Shown here: piece by piece, positions 1 through 64,000 of the stretch
Layout of the letters: each line of letters begins with the position of its first letter
How positions within the stretch are numbered: position 1 is the stretch's first letter
NCBI GenBank assembly: GCA_030271625.1
Contig: JARXKN010000001.1
Coordinates: 248,001 to 312,000 of the forward strand
DNA from: Patescibacteria group bacterium
GTDB lineage: Bacteria; Patescibacteriota; Saccharimonadia; Saccharimonadales; UBA4665
Reading direction: 5' to 3'
Length of the DNA stretch: 64,000 bases
Program-made: the position numbers and the translations under genes
Notes under the pieces: generated by a model
The model's input: only the letters and a program-made list of their open reading frames with translations
The model's database searches: none
What the model was told of the DNA's origin: nothing

Positions 1-152
1 AACAGGCGATAACTGGCTATGGAAAAGCCGACAAAAAACAGATGCAAGAGATGGTGCGGGTTATTCTGCAGCTTAAAGAAATACCCAAGCCAGACGACGC
101 AGCTGACGCGCTTGCCGCCGCCATAACGTACAGTATGACGGTCCGGACTTAA
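1..152 (+). CDS. ruvC: RuvC Holliday junction resolvase, C-terminal end (partial)
   Basis: The reading frame starting at base 3 gives the last 49 residues of RuvC. The typical end is visible: a [10 protein letters not shown] segment, then the P-D-D-A-A-D-A-L-A helix that carries the last acidic catalytic residue of the family. RuvC cuts four-way DNA junctions. The N-terminal part lies outside the window. ruvA and ruvB follow downstream, which supports the call. The TAA stop (150-152) shares the four bases TTAA with the stop of the convergent MOSC gene. Confidence 0.93.
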
Positions 153-1021
153 GGTAGACGAATATTCGGTTTAGAGCTACGCAAACTGACCGTTACCAGC
201 TGGCCAAGAGCTAGCTGGCTAGCTGGTTGATAAACATGTACTAGATTTTGACCAAAGAAATCACCACGGGTACTGCTGTATCTATCGATACCGTGCCTGG
301 TGGCGCGCAGCGCTTTTGTTACGCTCCGGTCAGAGTCGCGTTGGCCGGTTTGTTGGTCCACATCCGGAACTGCACAGCGGGCGCAGGCTCTAACAATGTA
401 AGCCCGCAAGTTACCGATAGTTAGGGTACGCCAGCGGTCCTCGGCATAAGGTTCTAGACTATCACCATCAATAACAATGTTGGCTCGGAAACGGTCTATG
501 CCAACCGGCGCTTCTAGATTACTATTTAGTTTCGCTAACGAAGCCTTAGAGGTTAGTAGCATTGGAAAGCCATCAGCAAAACCAAGGCTGGCTGCTGCGC
601 CGTAGCGACGGTATTTTTCGTTGACGGGGCGGGGCTGCTCCGTCCGTAACAGACTGACTTGAATTCCTAGATAATCACTAAAGAAACTATTAGCTTCGGC
701 TGATTGGGTGCGGCCAGTGCCAGCTTTGTTAAAGAATTCAACCGACTGCTCGGCTTGGCCCGTAGAGTGAGAGGACTCTAAAGCAACACTGACTGACCCG
801 AAGCTTGGTATGGTAGCAGTCAGCTCGCTGTCGCTGATGGCTGGCTGCACGACCGCCAGCTCTGGGTAGCGCCGTTGGCTAATAAAGCTGCCTCGGTGAT
901 CAACTAACAGCCATTCGCGGTCGTAGGCTAATCCCCGTTCGGTAACGGACACAGATTCATGGGATAGGCTGCCACAGCCCTTAATTGGGTAGCTGTGTAG
1001 CTCGGCAACATGTGTACTCAT
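149..1021 (-). CDS. MOSC domain protein with N-terminal beta-barrel
   Basis: A 290-residue protein with a MOSC N-terminal beta-barrel (about residues 4-85; it opens with the typical L-x-x-Y-P-I-K-G) and a MOSC domain (about 140-285). The cysteine pair in C-A-R-C (near 212 and 215) includes the conserved Cys expected in MOSC proteins. MOSC proteins handle sulfur or molybdenum-cofactor chemistry; in eukaryotic mARC they reduce N-hydroxylated compounds. The substrate here is unknown, and no molybdopterin genes are seen nearby. The gene sits between ruvC and ruvA on the opposite strand. Start chosen because a TATGAT box ends 8 bases upstream. Confidence 0.82.
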
Positions 1022-1029
1022 CGATAATC

Positions 1030-1035
1030 ATCATA
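1030..1035 (-). promoter_or_regulatory. -10 box for the MOSC gene (leaderless type)
   Basis: TATGAT on the minus strand, 8 bases before the ATG at 1021, with no Shine-Dalgarno sequence between. Transcription would start at or next to the start codon. Confidence 0.55.
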
Positions 1036-1056
1036 GCACGCACCTAAAGCGGCCTG

Positions 1057-1062
1057 TATACT
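1057..1062 (+). promoter_or_regulatory. -10 box for ruvA (leaderless type)
   Basis: TATACT followed by six bases and the ruvA ATG at 1069. No Shine-Dalgarno sequence fits, so ruvA is probably read from a leaderless transcript separate from ruvC. Confidence 0.55.
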
Positions 1063-1068
1063 GGGAAC

Positions 1069-1653
1069 ATGATCGCTATCTTATCAGGCACCGTCTTAGA
1101 AAAAACCGCTACAGAAGTTATCCTTGATGTGCACGGCGTCGGCTACGGTTTATACGTTACAACTGAAGATTATGGACGCCTTAACGCCACTGATACCACC
1201 AGGGTCTATGTCTATGAGCACATCCGCGAGCAGTCACACGACCTGTTTGGGTTTTTAACCCGCGATACGAAGAATTTATTTGAGCAGTTGTTGGGCGTAA
1301 ATGGTGTCGGGCCAAAAATGGCACTCAATATTTTAAGCGTTGGCACCAGCAGTGAGGTGCGCGTCGCCATAGCAGGCGGTGATGTCAAAACTATTCAGCG
1401 CGCTAACGGGGTGGGTAAAAAAGTCGCCGAACGGGTAGTTGTAGAACTAAAAGACAAAGTCGGCTTGGTGGGCGTCGACCTGCAGGCCACCGGCTTATTA
1501 CAAGGTGAAGGTTTGCTATTGCAAGATGAAGCCGTCGAGGCCCTGGTGGCATTAGGCTACACGGCACCAGATGCCGCCAAAGCGCTTCAGTCTATTGACC
1601 CATTATTGCCGACTGCGGAGCGTATTACCCAGGCTCTAAAAGGCGGTAACTAG
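1069..1653 (+). CDS. ruvA: RuvA, Holliday junction DNA helicase subunit
   Basis: A 194-residue protein, normal for RuvA. It has an N-terminal OB fold (about 1-64), a helix-hairpin-helix domain with G-V-N-G-V-G-P-K and a second G-V-G-K-K-A-E-like hairpin (about 70-140), and a C-terminal domain III (about 147-194) that contacts RuvB. RuvA binds four-way junctions as a tetramer and loads the RuvB motor. It is followed with no gap by an aldo/keto reductase and then ruvB. Confidence 0.96.
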   Translation: MIAILSGTVLEKTATEVILDVHGVGYGLYVTTEDYGRLNATDTTRVYVYEHIREQSHDLFGFLTRDTKNLFEQLLGVNGVGPKMALNILSVGTSSEVRVAIAGGDVKTIQRANGVGKKVAERVVVELKDKVGLVGVDLQATGLLQGEGLLLQDEAVEALVALGYTAPDAAKALQSIDPLLPTAERITQALKGGN

Positions 1654-2469
1654 GTGGCCGTACCAACAATTACTTTAGGTAACTATCAGATTCCACAGGT
1701 TGGCCTAGGGGTTTGGCAGGTCGAAAATAGCGAGCAGTTTCAGACCGCCTTTACGGCTGCTGTTGGCGCTGGTTATCGTCATTTTGATTCCGCCCAAGTC
1801 TATAAAAACGAGCAGATGCTCGGCGACGCCTGGGTAGCTAGTGGCCTTAAACGCGAAGAACTATTCTTAACCACCAAAGTCTGGCTCGATAACTTTCCGG
1901 CCAGTCGATTAAAACGTAGCGTCGATGAATCACTCCAAAAATTACAGACGGAATATATCGATTTACTGCTGCTTCACTTTCCAGTAACCGGCCTCCGCAA
2001 GGGCGCCTGGAAAGCCCTGGAAGCCGTGAAAGCCAGCGGCAAGGTACGTAACATCGGGGTCAGTAACTACACTATCCGCCATTTAGAAGGTATGAAGAAG
2101 TACGCCACAGAAATGCCGGTCATTAACCAGGTCGAGCTGCATGTCTTTCTGCAGCAACCGGAGCTCGTTGATTACTGTCGCGAAAATGGCATTGTGCTGG
2201 AGGCTTACTCGCCTTTAGCTCATGGCAAAGATATGAAGAATGAAATTGTTCAGCAGCTGGCAGATAAGTATGGCAAGTCTTACGCGCAGATTATGCTGCG
2301 CTGGTGTATAGAAGAGGGAATGGTAGTGTTGCCAAAATCCGTCACGCCCAGCCGCATTGAAGAAAATATCGCCTTATTTGATTTTGCGTTATCGAGTGAA
2401 GATTTGCAGACGCTTAAAACTTGCGACCGCAATTTACGGACCTGTTGGAGCCCGGTTCGCGTTCCGTAG
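1654..2469 (+). CDS. Aldo/keto reductase family oxidoreductase
   Basis: A 271-residue protein starting with GTG directly after the ruvA TAG stop, so translation is probably coupled. All four AKR catalytic positions are visible: Asp in F-D-S-A-Q, Tyr in V-Y-K-N-E, Lys in T-T-K-V-W and His in L-L-H-F-P. The N-terminal G-L-G-V-W-Q and the later G-V-S-N-Y are also typical. It is close to the 2,5-diketo-gluconate reductase/YvgN type and would reduce carbonyl compounds with NADPH. The substrate cannot be told. Its place between ruvA and ruvB has no obvious functional reason. Confidence 0.9.
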   Translation: MAVPTITLGNYQIPQVGLGVWQVENSEQFQTAFTAAVGAGYRHFDSAQVYKNEQMLGDAWVASGLKREELFLTTKVWLDNFPASRLKRSVDESLQKLQTEYIDLLLLHFPVTGLRKGAWKALEAVKASGKVRNIGVSNYTIRHLEGMKKYATEMPVINQVELHVFLQQPELVDYCRENGIVLEAYSPLAHGKDMKNEIVQQLADKYGKSYAQIMLRWCIEEGMVVLPKSVTPSRIEENIALFDFALSSEDLQTLKTCDRNLRTCWSPVRVP

Positions 2470-2514
2470 TCGTCACAGTAAGTAGTACAACGTAAGCATT
2501 TTAGCGTTCTAGGC

Positions 2515-2520
2515 TATAAT
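2515..2520 (+). promoter_or_regulatory. -10 box for ruvB (leaderless type)
   Basis: A perfect TATAAT ending 8 bases before the ruvB ATG (2529). No Shine-Dalgarno sequence lies between. Confidence 0.6.
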
Positions 2521-2528
2521 GTTATGTA

Positions 2529-3554
2529 ATGATTGATCGCATAGTGAACACCGGTGCCGAGCCAACCGACCCGGTCGAGGTGGAACTAGAAGTTACGCTC
2601 CGTCCTCAGGACTTTTCGAGCTACATCGGCCAAGAGCGCCTTAAGCAAAATCTACAGCTAGCCATTAGTGCTGCCAAAAAACGTGATGAGCCGATGGACC
2701 ACGTACTGTTATACGGGCCACCCGGTCTTGGGAAGACGACCATGGCCAGCGTTATTGCCAATGAAATGGGTGCCCAGATTCGGATTACTAGTGGCCCAGC
2801 CATCGAGCGAGCTGGTGATTTGGCTAGTTTGCTGACCAACCTACAGGATGGCGACATCTTGTTCATCGATGAAATTCACCGCCTAAATCGCACCGTTGAA
2901 GAGGTGTTATACAGCGCCATGGAAGACTTTAAGCTCGATATCATGCTGGGCAAAGGGCCCAGTGCTCGCAGCCTGCGTTTAGACCTGCCTAAGTTCACAA
3001 TTATTGGTGCCACCACTCGCGCCGGTGCCCTAGCGGGGCCGTTACGAGACCGCTTTGGTCACATCCATCGTCTAGAATTCTACACACCGAGTGAAGTACA
3101 GCAAATTATTGAACGGGCGGCTGGAATTTTAGAAGTTAAAATTGATAGGGCAGCCGCCGGCGAACTAGCCACCAGGGCGCGCTTAACGCCTCGAATCGCT
3201 AACCGATTATTAAAACGTGTCCGTGACTACGCCGACGTCAATGGCGATGGCATTATCGATACCGTCATTAGCAGCCAAGCCTTGCAACTACTAGAAATTG
3301 ACGAACTTGGCCTGGATCCGGCCGATCGGATGTTATTAGCGGCCATTATCGATAGCTATAACGGTGGCCCGGTAGGGGTTGAAACGCTAGCCGCCCTAAC
3401 AGCCGAAGAGCGCACCACCATCGAAGACTTTATAGAGCCGTATCTGATGCAGATAGGGTTGTTAGAACGCACACCACGGGGCCGACGGGTTACGTCTAAG
3501 ACATACAAGCACCTTGGTAAGACCATGCCAGCTGCCACTGAAAGCTTGCTATAA
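2529..3554 (+). CDS. ruvB: RuvB, Holliday junction branch migration ATPase
   Basis: A 341-residue AAA+ protein of the usual RuvB length. Walker A is G-P-P-G-L-G-K-T at 63-70, Walker B is D-E-I-H-R near 115-120, and sensor/arginine-finger sequences follow (G-A-T-T-R-A-G, L-R-D-R-F-G). The C-terminal winged helix includes R-T-P-R-G-R. RuvB forms the hexameric rings that pull DNA through the RuvA-bound junction. Its own leaderless-type promoter suggests it is not only read through from ruvA. Confidence 0.97.
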
Positions 3555-3555
3555 T
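3550..3555 (+). promoter_or_regulatory. -10 box overlapping the ruvB stop codon
   Basis: A perfect TATAAT whose TAA is the ruvB stop (3552-3554). Six bases later comes ATG 3562 of the PH-domain gene. This fixes the start of that gene at 3562 instead of an in-frame upstream start at 3514. Confidence 0.6.
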
Positions 3556-3561
3556 AGCTGC

Positions 3562-4218
3562 ATGAATCCTCAAAACCAACCCGTAAACATCAATAACCCC
3601 CTTAAAGCCATGCAGACTGGCGAAACTGAAATCTTTGAAGTAAAACGACATCCTTTCGGTATTCTGACGACCTACATTGGTACCGCCTTCATTTTGTTGG
3701 TGTTTGCAATTCTAATCTATGGTCTTGGACCGGTCATACTGCCAAGCTATCACGATCAAGTTATCCGCTTCGGTTCGTTACTATTTTTGATAATGCTAAT
3801 CTTTGCTTTAGTGATTGTCGGTGTGGCCCATATTGTTTACTGGGGTAATCGTTGGATTTTAACATCTGATAGCCTGACCCAAGTGACGCAGTTCAGCCTG
3901 TTTAACAAGCAAAGCAGCCAGCTCAGCCTCGCCAATCTAGAAGACGTTACTGCTCAGACCAATGGCATCTTAGCTAAGATGTTTAACTTCGGGATTCTTA
4001 AAGCCGAAACTGCCGGTGAGCACAGTAAGTTTACCTTTATTTATTGCCCCAACCCCGAGAAATATGCTCAGCTGATTCTCCTGGCCCGAGAGCAATTTGA
4101 GCAGGGACTGCGTAATGAATCTGAGCCGACTCAAGTAGCAGCGCCAGTAGCGCCGCAGCCAGTGCAGCCGCCGGCACAGCAACCACCGGTGCCACCGGCC
4201 ATGCCTCCCACCGTCTAG
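3562..4218 (+). CDS. PH domain-containing membrane protein
   Basis: A 218-residue protein. Two hydrophobic segments (about 32-58 and 73-95) are followed by a bacterial PH-like (bPH2/YdbS-type) domain around residues 96-180, and then a tail rich in Pro, Gln, Val and Ala. The N-G-I-L-A-K-M-F-N-F-G-I-L stretch is typical of these domains. The function is unknown; family members sit in the membrane and may act in protein quality control or signalling. It ends 7 bases before the convergent pilus locus. Confidence 0.75.
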   Translation: MNPQNQPVNINNPLKAMQTGETEIFEVKRHPFGILTTYIGTAFILLVFAILIYGLGPVILPSYHDQVIRFGSLLFLIMLIFALVIVGVAHIVYWGNRWILTSDSLTQVTQFSLFNKQSSQLSLANLEDVTAQTNGILAKMFNFGILKAETAGEHSKFTFIYCPNPEKYAQLILLAREQFEQGLRNESEPTQVAAPVAPQPVQPPAQQPPVPPAMPPTV

Positions 4219-4225
4219 CGGTTAT

Positions 4226-4531
4226 TTAGTTTTCTTGGAACGGATTGTCGCGAGCTTCATTAAAGAGAGTTTTAACGCTGACACTATTGTCTTGCAGCTG
4301 CTGCAGCTGCAGAATAACTTGCTTATCAATCTTGGTTGACTTAATAGGCCGGCTTTCAGCACTAATCTGATCTGCCGTTGGTTGGGCATTGGCCAGCGAA
4401 CTGATAGTCAGCACAATATAGCCATAGACACCCGCCACTAGCAGTACAAAGATAATTAACTTGTAGCGTACGAGCACGCTGACGGTCTCGTTTACAGAAT
4501 TTGAAACTTTAGGTGGTAGTATATTTTTCAT
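4226..4531 (-). CDS. Small membrane protein in the PilP position of the pilus operon
   Basis: A 101-residue protein with one transmembrane helix at about 26-48, after a short cytoplasmic N-terminus, and a mostly polar outer part with Asn-Pro-Phe near the end. It is the last gene of the pilM-N-O series, and its ATG overlaps the pilO TGA. In diderm systems PilP comes here and links PilO to the secretin. No secretin gene is seen and this protein is not recognisable as PilP. I infer an accessory alignment-complex protein. Confidence 0.7.
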   Translation of the reverse strand: MKNILPPKVSNSVNETVSVLVRYKLIIFVLLVAGVYGYIVLTISSLANAQPTADQISAESRPIKSTKIDKQVILQLQQLQDNSVSVKTLFNEARDNPFQEN

Positions 4532-5181
4532 GGTTTGATGTAACTGTTTAAGCTTAACGTAAAGGAAAACCGATTGGCAACAGTCGTATCGGGAACGATG
4601 TTAACAGCAGTAACCTCGGCAGTTAAGCGATTATTTTCCAGGGTCGATAAGAAATTTATAAATTGGCTATAACCGACTGGTTGGGTGGAGTCGCTCGCCA
4701 CATTAATCTGTAGGACGTAGACGCCAGGACTACCGGCCACCGGGGTTAATTGCGATAGATCGGCGCTACCGATATTAACTTTTGCTGGCGTGCCCCCAAG
4801 CGTCGGTTTAGCGGCTGTAGGGCCAGCCGCGCCAGCTGGACTGGTTCCCAGGGTCGAGGAAGGAAACGAAATTGAACCCAGCATAATTGAATTATCAGTG
4901 GCTAACTTAACAATTTGCCGGACCGTTTCGGCCTGGTTTTTATTTTCTGGAACGACAACTTTGGCGATGTCGTATAACGGCGTGTAGGTAGCAATATCTT
5001 TTTTAGCCTGCACTAAGCTGGTCTGTTGCATGGTATAGCCCTGTAATTTGGCCTTCAAATCTACGAGTTCGGCTGACTTGGCGGCTAGGACGTTTTTAGA
5101 GCTGTAGGCGCCACCGACAATTGCAAGCACTAACAGACTAACAATGCCGAGCATTACGAAGTAAACGCGCTTACTGTTCAC
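4528..5181 (-). CDS. pilO: PilO-like type IV pilus alignment protein
   Basis: A 217-residue bitopic protein: short N-terminus, transmembrane helix at about 7-27, a coiled-coil stretch (about 28-70), and an extracellular PilO-like ferredoxin-fold domain with a Gly/Pro/Ala-rich insert near 110-135. It starts with GTG, overlapping the TGA of pilN. PilO pairs with PilN and links the cytoplasmic PilM ring to outer parts of the pilus machine. The call rests mainly on order and topology; sequence similarity is weak, as is usual for PilO. Confidence 0.78.
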   Translation of the reverse strand: MNSKRVYFVMLGIVSLLVLAIVGGAYSSKNVLAAKSAELVDLKAKLQGYTMQQTSLVQAKKDIATYTPLYDIAKVVVPENKNQAETVRQIVKLATDNSIMLGSISFPSSTLGTSPAGAAGPTAAKPTLGGTPAKVNIGSADLSQLTPVAGSPGVYVLQINVASDSTQPVGYSQFINFLSTLENNRLTAEVTAVNIVPDTTVANRFSFTLSLNSYIKP

Positions 5182-5780
5182 GACTTGGCTCCTTGATTAA
5201 CAAACAAGAACTGGTTGTTGCCGTTAAACAGGGCTCGTAAGGTAACAGTACAGGGGTAAACTACCGCCTTATCTTGTTCTTTGGGCGTCGTACAGCTGAT
5301 AGTCACAATATCGGCTTTCGCAAAAATCTTGTTAGCTGAACTGCTCAAGTTAACTTGTACCTGCGAGGCGGTGCTGTAGTCTTTGGCATTGGCATTCAAA
5401 TCAAGGCCGCCAGTGGTACGATTGATGTTTAAACCGGCCAAGATTGAGCCCGGTGGCATGGCGGCGCCAATTTGGGTAATCAGCTTCGAAAACAAAACTT
5501 CACTGCCTAACACCTGAGTAGCTAACCGCAGACTGCTACTAATGTCTTTTACCTTCTGTTCGGTTTCGGTCAGTTTATCCTTGTCGAGGGTGGCTTTAGC
5601 GTCAGCTACCTGATGATGATAACTGTTAACTTGTTGCTGCAAATCGAGCAGGCCAAAGGTAACTAAGGCTCCAACACCAACTAACACTAAGCTAAGGGCA
5701 ATTAACCAGCTACGCAAGCTGACGTTACGTCGAGCGTAGCGATAACTAGCTTTGGCTTGCGGCGGCAGCAGGTTAATCAT
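5178..5780 (-). CDS. pilN: PilN-like type IV pilus assembly protein
   Basis: A 200-residue protein that begins M-I-N-L-L-P, the conserved N-terminal motif of PilN that docks into PilM. A transmembrane helix follows at about 27-48, then a coiled coil (50-90) and a periplasmic-type domain. Its start ATG overlaps the TGA of pilM, and it overlaps pilO by four bases, so pilM-N-O should be translationally coupled. Confidence 0.88.
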   Translation of the reverse strand: MINLLPPQAKASYRYARRNVSLRSWLIALSLVLVGVGALVTFGLLDLQQQVNSYHHQVADAKATLDKDKLTETEQKVKDISSSLRLATQVLGSEVLFSKLITQIGAAMPPGSILAGLNINRTTGGLDLNANAKDYSTASQVQVNLSSSANKIFAKADIVTISCTTPKEQDKAVVYPCTVTLRALFNGNNQFLFVNQGAKS

Positions 5781-6886
5781 TCTTGGATCACCTTTCGGGG
5801 ATTAGCCAGGCACAGGCCGGCTACGGTAGCGTACATTGGCTTATCAGCTTCGCTCGGTGGCTGCAGGCCCTTGTAGTTCAAATAGTGCCACGGGTTAGTG
5901 TGACGAACAGCCAAACGCAGGATATTTGTTAGATAGTCGCTTAGACCGGGCATATTGGCGCCACCACCAAGGGTAATAATCTGTTGGATAGGTCGTTCAG
6001 AGCCATAGCGCTCTTCATGGTAGCGCATCATGCGGCGGATTTCTTTAATTAATTCACCAAGGATTGGCGACAAGGCTTGGGTGATTTCGGCTTGACGACG
6101 GCTCACGCCTAGCCCGTAACGGGTTTTTATCAGACCAGCTTCTGGCTGAGTAACATTAAGCTTGTTCTGAATAATATTGGTAAAGGTTTCACCGCCGGCC
6201 TGGACCGTACCGGTTACTAAAATATGGCCATCGTAAATACTAATATCGGCTGACCGCGAGCCAAAGTCGATAATTACTGTTGGTACATCGCTTTGATCAT
6301 CTAACGAGAACAAGCGGCCCGACGAGCTAAGCGTCGGCTCGATTAAGACCGGTTCTAAACCTAATATGTGAGCGAGTTCCATGTACGAATCAACAATAGT
6401 TTTCGGCACCGCCACAGCGAACAGTTCGGTGTTTTCAGCCGTCTGCTTGGTGACTTCATAGTCGAGGTACAAATCTTCTAGCGGCATAGATACATATTGC
6501 TCGGCCTCTAGTTCAACCGCGTTCACGAGCTCGGTATTTTTTAGCTTCGGCAGCTCGAGTGAACGGGTAAATGTCCGGTAAGCGGGAATCGCTAGGGCGA
6601 CGCGATGGGTCGTGATGTTACCAATCAGGTGTTGATCAAATAAGTCACGTGCCGCTTTGGCGATAACCTCGTGCTGGATAATCACACCATCTTCAGTAGC
6701 AGTGCGGTCAAAGGTCGTAAAGCCGTAACCGATAACCTGCGGCAGCTTATCAACTTTGCCGTTAATTCGCACCGCTGGTTGACTAACCTGCATGACTTTT
6801 AACGATGACGGGCCAATATCCAGGCCAAAAACTGGCTTATCACGGAAGAAATTTGGTGTTTTTGTAGTTTTGTTCATGTTGCCCAT
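5777..6886 (-). CDS. pilM: PilM, actin-like type IV pilus ATPase
   Basis: A 369-residue protein of the FtsA/PilM actin fold. Phosphate 1 is G-L-D-I-G-P-S-S-L-K near 20-30, phosphate 2 is I-D-F-G-S-R-S-A-D near 208-216, and the adenosine motif is L-G-G-G-A-N-M-P-G near 310-318. PilM binds the N-terminus of PilN on the inner side of the membrane. The first ATG is used here; a second in-frame ATG three codons later is also possible. A TATACT box lies at 6910-6915 on the minus strand. Confidence 0.92.
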   Translation of the reverse strand: MGNMNKTTKTPNFFRDKPVFGLDIGPSSLKVMQVSQPAVRINGKVDKLPQVIGYGFTTFDRTATEDGVIIQHEVIAKAARDLFDQHLIGNITTHRVALAIPAYRTFTRSLELPKLKNTELVNAVELEAEQYVSMPLEDLYLDYEVTKQTAENTELFAVAVPKTIVDSYMELAHILGLEPVLIEPTLSSSGRLFSLDDQSDVPTVIIDFGSRSADISIYDGHILVTGTVQAGGETFTNIIQNKLNVTQPEAGLIKTRYGLGVSRRQAEITQALSPILGELIKEIRRMMRYHEERYGSERPIQQIITLGGGANMPGLSDYLTNILRLAVRHTNPWHYLNYKGLQPPSEADKPMYATVAGLCLANPRKVIQE

Positions 6887-6925
6887 CGAAACATAAGTGC
6901 TTTGACACTAGTATATCAGATAACG

Positions 6926-8356
6926 CTATAGGCGCTGATAGCGGACTGACCGCCAGGTTAGATTGATCGGGATTTGAGAAACCGGGAAGTTAACGTCCAT
7001 GTAGAGGTCGAACGGCGAACCGGAGTTGGTGGCGATATAGATGTTTTTACCTGCTATGCCACCAAGCGCCGGCTGGGCGCCAAATTTCGTTTTATCCAAA
7101 CAGATACCATTGATGGCTAACAGGTACAGGGCAGGAGCTTTGGTGGTACCACTATTAGCAATATAACCTGCGCCACCATAAGGGCAGACCGCTGTTTTTG
7201 AAGCTGGGTCGGTACCGTAAATAATAAGCGCAATTGGACCGCTGCCGGCTTTGGTCTGAATTGATCCAAAGTTTACTGCGCCTTCAATAAAGATGTATTT
7301 TAGGGTAGCGGTTGGGTTATAGAACGTTGGCGTACACTGAGAAACGGCGCACAAATTGGCCCGCAAATGAACGTTATCGTAAATGTCATATTCATCGCTA
7401 CCAAGACTGATATCGCCGCTCGTGCCACAGCTAAGGCTGATGTTGCTGCCAGTATCTGGATAGTGAGTTTGCTTACCGGTAGTTAATTGCGGAATCTTAT
7501 GCGGCGTTGATCCGCTACTCCAGTCGTTACAACCAGTCGGTGAGTTACCATAGGTGTTATCCATATAGTTTGCCCAAGGTAGATAAATTGATTGTACGGT
7601 CGAGACATTACCGGTATTGGCTTGAACATTAAAGTTGGCGTTACTGAAGTTACCCGGTGGCGTTAAACAGTTATTGTAGGCCAAGGTAAGGTTGGTTTTG
7701 GTCTGACCAGAAGTAGAAAAGCTGCTTGGCTTTAGGAGCGTACCACTGCTGCCGAGCGAGCAGTTGGTGGCCCCGGTGTTCTTACCGGCAACCGTAATAT
7801 TCTCGGCAGTTAAGTTGGTGGTTGATTTAACCATACTAATATAGCCGTTTACGTAGATGTCTTTGGCATTAACATTCTTTACACTACTGTCGATGGCTAA
7901 AATGTTACGACTCACTAACGAGGCGGCGGTGGTAGTAGAACTCTGTTGAGCCGTGACGCGTATCTTTCTGACGAATTTTGGCGTGGCGGCTGAAGCCGGG
8001 GTATAGATATTGCCGGTAGCCGTTATCTGGCGCTCAATGCCACTACTGCCTGCCGCCACAGACACGGTGTAGGTAGCTTTAAAATTACTAGCTGTTAAGA
8101 CGGTAACGGGGCTAGATGTCCCGGTGTAAGCTGAGTTGCCACCGTTAAGGATAGCGACGGCAGCATCAGCTCCAGATTCAGCAGCATACTGGGCTTCGAG
8201 GGTAAAGATACGACCGCGGGCCCGGTTTAGATTGGCGGCACCTAAGCTAAAAATTCCGAGCAGGATAACACTCAGAAACACCATGACACTCATGATAGAT
8301 ACCACCAGCATGCCACGGTCGTTTAGTTTTGTAGGAGCTGCTGCTTGTATAGTCAT
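6926..8356 (-). CDS. Large PilX-like pilin-related protein
   Basis: A 476-residue protein with a type IV pilin-like N-terminus: cytoplasmic leader ending in R-G (residue 15), then a hydrophobic helix (about 16-38). No Glu is seen at the usual position +5, which is common in PilX/GspK-like tip proteins. The outer part is a long Ser/Thr/Asn/Gly-rich region that looks like beta structure, with Cys pairs possibly making disulfides. It probably belongs to the tip complex or primes the pilus. It lies 4 bases after the preceding minor pilin gene. Confidence 0.72.
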   Translation of the reverse strand: MTIQAAAPTKLNDRGMLVVSIMSVMVFLSVILLGIFSLGAANLNRARGRIFTLEAQYAAESGADAAVAILNGGNSAYTGTSSPVTVLTASNFKATYTVSVAAGSSGIERQITATGNIYTPASAATPKFVRKIRVTAQQSSTTTAASLVSRNILAIDSSVKNVNAKDIYVNGYISMVKSTTNLTAENITVAGKNTGATNCSLGSSGTLLKPSSFSTSGQTKTNLTLAYNNCLTPPGNFSNANFNVQANTGNVSTVQSIYLPWANYMDNTYGNSPTGCNDWSSGSTPHKIPQLTTGKQTHYPDTGSNISLSCGTSGDISLGSDEYDIYDNVHLRANLCAVSQCTPTFYNPTATLKYIFIEGAVNFGSIQTKAGSGPIALIIYGTDPASKTAVCPYGGAGYIANSGTTKAPALYLLAINGICLDKTKFGAQPALGGIAGKNIYIATNSGSPFDLYMDVNFPVSQIPINLTWRSVRYQRL

Positions 8357-8360
8357 GCTG

Positions 8361-9149
8361 TTAATTCCTTAAAGCTACCCGGACGATAGTTTGGTTAGTA
8401 GTATCAAGTGCATTGTGCAGCTGGGCTTTGCGATAGTACTTGACGGTTAGTTCAACAATCTCGACGGCGGGGAAGTCCGGGCCAATGTAAGTTGCAGTTA
8501 CTGGGTCAGTAATGGAGGTGTAGTCGACAGCATTACCTGACCGCGAGAAGTAACGCAAGCCGACTGATGAAACATCATCGGAGATTACTGCATCGGCTGG
8601 GCAAGAACTAGTAACCTTGTTAGTCGGGCAGGAGGTCCTGGACGCGTTAGCTGCAGCACCAGTATTAGCCAGCGTTCGGACGCGCAGCTGCTTGGTGGTA
8701 CCGTCCATGTAGATAATTAAATTGTCTTCGTAGGGAATGGCGCCATTAAGAACAATGTTTTTAGAGGTGTTGATGCTCGGCTTGCGTAAATACAAAAGGG
8801 CCTTAATAGTGCCAGCAGCGCCCATGGTAGTAGTACCGGGTTTCGCATGGATTGGTACCCAGTAGGTGCCAGCGGCGATAGCCGGATCTGGTGCACCGGC
8901 GTTATTATCGGCAATATCGTTTTGGGTCACAAAGCCGTTGCCCTGACTAATCATTTTATTAAGATAGGTGCTGACGTTTAAACGGGAAACTACCGTGGCT
9001 TGATCGCCACTAAGGGTAACGGTGTTACCCCAGAAGTTAAGTGCAAAGGCGGTCACCAGAGTCATTAAACTAACGGATACCGACATAACAATTAACAGTT
9101 CGACTATGGTCACGCCTGACTGGTTCGTTCCACCAAAACGCTGCATCAC
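8361..9149 (-). CDS. PilW-like minor pilin (prepilin)
   Basis: A 262-residue prepilin. The class III signal ends in S-G, followed by V-T-I-V-E-L-L-I-V with Glu at +5, the hallmark of type IV pilins cut by PilD. Length and a disulfide-rich C-terminal half fit PilW-like minor pilins. The GTG start (9147-9149) overlaps the TGA of the preceding gene; an ATG follows at once. No prepilin peptidase gene is seen in the window. Confidence 0.85.
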   Translation of the reverse strand: MMQRFGGTNQSGVTIVELLIVMSVSVSLMTLVTAFALNFWGNTVTLSGDQATVVSRLNVSTYLNKMISQGNGFVTQNDIADNNAGAPDPAIAAGTYWVPIHAKPGTTTMGAAGTIKALLYLRKPSINTSKNIVLNGAIPYEDNLIIYMDGTTKQLRVRTLANTGAAANASRTSCPTNKVTSSCPADAVISDDVSSVGLRYFSRSGNAVDYTSITDPVTATYIGPDFPAVEIVELTVKYYRKAQLHNALDTTNQTIVRVALRN

Positions 9150-9589
9150 TGTTGGCCTATCCCATTTCTAGTAATTAACATCCGAACTCGGAGCGGTGCT
9201 AAGGATGCGTTAGGCGCCGGCCAGTTAACAATTTCTTCGACGACCTTAGAATCTGGAATTGACTGGAGTGGGTCAGAAGCGGCTAAGCTGGTGGTGTCGG
9301 TAACAGTAAGGCTCGGGGCGTAGCTGATGGTACCTTTGCCGCCATCCTCGGCCGGAAAAGTATTATTAGGGTAACAGTTAGTACTACTGCTGAGGGAGTT
9401 AAACTCTAAACCGCGGTCTAACTCCGGGCACGAGCTGAGCACGATGTACATTTCGTTCATTTGGCGGGTAATTTGATAAATATGTCGGGCTGAATTGTAG
9501 GAACTTACAATGCCAATCATGAGCAGGGGAAAAATAACGATTGCTACTAGCAACTCGACAATACTAAAACCTTGCTGACTGTTCTTCAT
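9146..9589 (-). CDS. PilV-like minor pilin (prepilin)
   Basis: A 147-residue prepilin. After the leader M-K-N-S-Q-Q-G comes F-S-I-V-E-L-L-V-A with Glu at +5. The hydrophobic helix ends near residue 30, and a Cys pair sits near 49 and 67. It heads the unit of minor pilin genes and has its own -10 box just upstream, beside the terminator of the major pilin gene. It overlaps the next gene by four bases. Confidence 0.85.
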   Translation of the reverse strand: MKNSQQGFSIVELLVAIVIFPLLMIGIVSSYNSARHIYQITRQMNEMYIVLSSCPELDRGLEFNSLSSSTNCYPNNTFPAEDGGKGTISYAPSLTVTDTTSLAASDPLQSIPDSKVVEEIVNWPAPNASLAPLRVRMLITRNGIGQQ

Positions 9590-9599
9590 GCTTGTGCTT

Positions 9600-9605
9600 A
9601 TTATA
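9600..9605 (-). promoter_or_regulatory. -10 box for the minor pilin unit
   Basis: TATAAT on the minus strand 10 bases before the ATG at 9589; an overlapping TATACT lies at 9605-9610. It touches the 3' arm of the major pilin terminator. Confidence 0.5.
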
Positions 9606-9607
9606 GT

Positions 9608-9640
9608 ATAAAAGCCCCGGGGAAACCCCAGGGCTTTTAT
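9608..9640 (-). terminator. Intrinsic terminator of the major pilin gene
   Basis: A hairpin with two 15-base arms and a 3-base loop: GC-rich inner stem (GCCC-x-GGGG) flanked by A and T runs. One pair is a G-U wobble when read on the minus strand and a C-A mismatch on the plus strand, so it should serve the minus strand, ending the pilin transcript 20-50 bases after its stop. Confidence 0.85.
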
Positions 9641-9658
9641 AACACTTAACTTAAACGA

Positions 9659-10141
9659 TTAATCTAAGTTCTTCTTAACGTAGGTCGTCTGGTTGTTGAC
9701 GGATCCTTCGTAAGTTGCGGTCAGTGTGTACTGTGCACAGTTTGTGTCAGTTGTTTCACAGCTGGCGTTGCTCGCATCAGTTACAGCGTAGCTGTAGATC
9801 TTAGCGGCAGGAGCAGCAGCTACACAAGTAGAGACTGCATCTGGGTCACAGTTTGTGCCTGGGTCTACCAAAGCGCCCTTGTCGAGGCTCTTCATGTTGG
9901 TAGCGCGCCACGTTTTAGAGTTCAAGTCTGCCAGTGATGGGTAGTAGCCATTCTGGGAGTAGAATCCTTCGAGTTGCGTCTGAACGGCGTTAATGTCGCT
10001 CGAGCGCTTTCCATTACGTGCCTTAGCTTGAATACCGCTGTAGGTAGTAATGACTAATGCAGCCAAAATACCGATAACAACGATAACGATCAAAAGTTCT
10101 ACGATTGTAAAACCTTGGTTGCGTTTCTTAAGTGAGATCAT
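9659..10141 (-). CDS. Major type IV pilin (prepilin)
   Basis: A 160-residue pilin. The leader M-I-S-L-K-K-R-N-Q-G is followed by F-T-I-V-E-L-L-I-V-I with Glu at +5 and a long hydrophobic helix to about residue 38. The globular part contains four to five Cys, likely making disulfide loops. It is probably the main pilus subunit: it stands alone between its own promoter, a strong ribosome binding site and a strong terminator, unlike the minor pilins. PilA- or PilE-type naming cannot be decided. Confidence 0.9.
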   Translation of the reverse strand: MISLKKRNQGFTIVELLIVIVVIGILAALVITTYSGIQAKARNGKRSSDINAVQTQLEGFYSQNGYYPSLADLNSKTWRATNMKSLDKGALVDPGTNCDPDAVSTCVAAAPAAKIYSYAVTDASNASCETTDTNCAQYTLTATYEGSVNNQTTYVKKNLD

Positions 10142-10150
10142 AGGGGCCCA

Positions 10151-10157
10151 CCCTCCT
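10151..10157 (-). promoter_or_regulatory. Strong Shine-Dalgarno sequence of the major pilin
   Basis: AGGAGGG on the minus strand, 9 bases before the ATG at 10141. It is one of the strongest ribosome binding sites in the window and fits high expression. Confidence 0.75.
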
Positions 10158-10187
10158 GTATTATGATTATTAATTTTTTATTGATTT

Positions 10188-10218
10188 TTGAAAGAGACAG
10201 CTGTTATAGCTCTTTCAA
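10188..10218 (-). promoter_or_regulatory. Hairpin in the pilin 5' untranslated region
   Basis: Two perfect 9-base arms (TTGAAAGAG and CTCTTTCAA) enclose a 13-base loop. On the minus strand it lies between promoter and ribosome binding site and is followed by an A-rich stretch, so it is not a terminator there. It may protect the mRNA 5' end. Confidence 0.5.
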
Positions 10219-10231
10219 GCATCTGTTGTGT

Positions 10232-10259
10232 ATTATAAACATAAGTAGCATCAGTGCAA
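10232..10259 (-). promoter_or_regulatory. Promoter of the major pilin gene
   Basis: On the minus strand, TTGCAC (10254-10259) and a perfect TATAAT (10232-10237) are separated by 16 bases. The transcript would have a leader of about 85 bases. Confidence 0.65.
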
Positions 10260-10290
10260 TACTATCTGTGGAAAACTGTTGTGACTTTTA

Positions 10291-11565
10291 TTAGCCACCG
10301 ATGTTCTTGGAGAGATTGGCGATGGGGCCCATGACACTGGCGGCAATCAGTCCCACGGCGCCACCTAAGCCAACAATCATAATCGGCTCAATAATTGCCG
10401 CTAGACCATCTATTAGGACGGACACTTCTTCCTCGTAAAAATCGGCAATCTTAACCAGTACGACGTCGATTTGACCCGTCTCTTCGCCAACGAGGAGCAT
10501 CTGAGCCACAATTGGCGGGAAGTGCTCGCTACGGCTAATCGGGTCGCTTAACGGCTTACCGTTGCGAACTTCGTTGGCGGCATCTTTCAGTTCCTTTTCA
10601 ATAACCTTGTTGCCGAGGGCGGCACCAGTGACATCTAAGGCATCTAACACACTAACCCCAGCGCTCATGAGGGAGGCAAAGGTTCGCGAAAAGCGGGCCA
10701 CCGCAATCTTTAAAATCACCACCTTAACGACCGGAATTTTCAGTAGTAAACCATGGAATTGGTATTTACCTTTTTCAGTCTTAATGTAGCGCAAGACGTA
10801 GACCGTAATCGCAAATATAAACGCCATTATAAACAGCAGGTTAGGAATCTGATTAACGAGCGGGATGGCGTTCAGTAACGGGATGGCGGAAATAATCGTG
10901 TGATGGACACAGAAGTTACTGGCTTGCAGCAGGACTTCGGTATAGATTGGCAGCTTGGCGTTGGGGCCACCAAGATCCAGCAAGATTTTACCAATCTTGG
11001 GGACAATCAGCAGCATAATGCCAAAGAAGGCCAGGATGGTAATAACTAAAATTACAATTGGGTACATCATGGCGCTTTTAATCTTCTTACGGATACTGGC
11101 GTCCTGTTCAACCTGGGTGGCGAGGCGCTTCAGAATTTCGTCTAAGATACCGCCTTCTTCACCGGCTCGCACCATGTTCACGTAGACGTCACTAAATACA
11201 TTCGGGAACTTGGCAAAGGCGTCACCAAGCGGCATACCACTTTCGATATCCTTGGTGATGCTGGCTAAAACTTCACGCATGTATAAGTTGGGAGCATCAT
11301 TTTGGAGGGCCGATAACGATCGAGCCAGCGGCACGCCGGCACTAATCATGGTCGACAACTGCCGGGTAAAGATAACCAAATCGGCCAGCTTAATCTTCTT
11401 TTTACGCTTGCCGCCAGTTTTCCCTTTGCCCTTACTTAATTCAATCAGGACTGGTCGCACATTTTGTTTGTGGAGCAGGGTAAGCAGCGCACCGCGATTA
11501 ATGGCTTCGGCAGTACCAGAGATGGTGCGGCCGTCAGCGGTGGTAGCTTTATAGGTAAATAACAT
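10291..11565 (-). CDS. pilC: PilC, type IV pilus inner-membrane platform protein
   Basis: A 424-residue GspF/PilC family protein with two repeated T2SSF domains (about 70-195 and 275-400) and membrane segments near 172-195, 232-252 and 393-418. Typical sequence is present, such as F-T-R-Q-L-S-T-M-I-S-A-G-V-P-L in the first repeat and F-S-R-T-F-A-S-L-M-S-A-G-V-S in the second. It anchors the pilus fibre and couples the PilB motor to pilin insertion. Its start overlaps the pilB stop by one base. Confidence 0.95.
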   Translation of the reverse strand: MLFTYKATTADGRTISGTAEAINRGALLTLLHKQNVRPVLIELSKGKGKTGGKRKKKIKLADLVIFTRQLSTMISAGVPLARSLSALQNDAPNLYMREVLASITKDIESGMPLGDAFAKFPNVFSDVYVNMVRAGEEGGILDEILKRLATQVEQDASIRKKIKSAMMYPIVILVITILAFFGIMLLIVPKIGKILLDLGGPNAKLPIYTEVLLQASNFCVHHTIISAIPLLNAIPLVNQIPNLLFIMAFIFAITVYVLRYIKTEKGKYQFHGLLLKIPVVKVVILKIAVARFSRTFASLMSAGVSVLDALDVTGAALGNKVIEKELKDAANEVRNGKPLSDPISRSEHFPPIVAQMLLVGEETGQIDVVLVKIADFYEEEVSVLIDGLAAIIEPIMIVGLGGAVGLIAASVMGPIANLSKNIGG

Positions 11566-13370
11566 TATTGTTCCTGAGACGTAACACGTAAGATTTCTTC
11601 GATGGTGGTTTGACCACGGAGGGCTTTAATAAAGCCGTCGAGCTGCATCGTTAACATGCCTTCGGTAATGGCCGTCTTTTCTAGGTTCTCGGTTGTTGAG
11701 CCACTGACAATCAGGCTTTGGATGCCGGTAGAATTACTAAGCACTTCGTAAATGCCAATTCGGCCCTTGAAACCAGTATGATTACAGGCTTCACAGCCCT
11801 CGGTGTGTGGCTTAAATAATCGACTGATAGTGCTACTTGTACTGCTAAGGCTGTCAGTAGTGGCGCCTTTTCCGGTGCTAGAACGGCCAATCCCGTCTTC
11901 TAAAGCGACGCCTTCAAGTTGATGCATGGTTGCAATGCCGCCGTGCCGACTGAGCCGGAAGGTTTTATCTAGTTGCTTTAGAACCGCGGCGTCAGGTGCA
12001 TATTGTTCGCGGCAATCAACACACAAGCGGCGGACAAGTCGCTGAGCGACCACCACGCGCACGGTGCTGGCAATTAAGAATGGCTCGACGCCCATATCGA
12101 GTAACCGCGGTAGACAGGTGGCAGCGTTATTGGTGTGGAGGGTACTAAACACCAAGTGACCAGTTAAGGCGGCTTGGACGGCTAGGTCGGCAGTTTCGCC
12201 ATCGCGAATCTCGCCCACCATGATGATGTTCGGGTCTTGTCGTAACAGTGCGCGTAGGCCGTTCGTAAAGGTCATGCCCGCAATGGCGTTCACCTGTGTC
12301 TGGTTGGCGCCCACAATGTGATATTCCACCGGGTCTTCAACCGTCGAAATATTGACGTTTGGCGTGTTGAGGGAGCTTAAGACGCTAAACAGCGTCGTCG
12401 ACTTGCCTGAGCCGGTCGGACCGGTAACCAGCACCATGCCGTGCGGCTGAACAATGGCGTCTTTGAGGTGGATTAGGGCGGTGCCCCAGAAGCCTAAATC
12501 GGTAAAATCAGCGGCTTTCGTAGATTCGTTCAAGATACGCATAACGACTTTTTCACCGTCCAAAATTGGCAGCGTTGATACCCGCAGGGCGTACATCAGG
12601 CCACTAACTTCTACCTTAAAGCGACCGTCCTGTGGTGCGCGGTGCTCATCAATCTTTAAATTACTGAGGATTTTAATACGACTCACCAAGGCGCCAAGTA
12701 ATTTACGAGGCAGCTTATTTGCTTCCCGCAATAAGCCGTCGATACGGTAACGGACAACCACAAAATCTTCGCGCGGCTCAATGTGGATATCACTAGCACC
12801 GGCTTTAACTCCATATTCAATAATCAGATTTACGGTCTGCGCCACCGGTGAATCTTCGGCTAAATCGTTTTCGTCAACTTCTTCTTCGGCCTCGACTTCT
12901 TCGTTGCTGGCAATAACTTTGGTCAGTTCGCTGCTGATGTTACCGCGGTATTGGTCAAGGGCGCCACGCAGCAGGCTAGCGGTGGTGATGTGAATCTTAA
13001 GGTTGGTGCCCAGCTGTTTTTGCAGGAAATTAAGCGCTTGGATATCATCCGGATCTTCCATGGCCAGGAACTTGGTTTCGCCTTCGACCGCAAAAACTGC
13101 GGCGTTGTACTGACGGGCAATCCGTTCCGGCAAGAGCTTGAGAATGTCGTGATTTATTTCTTTGGCGTTTAGTTCGACAAAGGGAACTTCAATTTCGGCG
13201 GCATAGAGCTTAGTAAGTTCTTTTTCTGATAATAAATTGTTGCTGAGCACCAAGTCTTGCAGCGGTTTCTTCTCGATAACTTCTTGCTCACGGAGAGCCG
13301 TAATCTGTTCAGCCGAGAATTGCTCGCTATGATGCAGTAATTTTTCAACGAGGGAATCAGGGATACGCAT
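11565..13370 (-). CDS. pilB: PilB, type IV pilus extension ATPase
   Basis: A 601-residue GspE/PilB ATPase. The N-terminal MshEN-like domain covers about 1-150. The core has the Asp box (D-I-H-I-E-P-R), Walker A G-P-T-G-S-G-K-S-T near 317-325, Walker B in I-I-M-V-G-E-I-R-D-G-E-T and a His box (T-G-H-L-V-F-S-T-L-H-T-N). Two C-x-x-C pairs near 450 and 525 form the zinc site of PilB proteins. It drives pilus extension. No PilT retraction ATPase is seen here. A ribosome binding site AGAGGTGG precedes the start. Confidence 0.96.
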   Translation of the reverse strand: MRIPDSLVEKLLHHSEQFSAEQITALREQEVIEKKPLQDLVLSNNLLSEKELTKLYAAEIEVPFVELNAKEINHDILKLLPERIARQYNAAVFAVEGETKFLAMEDPDDIQALNFLQKQLGTNLKIHITTASLLRGALDQYRGNISSELTKVIASNEEVEAEEEVDENDLAEDSPVAQTVNLIIEYGVKAGASDIHIEPREDFVVVRYRIDGLLREANKLPRKLLGALVSRIKILSNLKIDEHRAPQDGRFKVEVSGLMYALRVSTLPILDGEKVVMRILNESTKAADFTDLGFWGTALIHLKDAIVQPHGMVLVTGPTGSGKSTTLFSVLSSLNTPNVNISTVEDPVEYHIVGANQTQVNAIAGMTFTNGLRALLRQDPNIIMVGEIRDGETADLAVQAALTGHLVFSTLHTNNAATCLPRLLDMGVEPFLIASTVRVVVAQRLVRRLCVDCREQYAPDAAVLKQLDKTFRLSRHGGIATMHQLEGVALEDGIGRSSTGKGATTDSLSSTSSTISRLFKPHTEGCEACNHTGFKGRIGIYEVLSNSTGIQSLIVSGSTTENLEKTAITEGMLTMQLDGFIKALRGQTTIEEILRVTSQEQ

Positions 13371-13632
13371 TTAACGGCCACCTCTGGTGACAGCTTGTCT
13401 TTTCGTGCACTTGTTTGTATTTATACCTTCGCCCATCCTAGCAAAACTGTAGCAGATTTTGCATTAAAACGTAAGCGTTTAACTAGATAGGCTGCCGAGG
13501 CTTATTAAATAGAACTTAATTACTGTAAAAAACTTTGCATTAGCAATTTGTGCACCGCGCTACACTATCTATAGTGCTAAACTAGTAATAAGTGGTGGTT
13601 AATGACAGGCACATGCGGCCGGAGGAGTAGAT
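13371..13632. other. Divergent intergenic region between pilB and recA
   Basis: 262 bases without a gene, holding the promoters of the pilus locus (leftward) and of recA (rightward). No LexA/SOS box of the known types was recognised by eye. The middle is AT-rich and carries no clear repeat. Confidence 0.6.
13548..13575 (+). promoter_or_regulatory. Probable recA promoter
   Basis: TTGTGC (13548-13553) and TATAGT (13570-13575) with 16 bases between. A TACACT at 13561-13566 is an alternative -10. The leader is about 50 bases and ends with GGAGGAG (13621-13627), 5 bases before the recA ATG. Confidence 0.5.
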
Positions 13633-14793
13633 ATGGCAAAGAACGGACCTTTAAAGACTATGGGCGATGTTGGCAGTGGCAACAGCGATGGCAAGGCTAA
13701 AGCTCTCGGCTTAGCTTTAGACCAGATTGAAAAGCAATTCGGTAAAGGCTCAATTATGAAGATGGGTGACGGCCATACCCAAAACGTCGAAACTATGCCA
13801 ACCGGTAGCTTGTCGCTAGACATTGCCCTTGGTGGTGGTATCCCGCGTGGCCGAGTGATTGAAGTCTATGGACCGGAAAGTTCGGGTAAAACGACCCTTA
13901 CTCTGCATGCTATTGCCGAAATGCAAAAGCGCGGCGGTACGTGTGCCTTCATTGATGCCGAGCATGCACTTGATCCAGCCTATGCTAAGCGAATTGGGGT
14001 GGACGTTGAAAATCTCTTACTGAGCCAGCCAGATAACGGCGAGCAAGCCTTAGAGATTGTAGAAACCTTAGTGCGCTCTAACGCAGTCGACCTAATTGTT
14101 GTCGACTCCGTAGCCGCGCTAGTGCCTCGGGCCGAAATTGAAGGCGATATGGGCGACAGCCTGCCTGGTTTGCAAGCTCGACTGATGAGCCAAGCGCTGC
14201 GGAAGCTGACCGGTGTTATTAACCGCTCCAAAGCCACTGTGGTGTTCATTAACCAAATCCGTATGAAGATTGGGGTTATGTTCGGTAATCCAGAAACAAC
14301 TACCGGTGGTAACGCCTTAAAGTTTTACGCCTCAGTGCGAATGGATATTCGTCGGATTGGTCAAATTAAATCGGGTGAATCGATTATTGGTAACCGGACT
14401 AGGGTTAAAGTGGTCAAGAATAAGGTTGCACCGCCATTCCGCGAAGCCGAGTTCGATATTATGTATAACGAAGGCATTTCCCGCTCTGGTGACGTGCTTG
14501 ATCTAGCGGCGGCCCGCGATATCGTTGAAAAATCTGGTGCTTGGTATGCCTATAATGGCGAAAAAGTCGGCCAAGGCCGTGAAGCTTCTAAGCTCTATCT
14601 CCAAGAACACCCAGACGTTATGGAAGAAATTGCTGCCAAAGTGTTAGAGCATGACAAGCCAAAGCCTGTGGCCGAGAAGCCAGCTACTGCTCCTGCGGCT
14701 GACAAAATTAGCGCTACCGCCGATACTGCCAGCCCATTGCTAGAATCAGCCACTGCTAAGACGGCCAAAGCCTCAAAAGCTAGCAAGTTCTAA
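13633..14793 (+). CDS. recA: RecA recombinase
   Basis: A 386-residue RecA. Walker A is G-P-E-S-S-G-K-T near 80-87. The signature [13 protein letters not shown] and loop L2 with [16 protein letters not shown] are intact. The C-terminal tail is longer than usual and rich in Ala, Lys, Thr and Pro, not the acidic tail of E. coli RecA. RecA forms filaments on single-stranded DNA for strand exchange. It has a strong Shine-Dalgarno sequence and is followed by its modulator recX. Confidence 0.98.
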
Positions 14794-14836
14794 TAGCTAT
14801 TACGCCAGGGGGATTAGCGACCCGGACAGTTAGTCT

Positions 14837-15448
14837 ATGAAAATAACGAAGATTAGCCAACAATTAAAACGGCCAGACCGCTATTCGGTGTTTGTCGATG
14901 AAAAGTATTCGTTTTCATTGAGTGAGGGCGCGCTACTAAATAGTGGGATTGCTAGCGGCCGGGAACTAACAGCCAACGAAGTCAACGACTTTAAACAGCT
15001 ATCTCAGGACGATAAAATTTATGGCCAGGCGCTCCGCTATATTGCCATGCGATCCCACACTACCTGGGAAATGCAGCAGTACCTGGAGCGCAAAGCCGCC
15101 CCCCCTGCCCTTATCGAGCAAATACTTAGCAAGTTAACTGATATTGGTTTACTAGACGACTATAAATACGCTGCGTCGTTTGCCCGTGACCGTCGCCTGC
15201 TCCGCTCCAGTTCCCGGCGCAAAATAATTGCTGAACTCAAGAAAAAACGTGTTGCCGACGGAGCAATTGAAGCCGCCCTTGGCGAAGAGGGTGATGAAGA
15301 GCGAACTGCCCTGGTGGCCATGATAGAGCGCAAGCGCCGCCAAACAAAGTATCAAGACGACACCAAGCTCATGCAGTATTTAGCGCGCCAGGGCTACGGC
15401 TATGGTGATATAAAAAGTGCCTTGTCTGGCAGTAACGAAGACTACTAG
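14837..15448 (+). CDS. recX: RecX, regulator of RecA
   Basis: A 203-residue protein with the three-helix repeats of RecX from about residue 60 to 200, including L-R-Y-I-A-M-R-S-H-T-x-W-E-M near 65-80, L-D-D-Y-K-Y-A-A-S-F near 108-118 and the L-x-R-Q-G-Y-G-Y-G-D-I near the end. It lies 43 bases after recA. RecX binds RecA filaments and limits their activity. Its TAG stop shares the bases CTAG with the stop of the convergent PRC-barrel gene. Confidence 0.92.
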   Translation: MKITKISQQLKRPDRYSVFVDEKYSFSLSEGALLNSGIASGRELTANEVNDFKQLSQDDKIYGQALRYIAMRSHTTWEMQQYLERKAAPPALIEQILSKLTDIGLLDDYKYAASFARDRRLLRSSSRRKIIAELKKKRVADGAIEAALGEEGDEERTALVAMIERKRRQTKYQDDTKLMQYLARQGYGYGDIKSALSGSNEDY

Positions 15449-15963
15449 GCAGCAGCGGCCGGTGCGGGAGCAGGGGCAGTTTTAATAAGCTCATTAATAA
15501 TAATGCGCTTAGGGGTTATCTCATTAATTTGAGTTCTATCGATACTAAGTGATCCACCGGTTAAACTCTTAAAGATAGATTGCGAAACGTATAGTTTTTG
15601 GACATACATTGTCTCGGTTTCGGTCGCGAAATCGCTGACTTTACCAACTTTATGTTTGGCAATAGTCTGGACTGGCTTACCGATTAATTCGTAATTAAGT
15701 TCTAACACCGATTTGAGGCGAACTAGCTCATCGGCTTCAACCAAGACCTCATGATCATTAACGACGTAACCTACCGGCAGAACCTCGCGTATATCCTGAC
15801 ATAGTAATACTAATTCGCGCTTGTCGAATCGATCCTGACAGTAAAAGCCCTCAATCTTAAGATTGTTAGGGTTAAAAATGGCGGCGGTTATGGTGGCAAT
15901 TGGCTGTCCGGTCCGTAAGGACATGACGCTTTTATTGAGTAAGGCCGCGCTAAGTTGCAACAT
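15445..15963 (-). CDS. PRC-barrel domain protein
   Basis: A 172-residue protein with two PRC-barrel-like halves: M-S-L-R-T-G-Q-P-I-A near the start (about 10-85) and a second starting near G-K-P-V-Q-T-I-A (about 90-150), followed by an Ala/Pro tail. PRC barrels occur in RimM and in photosynthetic or RNA-binding proteins; the role here is not known. The start is supported by TATACT ending 6 bases before the ATG (15970-15975). Confidence 0.75.
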   Translation of the reverse strand: MLQLSAALLNKSVMSLRTGQPIATITAAIFNPNNLKIEGFYCQDRFDKRELVLLCQDIREVLPVGYVVNDHEVLVEADELVRLKSVLELNYELIGKPVQTIAKHKVGKVSDFATETETMYVQKLYVSQSIFKSLTGGSLSIDRTQINEITPKRIIINELIKTAPAPAPAAAA

Positions 15964-15969
15964 ACCTCT

Positions 15970-15975
15970 AGTATA
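15970..15975 (-). promoter_or_regulatory. -10 box for the PRC-barrel gene (leaderless type)
   Basis: TATACT on the minus strand, then AGAGGT and the ATG at 15963. The AGAGG itself could also act as a ribosome site, but it lies too close to the start. Confidence 0.5.
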
Positions 15976-16086
15976 ACTTGAACTGTCGAAGTTCTGTAGA
16001 CCAGTAAGGCAGCTTCAAATTATTAAGAAGTTAATAATTGCCGCTTTTTCATTACGCTACTGCTTGGGTGCTGTGTGCGACCAGCC

Positions 16087-16092
16087 TACAAT
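16087..16092 (+). promoter_or_regulatory. -10 box for the lamin-tail-domain gene
   Basis: TACAAT followed by 7 bases and ATG 16100. It supports ATG 16100 over the in-frame TTG at 16064. Confidence 0.5.
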
Positions 16093-16099
16093 CGCAGCC

Positions 16100-17581
16100 A
16101 TGAGGGTCATAAAAGTACTGCGCCACACGGTTTTAGGGTTACTTATCAGCCTGGTATGTCTTTTGCCAACTAACGCTTCCGCCACAGCCGTCTCAGTTAG
16201 CACCCCGCCTACACCAGCTGGTCCTGTTGGGCTGAGTATTGCCCAGATAAAGCTGACGGGCGATGAATTTATAGTTTTACAAAACAACACGCCGGCCATC
16301 ATTAAAGACCTTAGTCAGTACAGTTTAAAAAGTTTTAATAATTACAATCCAACAGCGATAGGTGTGACCTCAAACACCCAGCAATTACCGGCGCTGGCGT
16401 TAGGGCAGGGGCAGCAATTACTGCTAAGTGCTAACGTTCGAACTACTTGCGGAGCGGCTGTTGCCGGCAAGCTCAGTTTAAGCTTGATAGATGGCGGTGG
16501 CTTTGTAGAAGTGCTGCAAAACGCCACTGGGAGCACTCAGCCCACAATTGTGGACAGTGTGAGCTGGAGCAGTACTGCAGCTGCGGTAATTCCGAGCGTC
16601 CCCAGCAGTACGAAAGCGCCACTAACGGTATATTACCGCTATGTCACGACGAATGGCTTTGGCTGGCAGCAGGCTGACCAAGATCTAGGCATCAGCTGTC
16701 AGCTTACCATCCAAGCCGTCAGCGGCACTACCTCGCTGTCGGTGGCCCCCTCGCCGCTGTTAGCTAGTGTCGACCAAGCCCCAGCTACTATTGTTACTTC
16801 CCAACCGAACACTGAAGCTTCTGCCGCCGGGGCAGTACCAGACAGTGATAAAGGGTTAATAATTCCGGAAATTACTGAACTACTACCCAACCCGAATGGC
16901 AGTGGCAATGATCTGACAGATGAATTTATAGAGCTATATAATCCAAATGATGTCGATTTTGACCTCAGCGGCTTCCGGCTACAGTCGGGAATCACCAGCT
17001 TGCATGATTTTACGTTTAGCAGCGGTGCCGCCTTACCCGCCAAGAGTTTCGTCACCTACTACTCGGCAGACACCGGCCTAAGCCTAAGTAATAGTAGTGG
17101 CCGAGTTCAGTTACTCGACCCCAGCGGCGCTATTTTGATAGCCACCGAACTGTATGGCACGGCTCGAGATGGCCAATCGTGGGCCCTCGCCAATGGCCAC
17201 TGGTATTGGAGTTTAACTGCAACACCGGGGCTAACAAATGTTGTTAGCTTGCCAGCGCCAGCGGTTAAGGCGTCAAAAGTGGGAGTCGCGGCCAGTCAAG
17301 CTAGTAAGTCGACTAAAACATCTACCACCGTTAAAGCGCCAAAGATTCCTGCTATCAAACCCGCAAAAACGATAAAGCCAAAAAAGGTCAAAGCCGCCAA
17401 ACCAATTGCCAGTACGCCAACCGCCGCATCAGTCACGGCACGACCCATCCGAGCCGGAGTAGTTGCCCTGGTAGCGGCTCTCGCGTTACTATACGGAGCA
17501 TATGAGTACCGCGCAGACTTGGCAAACGGCATCTACAAGCTTAGAACAAAGCTTAGCGCTGGCCGCGCAGATCGGGGCTAA
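16100..17581 (+). CDS. Membrane-anchored surface protein with two lamin-tail (LTD) domains
   Basis: A 493-residue protein. It has a signal peptide (about 1-28), a degenerate LTD-like domain (about 45-150), a Ser/Thr/Ala linker, and a clear LTD (about 250-375) with I-T-E-L-L-P-N-P and D-E-F-I-E-L-Y-N-P. A Lys/Ala/Pro-rich stalk (about 390-450) and a C-terminal transmembrane helix (about 452-470) with a basic tail follow. Bacterial LTD proteins are extracellular and often accompany nucleases or adhesins; the ligand is unknown. The last 80 bases overlap tsaE. Confidence 0.82.
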   Translation: MRVIKVLRHTVLGLLISLVCLLPTNASATAVSVSTPPTPAGPVGLSIAQIKLTGDEFIVLQNNTPAIIKDLSQYSLKSFNNYNPTAIGVTSNTQQLPALALGQGQQLLLSANVRTTCGAAVAGKLSLSLIDGGGFVEVLQNATGSTQPTIVDSVSWSSTAAAVIPSVPSSTKAPLTVYYRYVTTNGFGWQQADQDLGISCQLTIQAVSGTTSLSVAPSPLLASVDQAPATIVTSQPNTEASAAGAVPDSDKGLIIPEITELLPNPNGSGNDLTDEFIELYNPNDVDFDLSGFRLQSGITSLHDFTFSSGAALPAKSFVTYYSADTGLSLSNSSGRVQLLDPSGAILIATELYGTARDGQSWALANGHWYWSLTATPGLTNVVSLPAPAVKASKVGVAASQASKSTKTSTTVKAPKIPAIKPAKTIKPKKVKAAKPIASTPTAASVTARPIRAGVVALVAALALLYGAYEYRADLANGIYKLRTKLSAGRADRG

Positions 17582-17960
17582 GCTACAGGGCGGTGAAACT
17601 ATAGAGCTCATCAGTGATCTCGGCGGCGGCAAAACGGCCTTTGTGCGGGGGCTGGCGGCTGGCTTAGGTTCAACCGACCGTGTTAGTAGCCCTAGTTTTA
17701 CGTTAACCAATCAGTATACGGCGGGCGACAAGACGCTCCATCACTTTGATTTTTATCGTTTAAGTGAACCGGGCGTACTCAAGGCCGAGCTATCCGAAAT
17801 ATTGACCGACAAACAAAACATTGTAGCAATCGAATGGGCTGATATTATTGCTGACGTATTACCGGCGGATAGACTGCAAATAACCATCCGGGCAACCGGT
17901 GAAAATTCGCGGCAGTTTAATTTTAGCTTTCCCAGCTCTCTGGCCTATCTGTTACCGTAA
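17502..17960 (+). CDS. tsaE: TsaE, ATPase for tRNA t6A synthesis
   Basis: A 152-residue P-loop protein of normal TsaE size. A Walker A variant, S-D-L-G-G-G-K-T-A-F, is near residues 36-45, followed by S-S-P-S-F-T-L-T-N-Q-Y and H-F-D-F-Y-R-L. TsaE works with TsaB and TsaD to attach threonylcarbamoyl to A37 of tRNAs that read ANN codons. Its ATG lies inside the end of the LTD gene after a GGAG ribosome site, so the two are probably coupled. A short tsaB follows. Confidence 0.93.
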   Translation: MSTAQTWQTASTSLEQSLALAAQIGAKLQGGETIELISDLGGGKTAFVRGLAAGLGSTDRVSSPSFTLTNQYTAGDKTLHHFDFYRLSEPGVLKAELSEILTDKQNIVAIEWADIIADVLPADRLQITIRATGENSRQFNFSFPSSLAYLLP

Positions 17961-17970
17961 CAATAGGCGC

Positions 17971-17976
17971 TATACT
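17971..17976 (+). promoter_or_regulatory. -10 box for tsaB (leaderless type)
   Basis: TATACT ending 7 bases before ATG 17984, directly after the tsaE stop. Confidence 0.5.
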
Positions 17977-17983
17977 TATTAGT

Positions 17984-18376
17984 ATGTATATCCTGACCCT
18001 TCGCACCGACAACCCAGAAGCCGAAATTGGTTTATATAAAGATACCGCCCAGATTAGCTACCAAACATGGCAGGCCCATCGACAATTAGCCGAAACGCTA
18101 CATCTAAGAATCCAGGAAGTTTTGAACGCCCAGAGCCTTAGCTTAAAAGACTTACGTGGTCTAGTAGTCTACCAAGGTCCGGGAAGCTTTACCGGTCTAC
18201 GCATTGGCATCACGGTCGCTAATGCCTTAGCCGACAGTTTAACAATTCCTATCTGTGGTCAGCTGGGTGAAGACTGGCGTGAGGCCGGAGCAGCCCGAAT
18301 TATCGCTGGCGCGTCAGATAAGATTGTACTGCCTGAGTACGGCGCTCTGCCTAATATTACCGCGCCCAAAAAGTAG
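17984..18376 (+). CDS. tsaB: TsaB-like protein, N-terminal domain only
   Basis: A 130-residue protein that matches the first domain of TsaB: a beta start (M-Y-I-L-T-L-R-T-D-N), a helix with H-R-Q-L-A-E-T-L, and the hallmark G-P-G-S-F-T-G-L-R-I-G near 65-75. Usual TsaB is about 220-230 residues; the C-terminal ASKHA half is missing and replaced by a short tail. TsaB is a scaffold that dimerises with TsaD through the N-terminal domain, so a half-size form could still work. No frameshifted remainder is seen downstream. It follows tsaE. Confidence 0.82.
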   Translation: MYILTLRTDNPEAEIGLYKDTAQISYQTWQAHRQLAETLHLRIQEVLNAQSLSLKDLRGLVVYQGPGSFTGLRIGITVANALADSLTIPICGQLGEDWREAGAARIIAGASDKIVLPEYGALPNITAPKK

Positions 18377-18492
18377 GTTCACACAGCTAGATTGTAATAA
18401 GTTGAAGCGGTTGACTCTCCGTAAATTACGCCTATAGTTAAAGCTACTAGAGTTCCAAATAAAAACCCAAAATAAAACCAAAAGGATCTTTA

Positions 18493-19623
18493 ATGTCTGA
18501 TCGACTACGACTCGGTCTCGATAACCCAGCTTTCCAGGGGCGGCTACGTCAGCCTCAAGCTCGGTTTGTGACGCCGGTGCGCGGGCCGGTCAGACAGCCT
18601 TTTGGTCATCCGGTGGCGCTGCCGGCAATTCCAAAGCCGGTTGCAATTCAGGCTCAGCCTACACCAGCCACCCTGTTGCGACCGATGATGACAGATGTGC
18701 GTCCGGTCACTAAGCTCAAGCCAGTAGCAGTAGCAAAACCAGTCGTACACCCAGCTCAACAACTGCCAATAAACGACTTTAAAGTGATTGCGCCGCAGCC
18801 GTTTGCTCAGCCGGCCCATCCTAAACAACAGCAGTCGGTAGTATTGCGTCGTCAGGCGGTACGTAATCCGTCCGCACCTTTGTTAGCCCAGGCCCAAGCT
18901 CAAGCCCAAGCTCAAGCGTCAGCGCCAGCTAAGCACAGCAAACTCCAATACGCTTTAGTTGGCATGGCCGTGTTTGTGTTCGGCATTGGGGTATTTGTTA
19001 GCTTAATTACCCTCAAGACAAACAAGGCCGCCGTCACTCAAGTAGCGGCGATATCAGCTCACGCCCAGCAGGCCGATGGAACTGCTGCTCCCGATTCACC
19101 ACCAACTGAGACCAAGCCAACTACTAGCACCATGGCCAGCTATACGGTCGCGCCGGACTTGCCACGTCAAATTATTATTCCTAAGTTGTATGTCTATGCT
19201 CGGGTACGTCCGATGGGCGTAAATACCAAGAACGAACTCCAAGCTCCTGGCAATATCTTTGATGCCGGCTGGTACAACGCCAGTGCCAAGCCCGGCAGTG
19301 GCGCTGGTAGTGGGGCGATGCTGATTGACGGCCATGTTCACGGCCCTAGTTTGCCGGGCGTCTTTGCGAAGATCAAAACATTAGTCGCTGGTGACGCCAT
19401 GCAGATTGTCCGGGGTGATGGAAAAATATTTAACTACAGCGTGGTAAAGACCCAGAATGTTGAGGCTGCTAACTTAGATATCGGAGCCGCTTTAACCGCA
19501 GCTACCCCCGGTAAAGCAGCCCTTAATCTGATTACTTGTGGCGGCCCATACGACAAAGCCAGTGGCGAATACACCCAGCGGACCATTGTCTATGCCGTGC
19601 AGTCCGATTTGACCGCCAATTAG
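18493..19623 (+). CDS. Sortase family transpeptidase with long proline-rich N-terminus
   Basis: A 376-residue protein. Residues 1-150 are cytoplasmic-type, rich in Pro, Gln, Ala and Val, with an Ala-Gln repeat near 133-142. A transmembrane helix lies at about 153-177, then a linker, and a sortase domain from about 215. The catalytic residues are visible: His near 281 (I-D-G-H), Cys near 349 (L-I-T-C-G-G) and Arg near 363 (T-Q-R). It resembles class E/F sortases of actinobacteria. No LPXTG-type substrate was found among the surface proteins in this window. A ribosome site AAAGGA lies 6 bases before the start. Confidence 0.87.
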   Translation: MSDRLRLGLDNPAFQGRLRQPQARFVTPVRGPVRQPFGHPVALPAIPKPVAIQAQPTPATLLRPMMTDVRPVTKLKPVAVAKPVVHPAQQLPINDFKVIAPQPFAQPAHPKQQQSVVLRRQAVRNPSAPLLAQAQAQAQAQASAPAKHSKLQYALVGMAVFVFGIGVFVSLITLKTNKAAVTQVAAISAHAQQADGTAAPDSPPTETKPTTSTMASYTVAPDLPRQIIIPKLYVYARVRPMGVNTKNELQAPGNIFDAGWYNASAKPGSGAGSGAMLIDGHVHGPSLPGVFAKIKTLVAGDAMQIVRGDGKIFNYSVVKTQNVEAANLDIGAALTAATPGKAALNLITCGGPYDKASGEYTQRTIVYAVQSDLTAN

Positions 19624-19767
19624 CAGACAGCGTATATTTACTTGTAGGTACTTTTGTACCCTAGTTACCGATATATAAATCTATAGATAAATCCTGACCG
19701 GCCGAACTAGTGAAGTGATAGCGATTGTTCCGGCGTTCAGTTTTTCCACCACAGAAAGGTCATCAGC

Positions 19768-21279
19768 ATGATTATAAGTGCCGTGCTTGCTGTAATCGGC
19801 CTGGTTATTGGCTTTGGTGCCAATGCTGCCGTTACCAAGCAAAAACAGGGCTCCGCCCAAGATAAAGCCGACAAAGAATTGGCCAAAGCTAAGAAAGAAG
19901 CCGAACGCTTAGTTGAAAAAGCCCGCGAAGAATCCAACCGCGCCTTAGACGAAAGCCGCCGCGAAGAACAAGCCCGCCGCAATGAAGTTAAAGACCTCGA
20001 ACAACGCTTAGTTAAGCGTGAGGAAAATTTAGATCGCAAACTCGATGAGCTCGATAAGCGCAACGAAAACCTTCGCAAGGGCGAAGACGAAGTTGAAGCG
20101 CTCAAGAACGAAATTCGTGATATCCGGGTTAAACAACAAGAAAAGCTAGAAAAGATTGCCAAATTATCAAGTAAGGAAGCTGCTGAAAAATTAATGCAGA
20201 TGACCGAGCGTGACATTCGCAATGACCTCACCGGTTTAGTTAACAAACTGCAGAATGAAGCCCGCGAAAATGCTGATGAGCAAGCGGCGCTCATTATTAC
20301 CACCGCTATGGAGCGCATGGCTAGCGAAGTTACTGCCGAGCGCACCATTACCAGTGTGAAGCTGGAAGAAGAAGAAATGAAGGGTCGCCTGATTGGTAAA
20401 GAGGGTCGTAATATCCAAGCCTTACAGCGCGCCACTGGCGTCGACATCATGGTTGACGATACTCCTGGTTACATTGTGCTGTCATGTTTTGACCCGGTTC
20501 GTCGCGAGGTAGCTCGTCAGGCGATTGAAATGCTCATTAAAGACGGTCGTATCCACCCCGGTCGTATCGAAGAAATTGTTGAAAAGGCCCAAAAGAACGT
20601 CGAAAAAGATGTGGTGCGGGCTGGTGAAGATGCCGCCAGGGAAGTTGGCATTATCGGCATTCCTAAAGAAATCCTGCATTTATTGGGTGAGCTGCGTTAC
20701 CGTACCAGCTACGGCCAGAACGTTTTAAAGCACTCGACTGAGATGGCTCATATCGCTGGCATGATTGCTGAAGAAGTTGGCGCCAATGTTAAAACTGCCA
20801 AATACGCTGCCTTAGTGCACGACCTCGGTAAAGCTTTGACCCACAAGATGGAAGGCAAACACCACCACATTTCTGGTGAGATGTTGCGCAAGTACGGCGC
20901 CCCAGAAGAGATTGCTCTGGCAGCCGAACAGCACCATGATGACGTCGAAGCTACTAGTGTCGAAGCTTTAATCATTCGCACGGTTGATGCTATTAGTGCG
21001 GCCCGTCCTGGTGCCCGCAATATTAGTGCCGAAAACTTCGGTGACCGTATGCGTGACCTAGAAAATGTCGCTAATAGCTTCCCCGGTATCGAAAAAGCCT
21101 ACGCCATTAGTGCTGGTCGTGAAGTCCGGGTCTTTGTCCGCCCGCAGCATATTGATGACCTCAGCGCCATCAAGCTTGCTCGCGACATTGCCACCAAGAT
21201 AGAATCGACCATGCAATACCCCGGTACCATCAAGGTCAACGTCATCCGTGAAACCCGTGCTATTGAGTTCGCTAAGTAG
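19768..21279 (+). CDS. rny: Ribonuclease Y
   Basis: A 503-residue membrane-anchored endoribonuclease. It has an N-terminal transmembrane helix (about 2-22), a long charged coiled coil (about 30-190), a KH domain with L-I-G-K-E-G-R-N-I-Q (about 205-265) and an HD domain with L-V-H-D-L-G-K-A near 347-355. RNase Y begins mRNA decay at the membrane. It has a ribosome site (AAAGGT, 7 bases before ATG). A YmdB-type phosphodiesterase, its usual neighbour in Firmicutes, lies three genes downstream. Confidence 0.97.
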   Translation: MIISAVLAVIGLVIGFGANAAVTKQKQGSAQDKADKELAKAKKEAERLVEKAREESNRALDESRREEQARRNEVKDLEQRLVKREENLDRKLDELDKRNENLRKGEDEVEALKNEIRDIRVKQQEKLEKIAKLSSKEAAEKLMQMTERDIRNDLTGLVNKLQNEARENADEQAALIITTAMERMASEVTAERTITSVKLEEEEMKGRLIGKEGRNIQALQRATGVDIMVDDTPGYIVLSCFDPVRREVARQAIEMLIKDGRIHPGRIEEIVEKAQKNVEKDVVRAGEDAAREVGIIGIPKEILHLLGELRYRTSYGQNVLKHSTEMAHIAGMIAEEVGANVKTAKYAALVHDLGKALTHKMEGKHHHISGEMLRKYGAPEEIALAAEQHHDDVEATSVEALIIRTVDAISAARPGARNISAENFGDRMRDLENVANSFPGIEKAYAISAGREVRVFVRPQHIDDLSAIKLARDIATKIESTMQYPGTIKVNVIRETRAIEFAK

Positions 21280-21282
21280 ACT

Positions 21283-21876
21283 ATGGCGGCCGAAATTGAA
21301 GCCAAGTTCCTAAACATCGATCACGATGTATTACGGCTAAAACTTCAGGAAGTGGGGGCTGAACTCAAGCAGCCCATGCGTTTAATGCGCCGGACGCTAT
21401 ACGACTTTCCTGACAAGCGGCTACATAAAGCTAATGGTGGCCGGCTGCGTATCCGTGATGAAGGAACTAAAATAACTTTTACCTACAAAGCTGGCGGCGA
21501 TGGCGAGTATGCTGAAGAACATGAAACCGTTGTCAGCTCGTACGAGGACACGGCTCAGATTGTCGAAGCCATCGGCATGGTGCCGTTTACAACGCAGCAC
21601 ACTAAACGCGAAACCTGGCACCTCAATGATGCCGAAGTCGTGCTAGATATCTGGCCATGGCTCAACCCTTACATCGAGATTGAGGGCGCTACTGAAGCAG
21701 CTATTCAGGACTGTGCTCGTACTTTAGGTCTTAGCTGGGATGACGCCTTTTTTGGTAGCGCCGACACGGCGTATCGCCAACAGTATCCGGGCATGAGCCT
21801 AGCAGACACTATTGGTTCTGTGGAAGAACTGCGATTTGAAGGACCGATGCCAGAGTGGCTGGTCGAGCGGCAATAA
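21283..21876 (+). CDS. CYTH domain protein (class IV adenylate cyclase/triphosphatase-like)
   Basis: A 197-residue protein with the CYTH signature E-I-E-A-K-F at residues 4-9, later Arg and Lys strands (L-R-I-R-D-E-G, T-F-T-Y-K) and acidic strand ends (V-V-L-D-I-W-P, Y-I-E-I-E-G). CYTH proteins bind triphosphates with divalent metal and act as adenylate cyclase, thiamine triphosphatase or tripolyphosphatase; which one applies cannot be told. Being 3 bases after rny and close to a cyclic-nucleotide phosphodiesterase family gene makes a nucleotide-signalling role worth considering. Confidence 0.85.
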   Translation: MAAEIEAKFLNIDHDVLRLKLQEVGAELKQPMRLMRRTLYDFPDKRLHKANGGRLRIRDEGTKITFTYKAGGDGEYAEEHETVVSSYEDTAQIVEAIGMVPFTTQHTKRETWHLNDAEVVLDIWPWLNPYIEIEGATEAAIQDCARTLGLSWDDAFFGSADTAYRQQYPGMSLADTIGSVEELRFEGPMPEWLVERQ

Positions 21877-21937
21877 CTAATTGTTAAAGTCTCATTAAGT
21901 TTGGGCTAAATGTTTTGCCCTGCGACTGCGTAGATTC

Positions 21938-21943
21938 TACGAT
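21938..21943 (+). promoter_or_regulatory. -10 box for the 81-residue protein gene
   Basis: TACGAT ending 6 bases before ATG 21950, in a 73-base gap after the CYTH gene. Confidence 0.4.
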
Positions 21944-21949
21944 GAGGCT

Positions 21950-22195
21950 ATGCAACAGCAGCTCAACGAACTAGCTATCCGAATCTTCAGTTACTTTGAT
22001 CAACGTTTTAGAAGTGTTGATAACCGTTTCCGTAAACAGGACCGTCACATCGACGGGTTATACAGCTTAATAGACAGTTACGCCAAGCAGCTGGAGATTA
22101 AGGAACAGCAAAACCGAGCTGACGACGATCGGGTAGCTCGGTTAGAAAATTGGGTAGAACGACTGGCGCTGCAGTCTAGTTCGAAGGTGCAATAA
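21950..22195 (+). CDS. Small helical protein, unrecognised
   Basis: An 81-residue, strongly charged, fully helical protein with coiled-coil character and two similar stretches (R-I-F-S-Y-F-D-Q-R-F-R and later D-N-R-F-R-K-Q-D). It has no membrane segment. It resembles small phage-like or cytoplasmic coiled-coil proteins but no family is recognised. The TAA stop directly precedes the GTG start of the next small gene, so the pair is probably translated together. Confidence 0.65.
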   Translation: MQQQLNELAIRIFSYFDQRFRSVDNRFRKQDRHIDGLYSLIDSYAKQLEIKEQQNRADDDRVARLENWVERLALQSSSKVQ

Positions 22196-22462
22196 GTGGC
22201 TGCTATCGAACCTAATAAAGCGGCGGTGCTGAAAGCAGTTATTGAAGATATTGACCAACTCTTAACCGACGCCAACAAAGATCTTCGACAGCTCAACGGC
22301 ATCGCCCGCGTTCTGAAAGTTCACAAGGGTGCCGGTAATATTAGCGCCTTACACTATACTGTAGATCAGGAACGGCTACAGCGCACCATCAACAAATGCA
22401 AGCTGCTGCTCATAACGCTACTGCAACAACGTCAGCGAGCCGTCGACCTACTTAAGGAGTGA
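22196..22462 (+). CDS. Small helical protein, unrecognised
   Basis: An 88-residue helical protein starting with GTG directly after the stop of its neighbour. It has no membrane segment and is rich in Leu, Lys, Gln and Asp. Its TGA stop overlaps the GTG start of the YmdB-like gene, so it sits in a tight translational chain with a metal-dependent phosphodiesterase. Function is unknown; an accessory role to that enzyme or to RNase Y is only a guess. Confidence 0.65.
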   Translation: MAAIEPNKAAVLKAVIEDIDQLLTDANKDLRQLNGIARVLKVHKGAGNISALHYTVDQERLQRTINKCKLLLITLLQQRQRAVDLLKE

Positions 22463-23259
22463 CAGTGAAAATTTTATATGTGGGCGATATCATGGGAGAA
22501 ACCGGTATTGAGGTCGTGGAAAAGCTTTTACCAGCACTTCGAGCCGAAAAAGCGGTCGATGTTGTTATTGCTCAGGCAGAAAACGTCACTGCCGGCCGCG
22601 GCATCTCCTTAGCTGACTTGGCACGCCTGCAAGCCGCCGGTGTTGATGCCTTTACTGGCGGGAATCATATCTTTGATGCCAAGGAAATTTACCCGGCTCT
22701 AAATGACCCAGCCGTGCCCATCACTCGGCCAGCAAACTATCCAGCCGGGACGCCAGGGCTAGGTCACAAGTATCTTGAAACCACCAAAGGCAAAGTTTTG
22801 ATAATTAGTTTGCTGGGGCAAATTGTTGGCAAGCAGGCCAGCCAGCCATTAGACAATCCGCTCAAAGTAGTTGATGCAATTTTAGCTGCCGAAGCGGAAA
22901 CACCTAAAGCGGCGACGATAGTAAACTTTCACGGCGATTTCAGTAGCGAAAAAGTCATTATTGGCCACTATCTAGATGGCCGAGCTACCGCTGTAATTGG
23001 CGATCATTGGCATATCCCCACCGCCGACGCTCGACTGCTACCCAAAAAGACCGCTCATATTACCGATGTTGGTATGTGTGGGGCGCTTGATTCCAGCCTC
23101 GGGGTGACATTTGCGAGCGTCATACCTCGCTGGCGTGATGGCCTCCAGACACGGAACATCCTTGAAACCAGTGGCCAGCGTCAGTTCAATGCTGTCCTGG
23201 TAACGGCGACCGAGCAGGGTGTAGCCAGTACTATCGAGCAGATTCAGCGCACGATTTAG
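22459..23259 (+). CDS. YmdB-type metallophosphoesterase (TIGR00282 family)
   Basis: A 266-residue protein with the family's metal-binding motifs: V-G-D-I-M-G-E (about 7-13), A-E-N-V-T-A-G-R-G (about 39-47), G-G-N-H-I-F-D (about 71-77), N-F-H-G-D (about 154-158), G-D-H-W-H-I-P and a final D-V-G-M-C-G. YmdB of Bacillus is a cyclic-nucleotide phosphodiesterase affecting biofilm and sporulation genes and is coded next to rny. The same link here, with two small genes between, suggests a conserved partnership. It starts with GTG. Confidence 0.92.
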   Translation: MTVKILYVGDIMGETGIEVVEKLLPALRAEKAVDVVIAQAENVTAGRGISLADLARLQAAGVDAFTGGNHIFDAKEIYPALNDPAVPITRPANYPAGTPGLGHKYLETTKGKVLIISLLGQIVGKQASQPLDNPLKVVDAILAAEAETPKAATIVNFHGDFSSEKVIIGHYLDGRATAVIGDHWHIPTADARLLPKKTAHITDVGMCGALDSSLGVTFASVIPRWRDGLQTRNILETSGQRQFNAVLVTATEQGVASTIEQIQRTI

Positions 23260-23301
23260 CCAGCGTAGCTTTTGACACTGGCAATTTAAGCTAAGGTTGG
23301 G

Positions 23302-23307
23302 TATAAT
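23302..23307 (+). promoter_or_regulatory. -10 box for tRNA-Pro
   Basis: A perfect TATAAT, 22 bases before the tRNA. It is followed by CACCCC, as is the box of the tRNA-His gene (TATAATCACCCC in both). Confidence 0.6.
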
Positions 23308-23329
23308 CACCCCTTGTAGCACACGGCCA

Positions 23330-23406
<77 letters not shown>

Positions 23407-23408
23407 GT

Positions 23409-23445
23409 GAAAAACGACTAGTCCAAACTAGTCGTTTTTCTTTTT
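23409..23445 (+). terminator. Intrinsic terminator after tRNA-Pro
   Basis: Arms of 13 bases (AAAAACGACTAGT with ACTAGTCGTTTTT) around a short CCAA loop, followed by CTTTTT. Confidence 0.9.
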
Positions 23446-23492
23446 AGATAGTTCCGGTAAGAAAAATAATAAAGCGTACAATAGGTGACAGT

Positions 23493-24128
23493 ATGTCGAT
23501 TATCCGTTTTCTGCTGGCCGTCGCCGCTGTCTTTAGTTTGCTGGTTGCTAGCGAGCTATATTGGCGAACGCACAAACAACACGGTGAGCTCAGTCGCAAG
23601 TTTATCCATATTACGGTTGGCAGTTTTGTGGCCGTCTGGCCCTTCTTCTTAAGCTGGGGCCAAATTCAGATTTTGAGTCTTGCTTTCTTATTGGTGGTCT
23701 CGGCTTCAAAGTATCTTAAGATCTTTCAGGCCATTCATAGTGTGCAGCGTCCTACCTGGGGTGAGCTCTTCTTTTCGGCCGCCGTTGGCCTAACCACACT
23801 GGCAACCCAAAATAAATACCTATTTGCGGCCGCCTTACTTCAGATGAGCCTGGCTGATGGATTGGCGGCCATTATTGGAACCCGCTATGGCAAGGGCAAT
23901 CAGTATTTCATAGGAGGGCACGCTAAGAGCTTGGCAGGCACGGCAACATTTGTAGTGGTGTCGCTCGGAATACTATTAATCTATGGCTTAACTGCCGGCG
24001 TTACCCTGCAACCCTACGTTTTATTAACAATTGCTTTTAGTACGGCGGCGCTCGAAAATGTCGGCCTATTTGGCTTCGACAATCTGTTAGTGCCGGTATT
24101 TGTGGCAGTAGCCCTCAAGGCTTACTAG
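23493..24128 (+). CDS. Diacylglycerol/polyprenol kinase-like membrane protein
   Basis: A 211-residue integral membrane protein with six or seven hydrophobic segments. Motifs of the polyprenol/phytol kinase and CDP-diglyceride synthase-like family are visible: R-K-F-I-H-I-T-V-G near 36-44, S-L-A-D-G-L-A-A-I-I-G near 118-128 and K-S-L-A-G-T near 145-150. Such enzymes phosphorylate lipid alcohols with CTP or ATP. In a cell with reduced lipid synthesis it may recycle undecaprenol or a host-derived lipid. A TACAAT box lies 10 bases before the ATG. Its stop shares CTAG with the convergent ATPase gene. Confidence 0.82.
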   Translation: MSIIRFLLAVAAVFSLLVASELYWRTHKQHGELSRKFIHITVGSFVAVWPFFLSWGQIQILSLAFLLVVSASKYLKIFQAIHSVQRPTWGELFFSAAVGLTTLATQNKYLFAAALLQMSLADGLAAIIGTRYGKGNQYFIGGHAKSLAGTATFVVVSLGILLIYGLTAGVTLQPYVLLTIAFSTAALENVGLFGFDNLLVPVFVAVALKAY

Positions 24129-25957
24129 AGGTTACCGGTACGAGCGCGCAGGGCATTAAAGATCACTATGACGTCGACAACTTCTTGAGCGAGCGCACCG
24201 GTTAATGGTGAGAACTTGCCGGTGGCAAATAAGGCCATGAGCAGTAAGCTAAGCCCGATACCAATTAAAATACTCTGACGGGCAATGCCAAAAGTACGCT
24301 TGGCGATAGCGTAAGCCGTAGCTACCCGACTAATATCGTCTTGTAGAATGACGATGTCAGCCGACTCACTAGCGGCCGTGCTGCCACCAGCGCCGAGAGC
24401 GATACCAACATCGGCCGCGGTCAAAACCGGGGCATCATTGATGCCATCACCAACAAAGACTACTGGGCGAGCGGTAATAGCTTCAATCACCCGCAACTTA
24501 TCAGCTGGCAGAGCTTCGGCATGCACGGCTTTTATGCCGAGCGTCTTGCCGACAGCAGTAGCGGCAGCCAAATTGTCACCGGTAACTAGTAAGAAGTTTT
24601 TAAGACCTAATTGCTTCAAGCGGTTTAGGGTGTTTGCACTGTTATCACGCAGCGCGTCGCTAAAGCTAATAACGCCTGCCAGTTCAGTACCGACTGCTAC
24701 ATAAACAGCAGTTTGCGTTATGGAACTGTGTTTGAATTTAGCAGGGATAGCGATACCGTGATCAATCAATAAGTTATAGCGACCAACCAGTATTTGACGG
24801 CCCTTCAAACTAGCCAGTAAACCACGACCGGCTATTTCCTTAACGTGCTTGGCTTTACTGACAGCTAATTTTGATTCAGCGGCGTAGCGGACGATTGCCT
24901 TGGCTACGACATGGTTAGAGTTTTGCTCTAAGCTGGCGGCCAGTCCAACAACTTCCGACTTTTCGAAGCTGTTGAAGGTAGTGACGGCAGTAACGGTAAG
25001 ACGACCACTGGTTAAGGTGCCAGTTTTATCAAAGGCAACAGTTTCAGCTTCGGCTAAGCGTTCTAATGCTGAGCCAGTTTTAACAACAATACCAAATTTA
25101 CTGGCTCGACTCATGCCACTAATCAGCGCAATCGGGGCGGCTAAGAGCAGCGGGCAGGGCGTGGCAACCACAATAACTTCCAGGAAGCGGATAGCTTGGC
25201 CGGTAACTGCCCAGACGGCACCAGCAATTGCAAAGGCGGCAATTGTAAAGGGAATACTGTAGCGCTCAGCTAAACGGACAAAAGGGGCCTGCGAAGCGGC
25301 GGCGCTGCGTACCAGCTTGATAATCTGCTGGTATTGGCTGTCGGCGGCGCTGGCCACAGCTTGAGCCGTGAGGACGCCATCGCTGTTGATACTACCGCTC
25401 AGTAAGGTATCGCCGACGGTTTTCGCAATCGGCAGGCTTTCGCCCGTTAAGCTTGATTCATCCATACTGGCACTGCCATCAAGGATGACGGCATCGACCG
25501 GAACTAACTCGCCAGGTTTGATAATAATTTTGTCACCAATTCGTAGCTGGCTGACGCGGACAGTCACCGTTTTACGATTCTTAAGCAAGTGGGCCTGCTG
25601 CGGAGCTTTTCGTAGTAGGCTGTCTAGTTCTCGGCGGGCACGGTGCTCGGCGTAGTTTTCTAAGGCTTCACCACCGGTCAGCATGAGTACAATTACTAAG
25701 GCCGCCCAATATTGTCCGAGAATAACCGAGACAATAATGGCTGTCGCTGCCAAGATATCAATGCCATAGCTACCAGTCCGAATATCCTCTACCATGCCGT
25801 ACAGCAGCGGCATCGTGGCAATTAGCGCGGCGCTGCTAACAAGCCACTTGGCTGCTAGATGGTGACCGAGTATATACAGACCTAAGCCAATCAGAGCGCT
25901 AATGACGGCAAAACCGAAAAGTTTGTATTGGCGTAGAAAGCCGCGGATATTTTTCAT
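24125..25957 (-). CDS. P1B-type heavy-metal transporting ATPase
   Basis: A 610-residue P-type ATPase without an N-terminal HMA metal-binding domain. It has the A-domain T-G-E-S (about 170-174), phosphorylation site D-K-T-G-T (Asp near 308), G-D-G-I-N-D near 503-508 and about eight membrane helices. The sixth-helix metal motif reads T-P-C-P, not C-P-C, and the P1B HP locus reads N-H-V. It exports or imports a metal ion, but these changes prevent assigning copper, zinc or cobalt. An AAGGAA ribosome site precedes the start. Confidence 0.93.
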   Translation of the reverse strand: MKNIRGFLRQYKLFGFAVISALIGLGLYILGHHLAAKWLVSSAALIATMPLLYGMVEDIRTGSYGIDILAATAIIVSVILGQYWAALVIVLMLTGGEALENYAEHRARRELDSLLRKAPQQAHLLKNRKTVTVRVSQLRIGDKIIIKPGELVPVDAVILDGSASMDESSLTGESLPIAKTVGDTLLSGSINSDGVLTAQAVASAADSQYQQIIKLVRSAAASQAPFVRLAERYSIPFTIAAFAIAGAVWAVTGQAIRFLEVIVVATPCPLLLAAPIALISGMSRASKFGIVVKTGSALERLAEAETVAFDKTGTLTSGRLTVTAVTTFNSFEKSEVVGLAASLEQNSNHVVAKAIVRYAAESKLAVSKAKHVKEIAGRGLLASLKGRQILVGRYNLLIDHGIAIPAKFKHSSITQTAVYVAVGTELAGVISFSDALRDNSANTLNRLKQLGLKNFLLVTGDNLAAATAVGKTLGIKAVHAEALPADKLRVIEAITARPVVFVGDGINDAPVLTAADVGIALGAGGSTAASESADIVILQDDISRVATAYAIAKRTFGIARQSILIGIGLSLLLMALFATGKFSPLTGALAQEVVDVIVIFNALRARTGNL

Positions 25958-26058
25958 CTAGTGTTCCTTATTACAGATTACAAATAGTATATCAGTCCAC
26001 GAGCCCGAACAGTTACATAACACTAGCCGCACTGCTATACTTGAGAAACTAATTACGC

Positions 26059-26457
26059 ATGAAAAATTTATTACCTAGTCTTACGAACTCCGCTAAAGGG
26101 CGCTATTTGCTGGTCGGGGGCACGGTGTATGTCATCGAGCTACTGGTAATCGTTATGGCTCAGCATCTGGGAGCCAGTTCAGTGGCGGCCGTGGCGATTA
26201 GTTTTTGGGTCGGGCTAGTTATCTCATTTATTCTGCAAAAATTAGTTACCTTTAACGATCGCCGCACCCATCATAAAGTCCTACTGCCACAGGTACTGGC
26301 GGTAACGGTACTGGTGCTATGGAACTTTGGCTTTACTATCTTGGTAACAAAGTTACTAACCAGCATCGCCCCCGTTATTACTCGAACCATAGCGCTATTG
26401 ATAACAACCATTTGGAACTTCTATTTGTATAAGACGCGGATATTTAAGCAACCGTGA
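26059..26457 (+). CDS. GtrA family membrane protein
   Basis: A 132-residue protein with four transmembrane helices, typical of GtrA-like flippase or accessory proteins for lipid-linked sugars. The family start (R-Y-L-L-V-G-G) and the middle Q-K-L-V-T-F-N-D-R are visible, and the end N-F-Y-L-Y-K-T-R-I-F is characteristic. The TGA stop overlaps the GTG start of a large membrane glycosyltransferase-like gene, which suggests the two work on the same glycan. A TATACT box lies 17 bases upstream of the ATG. Confidence 0.88.
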   Translation: MKNLLPSLTNSAKGRYLLVGGTVYVIELLVIVMAQHLGASSVAAVAISFWVGLVISFILQKLVTFNDRRTHHKVLLPQVLAVTVLVLWNFGFTILVTKLLTSIAPVITRTIALLITTIWNFYLYKTRIFKQP

Positions 26458-29006
26458 AGCTGACCATGACGGCAACCGGTAACGTGCTCAGGCGCCAGGC
26501 TCGCTGGTTAGCTGTGATTGGGGGTTCGCTGGTAGTTACGCTCTGGACTGTCATACGGCATATAACCAATGGCGTTAACTTTGACGTTGTGGGGCAGATA
26601 GGTTTAGTGCAGCAGTGGTCGCAGGGCTTACATAGTGGTGCCCAATTAGGAGCTACTAACTATGTTTTAAAATTCCCACTGTATTACGCCGCTAATCATT
26701 TGAGCTGGCTATCGCCAATGAACCGGCTATTGTTATTAGCCCTGGTATGTAATCTGGTAACCTATTGGTTGTTATTCTTGATCTTTGAAAAATTCCTAAA
26801 ACTGTACGATGTTCGTAACCGCTCCTGGCTGTACCTGGCAATGGTCTGGCTGGCCACCATTGCCGGTAACGTCTTTTGGGTAGATTATGCTAATTCACGG
26901 AATTTAGAAACGGTCGGCGGCCTAGCCATCGTTTACCTGATTGCCCGCTACCTACAGCGCCCAAAACTGGAGTGGTTGCTGGCTATTTCACTATTGGGGA
27001 GTATTGTCTTCTTTGCCGACCCGCTACAAGGCTTTATTTGCCTTGCCGGTCTGACTATTTTTGGTAGTGTCCGGCTTTTATTTCGCCGCAGCCAGCACTG
27101 CTTATTACAAACCGGCGGCCTACTATTGGCTAGTGTCGGCGGCTTCGGCTTAGCTAAATTACTAGGGCTGGGCGTTCGGCGCTGGTTGCACGTTTCATTC
27201 TTGACTGCTCCCACCAGCCCGCTGCAACTAACCAAAGCTACTGGCCTGGCGAGCTTGCATGGCCTAGTCACCAATAGCTTAAGAATATTTGATGCTGACT
27301 TTTTAAAGCGGCCCTATAGCGTTAACTCAGTTCGTGAAATTATGAATGCCCTAGTGCTAGCAGTCATAGTGCTGTTTATAGTAAGCCTAATTGCTCGTCG
27401 ACAGATTAAGCATTTTGGGTTTCTCGTGCTCAGCTTAATAACCGCCAATTATATGCTCTATGTTGCCAGCGGCCAGGTTTTACAATGGCAAACGTCACGT
27501 TATTTAGTAATGGTGCCGTTATTGACTACTGGATTAGTGGCAGTCTATGGCGAACGGGTAGCTACGAGCCGTAAACAGTTTTGGCAAGCCGGGTGGTTGG
27601 GCGTCATCTTGATTAGCAGTCTACTGCTGCTTGGTGCGTTAGCTGTTAGCTGGCCCAGCCGACACAACAAGGATGCTAGCATCTATGCTACGGTCGCCTT
27701 TATGCAGCAAAACGGCTTTACTTATGGTCTTGGATCACGAGAGGTCGGTGTTACTACAACCTACTTTAGTGGTGGTCAGCAGACGGTACTGCCTATGAAC
27801 TGCGACAGTGGGCACAACCTAGTGCCAACGAACCTGTTTTATGATGATGCCGCTTTTGTTGGTCTGTATAAGTACCACGGCTTAGTGCCAATCTTTTTTG
27901 AAAATGGTGTTATCCCAGCCGGTAAGATTAGTTGCAGCCAGGCGGATGTCATGGATCAGTTCGGGCAACCAAACAGCCAAGAAACAGTACCGGGAGTGGG
28001 TACAGTGCTGGTCTACCAGGCGAGCCGATTACAGTTACCACAGATAACGATATTGGCCGGTCAGCGGCCGAGCGCCGTCAATCCGTCAGTTAATCCATCG
28101 AACAGTTATGAGGGTGTTACCTCTCTCAGTAGAATGCAGGGTTGCGAACGGGGCACGGTTGATGTGCTAGTAGCTCACCCCGATGACGATATTCTATTTA
28201 TGAACCCGACCTTACAAAAGCAATTAACTACCCACTGTGTCAGGGCCACCTACATCACTGCTGCGGATGATGGCCGACCGACCAGTTACTGGCAACAGCG
28301 CGAAAAAGGCATTCAAGCTGCCTATGCGCACATGGTTGGTGTCGAAAATAACTGGCAGACTCTCGATGTTCAGATTAATGGCCAACATTTAGTCGAAAGT
28401 CAGTTAATTGGTCATCCGGCAGTCACCTTATTATTTCTGCGTTTGCCGGATGGAAATGTGCGCGGCGAGGGATTTTCGGCAACGGGTCAAGTGTCACTGG
28501 CTAAACTGGCGCGATACGACATAAAGACACTTACTGGCCTCGACGGTAATGCTCAATATTCATATGCCAATCTAGTCGGGGTAGTCACCGCGCTGCTGAA
28601 GATTGACCAACCTTCGGCAATTTACACGCACCTGCTGAATGGCCCTCAGAGTCAAGGCGACCATAGCGATCATCGGGCTGTCGGGAAGATTGCGCTACTG
28701 GCGCGCACTGCCGCCCAGTCTAAGGCCCCGGTTAGTCTATTTGTTGGTTATCCCTCTAACTTCCTACCATCAAATTTGTCGTTAGCCGAAACAGCTCAGA
28801 AGCGACTCATCTTTGAAGCCTATGCTACTGGTGATTCGACAGTTTGTATTTTTAGCACAACCTGTTCAGTGGATGACACTTACGGCCGTTATTTTTCGCG
28901 TAGTTACAAAATTGATATGCACCAAATGAGTTCGTCGGTTAAGGCTGCACCGCGGCATTATGAACCGTCGGTGTCTGACACCACTCGTGATTTGTTATTT
29001 CACTAG
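26454..29006 (+). CDS. Polytopic GT-C-like membrane protein fused to a PIG-L deacetylase domain
   Basis: An 850-residue protein. Residues 1-400 hold about ten transmembrane helices with short loops, as in GT-C glycosyltransferases using lipid-linked sugars. A loop region (about 410-560) follows, then a PIG-L/LmbE domain (about 566-800) with A-H-P-D-D-D near 573-578 and the later zinc-binding H-S-D-H near 741-744. PIG-L enzymes remove acetyl groups from N-acetylglucosamine-containing molecules. With GtrA upstream this looks like a glycan-building and deacetylating unit at the cell surface. The first domain is assigned from topology only. Confidence 0.8.
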   Translation: MKLTMTATGNVLRRQARWLAVIGGSLVVTLWTVIRHITNGVNFDVVGQIGLVQQWSQGLHSGAQLGATNYVLKFPLYYAANHLSWLSPMNRLLLLALVCNLVTYWLLFLIFEKFLKLYDVRNRSWLYLAMVWLATIAGNVFWVDYANSRNLETVGGLAIVYLIARYLQRPKLEWLLAISLLGSIVFFADPLQGFICLAGLTIFGSVRLLFRRSQHCLLQTGGLLLASVGGFGLAKLLGLGVRRWLHVSFLTAPTSPLQLTKATGLASLHGLVTNSLRIFDADFLKRPYSVNSVREIMNALVLAVIVLFIVSLIARRQIKHFGFLVLSLITANYMLYVASGQVLQWQTSRYLVMVPLLTTGLVAVYGERVATSRKQFWQAGWLGVILISSLLLLGALAVSWPSRHNKDASIYATVAFMQQNGFTYGLGSREVGVTTTYFSGGQQTVLPMNCDSGHNLVPTNLFYDDAAFVGLYKYHGLVPIFFENGVIPAGKISCSQADVMDQFGQPNSQETVPGVGTVLVYQASRLQLPQITILAGQRPSAVNPSVNPSNSYEGVTSLSRMQGCERGTVDVLVAHPDDDILFMNPTLQKQLTTHCVRATYITAADDGRPTSYWQQREKGIQAAYAHMVGVENNWQTLDVQINGQHLVESQLIGHPAVTLLFLRLPDGNVRGEGFSATGQVSLAKLARYDIKTLTGLDGNAQYSYANLVGVVTALLKIDQPSAIYTHLLNGPQSQGDHSDHRAVGKIALLARTAAQSKAPVSLFVGYPSNFLPSNLSLAETAQKRLIFEAYATGDSTVCIFSTTCSVDDTYGRYFSRSYKIDMHQMSSSVKAAPRHYEPSVSDTTRDLLFH

Positions 29007-29326
29007 TTTTCGAGGTGTTGGTTAAACCAGCTATTTTCTGGTTTAAAGAATTTGAAGTCTTCAATTTCGCTGGTGGTGATAGCTTCACCAGGCAGGTCTA
29101 ACTGTTGATCGAGATAGGTTATTTGGGTTGGCTCGAAATCGGGGATACAGACCGTACCTAAACCAAACTCGTTGACGACAGCTTGGCTGCAACTAATACG
29201 CCCGCCAAAGACCTGCAACTGCGGGTGTTGGGTTGCATAATTAGTCTCTAGTTCAGTAACTGTTTTGGCATAGCTAGTTAAAGCTGCTCGATTCCAGCAT
29301 TGGCCGCACTGCAAGTCTAGTTCCAT
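29003..29326 (-). CDS. Small soluble protein, unrecognised
   Basis: A 107-residue protein with a C-G-Q-C pair near the N-terminus (residues 7-10) and two further Cys in the middle, possibly a metal site. It has no membrane segment. A leaderless-type TATAAT (29333-29338) ends 6 bases before the ATG, which argues that the gene is real. Its stop shares CTAG with the PIG-L gene. No family is recognised. Confidence 0.68.
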   Translation of the reverse strand: MELDLQCGQCWNRAALTSYAKTVTELETNYATQHPQLQVFGGRISCSQAVVNEFGLGTVCIPDFEPTQITYLDQQLDLPGEAITTSEIEDFKFFKPENSWFNQHLEN

Positions 29327-29332
29327 ATGTAA

Positions 29333-29338
29333 ATTATA
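29333..29338 (-). promoter_or_regulatory. -10 box for the 107-residue protein gene
   Basis: A perfect TATAAT on the minus strand, 6 bases before the ATG at 29326. Confidence 0.55.
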
Positions 29339-29365
29339 ACATATTTAAGACTAAAAAGATATAGT

Positions 29366-29647
29366 TTAGCTAGCTTTGCGCTGCTGCGGGACATGCAAGC
29401 GACGATTGTTCAAGCTAGAATGACTTTCCAAACACGAGTATAGCAATACCAACTCATCAGCTCTGGCGGCTTCAGCACTGGCTGGACCGTATTCCGCCGC
29501 CAGGCTATCGGCGTCTAAAAAGACTTCCTTGGCAGTTCGATCAATTTCTTCACGATCATGTAAACTCAAGCTACCTAGCCCCTTACACAGTTGCTCAAAA
29601 CTGCAAACTGGCATTGCTTCGATTGATACGTGACTCATGGTGCTCAT
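29366..29647 (-). CDS. Small helical protein, unrecognised
   Basis: A 93-residue acidic, helical protein with no membrane segment. The start is supported by AAAAGGAA 5 bases before the ATG, a good ribosome binding site. No family is recognised. It lies just downstream of tRNA-His on the same strand, after that gene's terminator, and 39 bases before the 107-residue gene, which has its own box. Confidence 0.6.
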   Translation of the reverse strand: MSTMSHVSIEAMPVCSFEQLCKGLGSLSLHDREEIDRTAKEVFLDADSLAAEYGPASAEAARADELVLLYSCLESHSSLNNRRLHVPQQRKAS

Positions 29648-29736
29648 ATTTTTCCTTTTGTTTGTTAAATCTACCTAGTACTAGTACTACGCCGCTTATG
29701 TTTAAACGTCAAGCGAGATTACCCACAACTAAAAAA

Positions 29737-29770
29737 GTAAAAAATCCAAGCTTGCACTTGGATTTTTTAC
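29737..29770 (-). terminator. Intrinsic terminator after tRNA-His
   Basis: Two perfect 14-base arms (GTAAAAAATCCAAG with CTTGGATTTTTTAC) around a 6-base loop. The T run after the stem serves the minus strand; it begins 3 bases beyond the tRNA CCA end. Confidence 0.88.
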
Positions 29771-29773
29771 ATT

Positions 29774-29851
29774 TGGGGCGGACTATGGGAATTGAACCCA
29801 CGACCTCCGGAACCACAACCCGGCGCTCTAACCAACTGAGCTAAATCCGCC
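29774..29851 (-). tRNA. tRNA-His (anticodon GTG)
   Basis: 78 bases including CCA. The anticodon loop TTGTGGT carries GTG. The histidine hallmark is present: an extra G at position -1 facing C73. The acceptor stem GCGGATT pairs with AGTCCGC through one G-U pair. Confidence 0.96.
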
Positions 29852-29863
29852 TTAACGGGGGTG

Positions 29864-29869
29864 ATTATA
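29864..29869 (-). promoter_or_regulatory. -10 box for tRNA-His
   Basis: A perfect TATAAT on the minus strand, 12 bases before the tRNA, followed by CACCCC. Confidence 0.6.
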
Positions 29870-29970
29870 GCTGAAAGGGAGCAGCTTTACAACTGCTTAA
29901 GCTTGATTAACAGATTGCTAGGTAAGTTGCACACGACTCCTATAGCGGTAGCAAAATCTGACCAATAGCG

Positions 29971-29976
29971 TACAAT
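29971..29976 (+). promoter_or_regulatory. -10 box for the 187-residue protein gene
   Basis: TACAAT ending 7 bases before ATG 29984, with no Shine-Dalgarno sequence. Confidence 0.5.
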
Positions 29977-29983
29977 ATAACAG

Positions 29984-30547
29984 ATGCAGCTTGATACCGA
30001 CGACTTAGCCACTATGGATATAACTGCTATCCAGGCTGCGCTCAAAGCGACGACGGATGAGCGGACCAGACAGCAGCTAATTGTTAATGCGCCGTTCGAA
30101 TACAAAGTCGCGACAGCCTTATTGTTCCTTGGTATAGTGGTGCTCTTAAAAGTTGATGACGACGGCCAAAACATCAGTCGGATCGCCTTATCTAATACTG
30201 AACTAGCTCAGAATACGACCGAAGTTTCATACGTGCCGTTTAATGAAATTAAGATTCCCCTGGATCACCCAGAAAATATTATTTCGACGGCAATTCGGAC
30301 TGGCGAACCACAGGACACCATCGATTGGAAATTCTTATTTGAACCAGCTTTAACACCTGAACAGGCTCGTATTAATCAAGCTAGTGGCGGCATCGCCTAT
30401 AGCGCCGTGTACCCACTGGTCGGCGTTGGTAAGGGTGCAGCTATGATATTTAGTTACTACCAATACATGCAGCATATCGGCAGCTCACAGCACGAATTTA
30501 TGAAGCGCTACAGCCAACTGGTGGCCAGCGTTCTGGCTACTGATTAA
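29984..30547 (+). CDS. Possible GAF-like sensory domain protein
   Basis: A 187-residue soluble protein. After a helical N-terminus (about 1-38) an alpha/beta domain (about 39-185) has strands and helices in the order seen in GAF domains, including a hydrophobic strand L-L-F-L-G-I-V-V-L-L-K-V, a helix I-I-S-T-A-I-R-T-G-E and a final long helix. GAF domains bind small molecules. No output domain is attached. The assignment is uncertain and could be wrong. The last 11 bases overlap the convergent methyltransferase-like gene. Confidence 0.55.
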   Translation: MQLDTDDLATMDITAIQAALKATTDERTRQQLIVNAPFEYKVATALLFLGIVVLLKVDDDGQNISRIALSNTELAQNTTEVSYVPFNEIKIPLDHPENIISTAIRTGEPQDTIDWKFLFEPALTPEQARINQASGGIAYSAVYPLVGVGKGAAMIFSYYQYMQHIGSSQHEFMKRYSQLVASVLATD

Positions 30548-31730
30548 GACACTTATCGATTAAGGCGGCAGTTGGCCGGAAGCGGGCACAACGGCCACTA
30601 CTCCAAGTCCCCAAATGAGTCCAGGCTTCCTCGCCATCACTAATTAACTTTGAAAACAAGCGATATTTAGAGGCGGGACCGTAAATATCTTCGGCAAAGA
30701 TTAGCTTAGTAGAATCGGTCGGATCGATATCAGCAAAATCCTGTACTACCACTAATTTGTCAGTTAATGATTCTAGGGCTTTGGCAGCAATACAAATTTG
30801 GTCTTTAGGAATTTCGTACAAGGAGGTTAGGGCTGCGGCGACATCGTATTGCTGGCCCTGATTACGTACTAAGATATCGTCTAGGCTACCTGGACCTTCC
30901 GTTAGATCGCCATGCAGGCGTACAAAATCTTCACGACGCTGGTACAAGAACTGTCGGAACTTGTGCTTAGAATGGTTTAGTTGAGTGTCCTCGAGCTCGC
31001 TTGGATAATAGGAACAGGCTTCGACCCACTTAGGATCTATGCCAACAATTTTATCAAACCCAATATTATTTGAAATTGCCATCGTGCCAATTAGTCGAGC
31101 TCGTAGGAGTTTTCTTATATTTTGTTCGGCTTCAATATGTATTCCATGAAAGGGGATGTTTTCGCCAATTTGAATTTGTCCAAGGCCAGCACTACAGCCA
31201 GCATCTACCAGACTAGGCGCATCCGGTAGGGCATTAGCGTGGGCCGCAATGGCTAACTTAACGCCTGCGTAACGGCGGGGCTCATTAGTCTGATTATTGT
31301 TAACATCCAACATTTCCATTAATGACCAGCCTTCGGGATTCAACCGGTCCGGCGGGTCAATTAGAATCGTTCTGAAGGCTATTTGCCAGGTCAGTGAGTT
31401 GTTGTAGGCGGCCGGATACTCCTTGTCGGCAGTACGTTCTAGTAAAAGGTACTGAAACGCGCGCCAAAACAACTGTACTTTGTAAGGAGCTACCATGTCA
31501 GTGCGGCCGCGAACAAAATCTTCTACCAGCTGTTTAAATTGTGGGAAACTTTCATCGTGCAGATCATGCAAAGCTGCCGCACTAAAAGCAACTAGGGTGT
31601 CTGACTTGCCGGGTGGATGGAGCGCTAAATCGTGAAGGGCAGCTTCAAAGTCTTGGACGCCACTAGCTACTTCCAACGGCGTCATCTTTTTCTCAAAGCT
31701 CGCAACTCCATACATCTCTGGTTGTTCCAT
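30537..31730 (-). CDS. Class I SAM-dependent methyltransferase-like protein
   Basis: A 397-residue soluble protein. In the middle, L-V-D-A-G-C-S-A-G-L-G (about 176-186) is a Rossmann glycine-rich motif I, followed by an acidic residue at the end of the next strand (I-H-I-E-A-E). The N-terminal 150 residues are helical, as in DUF2332-type proteins. The substrate is unknown. A -10-like TAATTA or TGTAAT sits 6-8 bases before the ATG. It shares 11 bases with the end of the gene opposite. Confidence 0.65.
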   Translation of the reverse strand: MEQPEMYGVASFEKKMTPLEVASGVQDFEAALHDLALHPPGKSDTLVAFSAAALHDLHDESFPQFKQLVEDFVRGRTDMVAPYKVQLFWRAFQYLLLERTADKEYPAAYNNSLTWQIAFRTILIDPPDRLNPEGWSLMEMLDVNNNQTNEPRRYAGVKLAIAAHANALPDAPSLVDAGCSAGLGQIQIGENIPFHGIHIEAEQNIRKLLRARLIGTMAISNNIGFDKIVGIDPKWVEACSYYPSELEDTQLNHSKHKFRQFLYQRREDFVRLHGDLTEGPGSLDDILVRNQGQQYDVAAALTSLYEIPKDQICIAAKALESLTDKLVVVQDFADIDPTDSTKLIFAEDIYGPASKYRLFSKLISDGEEAWTHLGTWSSGRCARFRPTAALIDKCLNQ

Positions 31731-31841
31731 AGCCTATAATTACACCATAAATTATCTTAAAAACCAATAGATTTTGACGACTAGTAAATGCATCAAAATA
31801 GGACTGTTAATTATGTTACACTTTATAAAAATCATTATCGT

Positions 31842-31847
31842 TATAAT
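31842..31847 (+). promoter_or_regulatory. -10 box for the YrdC-like gene
   Basis: A perfect TATAAT with a short leader (about 25 bases) containing AAGAGA before ATG 31877. Confidence 0.5.
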
Positions 31848-31876
31848 CCTTTTGTTATATAAAAAAGAGACCAGCT

Positions 31877-32797
31877 ATGACTACTGAGTGCGATGCCATT
31901 ATTCCATTTCAACGTGCACTCCCGGGGCAGGCTGAGCTAGTAGAAAACCAAAAGATTGCGCAAGCCGCCGCCGCAATTATGGCCGGACGCTTAATAATGT
32001 GGGAAAACGGCCCCGTCATGGCCTTAGCCGGCGATGCTAACAACCCTGATATGCCCCAAGCTGTCAGCAAGATAAAAGGTGACCGTAGCCCCAACCAACC
32101 ACTGGGTTGGATTACTCCTTTCGGGGCGGCAATAGAGGCTTTTGACCTATCAGTGGTTACAGACAAACGCCTCTTAGCGTTTCTGGAAAATCCGGATGAA
32201 ATGACCCGTCGTCTTGGCGCTTTGAGCTTTCTGCGGTCAACTGCAAATATGAATTATAAAACGCAGAACGATATTTCTGACGCCCTGATTCCAAAGACAG
32301 TACCTGGTCAGCCAGCCAGCACCGTCCAACTCTATTCCCCAACCACCAACAATCGTTGCAGTCGCCTGGTGCGCTACGCAGCCGCCCATGGTGTCCGCAT
32401 GGCTATGACGTCTGCCAACTACCATGGTGAAAAAGAAATAGTTACTTATGAAGCGGCCAAACTATTTGCCAAAGAAGCAGGCGATTTAATGTTTTTACCG
32501 CAGTATAAGCCAGAGCTCAAGCCGCTGCGTCCGCGTGGTTCATACCCCGTTATTAGCGTCTTACCGGACCGCTTAAAATTGATTCGGTTTGGTTTTGTTG
32601 AACCGCAGCTTTTGGCTGATGTTTTGCATGATTTGCCCATCGATATTAGTCCAGGTTTGCCAAGCCAGGAACCGAAACATCCCGAGCATGTATTACGAAA
32701 AATCGATCTCAGTCCGGCCGATCGCCAGCTTAAAGGGACCGATTTACACGATGTTATCGTCGATAGTTTTATGCGTCCACCCGTAATCACTTTGTAG
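31877..32797 (+). CDS. Diverged YrdC/Sua5 (TsaC-like) domain protein
   Basis: A 306-residue protein with a recognisable YrdC-like core: K-I-K-G-D-R near 65-70 (family K-x-R nucleotide/phosphate site), T-S-A-N near 177-180 followed by G-E, and R-G-S-Y-P-V near 214-219. TsaC/Sua5 makes threonylcarbamoyl-AMP for the t6A tRNA modification, and tsaE and tsaB are in this window. However, several family motifs are changed and the C-terminal 80 residues are unlike the Sua5 domain. It may be a true TsaC, a paralogue or a carbamoyl-transfer protein. Confidence 0.65.
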   Translation: MTTECDAIIPFQRALPGQAELVENQKIAQAAAAIMAGRLIMWENGPVMALAGDANNPDMPQAVSKIKGDRSPNQPLGWITPFGAAIEAFDLSVVTDKRLLAFLENPDEMTRRLGALSFLRSTANMNYKTQNDISDALIPKTVPGQPASTVQLYSPTTNNRCSRLVRYAAAHGVRMAMTSANYHGEKEIVTYEAAKLFAKEAGDLMFLPQYKPELKPLRPRGSYPVISVLPDRLKLIRFGFVEPQLLADVLHDLPIDISPGLPSQEPKHPEHVLRKIDLSPADRQLKGTDLHDVIVDSFMRPPVITL

Positions 32798-32915
32798 TAG
32801 GCATTTTTTAATTAGGCTGCCCCGGACTGGATAGCGCACCTTAATCCAGCCGCCCGCTAGCGCTGGGGGCTGTGACTAACGACCGAACCGTTCTGTTAAT
32901 CCAATTCGCGAAACC
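32798..32915. other. Gene-free stretch with a tRNA-Arg remnant
   Basis: No gene was found. Bases 32818-32832 repeat exactly the last 15 bases of the nearby tRNA-Arg (without CCA), and the adjacent 32834-32840 repeats the tRNA's 5' junction. The rest includes inverted repeats such as CTGGAT...ATCCAG (32827-32849) and a GC-rich palindrome GCTAGC. Confidence 0.6.
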
Positions 32916-32952
32916 AAATAAAAAACTCAGCTTTGCTGAGCGTTTTATTTGG
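32916..32952 (-). terminator. Intrinsic terminator after tRNA-Arg, overlapping its CCA end
   Basis: A CTCAGC/GCTGAG stem with a 3-base loop, flanked by an outer stem in which CCAAATAAAA pairs with TTTTATTTGG. The CCA of that outer arm is the tRNA 3' end itself (32950-32952). Read on the minus strand it ends in a T run. Confidence 0.8.
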
Positions 32953-33026
32953 TGCCCCGGACTGGATTCGAACCAGTGACCTTAGGCTTAGAAGTCCTCT
33001 GCTCTATCCAGCTGAGCTACCAGGGC
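32950..33026 (-). tRNA. tRNA-Arg (anticodon TCT)
   Basis: 77 bases with encoded CCA. The acceptor GCCCTGG pairs with CCGGGGC (one G-U), the T arm has GGTTCGAATCC, and the anticodon loop CTTCTAA carries TCT, reading AGA/AGG. The anticodon stem is imperfect: positions 31-39 (A-G) and 27-43 (G-A) do not pair normally. Confidence 0.93.
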
Positions 33027-33053
33027 GCACCGCGTGCCATAAAGCACGCTGTT

Positions 33054-33059
33054 ATCATA
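33054..33059 (-). promoter_or_regulatory. -10 box for tRNA-Arg
   Basis: TATGAT on the minus strand, 27 bases before the tRNA. Confidence 0.4.
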
Positions 33060-33164
33060 CAAGTATTAAGCTAGCGACGCCAGTTTTAGATAGAGCGCGG
33101 GGTAGGGATGTTGGTCCTGTCGGCTGTTGTTAATTTGCTTACTCCCTAATTACTGAAGAACAGT

Positions 33165-33170
33165 TAGACT
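33165..33170 (+). promoter_or_regulatory. -10 box for the 132-residue secreted protein gene
   Basis: TAGACT ending 6 bases before ATG 33177. Confidence 0.4.
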
Positions 33171-33176
33171 TAAGGT

Positions 33177-33575
33177 ATGAGCAGTTTTGGGAAAATTAGT
33201 ATTATTGTTGGCTTCTGTATAACGACGACGTTACTGCCGGGAACCGTAGCCGCCGATACGCTGGCTGTACCGGCCTCGCAAATTCAAATAGCAGCTACCG
33301 TACTGCCAAATAACACTGTCATCATTGATTCTGCCGGCGCGGTCCTGCAGATTACTAGTAATACTTCGTTGCCTAACGTCGAGCCGACGGTCTACCTAAA
33401 CACTATAGCGGCCGCTAATCTGGTGCTGCCGACACCACAAGTAAAAGATCAAATTAATTTATTGTTGAAGAATAAAACTATGAAGCCAGGCGTGCTATAT
33501 CGCCGGCCCTTGTTGGTGGTTAGTCTGCCTAATAACCCTGTGTTGACTCTTTTGCAGCCAGTAGCTAAAACGTAA
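33177..33575 (+). CDS. Small secreted protein, unrecognised
   Basis: A 132-residue protein with a clear signal peptide: hydrophobic stretch at about 8-22 and a V-A-A cleavage site near 25. The mature part is rich in Val, Ile, Thr, Asn and Pro and is predicted to be beta strands, without Cys. It has no cell-wall sorting signal or C-terminal membrane anchor. It lies between tRNA-Arg and tRNA-Gly on the opposite strand and ends 13 bases before tRNA-Gly. No family is recognised. Confidence 0.68.
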   Translation: MSSFGKISIIVGFCITTTLLPGTVAADTLAVPASQIQIAATVLPNNTVIIDSAGAVLQITSNTSLPNVEPTVYLNTIAAANLVLPTPQVKDQINLLLKNKTMKPGVLYRRPLLVVSLPNNPVLTLLQPVAKT

Positions 33576-33588
33576 AAAACTAAATAAA

Positions 33589-33663
33589 TGGTGCGGGTGC
33601 GGAGAGTCGAACTCCGATCACCAGTTTGGAAAACTGGGATAATAACCGCTATACGACACCCGC
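33589..33663 (-). tRNA. tRNA-Gly (anticodon TCC)
   Basis: 75 bases including CCA. The acceptor arms GCGGGTG and CACCCGC pair fully, the T loop is GAGTTCGACTC, and the anticodon loop TTTCCAA carries TCC. A TATAAT box sits 11 bases upstream on the minus strand (33675-33680). Confidence 0.96.
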
Positions 33664-33674
33664 GAACAGGGGCA

Positions 33675-33680
33675 ATTATA
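33675..33680 (-). promoter_or_regulatory. -10 box for tRNA-Gly
   Basis: A perfect TATAAT on the minus strand, 11 bases before the tRNA. Confidence 0.6.
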
Positions 33681-33699
33681 TCACAGCCACCATGACTAA

Positions 33700-35220
33700 C
33701 TACATTTCATGGAGGACAGTAATGGAAGCGCCCAACGAGTTGAGCCGCTCGGCTAAGTCTTCATAACCACGCTGAATGGTATAGATGTTACGCAGCATGC
33801 TGATGCCATTGGCGGCCATCATGCCAATTAATAGCAACGAAGCCGGACGCAGGGCGGGTGGGCAGACCACGTCGGCGGCGCTGAACTTTGTAGCGCCTGT
33901 AACATAGACGCGGTGCGGATCGGCTAGCTCAATTTGGGAGCCAATCTTAGTCATCTCGGTGTAATAAATAGCCCGATTCTCGTACATCCAGTCATGGATG
34001 AGGGTGCGGCCTTTTGCGACGCTGGCAATCGGCACGAAGTAGGGCAGATTATCGGCATTTAGACCGGGAAATGGCAGGGAGTGGATCTTGTCGGTCAGTG
34101 CTTTGAGCTTGCCGTTGTGTTTATGAATAGTGAGGTCGACTAAGTCGGTTTGACCATTAACGGCTTTAAAGCGAGGGGTGGTGTCATAACTGAGGCCCAT
34201 CTTGCGGAGCTTTAATAATTCCATCGACATAAACTCGATTGGTACCCGCTTAATCGTAATTTCCGAGTTAGTCGTTACAGCCGCGGCCGTGAAAAACATT
34301 GCCTCGATTGGGTCTTCGCTCGGCGCGTAGGTAATGTTCTTCTTTATAAACGGTACGCCGCGGACGGCTAGTTTGGTGGTGCCAACACCATCAATTTTGA
34401 CGCCCAGTTTTTGCAAGAAGAAACACATTTCCTGAACCATGTAGTTGGCGCTAGCAAATTCTATAAAGACCTCGCCGTCGGTGCGAGCCGCTGCCATCAG
34501 GACGTTTTCGGTCACGGTGTCGCCGGGTTCATAGAGTGTAATGCGGTCGGCAACTTTAGGGTCAGAAGTAATATCATAAAAGCCAGTCGTGGCAACAATA
34601 CTGACACCCAATTCTTCTAGGGCGTAAAAGTGCGGCGCTACAGTACGGGTGCCGAGTTTACAACCGCCAGCGTAGGGAATTTTAAATGACGCAAAGTCAT
34701 GCATCAAGGGGCCAATCAACATGAGCACTGAGCGGGTTTTGCGAGCCGCTACGGCATCAAGTTTTTCGAGCTGTAATTTTTCGGGCCGGCGGATCTCTAG
34801 GTCGTTACCAGGTAACCACTTTACTGACACACCAATGCTCTCTAAGACTTCGATAATACGGTAGACCTCTTCAATGCGAGGGAAAGCTTTGAAGTGAGTG
34901 ACGCCATAATTTAGTAAGCTGGCGCAGAGCAGGGAAACGGCGGCATTTTTGCTAGTTTTCAGTGTTATGTCGCCGCTTAGCTCATGACCACCTTCGACGC
35001 GCAAATTAACAGCGCCGCTACTAACAGTGATCAGTTGTTTGTTTAAAACATCACTAATGCGACCCAGTGTTTCCAGACTTAAATTTTGGCGGCCGTGTTC
35101 CATGCGGTTAACTGCCGACTGGCTAGTACTGAGACGACGTGCGAACTCAGCTTGTGTCAGCCCGCGTTCCTGGCGGATTTGGGCAATCAGGTGGCCAATT
35201 TTTTCGTTAGTATCGTTCAT
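33700..35220 (-). CDS. murA: HTH (XRE-type) domain fused to UDP-GlcNAc enolpyruvyl transferase (MurA)
   Basis: A 506-residue fusion. Residues 6-66 form a Cro/CI-type helix-turn-helix: I-R-Q-E-R-G-L-T-Q-A-E-F-A, then S-Q-S-A-V-N-R-M-E. From about residue 70 the protein is a full MurA: K-N-A-A near 90, the catalytic Cys in G-G-C-K-L-G-T-R near 185, and the C-terminal R-A-S-L-L-L near 455. MurA makes the first committed step of peptidoglycan synthesis. Plain MurA is about 420 residues, so the HTH is an added domain. It may bind DNA, possibly its own promoter, where TATAAT lies 11 bases before the ATG. Confidence 0.92.
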   Translation of the reverse strand: MNDTNEKIGHLIAQIRQERGLTQAEFARRLSTSQSAVNRMEHGRQNLSLETLGRISDVLNKQLITVSSGAVNLRVEGGHELSGDITLKTSKNAAVSLLCASLLNYGVTHFKAFPRIEEVYRIIEVLESIGVSVKWLPGNDLEIRRPEKLQLEKLDAVAARKTRSVLMLIGPLMHDFASFKIPYAGGCKLGTRTVAPHFYALEELGVSIVATTGFYDITSDPKVADRITLYEPGDTVTENVLMAAARTDGEVFIEFASANYMVQEMCFFLQKLGVKIDGVGTTKLAVRGVPFIKKNITYAPSEDPIEAMFFTAAAVTTNSEITIKRVPIEFMSMELLKLRKMGLSYDTTPRFKAVNGQTDLVDLTIHKHNGKLKALTDKIHSLPFPGLNADNLPYFVPIASVAKGRTLIHDWMYENRAIYYTEMTKIGSQIELADPHRVYVTGATKFSAADVVCPPALRPASLLLIGMMAANGISMLRNIYTIQRGYEDLAERLNSLGASITVLHEM

Positions 35221-35269
35221 AAAGTAGGATAATTATACCATTTATGATGTTAGAGGCCAGTCTAAAATA

Positions 35270-36271
35270 CTAATCTACAACGAAGTAATCAAAGGCAAAT
35301 GAGGCACCTGCCGGCGGAGCAGTCGAGTCACAAATGCTAAAGCCACTAGTAGTCCGAGTGACGTAATAGTCAATCGCCCCGCCATCGGCGCCGACTGGTG
35401 TAATCGTGACATGCGGCACGCTATTAAACTTTTGAGCAAAATTGATGTTGGCAAAACAGCCAGCCGGCGCGCCACTGCCGGTGTTGATTGTAACGGTGCC
35501 GCTAGTATCAGAACCGCTGACGCTGGCCGACCCACCACTGCCGAGAGACGGACCATTAGTGCGGTTGGGGGTAGGTCCACCGGCAGTTATGTGATGCGTC
35601 AACACTAAGTCACCATTAAGCTGCAAAGTCGAGACGGTAATTTGGGGTGCTGACAAGGGTCCGCTAAAAGTACCACCACCATTAACTTGGAGGCTCTTCT
35701 GAATTGTCAGGCCGCCTTGGACGGCGGTATCACCGGCAATTGCCAAGTTTTTGCTAACCTGGACATCGCTTAAATTTGTCTTACCGGTCACGGTCAAACC
35801 AGATAAGGTCACCGGGCCACTGACTTGGATGCCACCAGCTACTTCTAAGGTGTCGCGCACCAGGACTTTGCCGGCAAATACCGCGTTTGATTGGACGCTC
35901 AAAACTTGCTTCGGATCACCAACCGTGGCGTCGGTATTAGCTAGCTGGTCAAGGGCTTTTTTATCCAAAGTTTGCGAGGAAATTGTCGTCGTTTGGGCGG
36001 CTTTCTTGCTGGCAAAGTAGGTTATGACCGTAACGCCGACGGCTATCAAAATAATAAAAACGAACAATAAGAGGTATAAATTAAAGCGAGCTATTCGGTC
36101 GCGAAAGGTCTTCTTGGGCAGCTTATAGGGTTGCGCCGGAGCACCACCACCAAGTTTGGCGCCACCGGTAGCATCAATGACATTTGTTTCAGGGGTTTCT
36201 AGGGTCTCTAGAGAATCAATGTCTTCGTCTGAATCGGCGGGGCTGCTACCCGGAGGTTTGTTTGTGTCCAT
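35270..36271 (-). CDS. Membrane-anchored beta-solenoid fibre with a tail-fibre-like tip
   Basis: A 333-residue protein. It has an acidic cytoplasmic N-terminus (1-60), one transmembrane helix (about 63-86), a coiled region, then about ten short Val/Leu/Gly-rich beta repeats (about 130-235) as in bactofilins or phage fibres. A Gly/Ser linker leads to a C-terminal domain (about 255-333) with the pattern F-x-x-x-F-x-x-V-P-H-V and a final S-F-A-F-D-Y-F-V-V, as in phage tail-fibre tip domains. It is likely to project from the cell as an adhesin. The ATG at 36271 is preferred over an upstream in-frame one because TATAAG lies 10 bases before it. Confidence 0.72.
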   Translation of the reverse strand: MDTNKPPGSSPADSDEDIDSLETLETPETNVIDATGGAKLGGGAPAQPYKLPKKTFRDRIARFNLYLLLFVFIILIAVGVTVITYFASKKAAQTTTISSQTLDKKALDQLANTDATVGDPKQVLSVQSNAVFAGKVLVRDTLEVAGGIQVSGPVTLSGLTVTGKTNLSDVQVSKNLAIAGDTAVQGGLTIQKSLQVNGGGTFSGPLSAPQITVSTLQLNGDLVLTHHITAGGPTPNRTNGPSLGSGGSASVSGSDTSGTVTINTGSGAPAGCFANINFAQKFNSVPHVTITPVGADGGAIDYYVTRTTSGFSICDSTAPPAGASFAFDYFVVD

Positions 36272-36357
36272 AGTGCTTTGTCTTATAGTACTAGAAATTG
36301 GCGATAAGCGTAAACAGATTGCCATTTAGGCCCGCGTGCTTCAAAATGATAGCTGTA

Positions 36358-37095
36358 ATGCGTGCCTGGAAACAAACATGGAACATTAGTTTAGTGAGTC
36401 TTATAGTCGGGCTGTTAGTGCCGGCCACAGTTCTAGCCGCCCAATCGGCTTCACCAACCTACCAAGTTAACGAAGTCTTCTTTGGTAGTGGAGGTGAGCT
36501 TAATGCCTGTTCGACTAGCTACTGTACTAAGCAGTCTGCCGGAGAATCGGTCGTCGGGCGCGCCGCTAGCTCAAATTTTCAGGCCCAAGGCGGTTTTAAT
36601 ACCGAACGTCAGCCGTACATTGAATTTACGGTCGGCACGACTAATCTCGACCTAGGTACGCTGACGCCGACTTCTACCAAAGTGGCAACGGCCAACTTTA
36701 CGGTTAAGGCGTACTTAGCTCATGGGTACGTCGTAGTAAATGCTTCCGATCCACCAACTAACGGTGCCTATCTTATGAAAAACTTGACCATTCCTTCGGC
36801 GCCCCAGGTGGGAGTCGAGCAATTTGGCATCAACTTGGTGGCCAATACCCAACCGCAGCTCTTCGGCGCTAATCCAACCCAAAGTCCCGATAGTACTTTT
36901 GGTTATGGGCAGGTGACCGCTGATTACAGTAGTCCAAACCTCTATAAATACGTTAAGGGTGACGTTATTGCGCAGTCATACCTAAGTAGTAGCTTCACTA
37001 ACTACACAATTTCGTATCTTTTTAACATTAGCAATGTCACGCCAGGCGGCACGTATCTCCTGCAACATGACCTAGTTGCGACGGCGACATTTTAG
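36358..37095 (+). CDS. Secreted surface protein, WxL-like paralogue 1
   Basis: A 245-residue protein with a signal peptide (about 1-27, V-L-A cleavage). The mature part is beta-rich. It shares its C-terminal module with the protein at 38489: F-G-I-N-L-x-A-N, then Y-x-x-P-N-L-Y-K-Y-V-x-G-D, and the ending P-G-G-T-Y-L-L with a last A-T-A-T-F. The ending is reminiscent of WxL-domain C-termini (G-x-Y-x-x-x-x-x-W-T-L). No membrane anchor is seen, so it is probably held non-covalently. Start: a weak AATGAT box lies 7 bases before ATG 36358; ATG 36346 is possible. Confidence 0.7.
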   Translation: MRAWKQTWNISLVSLIVGLLVPATVLAAQSASPTYQVNEVFFGSGGELNACSTSYCTKQSAGESVVGRAASSNFQAQGGFNTERQPYIEFTVGTTNLDLGTLTPTSTKVATANFTVKAYLAHGYVVVNASDPPTNGAYLMKNLTIPSAPQVGVEQFGINLVANTQPQLFGANPTQSPDSTFGYGQVTADYSSPNLYKYVKGDVIAQSYLSSSFTNYTISYLFNISNVTPGGTYLLQHDLVATATF

Positions 37096-37120
37096 CTGTG
37101 GATAACAGGCTTGACAGCTA

Positions 37121-37150
37121 TTGCACAGGTCAGCATAAGCGTGATAAGAT
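37121..37150 (+). promoter_or_regulatory. Possible promoter of the surface gene at 37210
   Basis: TTGCAC (37121-37126) and TAAGAT (37145-37150) spaced by 18 bases, in the 114-base gap after the first paralogue. The leader would be about 50 bases. Confidence 0.35.
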
Positions 37151-37209
37151 GAGCGCACTAACCTTAAATAAACACAAACAAATACGAAATACTCAAGGTA
37201 TAAATAACA

Positions 37210-38475
37210 ATGGTAACTAAGTTTCGCCTGCTACAGCGAATTGCCTATACGATGGCAGCTATTGCTGTATTGGTAGGTGTTGTCTACCCGGCGTTTAAGC
37301 CAAAGCTGGCTTCGGCTGCACAGCTGACGACGCGCAGCATTACGCTTAGTGACTCTGGACAGAGTGGGGGCACCATTACGACTGGCGTAGGTAGCGGTAC
37401 TAACGTGGTCTATAAATTTGCCTTTACAACCACTCAGGCGGCTCAAAGTCTGGTTATCGATTTTTGTAACACCAGTCCATTAATCGGCGACACTTGCACG
37501 GCTCCAGTTGGTATGGATGCCAGCGCGGCCGTACTTGCTGGCATAACGGGTAACATCACAAATGCCGGCTGGACGGTTACCGCTACTGCCTCGCAAATAA
37601 AACTGGCTAAGGGCAGCGGTTCGGCAGCTACTTCTGGCGTACAAAGCTTTACGCTTTCTGGTATCACCAACCCGGCTTCGGTGGTGTATGGCGGCAGTCC
37701 TAAGCCGGTCGGTACTTTTTACGGTCGTATTTACACCTACGCCGATAGCACCTATGGCAGTTCATCGACAGCCTATGTAAGCCCGGCAAGTCCCGGTAAT
37801 TTTATGGACTATGGTGGCATTGCGCTCAGCACTAACCAGATAATTACCATTACCGCCAAAGTTCAGGAGCAACTAACCTTCTGTGTGTCGGGAGCAGCCC
37901 AAGCAACCTGGACGACTACTAATGATTGTAGTGATAGTCAAGCGGCCGTGGCGCCAGCCCTGATACTGGGGCACGGAGCACCGACGGCAATCTTAGATAA
38001 CAGTGCCACCGATACCGGAACGGTCTACTCCCAAATCTCTACCAATGCCGCTTACGGAGCGGCTATTGCCATGAGAAACAGTAATACCACTTGTGGTGGT
38101 TTAAGTGCTGATGGCGGTACTACCTGTGGGATACCTGCTAACAATACTGGTGCTGCAACACCGGCGCCAATTACCACTGGTACGGCCGCTTTCGGGTTGT
38201 ATGTCACCGATGGCGCGCTAGGAACGGGGGGTATCGGTGCTGTCTTGGCCGACCTCAATTACAACGACGGCACCCCGACTCATTACGGCATGGATACCGA
38301 GACGACGACCGACACGGGAAGTGTTACGGGCACCTACGGTGACCGAGTCGCCTACACCACCGCGCCGTGTTACCGAATTAATAACTCGTATACCTTCGCA
38401 GCTACCGCCTCTCTCACCACCCCGGCTGGTATTTACACGGCTAACATGGACCTAATTGCGACCGGCACTTTTTAA
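37210..38475 (+). CDS. Secreted surface protein, WxL-like paralogue 2
   Basis: A 421-residue protein with a signal peptide (about 1-36). The N-terminal module (about 38-200) matches that of the protein at 38489: F-C-N-T-S-P, D-T-C-T-A-P-x-G and a later N-I-T-N-type strand. A middle region with I-T-I-T-A-K-V-Q-E-Q-L-T-F-C introduces the second half. It ends P-A-G-I-Y-T-A-N-M-D-L-I-A-T-G-T-F, the same closing pattern as paralogue 1. Six or more Cys occur in pairs. It is secreted, has no C-terminal anchor and is probably a structural or adhesive wall protein. Confidence 0.7.
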   Translation: MVTKFRLLQRIAYTMAAIAVLVGVVYPAFKPKLASAAQLTTRSITLSDSGQSGGTITTGVGSGTNVVYKFAFTTTQAAQSLVIDFCNTSPLIGDTCTAPVGMDASAAVLAGITGNITNAGWTVTATASQIKLAKGSGSAATSGVQSFTLSGITNPASVVYGGSPKPVGTFYGRIYTYADSTYGSSSTAYVSPASPGNFMDYGGIALSTNQIITITAKVQEQLTFCVSGAAQATWTTTNDCSDSQAAVAPALILGHGAPTAILDNSATDTGTVYSQISTNAAYGAAIAMRNSNTTCGGLSADGGTTCGIPANNTGAATPAPITTGTAAFGLYVTDGALGTGGIGAVLADLNYNDGTPTHYGMDTETTTDTGSVTGTYGDRVAYTTAPCYRINNSYTFAATASLTTPAGIYTANMDLIATGTF

Positions 38476-38488
38476 CGGCTGCAAATGA

Positions 38489-39550
38489 ATGAGTCGACAA
38501 TTTGCCTTCTTGCTCCGCCACCGCTGGCAATCAGTTGCGACCATTGGCGTCGCCCTACTCCTTAGTTGGCAACTAATATCTCCGGCCGCCTACGGGGCCC
38601 AATTAGGCAACCGTGTCCTACAGATAAGTAGTAGTGACAAGAGTGCAAAAACAACCTATCGGCTCAGCTTCGATCTGAGTACCGCTGGCCTGTTAGGCTC
38701 TATGCGCATTCAGTTTTGTAGTAATTCACCAATATTCCCGGATCCGTGTACTGCCCCGAGTGGCTTTTCGGTTACCGGAGCGGCTTTGTCAGATCAGTCT
38801 GGCCAAATCGGCTTTTCAAAAAGTGGTTCGTCGACAGCTAACGCAATCGTTCTAACTCGACCAGCTCTGCCAAATACGGTGGGTCCGGTCAGCTACACCT
38901 TTACTAATGTTACGAATCCAGATGTTATAGGGTCGTACTATGTGCGGGCGCAAACCTATGCCTCTACCGATGCCAGCGGTCCAGCTAGTGATTACGGAGG
39001 CATTGGTTTTGCGATTAATAACAATCTTACTATCAGTGCCGAAGTTCCACCCTATTTAATATTTTGTACTGGCATTACTATCCCGACACTGAACTGTAAT
39101 AGTGCCACTGGCGATTACATAAATTTTGGTGAGCTCAGCTCAGCTCGGCCCAGTGTTGGCACCTCACAGATTTTGTCTTCAACCAATGCGAAAAATGGCT
39201 ACAATGTGACGCTTACCGGTACCACTTTAACGAGTGGTAATAACGCCATTGATCCAATTGTTACTGGTGACGTATCACGTCCAGGTACACCACAGTTTGG
39301 ACTTAACTTACGGGCTAACGCTTCACCCAGCAGTGGCGATGAACCAAATGGGCCAGGCAGTGGCACGGCCCTGATTGGCTATAACACACCTAACTTCTTC
39401 CGTTTTGTGCCAGGTGACAAAATCATTGCTTCACCCAAACCGGATGAGATGCGTCGTTTTACTACCAGTTACTTAGTTAATATTCCAAAAACTCAGTCGC
39501 CTGGCGTCTATGTTAGTACGGTCACCTATATTTGCCTCGGAAACTTCTAG
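38489..39550 (+). CDS. Secreted surface protein, WxL-like paralogue 3
   Basis: A 353-residue protein with an N-terminal signal region (about 1-36). It combines the N-terminal module of paralogue 2 (F-C-S-N-S-P, D-P-C-T-A-P-S-G) with the C-terminal module of paralogue 1 (F-G-L-N-L-R-A-N, T-P-N-F-F-R-F-V-x-G-D), ending P-G-V-Y-V-S-T-V and C-L-G-N-F. It starts 13 bases after the previous stop, so the two are likely one transcript. It seems to be the central member of the family. Confidence 0.72.
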   Translation: MSRQFAFLLRHRWQSVATIGVALLLSWQLISPAAYGAQLGNRVLQISSSDKSAKTTYRLSFDLSTAGLLGSMRIQFCSNSPIFPDPCTAPSGFSVTGAALSDQSGQIGFSKSGSSTANAIVLTRPALPNTVGPVSYTFTNVTNPDVIGSYYVRAQTYASTDASGPASDYGGIGFAINNNLTISAEVPPYLIFCTGITIPTLNCNSATGDYINFGELSSARPSVGTSQILSSTNAKNGYNVTLTGTTLTSGNNAIDPIVTGDVSRPGTPQFGLNLRANASPSSGDEPNGPGSGTALIGYNTPNFFRFVPGDKIIASPKPDEMRRFTTSYLVNIPKTQSPGVYVSTVTYICLGNF

Positions 39551-39622
39551 GGTGCTGCCCCTGTTTTGGAATAAGCCGCAAATTTGTTACTATGTAAGAA
39601 ATAATCATAAGAGGAAACAGAC

Positions 39623-40618
39623 ATGTTTAAAATAAAATCCGGTCGGCTGGCAATCGTGCTAGCAGCAGTTGCCGGATTACTTATTTTGAACGTACCTGGA
39701 GTAGCCTTAGCGGCCGGCGGTAACGGCCTACGCGTAACGCCAGTCCGAACGCCCGATGATCTGACTATTAAGCCCGGTGCCTCAAAAACCATTTACGTAA
39801 CGGTCACTAACATCACGACTACGCCAGCGAACTTACGGGTTATCATTAATGACTTTACAGCCAGCAGTGACGAGAGTGGCCAACCAGCCCTACTGCTAAC
39901 GCCGGGGCAGTTTGCTCCCAAGCACAGCTTAAAACGCTTTGTTAAAGATATTCCGAATTTTACCTTACAGCCCGGACAGCAAAAAACAATCTCAATCCCA
40001 ATTGCCATTCCAGCTGATGCCTCAGGTGGCGGTTACTACGGTACGGTCCGCTTTGCGCCAGCTGGCAGTGGCGGCCAAGACAAGACCGTCACGCTCGCCG
40101 GTAGTGTCGGTTCGCTTATTTTGGTTCGGGTGCCAGGAGACGTTAAAGATCAGCTGAGTATCGCCAGCTTTGACGCCCGACAGAATGGAACCACCAAGAG
40201 CTTATTTTTTAGCAATAAGAAAATAAGTTCGGTTATTCGATTCCAAAATGAGGGTAATATCCAGGAACAACCGTTTGGTAAGATTTTGCTCAAAGACCGC
40301 TCTAATAAGATTCTTGGTGAGTATGAGATTAACGATGTAGAGCCAAGAGGCAACGTCTTGCCAGATACCATCCGTAAATTTGAAACGCCAATTGATAAGA
40401 TTGGCAAATTTGGAATTTATAAGCTGGTTGGTAACTTTGGTTATGGTAGTAACGGCCAGCTATTAAGTGCCAGTACGACTATCTACGTAATTCCGTTCAT
40501 CTTTATTATTGGCTTCGTGGTGTTGGTAGCGTTACTGCTGTTCCTGATATTTGGCTTACCAAAATTAATTCGAGCCTACAACCAACGTATCATCAATCAA
40601 GCCGGGCGACGGCGCTAG
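39623..40618 (+). CDS. DUF916-like (WxL-interacting) membrane-anchored protein
   Basis: A 331-residue protein with a signal peptide (about 1-31), an Ig-like DUF916-type domain (about 35-150) that opens L-R-V-T-P-V-R and continues K-P-G-A-S-K-T-I-Y-V-T-V-T-N, a second beta domain (about 160-280), one transmembrane helix (about 287-312) and a basic tail. This is the layout of WxL-interacting proteins (CscA) of Firmicutes, which bind peptidoglycan and WxL proteins. It follows three secreted paralogues that could be its partners. An AGAGGAAA ribosome site lies upstream. Confidence 0.78.
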   Translation: MFKIKSGRLAIVLAAVAGLLILNVPGVALAAGGNGLRVTPVRTPDDLTIKPGASKTIYVTVTNITTTPANLRVIINDFTASSDESGQPALLLTPGQFAPKHSLKRFVKDIPNFTLQPGQQKTISIPIAIPADASGGGYYGTVRFAPAGSGGQDKTVTLAGSVGSLILVRVPGDVKDQLSIASFDARQNGTTKSLFFSNKKISSVIRFQNEGNIQEQPFGKILLKDRSNKILGEYEINDVEPRGNVLPDTIRKFETPIDKIGKFGIYKLVGNFGYGSNGQLLSASTTIYVIPFIFIIGFVVLVALLLFLIFGLPKLIRAYNQRIINQAGRRR

Positions 40619-40663
40619 CGAGCCCTAGTCGTTAAGCGGCGCGATGAACAGGCGACACAGCTT

Positions 40664-41635
40664 ATGAAACAAAAAAAGATTCTTAGCACCACACTAGCAG
40701 TGCTGCTCTGTCTGGGTATTAGTATGGTTGCCAGTAGTAGGGCCCAGGCTGCTATTACGCCGCCGGGTCCAGCTTCTGGCTCGGTTGGTCTTGAAGGGAC
40801 AATTTCCTCACCGCCGCCCAAGCAGGGGGCAACCATCAGTTCCCCGGGAAATGGCTCGAATTTTACGGCCGTTCCGATTACCGTCAACGGCATCTGTCCG
40901 ACCGGTCTGCTCGTTAAGCTGTTTTCGAATAATGTCTTTGTCGGCTCGGTCCAATGTACCAACGGCAGTTACTCAATTCAGGTCGACCTGTTCAGTGGCC
41001 AAAACCAGTTGGTAGCTCGGGTGTACGATGCACTCGATCAAGCCGGCCCTGATTCCAATACCGTAACGGTGACCTACACCGATGCTAAGTTCTTGCAGTT
41101 CGGGACCTCGGTATCGTTGTCTAGTGTCTATGCTCGGCGGGGCGCAAATCCGGGCGAAGTTTTGGAATGGCCAATTGTACTTAGTGGCGGCACCGGGCCC
41201 TACGCCATCAGCGTTGACTGGGGCGATGGCTCGCCCACCGACCTAACCAGTCAGACCTTTGCCGGTAACTTTACCATTAAGCATACCTACAAAGCCGCAG
41301 GTGTCTATAAGATTATTATTAAAGCCACCGACAAAAATGGCAGCGAGGCCTTCTTACAGTTAGTGGGCGTGGCTAATGGCAAAGTTGGCCAAACAGGGGT
41401 TGGCACTAATTCCAAGTCATCAACGACCCGCATAATTATCATCTGGTGGCCTATGTTGCTGTTGCTGCCGTTAATTCCAGCCGCCTTTTGGGCGGGCCAA
41501 CGCAATGAACTGTATGTACTTCGCAAAAAGTTAGAGCGTACCCGCGATGGTTCGATAGTGCCCTCGGCTATATCGAAAACTACTGACACCACGGTAATAG
41601 ATACTACAACTACCACGACACCTACGGCCGCCTAG
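40664..41635 (+). CDS. Membrane-anchored Ig-like/PKD protein A
   Basis: A 323-residue protein: signal peptide (about 1-28), a Pro/Gly linker, an Ig-like domain (about 55-140) with I-T-V-N-G-I-C-P and N-Q-L-V-A-R-V-Y-D, a PKD domain (about 150-235) with the classic S-V-D-W-G-D-G-S and H-T-Y-K-A-A-G-V-Y, one transmembrane helix (about 258-280) and a Thr-rich tail. It is a paralogue of the protein at 46532. PKD domains mediate protein or sugar contacts outside the cell. It closes the surface cluster. Confidence 0.85.
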   Translation: MKQKKILSTTLAVLLCLGISMVASSRAQAAITPPGPASGSVGLEGTISSPPPKQGATISSPGNGSNFTAVPITVNGICPTGLLVKLFSNNVFVGSVQCTNGSYSIQVDLFSGQNQLVARVYDALDQAGPDSNTVTVTYTDAKFLQFGTSVSLSSVYARRGANPGEVLEWPIVLSGGTGPYAISVDWGDGSPTDLTSQTFAGNFTIKHTYKAAGVYKIIIKATDKNGSEAFLQLVGVANGKVGQTGVGTNSKSSTTRIIIIWWPMLLLLPLIPAAFWAGQRNELYVLRKKLERTRDGSIVPSAISKTTDTTVIDTTTTTTPTAA

Positions 41636-41655
41636 GCCAAAGTGCTAAATTTTGC

Positions 41656-41661
41656 TAAAAT
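41656..41661 (+). promoter_or_regulatory. -10 box for mnmA (leaderless type)
   Basis: TAAAAT ending 8 bases before ATG 41670, with no Shine-Dalgarno sequence. Confidence 0.45.
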
Positions 41662-41669
41662 GAGTAAAT

Positions 41670-42713
41670 ATGTCTAAAAAAGTATTTGTTGGAATGTCCG
41701 GTGGTGTCGATAGCTCGGTAACTGCCGCCTTATTAGTGCGCGAGGGCTATGACGTAACCGGCGTCTATATGAAAAACTGGAGTAAAGATCTGCCTGGTTT
41801 TACCTGCCCTTGGCAAGAGGACTACCAAGATGCTAAACGAGTAGCCGTGCAGCTAGGTATAGATTTCAAAATGTACGATTTTGAAGCTGAGTATCGCTCA
41901 CGAGTCGTCGATTACATGGTAGCCGGCTATCAGGCTGGGATTACCCCCAACCCTGACATTATGTGTAATCAAGAGGTTAAGTTTAAGCTCTTTTTAGAGG
42001 CGGCTTTAGCTGACGGCGCTGATATGATTGCAACTGGCCATTACGCCCGTAGCCAGGATGGGCAGCTCTTAACTGGCATTGATGCTAACAAAGATCAGTC
42101 CTACTTCTTATATCGCGTTACTAGTGACGCTCTCAGTAAGAGCCTTATGCCAATTGGTGGTTACGAAAAACCACGTGTCCGCGAGCTAGCCCAAGAAATG
42201 AAACTGTCGACGGCCACCAAAAAGGACAGCCAAGGCATCTGTTTTGTCGGCAAAGTCGGGATTAAAGATTTCTTGCTGGCCGAACTCGGCCCCCAGCCCT
42301 TTGGCGCGATTGTCGATCAGAATGGGGTAACGATTGGCGAGCATGACGGCGCTTTGTTTTATACCATCGGCCAACGCCACGGGCTGGACGTCGGTGGTGG
42401 CTTGCCGTATTACGTGGTCGGCAAAGACATGACCAAAAACGAAGTCTATGTTACGACCGATCTTCAGGACACCAGATTGTGGCGCCGCGAGTTACAGCTC
42501 GGCGTGCTGCACTGGATTAACGATGCACCGGCTGATGGCCAAAAACTGCAAGTCCGCACCCGCTACCGCGCTCCCTTAGTGACCTGTCAGCTATCGTTTA
42601 ATCAGGATCAGCTGACGCTACAGTTGAGTGAAGAAGTGCGGGCTATTACACCCGGCCAGTCAGCGGTGCTGTATGACGGCGACCGGGTGGTCGGTGGTGG
42701 TATCGTTCTTTAG
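41670..42713 (+). CDS. mnmA: MnmA, tRNA-specific 2-thiouridylase
   Basis: A 347-residue protein of normal length. The PP-loop S-G-G-V-D-S-S is at 9-15. The first catalytic Cys is in M-C-N-Q-E-V-K-F near 98 and the second in G-I-C-F-V-G near 191. MnmA thiolates U34 of tRNA-Lys, tRNA-Glu and tRNA-Gln. No cysteine desulfurase is next to it. It ends 3 bases before the convergent SPFH gene. Confidence 0.96.
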   Translation: MSKKVFVGMSGGVDSSVTAALLVREGYDVTGVYMKNWSKDLPGFTCPWQEDYQDAKRVAVQLGIDFKMYDFEAEYRSRVVDYMVAGYQAGITPNPDIMCNQEVKFKLFLEAALADGADMIATGHYARSQDGQLLTGIDANKDQSYFLYRVTSDALSKSLMPIGGYEKPRVRELAQEMKLSTATKKDSQGICFVGKVGIKDFLLAELGPQPFGAIVDQNGVTIGEHDGALFYTIGQRHGLDVGGGLPYYVVGKDMTKNEVYVTTDLQDTRLWRRELQLGVLHWINDAPADGQKLQVRTRYRAPLVTCQLSFNQDQLTLQLSEEVRAITPGQSAVLYDGDRVVGGGIVL

Positions 42714-42716
42714 CTA

Positions 42717-43436
42717 CTAGTTAACGATGTGCAAGTCGGGGCTTTCGCCTTGGCGCGGAATGAATTCTTTTTGAACTTCTGGCGAAACAGCTACGGCGCC
42801 AATAATACTAGCTGAGGAGCCACCACTTTGACGGATCATTTCGCCGATAGTTTCAGATGCCGGCGATAAGTTTAATTTGGAGAGCGCACAGCCGTAATAC
42901 AGCAAATCTTCACTGCAGACCGCTTCCAGACCGGCAAATAAGACCTGGTCATCTTCTAACCATTGTCGCGTCATGTTGCTAGTAACCTTGCGTAGTCCGT
43001 TCATGCAGATACCAGTAACGTTGTCGGTAAGCTCGTGGAGATTTTCGGCTCGGTACATAGCCCGCCATGGATAATCTTTTTCCTCACGGACGTTCCAAAC
43101 GATCGATGAGTCTAATTTTACTTGACGCTCTTCGCAGTTGAATTGGAGCTGCGGTAAATTGCTGGTCCGGTTACGGACGTGAATCGTCTTGTAGGAATGC
43201 ATGAAGGGAATGACTGGGTAAATACCAGGACCTTTAATGCCGTATGGTTGGCCTTTTTTGCGTCCTTTGGTGTAATGAGTGCCGTCTTTTTTATGACGCA
43301 CCCCCATTTCACCCATCGATACTTTATTGAAGGCTTTGAAGGCAGTAGTACCGGCGGCGATGCCGGCACTCAGCATGGTTGTAATGCCACCACCACTGTG
43401 GACTCCACTTTCAACTGCGTTACGCATAAAGCTCAT
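42717..43436 (-). CDS. SPFH/band 7 domain protein
   Basis: A 239-residue protein with an SPFH domain (about 35-215): G-P-G-I-Y-P-V-I-P-F near 72-81, R-N-R-T-S-N-L, then V-K-L-D-S-S-I-V-W-N-V. Unlike stomatins it lacks a strong N-terminal membrane helix; the first 35 residues are weakly hydrophobic and Ala/Gly-rich. SPFH proteins form membrane-associated rings. Start at ATG 43436 preferred, since a TATTGT box lies 10 bases upstream; an upstream in-frame start at 43475 would run through that box. Confidence 0.8.
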   Translation of the reverse strand: MSFMRNAVESGVHSGGGITTMLSAGIAAGTTAFKAFNKVSMGEMGVRHKKDGTHYTKGRKKGQPYGIKGPGIYPVIPFMHSYKTIHVRNRTSNLPQLQFNCEERQVKLDSSIVWNVREEKDYPWRAMYRAENLHELTDNVTGICMNGLRKVTSNMTRQWLEDDQVLFAGLEAVCSEDLLYYGCALSKLNLSPASETIGEMIRQSGGSSASIIGAVAVSPEVQKEFIPRQGESPDLHIVN

Positions 43437-43557
43437 TTGTATAGGTACAATACGCCTGCTACCCCTGGATAGCAATGGTTATGACCAAACATCTGTAGTT
43501 TTTTCGTATACGTTTATACCAGACATAGACAGGCCATAATAAATTTAGGGCATCTGG

Positions 43558-43563
43558 TACAAT
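43558..43563 (+). promoter_or_regulatory. -10 box for alaS (leaderless type)
   Basis: TACAAT ending 8 bases before ATG 43572. Confidence 0.5.
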
Positions 43564-43571
43564 TAACAGAT

Positions 43572-45464
43572 ATGAATGCACAGCAAATTCGCCAAGCCTA
43601 TCTAGATTTTTTTGCAACCCGGGGACACACGGTGATTCCGCGCGCTTTATTGGTGCCCCAAAATGACCCGACCACGTTGTTTACTGGCTCCGGTATGCAA
43701 CCACTTATTCCTTTTTTACTCGGCGAAGCTCACCCGAGCGGTAACCGGCTAGTTGATAGTCAAACCTGCTTGCGGGCTCAGGATATTGAGGAAGTCGGCG
43801 ATAACCGTCACACGACCTTTTTTGAAATGCTCGGCAACTGGTCGCTGGGTGATTACTTTAAAAACGAGCAAATCGATTGGATGTTCGAATTTTTAGTTGA
43901 TGTCGTTGGCCTCGACATTAATAAGTTATACGTCACCTGCTTTATTGGTGACCCAAAGTTCTCGATACCGAAAGATGAGCAGGCGGCTGTAAACTGGCAG
44001 CAGCTATTTGCCAGCAAAGGCGTGTCTTCGGGAATTGCCGAAATTGGTTCCGAGGCCGACGGCTATCAGCGCGGCATGCAGGCTGGTGAGCGGATCTTTT
44101 ATTACGACGGCTCCAAAAACTGGTGGAACCGTGGCAAGACGGGCCCCGAGACGACACCGGTGGGCGACCCCTGTGGCCCGGACTCAGAAATGTTTTATGA
44201 CTTCGGTACGCCGCACGACCCCAAGTGGGGAGAATTCTGTCACCCCAACTGTGACTGTGGCCGCTTTATGGAAATTGGCAATAATGTCTTTATGGCCTAT
44301 CGCAAAGTTTCTGACGATACGTTTGAAGCTTTAGATAAGCCAAACATCGATCACGGCTCTGGCCTGGAACGCATTGCCGCCGCCGCTATCAACAGCCCCG
44401 ACGCTTTTCGCATTAGCTTGTTATGGCCGGTCATTGAGAAGATTGAAAAACTGTCCGGCAAGGGTTATGACAGTAACGCTGGTCCGATGCGGGTAATCGC
44501 CGACCACCTCCGGGCCGCTACGTTCTTGGCTGTCGACGGCATCGTCCCCAGCAATAAAGAGCAGGGTTATGTCATGCGCCGTTTGATGCGCCGGGCCATG
44601 GTAAAAGCTTTTGATTTGGGGATTGAGCAGAATTTTATCGAGGATGTGGTACCGGTTATAGCCGACTTATACGCTGCTGACTACCCAGAAGTTGCCGCCA
44701 ACCGCTCGAAGGTCGTTGAAATACTGGCCAAGGAAGAGAAGGCCTTCCGCCAGACGCTGCGTAAAGGTCTCCAAGAATTTAACAAGCTGACTGGTCAAAC
44801 CTTAACTGGCGATGTGGTCTTCAAACTGTACGACACCTACGGCTTTCCTACCGAACTAACCTACGAAGAAGCTTTTAAGCATGACGTCGCTGTCGCCGAT
44901 GATTGTCAGTCTGAGTTCACCAGGCTAATGGCCGAACAAAAAGCTCGCTCGCAAACCGCCAGCAAAGGTGTCTTTAAGGGTGGCCTAGGTGGTCAAACAT
45001 TACAGCACAAAAAATATCACACTGCGACACACCTGATGTACCAAGCGCTACGTGATGTTTTAGGTGACCATGTAATTCAACGAGGTAGTAATATAACCGA
45101 AGAGCGCCTCCGATTCGATTTTAGTCACCCAGAAAAAGTTACAGCCGAACAGTTAGCTCAGGTGGAAGCGATAGTAAACGAGCAAATTGCCAAAGATTTA
45201 AAAGTTTCATTTCAGGAATACCCAACCAAAGTTGCTATCGAAGAGAAGGGTGCCTTAGGTCAGTTTGGTGACCGCTATGGCGAAACCGTCAAAGTCTACC
45301 AAATGATTGCCGATGGCGCCAACAAGCCGTTTAGTTTTGAAATCTGCGGTGGTCCCCACGTTGACCATAGCTTGCAATTATACGAAGACAACAAGCGCTT
45401 TAAGATACTAAAAGAAGAATCTAGCTCGGCTGGTATCCGACGCATTAAAGCTATCTTAGGCTAG
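43572..45464 (+). CDS. alaS: Alanyl-tRNA synthetase lacking the C-Ala domain
   Basis: A 630-residue AlaRS. The catalytic class II core (about 1-250) has T-L-F-T-G-S-G-M-Q-P, F-F-E-M-L-G-N-W-S-L-G-D-Y-F and G-S-G-L-E-R near 255. The tRNA-recognition helical region and the editing domain follow, with H-T-A-T-H near 482-486 and C-G-G-P-H near 592-596 as zinc ligands. The protein ends straight after the editing domain; the oligomerisation/C-Ala domain (about 200-250 residues in E. coli) is absent. The stop codon and the convergent gene's stop touch without a gap. Confidence 0.95.
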   Translation: MNAQQIRQAYLDFFATRGHTVIPRALLVPQNDPTTLFTGSGMQPLIPFLLGEAHPSGNRLVDSQTCLRAQDIEEVGDNRHTTFFEMLGNWSLGDYFKNEQIDWMFEFLVDVVGLDINKLYVTCFIGDPKFSIPKDEQAAVNWQQLFASKGVSSGIAEIGSEADGYQRGMQAGERIFYYDGSKNWWNRGKTGPETTPVGDPCGPDSEMFYDFGTPHDPKWGEFCHPNCDCGRFMEIGNNVFMAYRKVSDDTFEALDKPNIDHGSGLERIAAAAINSPDAFRISLLWPVIEKIEKLSGKGYDSNAGPMRVIADHLRAATFLAVDGIVPSNKEQGYVMRRLMRRAMVKAFDLGIEQNFIEDVVPVIADLYAADYPEVAANRSKVVEILAKEEKAFRQTLRKGLQEFNKLTGQTLTGDVVFKLYDTYGFPTELTYEEAFKHDVAVADDCQSEFTRLMAEQKARSQTASKGVFKGGLGGQTLQHKKYHTATHLMYQALRDVLGDHVIQRGSNITEERLRFDFSHPEKVTAEQLAQVEAIVNEQIAKDLKVSFQEYPTKVAIEEKGALGQFGDRYGETVKVYQMIADGANKPFSFEICGGPHVDHSLQLYEDNKRFKILKEESSSAGIRRIKAILG

Positions 45465-46445
45465 TTAACTGTCTTTACGGGGTAGGTAAAAAAGTTGATT
45501 GGCCCTGGTGAAGGCGGCCCGTAAACGGCCGCAGGAGCGTAACACAACTCTACCGAGCTCGGCTTCAAGCAAGCGGGGGTCAGTTTCGGCGTTAGCACTC
45601 AGCTCTACCCGAAAAGATTCGGTGTCATCGTGCACCGGGTGCGGCCGCATATTGTTCGTTGGGCTGTATTCGGCATAGGTCCGGCGGACAATTGGCGTGC
45701 CTTTTAGAACGCGCAAAATGGGGTTATGTTTCTCGACTAGCCAGGCGCTGTGCATGACGTGGGTTGGCTCATGAAATAAGCTTTCGGGAGACGAGAATCC
45801 GGCCACCGACTGGGTGTGTAGGAGAGCCGTTCGACGACTACTGAAACGGATTTGTTGTCCGGAGGTGATAGAAATTACTTTCGATTTGGCATGCGCGGTT
45901 AACAAACTGGCTGCCGCTGTTAGCGATTGCGGGCCGTGCGTGAGCGTAAAGTCTCGCGCTTCGCCGGGATCGCGTAAGGCCTGCAAAGCCAAATACAGGG
46001 CTACTTCCGCCCGCTCAACATAGGGGTTCAAGCTAACGCCGCGGGCTTTAATCAGTTCAGCATGACTGTCGCTAACTTCCATGTAGTCTTCATTTTCGCT
46101 TTTAGACAAGGTAATGATTCGGTTCGTTTCATTGAGGCGACGCGAGAAAAGCTTCAGATTAACGTCTTGGCGGGCTGGATCGATGCCTGTGATGCTGACA
46201 TCAAGTCGACCAAAATCGACGCCGCGCAGATCTTCACGCATGTGAGGCGGCACAAAACCAGAGTGTAGCTGAACATCATTAATCTGAGCTTCGTATTCCG
46301 TGGCGCTGGCTGGACTCTTGGGGAGGGTAGTGACCAGTCCACTAACAGCACTAAAAACGTCCATTCGCTGAGCATCGTCCATCGCCATTTCTTGTTCAAC
46401 CCGAATTTCGGGTGAGTGATAAGGGTCGCGAGGTGCAGTTGTCAT
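45465..46445 (-). CDS. Unrecognised soluble protein with an H-E-P-T-H motif
   Basis: A 326-residue protein with no signal peptide or membrane helix. Near residues 226-230 it has H-E-P-T-H followed by V-M-H-S, formally the HExxH pattern of zinc metallopeptidases, but Pro at the third position is unusual because that motif lies in a helix. Additional Arg/His-rich stretches occur near 260-275. Function is unknown: a zincin-like enzyme or a coincidence. A TATAAT box lies 12 bases before the ATG. Confidence 0.7.
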   Translation of the reverse strand: MTTAPRDPYHSPEIRVEQEMAMDDAQRMDVFSAVSGLVTTLPKSPASATEYEAQINDVQLHSGFVPPHMREDLRGVDFGRLDVSITGIDPARQDVNLKLFSRRLNETNRIITLSKSENEDYMEVSDSHAELIKARGVSLNPYVERAEVALYLALQALRDPGEARDFTLTHGPQSLTAAASLLTAHAKSKVISITSGQQIRFSSRRTALLHTQSVAGFSSPESLFHEPTHVMHSAWLVEKHNPILRVLKGTPIVRRTYAEYSPTNNMRPHPVHDDTESFRVELSANAETDPRLLEAELGRVVLRSCGRLRAAFTRANQLFYLPRKDS

Positions 46446-46531
46446 AATTTAAGTAATATTATAACACATAAGTCAATAGATACTACTATCAAAAATATGG
46501 TATGATACCCTGACAAACTCCAAAAATAAAC

Positions 46532-47671
46532 ATGAAGCATACTACTAAAAAGCGTTCGTCGTCGTCCCGGCAGCAAGCTGTTGCCAAAGGCCGCCTGACT
46601 ATCATCCATCACCGACATACCGGACACTTAGTTCATAAACGGCATAGCTCATACCCAGTATTGGCGATGCTGCTGCTTTGTATTGGCGTTTTGATCAGTA
46701 GTAGCACCCATTCCGCCTTAGCCGTCACGCTAACGGATTCGGCTAGCTATGTTGTCACTGCCAGTTTGCCAGGACCAGCGCCAGCCACGGCGGCTACCAT
46801 TTCGGCGCCGACTAACAATGCTCATTTTAAGACGGCTACTATTACCGTTAGCGGTAGCTGTCCGCTTAACACCTATGTAGAAATCAGCCGTAACGGCGTG
46901 GCCAGTGGCGTGGCACTGTGTTCCGCGGCCGGTGATTACAGCCTCCAGATTAGCCTGTTTAATGGCGCCAATGCCTTGCAGGCCCAGGTCTATAGCCAAA
47001 CTGATGTGCCGGGTCCTGCCTCCCCGGTTGTAACGGTTTATTTTGACCCGCCGCTAACGACTAATCCGAACCCGACTGGCAACCCCGCCACTACTGGTAG
47101 TGGCGCCACGACGCCGGCCGGCAATGCCGCTAATACCAGCCCAGCCGTCTCCAATGGAACAGTTTCAGGAGCGCCGGCTGAGCCCTTAGTTTTAAAAAGT
47201 CAGTTTCGCTACTTGGGCCATTACACTGGACAAACAACTAACTACCAGTTTGTAGTAGAGGGCGGCACCGCACCGTATGCCTTATCGATTGACTGGGGTG
47301 ATGGCACCCAAAAACAAATCACTGTCACCGCTAACGGCGCTTTTGCTGTCAGCCACACCTACCAAAAGGCTGGTGGTTATCACGGCAGTTATCGGATTAA
47401 AGCTACCGTCGTTGACGGGGCTGGCAATCAAGCCATCTTGCAGTTACTGGCAATTATTAACGATCCACCAACGGTGCCATTTCCTGGCTCGACTGGTAGC
47501 ACGGGGGGAGGAACCTACACCGACACTATCGGGCAGTATATCCAAGGCTTACTAAAATACATTTGGCCCACCTATGGTGTAACGGTTCTGATGCTGGCCT
47601 CGTTTTGGCTCGGTGAATGGCGCGAGCTGAAAATATTGCGTCCTAGAACCCGCCGTATCAGACACGTTTAA
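46532..47671 (+). CDS. Membrane-anchored Ig-like/PKD protein B
   Basis: A 379-residue paralogue of the protein at 40664. The strongly basic N-terminus (1-38) is longer than in the paralogue, followed by a hydrophobic signal or anchor (about 42-65), an Ig-like domain (about 85-175) with I-T-V-S-G-S-C-P, a Gly/Thr/Ala linker, a PKD domain (about 220-305) with S-I-D-W-G-D-G-T and H-T-Y-Q-K-A-G, and a C-terminal transmembrane helix (about 342-362) with a basic tail. It lies before the FtsA-like gene. TATGAT at 46499-46504 may be its -10 box. Confidence 0.83.
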   Translation: MKHTTKKRSSSSRQQAVAKGRLTIIHHRHTGHLVHKRHSSYPVLAMLLLCIGVLISSSTHSALAVTLTDSASYVVTASLPGPAPATAATISAPTNNAHFKTATITVSGSCPLNTYVEISRNGVASGVALCSAAGDYSLQISLFNGANALQAQVYSQTDVPGPASPVVTVYFDPPLTTNPNPTGNPATTGSGATTPAGNAANTSPAVSNGTVSGAPAEPLVLKSQFRYLGHYTGQTTNYQFVVEGGTAPYALSIDWGDGTQKQITVTANGAFAVSHTYQKAGGYHGSYRIKATVVDGAGNQAILQLLAIINDPPTVPFPGSTGSTGGGTYTDTIGQYIQGLLKYIWPTYGVTVLMLASFWLGEWRELKILRPRTRRIRHV

Positions 47672-47685
47672 GCGAACGGCTATGG

Positions 47686-47691
47686 TAAAAT
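47686..47691 (+). promoter_or_regulatory. -10 box that decides the FtsA-like start
   Basis: TAAAAT ends one base before an ATG at 47693 but 7 bases before the in-frame ATG at 47699. By the leaderless spacing seen elsewhere, 47699 is the real start. Confidence 0.45.
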
Positions 47692-47698
47692 AATGCAT

Positions 47699-49033
47699 AT
47701 GCTTGAAAAACTAAAAAGTGCCGGTGCGCTGGCTGCTACGCAGGCTCGCAAAGGTGCCCGCAAAGCCACCGCTACGGTTAAAGCCAAAACTGCTAAATCA
47801 GATGAGCAATACATTGTAGCGCTTGATATTGGTACTGAATTTGTTAAGGCGCTGGTTGGCAAAGTCTCCAAGGACAGTGGTGAGATTACGGTAATTGGCG
47901 TTGGCCGAGCCCACCAATCACTGTCGGATATGCAAGCTGGCGCGATAGCCGACATCGCCAGTGTGGTCAGTAACTGCGATAAAGCCTTAAACGACGCCGA
48001 AACCCAGGCTGGGGTGAGTGCACGCACCGCCATCCTCGGTATTGCCGGAGAACTAGTAAAAGGCACTACCACCACAGTGCGCGTGGCCCGTAAAACGCCG
48101 ACCAAACCACTTGATATTGCTGAAATGGAAAAGATTATCGCCCTGGTGCAAGAACGGGCTGAAGGCAAAGCCAAACAACAGTTAGCCTGGGAGCTTGGTG
48201 GTAAGAGTGTGGAAGTCCGGCTCGTGAACAGCGCCCTGGTTAGTATCGAGATAGACGGCTATCCAGTGACTAATCCAATTGGTTTTCAAGGTAAAGACGT
48301 GGTTATCCAGCTCTATACGGCTTTTGCGCCATTAATACATATTGGAGCCTTGGAAAAGACCGCCCAGGAGCTCGACCTCGATCTGCTAGCGGTGGCCGCT
48401 GAACCATTTGCCGTTGCCCGAGCTGTTATTGGCAACAATCCTAATCAAAACCTCAGTGCTATCTTGATGGACGTCGGTGGCGGTACAACTGATATTGCCG
48501 TCGTGAATGATGGTGGGGTGCAGGGAACCAAGATGTTTGGCATTGGTGGCCGTGCTTATACTCGAGCTATCGAACGTGACTTGAGTGTCGAGTTTGAGCA
48601 AGCCGAACTATTAAAGATTGGTCTCAGCACTAATAAAGTTCCCAGCCAAAAGCGCCCGGCTATCGAAGCCGCGCTTGGAAAGACAGCTGATACCTGGTTG
48701 AGCGGCATTGAATTAGCGCTGGGGGAGTTTACCAAATTAGATCATCTACCACACCGCCTATTTTTATGCGGCGGTGGGTCGTCACTTGACCTGTTGATGG
48801 ACCGCCTGGAGCAAACTGATTGGTATAAAGCCTTGCCTTTTACTCGTAAACCGAGTGTGCACTACATCCGTCCGGAGCAAATTGCTGGTATTACTGACAT
48901 TACCGGCTTAGTCGAGGACCACACCTATATTACGGCGCTCGGTCTACTGCGCGTCGGCATGGATACATTGCAATTTACCGGTACCGGTAATGGTGGTATA
49001 AAAGAAAAAATTGATAAGATGTTAAGCGTATGA
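47699..49033 (+). CDS. FtsA/PilM-like actin-fold ATPase
   Basis: A 444-residue protein. After a basic N-terminus (1-35) comes the actin-fold phosphate 1 loop L-D-I-G-T-E near 40-45, an SHS2-like insert, phosphate 2 M-D-V-G-G-G-T-T-D near 257-265, and the adenosine motif L-C-G-G-G-S-S near 357-363. It is most like FtsA, which tethers FtsZ to the membrane, but lacks a clear C-terminal amphipathic helix and ftsZ is not adjacent. A PilM-like role is the alternative; a separate PilM is at 5777-6886. Its TGA overlaps the ATG of the next gene. Confidence 0.78.
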   Translation: MLEKLKSAGALAATQARKGARKATATVKAKTAKSDEQYIVALDIGTEFVKALVGKVSKDSGEITVIGVGRAHQSLSDMQAGAIADIASVVSNCDKALNDAETQAGVSARTAILGIAGELVKGTTTTVRVARKTPTKPLDIAEMEKIIALVQERAEGKAKQQLAWELGGKSVEVRLVNSALVSIEIDGYPVTNPIGFQGKDVVIQLYTAFAPLIHIGALEKTAQELDLDLLAVAAEPFAVARAVIGNNPNQNLSAILMDVGGGTTDIAVVNDGGVQGTKMFGIGGRAYTRAIERDLSVEFEQAELLKIGLSTNKVPSQKRPAIEAALGKTADTWLSGIELALGEFTKLDHLPHRLFLCGGGSSLDLLMDRLEQTDWYKALPFTRKPSVHYIRPEQIAGITDITGLVEDHTYITALGLLRVGMDTLQFTGTGNGGIKEKIDKMLSV

Positions 49034-50778
49034 CCACCGCCAACAAAGACACTATTTATATCGACATTGATGAAGAAATAACCGGCATTATTGATAAGGT
49101 TCGGTCGAGCGATGCCAAAATTGTGGCCCTGGTCTTACCAAAGCGAGCTAGTGTCCTGCAAAGCATCGTCAATATGAAGCTGTTAAAGCGCAGCGCTGAC
49201 GAAGCTAAAAAACACTTAGTCTTAATTACTAGCGAAGCCGGTCTTTTACCCCTAGCCGGCGCGGTCGGACTGCATGTCGCCAAAACGCCCCAGTCGAAGC
49301 CAGAGGTGCCCGTACCGCCAGTAACTGACGACAACGCTGAAGAAACGATTGACGAAGCCAACCCTGATGAGTTTTCGACGGCTGTGGCCGCGACGCGCCC
49401 AATTGGCGAGTTGGCCGGCTTAACAGCTGCTCCTATAGATGGGGATGAATTAGAAACCCTTCAGCTAGATGATGATGAAGAGGCCGCCCTAGCGGCTAGC
49501 AGTCCAGTAGTGGCGGCTGATACAGCCAAAGCCAAGAAAGTTAAGAAAAACAGCAAACTAGCGGTGCCAAACTTTGAACGTTTCCGCTTGCTCTTGGTCT
49601 TAGGAGTTTTAGGGGTTATCGCCCTCGTTGTTGGACTAATCTTTGCGTTGTCAGTCTTGCCGAAAGCTGAGATTGCCATAACCACGAATGCTAGCGATGT
49701 TAACGTCGGGCTTGATCTCAATTTAAGCACGGCCGCCAAAGCTGTTGACCCAGCCACTAACACTTTGCCGGCTAAACTGACCCAGCAGCAAAAAAGTTAC
49801 ACCCAGACCGCCCCCGCAACTGGCACTAAAAACAACGGCCAAAAAGCTACCGGCTCAGTTACGCTGTCACTTACCAATTGTGACCATGACACGGTTAACA
49901 TACCAAGCGGAACAGGAATCAGCGCCAACGGCAACACATACATAACACAAGAGACGGTTACTTTGTCGAGTGTTAAAGTTGGCGGTAAGTGTAATCCTGG
50001 CGCGTTTAGCAATGTCTATAGCCAAGATACCAAAGCGATTGCCTCAAAAGGTGGCGCTGTCTTTAACGTACCTTCGGGCACTACCATGGCCGTTGCAGCT
50101 GGTGCGGGCTATGTGTCATCGGATGTCAAAGGTGTATCAAGCACTGAGTTTAGTGGCGGCACTGACGACAATGTCAAAATCGTCACGCAATCCGATATTG
50201 ATAGCGCCAAGGCTAAAATATCGGCTGGTGACACGACCGTTAAGTCAGATCTGCGCAAGCAGCTAGAACAAGATGGCTTATATGCGGTCACCGGGACGTA
50301 CAGCACGGGGACGCCAAGCATCGTGAACAGCGCCGAAGCCAATGCGGTCGCCGATGCAGTAACCGTTACCGAGACCATTAATTACAGTATGTTCGGTGTT
50401 AAGCAAGCTGACCTTAAGTCATTTATTGAAAATAGCGTTAAAACCCAGATTGATACCGCCAAACAAAGCATTCTCAGTGACGGCTTAGACACCGCCACCT
50501 TTAAGGTTACCAATAGCACCGATACGGCCGCAGCCGTGACGCTCCAAGCCGTTGCAACCGCCGGTCCAGATTTAAAGGTCGATGATTTGAAGCGCCAAGT
50601 TGCTGGCAAGAAGGGTGGCGACATTAAGCGCCTGCTGCAGTCTAATCCTGGCGTGACCGATGTTCAGACTAAGCTTAGTCCCTTCTGGGTGAGTTCGGTA
50701 CCAAAGAAAACAACTAAGATTACGGTGATAATCGCTAAGCCAACGACTACAACTAATAGTAATGCTACCAAACCCTAG
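49030..50778 (+). CDS. Bitopic membrane protein with baseplate-J-like outer region
   Basis: A 582-residue protein. The cytoplasmic part (1-185) has an N-terminal alpha/beta domain (about 10-85) and an acidic linker. One transmembrane helix lies at about 190-212. The outer part (about 220-560) carries repeated beta domains, with N-I-P-S-G-T-G-I and V-P-S-G-T-T-M-type strands like those in phage baseplate J proteins. It is translationally coupled to the FtsA-like ATPase. Function unknown; an envelope-spanning partner of the ATPase is my inference. Confidence 0.68.
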   Translation: MTTANKDTIYIDIDEEITGIIDKVRSSDAKIVALVLPKRASVLQSIVNMKLLKRSADEAKKHLVLITSEAGLLPLAGAVGLHVAKTPQSKPEVPVPPVTDDNAEETIDEANPDEFSTAVAATRPIGELAGLTAAPIDGDELETLQLDDDEEAALAASSPVVAADTAKAKKVKKNSKLAVPNFERFRLLLVLGVLGVIALVVGLIFALSVLPKAEIAITTNASDVNVGLDLNLSTAAKAVDPATNTLPAKLTQQQKSYTQTAPATGTKNNGQKATGSVTLSLTNCDHDTVNIPSGTGISANGNTYITQETVTLSSVKVGGKCNPGAFSNVYSQDTKAIASKGGAVFNVPSGTTMAVAAGAGYVSSDVKGVSSTEFSGGTDDNVKIVTQSDIDSAKAKISAGDTTVKSDLRKQLEQDGLYAVTGTYSTGTPSIVNSAEANAVADAVTVTETINYSMFGVKQADLKSFIENSVKTQIDTAKQSILSDGLDTATFKVTNSTDTAAAVTLQAVATAGPDLKVDDLKRQVAGKKGGDIKRLLQSNPGVTDVQTKLSPFWVSSVPKKTTKITVIIAKPTTTTNSNATKP

Positions 50779-51178
50779 CTCGATACTAGCTTTGGATGTG
50801 GGCACAGTCCGGATTGGCATTGCCATTGCCTCAATCATGACCCGTCTGCCGCGGCCGTTGCAAACGCTGCCAAATGATGAAAATTTTACTGAGCAATTAC
50901 AGCAGATTATAGATACTGAGGCAGTCGGTACAATTGTTATCGGGCTGCCGAGAGGCTTAAATGGCCAAGAGACCAATCAAACCAAGCTCGTCCGCGATTT
51001 TGTTGTCGGATTAAACTCTAAAATTGACCGACCGTTACCATTCCAAGATGAAGCATTAAGCTCCAGTCGGGCTAAGCAAGAGCTCGAGGCGCGCGGCCGC
51101 AGCTATCAAAAAGGTGATGTCGATGCGTTGGCGGCAACCTACATATTAGAAGACTATTTAGCAACTAACGAGGTATAA
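50762..51178 (+). CDS. ruvX: RuvX/YqgF-type nuclease
   Basis: A 138-residue protein of exactly the family size. It begins A-L-D-V-G-T-V-R-I-G-I-A, has V-I-G-L-P-R-G-L near 60-67, D-E-A-L-S-S near 96-101 and ends D-V-D-A-L-A-A-T-Y-I-L-E. YqgF has an RNase H fold and is needed for 16S rRNA 5' end maturation. The first 17 bases overlap the previous gene and mltG follows after one base; a yqgF-mltG pair is common in bacteria. Confidence 0.93.
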   Translation: MLPNPSSILALDVGTVRIGIAIASIMTRLPRPLQTLPNDENFTEQLQQIIDTEAVGTIVIGLPRGLNGQETNQTKLVRDFVVGLNSKIDRPLPFQDEALSSSRAKQELEARGRSYQKGDVDALAATYILEDYLATNEV

Positions 51179-51179
51179 G

Positions 51180-52232
51180 ATGGCAAAATACAGTGCACAG
51201 CCGACTCGCGGCGATAATTTTAGGCGGCTATGGACGGGCCTAGTAGCCATGCTATTCCTGCTGGTGTTGCTTGGCTTAGCCGGTCGGCAAATCTACAATC
51301 AAAATCTTGGACCAGTCAGTAGTAGCCAGACGTCGACGGTGGTTACTATTGCACCGGGTAGTAGTGTGCGGCAGATTGCTCAACAGCTGGCGCAAGCCCA
51401 TCTGATAAAAAGTGCTTGGGCGCTGGAACTGTATGCCCACGGCAAACAGGCTGCCACGAAGTTTCAAGCTGGCTCGTATGCGCTCGCGCCTAACGCTGGC
51501 ACGCCGCAAATTGTTGACACCCTAACCAAGGGCCAGGTAACCACTCGCTTAGTAACTATCTTGCCGGGTCGGCGTATCGACCAAGTGCGCGCTGATCTAA
51601 TAAATGATGGCTTTAGCCCGGTGGCGGTTGATGCGGCGCTGCAGCCGCAGCAATACGCTGATCTAGCAGTAGTTGGCTACCGGCCAAATGCCGCCAGTAG
51701 CTTAGAAGGGTTATTGTGGCCCGATTCCTACCAAAAAGACGCCACGACGAACCCGAGTTTTATAGTCAGGGAAGCCCTAGCCGCCACAGCTACCCATTTG
51801 ACTACCGACCTGCAGACCGCTTTAGCTGCTCAAGGGCTGTCGCCCTACCAAGGGCTGACGTTGGCCTCAATTGTGGAACAGGAAGTGTCTAAGCCAACCG
51901 ACCGGGCTCAGGCTGCCCAGGTGTTCCTCTCCCGACTGAAAGCCAATACTATGCTCGGCTCCGACGTAACTGCCAATTATGGAGCCATTGTGGCGGGACG
52001 AGCCCCTAGTTTGAGTTTTGATTCACCTTACAACACTTTACTTCACCCCGGTTTGCCATTAGGGCCGATTGGTTCTGTCAGTACCGGCTCTTTACAAGCG
52101 GTAGCTCACCCGGCTTCGACTGATTGGCTCTACTTTGTAGCCGGTGATGATGGGGTGACCTATTTCTCGAAAACCTTAGCCGAACATGAAGCTTTATCGG
52201 CTAAATACTGCCACAAATTGTGCGGCCGTTAA
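51180..52232 (+). CDS. mltG: MltG, endolytic murein transglycosylase
   Basis: A 350-residue protein with an N-terminal transmembrane helix (about 17-37), a LysM-like subdomain (about 50-130) and a YceG catalytic domain (about 140-345). The catalytic Glu lies in A-S-I-V-E-Q-E-V near 229. S-P-Y-N-T-L-L-H-P-G-L-P-L-G-P-I-G is the family signature. MltG cuts new glycan strands and sets their length, so this cell builds peptidoglycan; murA is also present. Confidence 0.95.
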   Translation: MAKYSAQPTRGDNFRRLWTGLVAMLFLLVLLGLAGRQIYNQNLGPVSSSQTSTVVTIAPGSSVRQIAQQLAQAHLIKSAWALELYAHGKQAATKFQAGSYALAPNAGTPQIVDTLTKGQVTTRLVTILPGRRIDQVRADLINDGFSPVAVDAALQPQQYADLAVVGYRPNAASSLEGLLWPDSYQKDATTNPSFIVREALAATATHLTTDLQTALAAQGLSPYQGLTLASIVEQEVSKPTDRAQAAQVFLSRLKANTMLGSDVTANYGAIVAGRAPSLSFDSPYNTLLHPGLPLGPIGSVSTGSLQAVAHPASTDWLYFVAGDDGVTYFSKTLAEHEALSAKYCHKLCGR

Positions 52233-52415
52233 GTTTGTATTTTACAGAGACAAAAGATTAGTCCAACAGGGGTCATAAAAGCACGGGGAATTGGACAGTC
52301 GGTCACTTTTTGGTATAATTGACCGGTAACCCCTGTATTTTATTGCCTAAACAAGCAGTATGTCGAGTTACCTTACTGGCAGTCTTTACTACAATTAACC
52401 CTGTCAATAAGTGAA
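52233..52415. other. Leader region of the LysM-CHAP gene
   Basis: 183 bases without a confident gene. It holds a strong promoter and a leader of about 90 bases, in which a 12-codon frame (ATG 52360 to TAA 52398) occurs. The stem GTGTC-TTTT-GACAC (52416-52429) sits on the start codon of the following gene. No known riboswitch was recognised. Confidence 0.5.
52291..52319 (+). promoter_or_regulatory. Strong promoter of the LysM-CHAP gene
   Basis: TTGGAC (52291-52296), 17 bases, then a perfect TATAAT (52314-52319) preceded by an extended -10 TG. It is the closest to a consensus promoter on the plus strand of this window. Confidence 0.75.
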
Positions 52416-53597
52416 GTGTCTTTTGACACCGGAGTCTGTATTAGTAATTCAACCGTTTCTAACATTTTTGACCGCTTAGCTATTCCTTCTTCCTCCCAAT
52501 CCGCTAAGTGGTATCGCCGTCTCTATAGTAAATCTCGTCGCAAGTCAGTGCGTCGTCAGTTCGTGCGAGCCGCTTTCCTGACCGTTAACTTGATCATCCT
52601 GGGGAGTATTGGCTACTTTGTAACCCAGAATCCCCAAACGCCGCGCAGTACAGCTATGGCCCCAGCCTTAGCCAGCAGTAAGACAGTTTCGGCCGTCTCA
52701 AATCCACTTGATCAATTGTCTTCTGCCGATATCGCCCTGACAATTGCCAAGCTGAATAATTTGCCAGAGACTACCGCTATTACGAACCAAGCTGACTCGC
52801 AAGCCAGTGAACTACGCTCTAGTTTAGCGAGTGACACCGTAGTCGATAAGCCACAAGTTGTCCTAACGGCCTTAAAATCAAAGGCTGACATTAAGGCCTA
52901 TAAGGCTGTCGATGGCGATACCATTAGCAGTATTGCCACGAAATTTGGCGTCACTAGTGACAGCATTCGCTGGTCAAACAACCTGACTGGTGACGCTGTT
53001 ACCGTTGGCGCCAGCTTAACGATTCCGCCTGTTAACGGCATAGTGCACACCGTTGTGGCCGGTGATACCGCCGACAGCCTAGCTACCACCTTTAAAGCTA
53101 ATAAAGATCAGATTGTGGCTTATAACGACGCTGAGATAAACGGCCTAAAGCCCGGTGAAAAGATCATTGTCCCCAACGGCACGATTACGCCAGTTGTACC
53201 GGTAACCGCTCGCACAATTGCCCGGGTTGCCTCAGTCCCAACAGCTATCGGCTACGCCTTCGGCAGTACAGCTATGTATGGCTCAAACGGCTATGACTAC
53301 GGTTACTGTACCTGGTATGTTGCTAACCGTATCTCAGTTCCTAGTAACTGGGGTAATGCTAACACCTGGGATAACCTAGCGCCGCTCAGTGGTTGGACTG
53401 TTAGCAGCGTGCCGCGGGCTGGAGCTATTGGTCAATCCAATCGTGGTGCCGAAGGTCATGTTGCGGTTATTGAGGCCGTGTCAGACGACGCTACAATGAT
53501 CAAATACTCGGATATGAATGGTTTAGCGGGTTATGGCCGAGTTGGCTATAGCGAATGGGTTTCGGCCGCCAAATTCGAAAACTATATCTACCGTTAA
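52416..53597 (+). CDS. Peptidoglycan hydrolase with two LysM and one CHAP domain
   Basis: A 393-residue protein with a basic N-terminus, a transmembrane helix (about 52-72), two LysM repeats (about 165-207 and 211-254) and a C-terminal CHAP domain (about 275-390). The catalytic Cys is in Y-G-Y-C-T-W-Y near 298 and His in G-H-V-A-V-I near 348. CHAP enzymes cut peptide stems or cross-bridges. The role may be cell separation, remodelling or action on a host wall. A GTG start is used; no ribosome site is obvious. Confidence 0.85.
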   Translation: MSFDTGVCISNSTVSNIFDRLAIPSSSQSAKWYRRLYSKSRRKSVRRQFVRAAFLTVNLIILGSIGYFVTQNPQTPRSTAMAPALASSKTVSAVSNPLDQLSSADIALTIAKLNNLPETTAITNQADSQASELRSSLASDTVVDKPQVVLTALKSKADIKAYKAVDGDTISSIATKFGVTSDSIRWSNNLTGDAVTVGASLTIPPVNGIVHTVVAGDTADSLATTFKANKDQIVAYNDAEINGLKPGEKIIVPNGTITPVVPVTARTIARVASVPTAIGYAFGSTAMYGSNGYDYGYCTWYVANRISVPSNWGNANTWDNLAPLSGWTVSSVPRAGAIGQSNRGAEGHVAVIEAVSDDATMIKYSDMNGLAGYGRVGYSEWVSAAKFENYIYR

Positions 53598-53647
53598 AAT
53601 TAATCGCTGCTCAGCTGTAACAACTTGATAAAAAGAAAGAAATATTT

Positions 53648-53656
53648 TACTATAAT
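53648..53656 (+). promoter_or_regulatory. -10 box for obg
   Basis: TACTATAAT: the TACTAT register ends 6 bases before ATG 53660, the spacing of the leaderless genes; the TATAAT register ends only 3 bases before. Confidence 0.45.
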
Positions 53657-53659
53657 AGT

Positions 53660-54946
53660 ATGAGTTTTATTGATAAAGTCCGTGTAACGGCTATTGCCGG
53701 CAAGGGCGGTGATGGCAAGATGAGCTTCCGTAAGGAGAAGTTTATTGATAAAGGCGGCCCTGATGGCGGCGATGGCGGCGATGGTGGTCATATTATTCTC
53801 TGTGCCAGCCGAAATCAAAATACCTTAGCAGCGTTCCGTTACTCGAAGGAGCTGAAAGCTGACGATGGACGTCCCGGTGGTAAGACCCGCATGCATGGTC
53901 GCCGAGCTAAAAGTCTGATGGTGCAAGTTCCGGTTGGTACGATTGCTACCACCAATGAAGGTGTTGTCTTAGCCGACTTAACAGAGGACGGCCAAGAAGT
54001 CATTATCGCTAAAGGTGGTCGCGGTGGCTTCGGCAATGCTCACTTTGTGTCTTCACGACGCCAGGCCCCAAAGTTCGCCGAAAAAGGCGAAATCGGCGAA
54101 GAACATGACCTTACTTTGGAACTAAAAGTAATTGCCGATGTGGGTTTGGTTGGATTACCTAATGCCGGTAAATCAACCTTGCTGAGCAAGATTAGTAATG
54201 CTCGCCCAGAAATTGCTGACTATGCCTTTACCACCCTCAAACCTAATCTGGGAGTAGTTGATATCGACAAGGGTACCAGCATCCTGTTTGCCGACATCCC
54301 GGGCTTAATCGAAGGTGCGGCTGAAGGCAAAGGCCTAGGCCACGCCTTCCTCCGTCACATTGAACGTACTGCAGTTATCATGCACCTGGTAGATTGTTAC
54401 CAAGACGACATTGCCAATACCTACCTAACTGTTAAAGCCGAGTTGGCAGCCTACAAAGTTGATCTAACTGATCGACCGGAAATAATCGTCCTTAATAAAA
54501 TTGATGGCTTAGATGATGAAATGATTGCCGACTTTACGGCTCAGTTGCAGGCAGTAGCCCCGGCTAATGCCAAAATCTATGCCATATCAGCCTTATCGGG
54601 TACCGGTTTGAAGGAGTTGCTGTACGCCGTCAAAGACACCGTTATGGCGGTTCGGAAAGCGGCTGCCGAGAAAGTGGAAGAAGTTGACACTAGTTTGCCA
54701 GTGTTACGAATTGTTGATACATCTGACGAGTGGCAGGTAACGCGCGAAGATCGATTGTTTATTGTTCGTGGTCAAAAAATCGAAGCCTTCGCCCGCCGTA
54801 CGCGGTTCGATAATGAAGAAGGTGTTCAGCGATTGCGCGACATTATGCGCAAGATGGGTATTATGCACCAATTAATTAGAAGCGGCATCGAAGCTGACGA
54901 TATTATTCAGGTCGGTACCGCTACCGAGCAGCAATTCGGTTATTAA
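53660..54946 (+). CDS. obg: Obg/CgtA, ribosome-associated GTPase
   Basis: A 428-residue protein with all three Obg domains: the glycine-rich Obg fold (about 2-158; G-G-D-G-G-D-G-G near 35-42), the G domain (about 160-330) with G1 G-L-P-N-A-G-K-S-T near 166-174, D-I-P-G-L-I and N-K-I-D, and the C-terminal OCT domain (about 350-428). Obg acts in 50S ribosome assembly and stress control. Confidence 0.97.
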   Translation: MSFIDKVRVTAIAGKGGDGKMSFRKEKFIDKGGPDGGDGGDGGHIILCASRNQNTLAAFRYSKELKADDGRPGGKTRMHGRRAKSLMVQVPVGTIATTNEGVVLADLTEDGQEVIIAKGGRGGFGNAHFVSSRRQAPKFAEKGEIGEEHDLTLELKVIADVGLVGLPNAGKSTLLSKISNARPEIADYAFTTLKPNLGVVDIDKGTSILFADIPGLIEGAAEGKGLGHAFLRHIERTAVIMHLVDCYQDDIANTYLTVKAELAAYKVDLTDRPEIIVLNKIDGLDDEMIADFTAQLQAVAPANAKIYAISALSGTGLKELLYAVKDTVMAVRKAAAEKVEEVDTSLPVLRIVDTSDEWQVTREDRLFIVRGQKIEAFARRTRFDNEEGVQRLRDIMRKMGIMHQLIRSGIEADDIIQVGTATEQQFGY

Positions 54947-54988
54947 TGAAGCGTTAATGAACTGACGGTCGGCTGGCCGCCGCCATGC

Positions 54989-54994
54989 TACACT
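54989..54994 (+). promoter_or_regulatory. -10 box for sbcB
   Basis: TACACT ending 10 bases before ATG 55005, without a Shine-Dalgarno sequence. Confidence 0.4.
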
Positions 54995-55004
54995 GAGTAT
55001 CGAT

Positions 55005-56465
55005 ATGGCAGCTAGTTTTTTCTTTTACGATTTAGAAACGTCTGGTTTACACCCCAGTGAAGCCCGGGTTATGCAATTTGCCGGCCAACGCACAGATGAA
55101 AACCTTAATCCGGTTGGCGACCCGGTTAACGTCCTGATTAAGCTGGCCAGTGATGTGCTGCCTAGCCCCGAAGCAGTTCTGCTAACTGGCATTACCCCGC
55201 AGCAAACCCTCCAAGATGGTTTAACCGAAGCCGAATTCTTGCAATTCTTTTATGAAGAAGTTGTCCAGCCTCAGACCGTCTTTTTGGGCTTTAACAGTGT
55301 CCGCTTTGATGATGAGTTTATGCGCTACCTGCATTACCGCAACTTCTACGATCCCTATGAGTGGCAGTGGTACAATGATTGCTCGCGCTGGGATATCTTA
55401 GATTTGGTGCGCATGACACGAGCCTTGCGACCAGAGGGTATAACCTGGCCCTTTACAGACGACGGTAAACCAACCAACCGTCTGGAATTACTGACTAAGC
55501 TAAATGGTCTAGAGCATGAACACGCTCACGACGCCCTGAGTGATGTCTATGCGACAATCAACGTCACTAAGTTAATCCGTGATAAGCAGCCCGACCTTTT
55601 TAAGTATTTATTTGAGTGTCGTAATAAGAAAAAGGTAGCCAAACTGGTACTAGCCGGCCAGCCCTTTGTCTATACCAGTGGTCGCTATCCCTCCGATACG
55701 CTCAATACTAGTGTGGCGGTGTTGCTGGCCAAGCACCCCGAAGAGCACAGCGGTATCGTCTTTGACCTTCGGTTTGATCCGCAAGTGTACGCTAATATGT
55801 CAGTCGATGAAATTGTTGCCGCCTGGCGCTATGATCCCGAGGCCAAACCGGCTCGCAAACCAGTCAAGACCCTTAAATATAATCGCTGTCCAGCGGTAGC
55901 ACCCTTGGGTGTCATGAATAAGTCAGAGATAGAAGCGCGCCTGCAGCTTACGCTAGCAACTGTACGCCAACATTTTAAGACGCTAAAAGCAGTGCAGGGA
56001 GTGTTGGCCGAAAAAGTTTTAGCCGCTCAAAAAGTCCTCGATGCCGAGCGGGCGGCTGATTATAAACAACATCCTCGTAGTGTCGATGCGCTGATGTATG
56101 ACGGCTTCTTAGCTGCTGGTGATAAAGCTATGCTAGCAACAGTTCGGCGGACCAAGCCAACGGAACTGGAGACAATTGCGCCACGTTTACAGGACGACCG
56201 GTTAAAACAGCTCCTCCCCTTGTATAAGGCGCGTAACTACCCACGTAGCTTATCGACTGACGAGCGGGCTGAGTGGGACGCTCATTGCGCAGTGGCTTTG
56301 TTTAACGGCGGCAATAATAGCCGTTTGGCACAGTATTTTGAGCGTCTCAAGGAGTTAAAGGCTCAAAAGGATCTTACTGATAATCAGCGCTTCCTGGTAG
56401 AAGAACTGCAGTTATACGGAGAATCAATTATGCCTAGCGATGCAGACGAGTCGCAGGCAGAATAG
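55005..56465 (+). CDS. sbcB: Exodeoxyribonuclease I (SbcB-like)
   Basis: A 486-residue protein of ExoI length. The DEDDh exonuclease domain (about 1-200) shows Y-D-L-E-T-S-G (Asp 9, Glu 11), F-N-S-V-R-F-D-D-E near 98-106 and H-D-A-L-S-D-V near 178-184. The SH3-like and C-terminal helical domains of ExoI follow. It degrades single-stranded DNA 3' to 5'. In a cell with type IV pili, RecA and RuvABC it may process taken-up DNA or repair intermediates. Its last 32 bases overlap a small gene on the other strand. Confidence 0.92.
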   Translation: MAASFFFYDLETSGLHPSEARVMQFAGQRTDENLNPVGDPVNVLIKLASDVLPSPEAVLLTGITPQQTLQDGLTEAEFLQFFYEEVVQPQTVFLGFNSVRFDDEFMRYLHYRNFYDPYEWQWYNDCSRWDILDLVRMTRALRPEGITWPFTDDGKPTNRLELLTKLNGLEHEHAHDALSDVYATINVTKLIRDKQPDLFKYLFECRNKKKVAKLVLAGQPFVYTSGRYPSDTLNTSVAVLLAKHPEEHSGIVFDLRFDPQVYANMSVDEIVAAWRYDPEAKPARKPVKTLKYNRCPAVAPLGVMNKSEIEARLQLTLATVRQHFKTLKAVQGVLAEKVLAAQKVLDAERAADYKQHPRSVDALMYDGFLAAGDKAMLATVRRTKPTELETIAPRLQDDRLKQLLPLYKARNYPRSLSTDERAEWDAHCAVALFNGGNNSRLAQYFERLKELKAQKDLTDNQRFLVEELQLYGESIMPSDADESQAE

Positions 56466-56637
56466 CGCGCAGGTCGGCTGACTCTAGGAGGCCTTTACGA
56501 CCAACTTTTACATAGCGCATGCCTAAATTTGTTAAGAGGCTGGCCGCCGCTAACGCCTCTAGACATTGAAGCCAGAATTCAAACGTAATCTGAAAATTGG
56601 TGCCTGGAACTAAGCCCAAGACGAGTAGGGTGTACAT
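56434..56637 (-). CDS. Small protein behind a near-consensus promoter, unrecognised
   Basis: A 67-residue protein with a moderately hydrophobic N-terminal two thirds (possible membrane-associated helix near 22-40) and a basic C-terminus. Its promoter is near consensus and AGGAG precedes the ATG by about 16 bases (with GAGG nearer, 6 bases), so it is probably real despite overlapping sbcB by 32 bases. No family is recognised. Confidence 0.6.
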   Translation of the reverse strand: MYTLLVLGLVPGTNFQITFEFWLQCLEALAAASLLTNLGMRYVKVGRKGLLESADLRAILPATRLHR

Positions 56638-56681
56638 TGGTGCCTCTTATTTCTCCTGCCTGCGCAGTTGATTTAATCAGC

Positions 56682-56709
56682 ATTATACACTTTATTGAAA
56701 GAATGTCAA
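56682..56709 (-). promoter_or_regulatory. Near-consensus promoter of the 67-residue protein gene
   Basis: On the minus strand a perfect TTGACA (56704-56709) and a perfect TATAAT (56682-56687), 16 bases apart. The leader is about 40 bases. Confidence 0.8.
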
Positions 56710-56882
56710 CAACATGACTAAGTAAGCTTATGCGCTATAAGGCTGTCATCAGTTAAGCTTTTAGTTGTAACTGTTAAGTAGCTGTTAATTTGACTATATA
56801 AATAACTACGCTGCATATGGTGTTTATTGCTTATGATGATTACACTATGAATAGGGATTAAAAACCAAGAGGGGTAACACAA

Positions 56883-59501
56883 ATGTCAGTGATTTTGACG
56901 GGTGAACTGGGCGTAGCATTTGATCAACAGATGGCGCGACCAGCCGTCGAGGTCATGCCGACAAGTTTTGCAGAATTAGGAAATCGGGGCTTGCCGATTT
57001 ATGACCGCAAAGCAGAAATTATTGATACTATACGGGGAAATGCAATTACCGTGCTGGTGGCGGAAACGGGTGCCGGTAAGAGTACACAGGTACCACAATA
57101 CGCGTTAGAAGCTGGCTTTCAGACAGTTTTTCTGACCCAACCGCGCCGCCGCGCCGCCGCCAATGTAGCTGAGCGCATCGAATTAGAGCTGAGTGAGGTT
57201 GTTGGCCAAGAAACGGCTGCGCAACTCGTCAGCTTTCAAACTGGCGCCGGGCTGGAAGGGCCGCGTGATGCTCGCATAAAAGTTGTCACCGATGGACTGC
57301 ATCTCAACCGCGATGGTCGGGCTGATAGTGATCGTGACAATGAGTTGTGGATTATTGATGAAGTCCACGAATGGAACGAAAACCTAGAAATGTTAGTCCT
57401 GCTTGGTAAGCAACGCCGGGCTAGCAATCCTAATTTTAAAATGATCTTAATGAGCGCTACCTTAGATGCTCATGAACTGGCCGACTATTTAACTGATGAC
57501 CAGGGGCAGGTTCCGCCAGTTGTAGAAGTCGCTGGTAGGACGTTCAATGTCGAGTATAAAGAAAAGCCAGACTCCACGGTTGCCAAAGAAACCGTAGCCG
57601 CTGCTGTAGACATTTTTGAAAACCCCGAAAGCTATGACTCCGCAAATACGATTCAAGTTTTTGCCGAAGGTAAAGCCGAGATTAAAGATATTATCGATAA
57701 GATTCGTACCTTATTACCATTTGAAGTCCTGAAACAAACTACGCTGATACCACTTGATGCTAAAATGACGCCCGATCGACAAGCGCCAGCTTACGAAGAT
57801 ATGCCCGGTGTAAAGATTGTGGTCCAAACCAAAATGGGTCAGACCAGTATGACCATCCCCCGCACGCGCTATGTCATTAGTACCGGCATGGAGCGTCGCA
57901 TAGAACTAGATGGTGAGGACAGCCAAGGTCTGCTGCGGCTACCAATTTCACAAGATGATCTTGAACAACAGATGGGCCGCGCCGGGCGAACTTGTGACGG
58001 TATCGGTATCTTAACCCGACTAGATGAGCGCACAACTTTCTTGTCGAAAGCTGACCGTGATCGCCACCCAGTGCCTGAAATTTTGCGGTCCGATATCGAT
58101 CGGTTGACGCTATTCTGGGCATCGCTTGGCAAAGATATTGCCGAGCAGGGTTTTTATCACCCGCTGGCACAAGCCCGCTTTGACCGCTCAAAGCAAAGAG
58201 TCCAAACACTTGGTGGCTTAGATGCTGACGGCAACATAACCACTATGGGTAAACGCATGAGTGAGTTACCATTGCGCTTGCCGATGGGCCGAGCCTTGAT
58301 TCACGCCGAACGATTATACCCGCAAGTTGCCAGCTATATGGCGGCCATTGCCGCCTCTAAAGAAGTCGGCGGCCTACGTTTATTTGAACGCGATGGAACC
58401 CGGCGCTGGCAAAGCCTAACCGACGAAGTTACCTCCGATCATTTAGCGCAGCTAGATATCTTTATTGCCATCCAAAATATGTCGTTAGAAGAAATGCACG
58501 ATTACGACCTCGATACTAATAATGTCATTCGGGCTCGTGAGCATTATGCCAAAGTTGCCCGTCATGTCAGCGTCGACGGCTACAAGCCGCTGGCACTCCC
58601 AACCATTGAAGAACGAACCCAGTTACGAGAGTGTATTGCTGCCGGCTTAGTAAACTCAATTTACTTACCGGTTGGCGAAGGTCGCTACCGACTGTTAGGC
58701 GAATCGGTGGTCCTCCGCGAAGTCAGTAATCGTAGCGTCACACTTGGTACGATAAGTGCGGTCGTGGGTGATCCGCGCCGCGTCCAGATAGTCCGGGCTG
58801 GCGTATCAGAGATGAAGCACATTATTGAAGACGCTACTGAAATAACAGTGGCCGAAATTGGCAAGATTGCTACCCACTTAACCCGCTGGAAGCCGACAGG
58901 CTTCACGATGCGCGGCGGAAAGTTTATGCAAGTTGAGCAGCAGTTATTAGACACCATTGTCCTGCAATCCAGGGAGGTGGCGGCTACGCCTTCGCCACTA
59001 CTGCGAGCGGCCGTCATTGAACACGCTAAGGTGAGTCCCGGACAACATCTAACCGAACTGTATAAGATTAAACGAGCTATTGAACGCTTAGCCCACAAAT
59101 CCAAAGTGCCGATTATGCGTTTAACCGAAGATGCTATCAACGACCTGATTAACCTAGCCGCCCCAGCGACCGTCAATGATCCCGGATTAATCGATAACAA
59201 TTTACGAATTTTAATAGAAGAGCAGGCAATATCGCTTGATAAATATGTCAGCCGGGAACAGCGCGAACAGATAGTTGCCGACGCCCCGCCCATCGTCACG
59301 ATTGACGACGTTACGCTCGGTATTAAGTATGTCCAGGGCCGGGCCATTGTGAAGCGGTTTAGTCTTGAAGCTATCCAAAAATTAACTAATCACGACGCTT
59401 TATACCTACAGGATGGCCGCGAAATTTCATTTATTTACGGCGAGAAACGCTGCAGTCTGCAGCAATTAAAAAAGCGTTTAGAAAATGATAATCTGTTGTA
59501 A
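56883..59501 (+). CDS. DEAH-box helicase, HrpA-like
   Basis: An 872-residue helicase. Motif I is E-T-G-A-G-K-S-T near 61-68, motif II D-E-V-H-E-W near 158-163, motif III S-A-T-L near 191-194 and motif VI Q-Q-M-G-R-A-G-R near 361-368. A helicase-associated (HA2/ratchet) domain follows (about 420-560). The last 250 residues are not recognised. E. coli HrpA is about 1300 residues, so this is a short version. HrpA-type helicases remodel RNA and rescue colliding ribosomes. Ribosome site AGAGGGG lies 8 bases before the ATG. Confidence 0.9.
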   Translation: MSVILTGELGVAFDQQMARPAVEVMPTSFAELGNRGLPIYDRKAEIIDTIRGNAITVLVAETGAGKSTQVPQYALEAGFQTVFLTQPRRRAAANVAERIELELSEVVGQETAAQLVSFQTGAGLEGPRDARIKVVTDGLHLNRDGRADSDRDNELWIIDEVHEWNENLEMLVLLGKQRRASNPNFKMILMSATLDAHELADYLTDDQGQVPPVVEVAGRTFNVEYKEKPDSTVAKETVAAAVDIFENPESYDSANTIQVFAEGKAEIKDIIDKIRTLLPFEVLKQTTLIPLDAKMTPDRQAPAYEDMPGVKIVVQTKMGQTSMTIPRTRYVISTGMERRIELDGEDSQGLLRLPISQDDLEQQMGRAGRTCDGIGILTRLDERTTFLSKADRDRHPVPEILRSDIDRLTLFWASLGKDIAEQGFYHPLAQARFDRSKQRVQTLGGLDADGNITTMGKRMSELPLRLPMGRALIHAERLYPQVASYMAAIAASKEVGGLRLFERDGTRRWQSLTDEVTSDHLAQLDIFIAIQNMSLEEMHDYDLDTNNVIRAREHYAKVARHVSVDGYKPLALPTIEERTQLRECIAAGLVNSIYLPVGEGRYRLLGESVVLREVSNRSVTLGTISAVVGDPRRVQIVRAGVSEMKHIIEDATEITVAEIGKIATHLTRWKPTGFTMRGGKFMQVEQQLLDTIVLQSREVAATPSPLLRAAVIEHAKVSPGQHLTELYKIKRAIERLAHKSKVPIMRLTEDAINDLINLAAPATVNDPGLIDNNLRILIEEQAISLDKYVSREQREQIVADAPPIVTIDDVTLGIKYVQGRAIVKRFSLEAIQKLTNHDALYLQDGREISFIYGEKRCSLQQLKKRLENDNLL

Positions 59502-59537
59502 GTCTTTGCGCATGTGCTTATTGCCCCAACCCCATGC

Positions 59538-59562
59538 TATACTTTGCCAACTACCTAAGGAG
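59538..59562 (+). promoter_or_regulatory. -10 box and ribosome site for the 244-residue protein gene
   Basis: TATACT at 59538-59543 and AAGGAG at 59557-59562, 9 bases before ATG 59572. Confidence 0.5.
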
Positions 59563-59571
59563 TAGAGACCG

Positions 59572-60306
59572 ATGAGTTCTCCCAATACCGAAAGACTGTC
59601 TGGCCTCCGAGCTGTACGAAAAGTTGTAACCCCCAGCCCCTCACTTCGGGATCTCTTAGCAAATGCCAAAAAAATGGCTGAGGAAATTGACCAGCCGAGC
59701 CATGAACTCGACCCCCTAGTCTATGCGGCTGAGGGTCTGCGAGTAACTATCTTTGAGCGTCGCATTCAAGCTAGTGCCGAGGCTAATGACCTGTTACGAA
59801 AACTGCATGCCCGCATGGAGTCACCGGTCTTGTACTATACGCCGCGCAAGGTACGTCAAAACTCTGGCAAAGTCCAAACTACCAGTAAAAAACGTGATAA
59901 TCCGTTGCCGGCGGCGCTACATGAAGTAGAAGATTTATACGCTGCAACTGATGGTCCGATTGTGGTTCGAGCTAATAAAATTGTTATTGCTAATAAGTCT
60001 ATGGATCCTCGAATTGGGCAAGAATTAGCCCTTGTCGTCGATGAAGGTTCCGGCGCCTCCATCCTGCAAGCCCAACAGGATGTCCTGTTGGATGCCGAAA
60101 TGCGCATGGTTTCGGGACGAAAATTACGTAAGTTAGCCGGCACTGCCATCCAAGCTTTGGAAATGCCATTTATGCGCTTGCCATCCATGCCGGAGTCGGA
60201 GAGCCAAGATATTGTTAATTTACTGAGCGCCGATTTACCGGTTCATGATATCGAGATTGGCCCGATTGAGTGGAAATTGAACACGGTAGCTTTTATTCAA
60301 AGTTAA
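59572..60306 (+). CDS. Unrecognised soluble protein
   Basis: A 244-residue protein with no signal peptide, membrane helix or Cys. The N-terminal half is helical and charged; a Lys/Arg-rich linker (about 100-120) is followed by an alpha/beta domain (about 120-244). It has its own -10 box and a good ribosome site, so it is expressed apart from the helicase. No family is recognised. Confidence 0.7.
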   Translation: MSSPNTERLSGLRAVRKVVTPSPSLRDLLANAKKMAEEIDQPSHELDPLVYAAEGLRVTIFERRIQASAEANDLLRKLHARMESPVLYYTPRKVRQNSGKVQTTSKKRDNPLPAALHEVEDLYAATDGPIVVRANKIVIANKSMDPRIGQELALVVDEGSGASILQAQQDVLLDAEMRMVSGRKLRKLAGTAIQALEMPFMRLPSMPESESQDIVNLLSADLPVHDIEIGPIEWKLNTVAFIQS

Positions 60307-60365
60307 AACCGCCTAGAACAAGGTTCGTTGTGGCCAAGCTACTAGATAAAAAGCCCATTTAACTG

Positions 60366-60389
60366 TATAATCATGGGCCTTGATGGAGG
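60366..60389 (+). promoter_or_regulatory. -10 box and Shine-Dalgarno deciding the uvrA TTG start
   Basis: TATAAT at 60366-60371 and GGAGG at 60385-60389, 6 bases before the TTG at 60396. No in-frame ATG fits the UvrA N-terminus. Confidence 0.6.
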
Positions 60390-60395
60390 TTAGTT

Positions 60396-63218
60396 TTGGC
60401 AGATCAGATTGTCGTAAAAGGTGCGCGTGAACACAACTTACAGAACATAGACGTTACGATTCCTCGTAACCAACTTGTTGTTATTACCGGCCTCAGTGGT
60501 TCCGGCAAATCAAGCCTGGCGTTCGATACCATTTACGCCGAAGGGCAGCGCCGCTACGTCGAAAGTCTCAGCTCCTATGCTCGTCAGTTCTTAGGCTTGA
60601 TGGAAAAACCGGATGTTGACCAGATTGATGGCCTTAGCCCGGCTATTTCAATTGACCAAAAGTCGACCAGCCGTAATCCACGCAGTACCGTGGCGACGGT
60701 TACAGAAATTTATGATTATCTCCGTTTGCTGTATGCCCGGATTGGCACGCCGCACTGTCCGATTGATGGCGAGCCGGTACTACGACAAACCACGACAGCT
60801 ATTATTGACCAAATTGTCGCTACTACAACCGGTAAACGGCTGATGATTCTAGCGCCGGTAGTGATTGATAAAAAAGGCTCCTTTGAGCACATCCCCGAGC
60901 AGTACCAACGGGCTGGTTTTGCGCGGGCTCGAGTCGACGGCGTTGTCTATGCGCTCGATGAATTCCCTAAACTTGAAAAGAGCTATCGTCACCGGATTGA
61001 AATTGTCGCCGACCGAATTGTTAACGACGAAGACAGTCGCTCCCGGCTGGTCCAATCGGTTGAGCAAGCTTTAGAAGTTGCTGAAGGCAAAGTAGTAATT
61101 TTAGATGCCGACGATAAATCGGACAATAACACTACCACTTATAGCTTGCAGTACGCCTGTCCTAATCACCCAGAAATAAGTATCCCCGAGCTTGAGCCGC
61201 GAACATTTAGCTTTAACAGCCCGCAAGGTGCTTGCCCGGTATGTACCGGGCTGGGTAACCGGTTAGAAGTTGATCCAGAGATGGTGATTCCTAATGGCCG
61301 CCTAACAATTGCTGAAGGTGCCATCCGACCGTACAACCGTATCAATGTCGATAACTGGTACATGAAGAAGCTGCAGGCGGTCGCTGAGCGTTACAAGTTT
61401 AGTTTGCACGTACCAACCGCCGATCTAACTGCCGAACAAATGAACCTGGTGATGTACGGTACTGGCAATGAAAAGTTTCGTGTTTCGCTCGGTATGGGGC
61501 GATCATTTGAAACAACTTACGAAGGGGTGGTAACTAATTTAGAGCGCCGTCATAAAGAAACTGACAGTGATTTTATCCGTCGTGACATTGAAAAATTCAT
61601 GCAAGAACGGCCTTGCCACACCTGTAAGGGTATGCGGCTTAAGCCAGAAGTATTGGCGATTACGGTTGGTGGCCAGTCGATTATGGACGTCTGTACACTG
61701 TCTATTGACGATGCGCTCGATTGGTTCAATAGCATTAAGCTTAACACCACCGAGGCCAAGATAGCCGAGATGATTCTAAAAGAAATTGGCGCGCGCTTAA
61801 AATTCTTGCAAGACGTTGGCCTGAACTATCTGACTTTGCTACGAAGCGCCACCACCTTATCTGGCGGTGAAGCGCAGCGTATCCGTTTGGCGACTCAAAT
61901 TGGTTCTGGCTTGCAGGGAGTATTGTACGTCCTAGACGAGCCAAGTATCGGTCTGCATCAACGCGATAACGAACGTTTAATTCGAACTCTTAAATTCTTG
62001 AAAGAACTTGGTAACACGGTGATTGTGGTGGAGCATGATGAGGATACGATTCGAACTGCTGATTATCTGTTGGATATTGGTCCTGGTGCCGGTATCCATG
62101 GTGGTACGGTTGTTGCCGCTGGCACGCCCGAGGAAGTTATGAAAGTTACTAAAAGCATCACCGCCCAGTACTTATCAGGACGAAAAGAGATTGCCACCCC
62201 CAAGAAGCGCCGAGCAGGCAACGGCAAAGCTATTACCATTAAAGGAGCTCGCGAAAATAACTTACGTGATGTAACAGTCGATATCCCGCTTGGTAAATTA
62301 GTTGTGGTTAGTGGTGTTTCCGGGTCTGGTAAATCTAGTCTTATTAACGACATTCTGGCTAAAGAGTTACTGGCTCGTTTGCACCGGGCCAGTACGGTTC
62401 CGGGTAAGCACGAAGATATTATTGGCATTAAAGAACTCGATAAAGCTATCATCATCGATCAGAGTCCAATTGGTCGCACGCCACGCTCTAACCCAGCCAC
62501 CTACACCGGTTTGTTTACACCCATCCGTGAACTATTTGCCAGCGTGCCCGAAGCTAAATTACGTGGTTATAGTGCCGGTCGCTTTAGTTTTAATGTTCGT
62601 GGTGGTCGCTGTGAAAACTGTTCCGGCGATGGCATTATAAAAATCGAAATGCACTTCCTGCCTGATGTCTATGTGCCTTGTGAAGTCTGTCACGGCAAGC
62701 GCTACAACCGTGAAGCCTTGGAAATTCACTTTAAGGGCAAGACTATTAGTGATGTCTTGGAACTGACCTGTGAAGCTGCCCTAGAATTCTTTAACAATAT
62801 TCCTAGCATTGCCCGCAAACTACAAACCATGGTAGATGTGGGCTTAGGTTATATTTCATTAGGGCAACCAGCCACCACGCTGTCCGGTGGTGAAGCTCAG
62901 CGTATCAAGCTATCGACCGAACTTAGTCGTCGGCCAACCGGTCGAACCTTATACATTCTTGACGAACCAACAACCGGGTTACATATTGCTGATGTCGACC
63001 GGTTACTGCACATGCTGCACGCGCTGGTCGATACCGGCAATAGTATGGTCGTGATTGAGCACAACTTAGATGTCATCAAGAATGCCGACTGGCTAATTGA
63101 TATGGGCCCAGAGGGTGGTAGCGCTGGCGGTCAAGTGGTTGCCGAAGGTACGCCTGAGCAAGTTGCTAAAATCGCTGCCAGCTACACCGGACAATTTTTG
63201 AAGAAGATGCTACGTTAA
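60396..63218 (+). CDS. uvrA: UvrA, excinuclease ABC subunit A
   Basis: A 940-residue protein with the two ABC ATPase modules of UvrA. Walker A sites are G-L-S-G-S-G-K-S-S near 32-40 and G-V-S-G-S-G-K-S-S near 639-647; signature motifs L-S-G-G-E-A-Q-R-I occur twice (about 488 and 830). Zinc-binding Cys clusters are visible (C-P-V-C, C-H-T-C, and C-E-N-C with C-E-V-C). UvrA finds bulky DNA lesions and loads UvrB. It begins with TTG. Confidence 0.98.
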   Translation: MADQIVVKGAREHNLQNIDVTIPRNQLVVITGLSGSGKSSLAFDTIYAEGQRRYVESLSSYARQFLGLMEKPDVDQIDGLSPAISIDQKSTSRNPRSTVATVTEIYDYLRLLYARIGTPHCPIDGEPVLRQTTTAIIDQIVATTTGKRLMILAPVVIDKKGSFEHIPEQYQRAGFARARVDGVVYALDEFPKLEKSYRHRIEIVADRIVNDEDSRSRLVQSVEQALEVAEGKVVILDADDKSDNNTTTYSLQYACPNHPEISIPELEPRTFSFNSPQGACPVCTGLGNRLEVDPEMVIPNGRLTIAEGAIRPYNRINVDNWYMKKLQAVAERYKFSLHVPTADLTAEQMNLVMYGTGNEKFRVSLGMGRSFETTYEGVVTNLERRHKETDSDFIRRDIEKFMQERPCHTCKGMRLKPEVLAITVGGQSIMDVCTLSIDDALDWFNSIKLNTTEAKIAEMILKEIGARLKFLQDVGLNYLTLLRSATTLSGGEAQRIRLATQIGSGLQGVLYVLDEPSIGLHQRDNERLIRTLKFLKELGNTVIVVEHDEDTIRTADYLLDIGPGAGIHGGTVVAAGTPEEVMKVTKSITAQYLSGRKEIATPKKRRAGNGKAITIKGARENNLRDVTVDIPLGKLVVVSGVSGSGKSSLINDILAKELLARLHRASTVPGKHEDIIGIKELDKAIIIDQSPIGRTPRSNPATYTGLFTPIRELFASVPEAKLRGYSAGRFSFNVRGGRCENCSGDGIIKIEMHFLPDVYVPCEVCHGKRYNREALEIHFKGKTISDVLELTCEAALEFFNNIPSIARKLQTMVDVGLGYISLGQPATTLSGGEAQRIKLSTELSRRPTGRTLYILDEPTTGLHIADVDRLLHMLHALVDTGNSMVVIEHNLDVIKNADWLIDMGPEGGSAGGQVVAEGTPEQVAKIAASYTGQFLKKMLR

Positions 63219-63231
63219 CAAATCGAAGCGA

Positions 63232-63846
63232 CTAATCTTTTTTAGGGGTAGAAGAGCGTTGCTTTAATTTCATTTTTATAACGTGAAGTATGGTCGGCGC
63301 GGCGGCCAGCAGGATAACCGCTACCAGTACAATCTGAATGTATTTATCAATTCCGGGGATACGGCTGCCGACGTAGTAGCCTAACAACGGCACTGAAATT
63401 GCCCACGCAATATCGCCGATGACATCATAAATTACGAAGCGCTTATACGGCATGCGGCTGACGCCAGTTAGTAGCGGCTGAAAGGTGCGAATGAAGGGTA
63501 GAAAGTGCGATATCAGGAGCGTTTTAGCGCCATATTTTTCATAAAAGGCCTCGGCCTTGTCGATGTGGTCTTTGCGGAATATTAGTCCATCTGGTTTATT
63601 AAACACCCGGGGACCTAACTTACGACCGATGTAATAGCCGGTGCTATCACCTACAATTGCCGCCACTGCCACTACTGCTATGACACTCACAATCGAAAGA
63701 TGTCCGGCGTGGGCGTAGATACCAGCCGCAATCAACAGCGTGTCGCCGGGTAGGAAAAAGCCAAGTAATAAACCGACTTCAGCAAAGACAATAATTGCTA
63801 ATAGTAATAAGCCGCCGGACTGAATTAAGGTATTAACATCAAACAT
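63232..63846 (-). CDS. DedA family membrane protein
   Basis: A 204-residue protein with about five hydrophobic segments. The DedA motifs are present: F-F-L-P-G-D-T-L-L near 29-37, G-Y-Y-I-G-R-K-L-G near 70-78, F-x-R-T-F-x-P near 113-119 and G-x-S-R-M near 122-126. DedA/UPF0043-type proteins recycle undecaprenyl phosphate or move lipids across the membrane, which fits a cell making peptidoglycan. It ends 13 bases after the uvrA stop on the opposite strand. Confidence 0.92.
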   Translation of the reverse strand: MFDVNTLIQSGGLLLLAIIVFAEVGLLLGFFLPGDTLLIAAGIYAHAGHLSIVSVIAVVAVAAIVGDSTGYYIGRKLGPRVFNKPDGLIFRKDHIDKAEAFYEKYGAKTLLISHFLPFIRTFQPLLTGVSRMPYKRFVIYDVIGDIAWAISVPLLGYYVGSRIPGIDKYIQIVLVAVILLAAAPTILHVIKMKLKQRSSTPKKD

Positions 63847-63927
63847 GTACTGCTAGCTTATACGGAATCGTAGAGGCCGTCCAGTTTAGTAAAAGCGTAT
63901 AAAACCCAAATTCCGTCAAAAAACTGC

Positions 63928-63933
63928 TATAAT
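63928..63933 (+). promoter_or_regulatory. -10 box for the last gene
   Basis: A perfect TATAAT; AAGGAG at 63947-63952 lies 11 bases before ATG 63964. Confidence 0.5.
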
Positions 63934-63963
63934 AGACGGAACTGTTAAGGAGTCCCTACCGAT

Positions 63964-64000
63964 ATGAGCCAAGATACTATTAGTCTGCAAGTAACCAATC
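63964..64000 (+). CDS. Start of a gene cut by the window end
   Basis: Only 12 codons are visible (M-S-Q-D-T-I-S-L-Q-V-T-N). Promoter and ribosome site upstream support a real start. The product cannot be identified. Confidence 0.55.
   Translation, partial: MSQDTISLQVTN

Follow-up and report, generated by a model that had tools for sequence, protein, structure and literature searches.

Gene families of a predicted Pam pilus operon with a WxLIP homologue in Saccharibacteria

Introduction

In chaperone-usher systems the pilins contain a conserved glycine near position -14 and an aromatic residue near the C-terminus, both found in the strand which pairs with the chaperone. For the WxL proteins of Firmicutes and their partner WxLIP, a hairpin of WxLIP was predicted to enter a gap in WxL, completing its sandwich (PMC10599100). 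The title of PDB entry 9i25 describes WxLIP bound to a long WxL protein. Published work on the grip of CPR epibionts on their hosts has centred on type IV pili, by which Saccharibacteria bind their hosts (PMC12206443). A further type of pilus, the CPR-type Pam pilus, is represented in NCBIfam release 20 (June 2026) by the models NF058578, NF058579, and NF058581.

Here we describe a locus which, by its gene families, is assigned as a Saccharibacterial Pam pilus operon (36298-41635). The operon also encodes a membrane protein homologous to WxLIP.

Organization of the Locus

The window, the whole 64-kb stretch of DNA that was analyzed, sits in a 1.15 Mb genome. The nearest relatives of its PamR protein in named genomes belong to Candidatus Saccharibacteria, with identity of up to 82%, which agrees with the original prediction of a CPR bacterium. 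The same prediction described a six-gene surface cluster with three secreted paralogues sharing a C-terminal motif, a DUF916-like and a PKD protein with membrane helices, and a divergent anchored fibre, and each of these elements was recovered. All six reading frames are present, with FIB on the minus strand followed by PamT, P2, P3, WxLIP, and PamR on the plus strand. By sequence, every plus-strand product opens with a signal-peptide-like stretch. Judged by position only, the start of FIB is more likely 36271 than 36325 and that of PamT more likely 36346 or 36358 than 36298; with these corrected starts the two genes therefore do not overlap. The divergent intergenic region between them (36272-36345) likely contains both promoters, based on the sequence and the ORF starts.

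FIB (35270-36271, minus strand) combines an N-terminal hydrophobic membrane stretch with a bactofilin-like beta-helix, the latter at 24 bits to PF04519, below the cut-off of 27.9. No NCBIfam family gave a significant match to it. On the same strand, a MurA gene (33700-35220) encodes an N-terminal XRE-type helix-turn-helix domain at residues 7-63, and orthologues of this MurA-HTH protein with equal or similar length were found in three of the compared loci (L068, L070, and L074).

Assignment to the Pam Family

The NCBIfam cut-offs are 240 bits for PamT and 300 bits for PamR, both equivalog models, and 55 bits for the domain model Pam_pilin_C. PamT (36346-37095, plus strand), the secreted pilin-domain protein encoded by the first gene of the operon, matched NF058579 at 291.7 bits; it gave no match in Pfam and is without the N-terminal Ig domain. 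PamR (40664-41635, plus strand), a secreted protein with a C-terminal membrane helix, matched NF058578 at 423 bits, and its PKD domain passed PF00801 in Pfam (24.3 against 23.5 bits). Pam_pilin_C was matched by PamT at 144 bits and at 164 bits by P3 (38489-39550, plus strand), a pilin with two Ig-like domains located directly 5' of the WxLIP gene. P2 (37210-38475, plus strand), which has a long N-terminal part, scored 32 bits, below the cut-off, and was recovered at 4e-27 by an iterative profile for which the C-terminal domains of PamT and P3 were used. This identifies the three secreted genes as true paralogues. The AlphaFold2 model of P3 (pLDDT 92) is almost entirely beta once past the signal peptide.

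The whole genome contains three Pam_pilin_C matches, all of them inside the cluster. Across the phylum, the family was detected in 103 of 380 sampled genomes (27 above the cut-off); all 14 control genomes were negative. Of 60 relatives examined, 45 have PamR, 34 of these above the cut-off. Searching PDB sequences with profiles built from the pilins or from their C-terminal domain gave no match. No PamR relatives were found in the phage collection, and in PHROGs the matches were weak throughout and fell in families whose function is unknown. Similarities to the designed Pizza6 propellers were set aside as repeat artefacts, and the adjoining NCBIfam accessions NF058577 and NF058580 were unrelated on inspection. 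A second PamR-like protein, which at 212 bits falls short of the 300-bit cut-off, is encoded in the window at 46532-49033 (plus strand), directly 5' of an FtsA/PilM-like gene, and this pair is syntenic in several relatives.

The Pilin C-Terminus and the Absence of a Sorting Signal

The common C-terminal motif of the paralogues was traced through 121 pilin-domain proteins, those whose domain extends to the protein end. The last residue is Phe or Tyr in 119 of them, and 115 have the pattern G-x-Y, followed after 10-12 residues by a terminal Phe, Tyr, Leu, or Ile. Among other ORFs this pattern occurred once in 834, and it is not due to chance. Conservation of the N-terminal strand of the pilins is merely average.

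Two other ways of building a surface structure were considered. Five sortase genes occur in the genome, one of them within the window at 18493-19623 (plus strand), and would fit a covalent pilus or wall proteins assembled by sortase. This explanation is very improbable, however, as none of the three pilins has an LPXTG motif or a C-terminal membrane helix, their chains end on the conserved aromatic residue, and no sortase gene was seen in the conserved unit in the loci compared. The paralogues might instead be accessory pilins of a type IV pilus, given that PilM (5777-6886, minus strand) and an assembly ATPase (11565-13370, minus strand) are encoded in the window and that Saccharibacteria attach to hosts by such pili (PMC12206443). 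Their signal peptides are of the Sec type by sequence, the mature proteins are almost beta-only, and no type IV pilin match was obtained in Pfam or NCBIfam, leaving this explanation with hardly any probability.

The Paralogues Are Not WxL Proteins

The original prediction had regarded the three paralogues as WxL-like proteins, and this part of it has to be given up. None of 42 pilins matched PF13731, nor did anything in the source genome. The C-terminal domains of PamT, P2, and P3 contain no Trp, so that the dual W-x-L motif is absent, and any W-x-[LVI] was found in just 11 of 121 pilin relatives. Alignment of pilins to WxL by hhalign gave 1.4% with Firmicutes sequences and 20-52% when Patescibacterial WxL sequences were added, compared with 64% for a control pair, the N-domain and C-domain of the pilins. 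On the WxL profile, the pilins scored slightly higher than shuffled sequence and no higher than WxLIP. A WxL identity finds no support in Pfam, the W-x-L motif, hhalign, or the score distributions; the absence of the 9i25 WxL chain among the 50 fold matches listed for P3 carries no weight against a possible distant homology.

True WxL matches do exist in the phylum, in 10 of 362 genomes. Where their surroundings were read, these genes mostly lie near WxLIP genes, as in loci L174, L175, L181, L157, L158, L161, and L162. The order in L174 is WxL, WxLIP, and long WxL, as in the Firmicutes cluster.

A WxLIP Homologue with the Shape of a Fimbrial Chaperone

The protein encoded at 39623-40618 (plus strand) has a signal peptide, a DUF916-like domain, a second Ig-like domain, and a membrane helix. 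It passed PF06030 in Pfam (30.6 against 27.3 bits) and matched no NCBIfam model. Of its aligned relatives, 44 of 51 matched PF06030 at E <= 1. Against a reference set of 11 Firmicutes WxLIP proteins from annotated plasmid loci, hhalign returned 99.2% (E 7e-20). The 264 aligned columns span the two Ig domains as well as the membrane helix. Every other pair in that comparison reached 54% or less. DUF3324 was not among the Pfam matches listed for the second Ig domain. The region of this domain lies within the hhalign span, and the fold aligns with 9i25_C over 33-291.

The AlphaFold2 model (pLDDT 91.5) has a low-confidence stretch at 151-160 and a long C-terminal helix at 292-330, which holds the hydrophobic membrane stretch and aligns with the Firmicutes helix. 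Its best fold match is the solved WxLIP of Enterococcus faecium (9i25_C; Z 15.4 over 234 residues). The next matches are the chaperones CfaA, CsuC, Caf1M, and FimC, with Z of about 11 across both domains. RbmA, Wzt, and transglutaminase-type domains score like these chaperones, and the chaperone likeness alone is therefore a likeness of fold only. By profile and predicted structure, then, the protein is assigned as a homologue of WxLIP that is anchored in the membrane and has, with its two Ig domains, the shape of a fimbrial chaperone. The DUF916-like protein with a membrane helix that had been predicted here is thus found both by profile and by fold.

Conservation of the Neighbourhood

In the loci compared, 49 of 52 WxLIP genes immediately follow a pilin gene of the same orientation. 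These loci had been picked by pilin or PamR matches, and a second set was therefore drawn by WxLIP matches alone. In that set, too, most WxLIP genes have a pilin or WxL gene next to them; L168, L172, L182, and L183 are among the exceptions. A scan of named genomes placed WxLIP directly after a pilin in 82 of 93, a count in which loci ending before the pilin are scored as failures. The predicted conservation of the neighbourhood in related genomes was thus found, as was the DUF916 likeness. Several loci contain two or three pilin-WxLIP pairs, and often there are three or more pilins per WxLIP. In closer relatives MnmA, often with AlaS, lies downstream; at about 74% identity, compared with 50-60% for the pilus genes, they are probably mere neighbours. 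The genes of the predicted pilus are conserved across Saccharibacteria, and their pairing with a chaperone-like anchor that also occurs in Firmicutes is phylum-wide.

FIB co-occurs with the Pam operon in Saccharibacteria. Its profile was found in 21 loci and adjoins PamT in all of them except L080, which has a partial match further off, at the edge of the locus. All 12 named-genome loci with enough flank contain FIB, and it was not found in loci from outside the Saccharibacterial class.

A static scaffold, in which the secreted proteins are held one to one on surface WxLIP and form no polymer, has been proposed for the WxL clusters of Firmicutes. The strong WxLIP homology would fit such an arrangement here, as would the true WxL-WxLIP pairs of the same arrangement in related genomes. 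It nevertheless appears rather unlikely for this operon, where the partners are Pam pilins and not WxL proteins, there are often three or more pilins to each WxLIP, and pilus chaperones are among the folds that WxLIP resembles. Since NCBIfam assigns the paralogues to the Pam pilins, a pilus is a likelier product than a scaffold bound to the wall. As for the earlier proposal that the DUF916-like protein holds the secreted proteins at the surface, the anchor is a true WxLIP homologue and the proposal still stands to that extent; its partners are Pam pilins, not the WxL proteins that had been envisaged.

Proposed Assembly of the Pilus

Our favoured reading, which we hold with moderate confidence, is that in the Pam operon WxLIP, anchored in the membrane, acts without an usher as both a PapD-like chaperone and the base, and that the pilins polymerize by strand donation. 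The three pilins would be exported via Sec, with the C-terminal Ig-like domain presumably incomplete on leaving the membrane. Each would then be captured by WxLIP, which may lend a beta strand from a hairpin at about residues 136-170, the conserved aromatic C-terminus of the pilin sitting in the WxLIP cleft. In the transfer from pilin to pilin, the WxLIP strand would be swapped for the N-terminal strand of the next subunit. PamT is probably the tip of the resulting fibre and P2 and P3 its shaft, and WxLIP with PamR may form the base. Neither usher nor sortase would be needed, since an outer membrane is thought to be absent. The fibre probably aids the hold of the epibiont on its host.

Strand donation is suggested by the hairpin insertion predicted in Firmicutes, the title of 9i25, the 151-160 loop (which we regard as the counterpart of the Firmicutes hairpin), the lack of an usher (no PF00577 match in the genome), and the lack of LPXTG. 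Counting against the reading as a whole are the five sortases, the score of P2 below the cut-off, the average conservation of the N-terminal strand, and the scores of RbmA and other two-Ig-domain proteins, which equal those of the chaperones in the fold comparison. If true, a second, simpler pilus would offer a route of assembly that needs neither usher nor sortase and can be tested. The complete genome on record as Saccharibacteria bacterium TM7i (L271) also contains the operon; we take TM7i to be a cultivated strain, and testing of this route is therefore practical.

Comparison with Known Systems

One likeness considered is that to the orphan pond-water fibres TLP-1a and TLP-1b (9ikj and 9ikk). 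The C-terminal domain of P3 (39029-39550) aligns with them over 130 residues at a Z of about 8, which is usual among unrelated beta folds, with 15% identity and no sequence match; kinship was rejected, this being a weak fold match only. Chaperone-usher pili (CfaA, CsuC, Caf1M, and FimC) share with the locus the two-domain fold of the chaperone, at a Z of about 11, as well as a conserved Gly and a terminal aromatic residue in the pilins. They differ in that WxLIP is membrane-anchored here and the genome has no usher, and the likeness shown is one of fold.

The Csc/WxL clusters of Firmicutes are alike in placing WxLIP directly after a secreted protein with its C-terminal domain last. In the present locus the partner is instead a Pam pilin, with several per WxLIP, and PamR and FIB are added. 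With the CPR-type Pam pilus the locus has in common PamT and PamR above the cut-offs, a domain score above the threshold in two of its three pilins, and a gene order found in relatives; WxLIP and FIB were matched by no NCBIfam model. We tentatively raise the possibility, which we consider doubtful, that CPR Pam pilins and Firmicutes WxL proteins represent two lineages within a single class of usher-less pili, in which a membrane-anchored, PapD-shaped WxLIP serves as chaperone and base, subunits join by donor-strand exchange, and FIB is an unnamed further part in Saccharibacteria.
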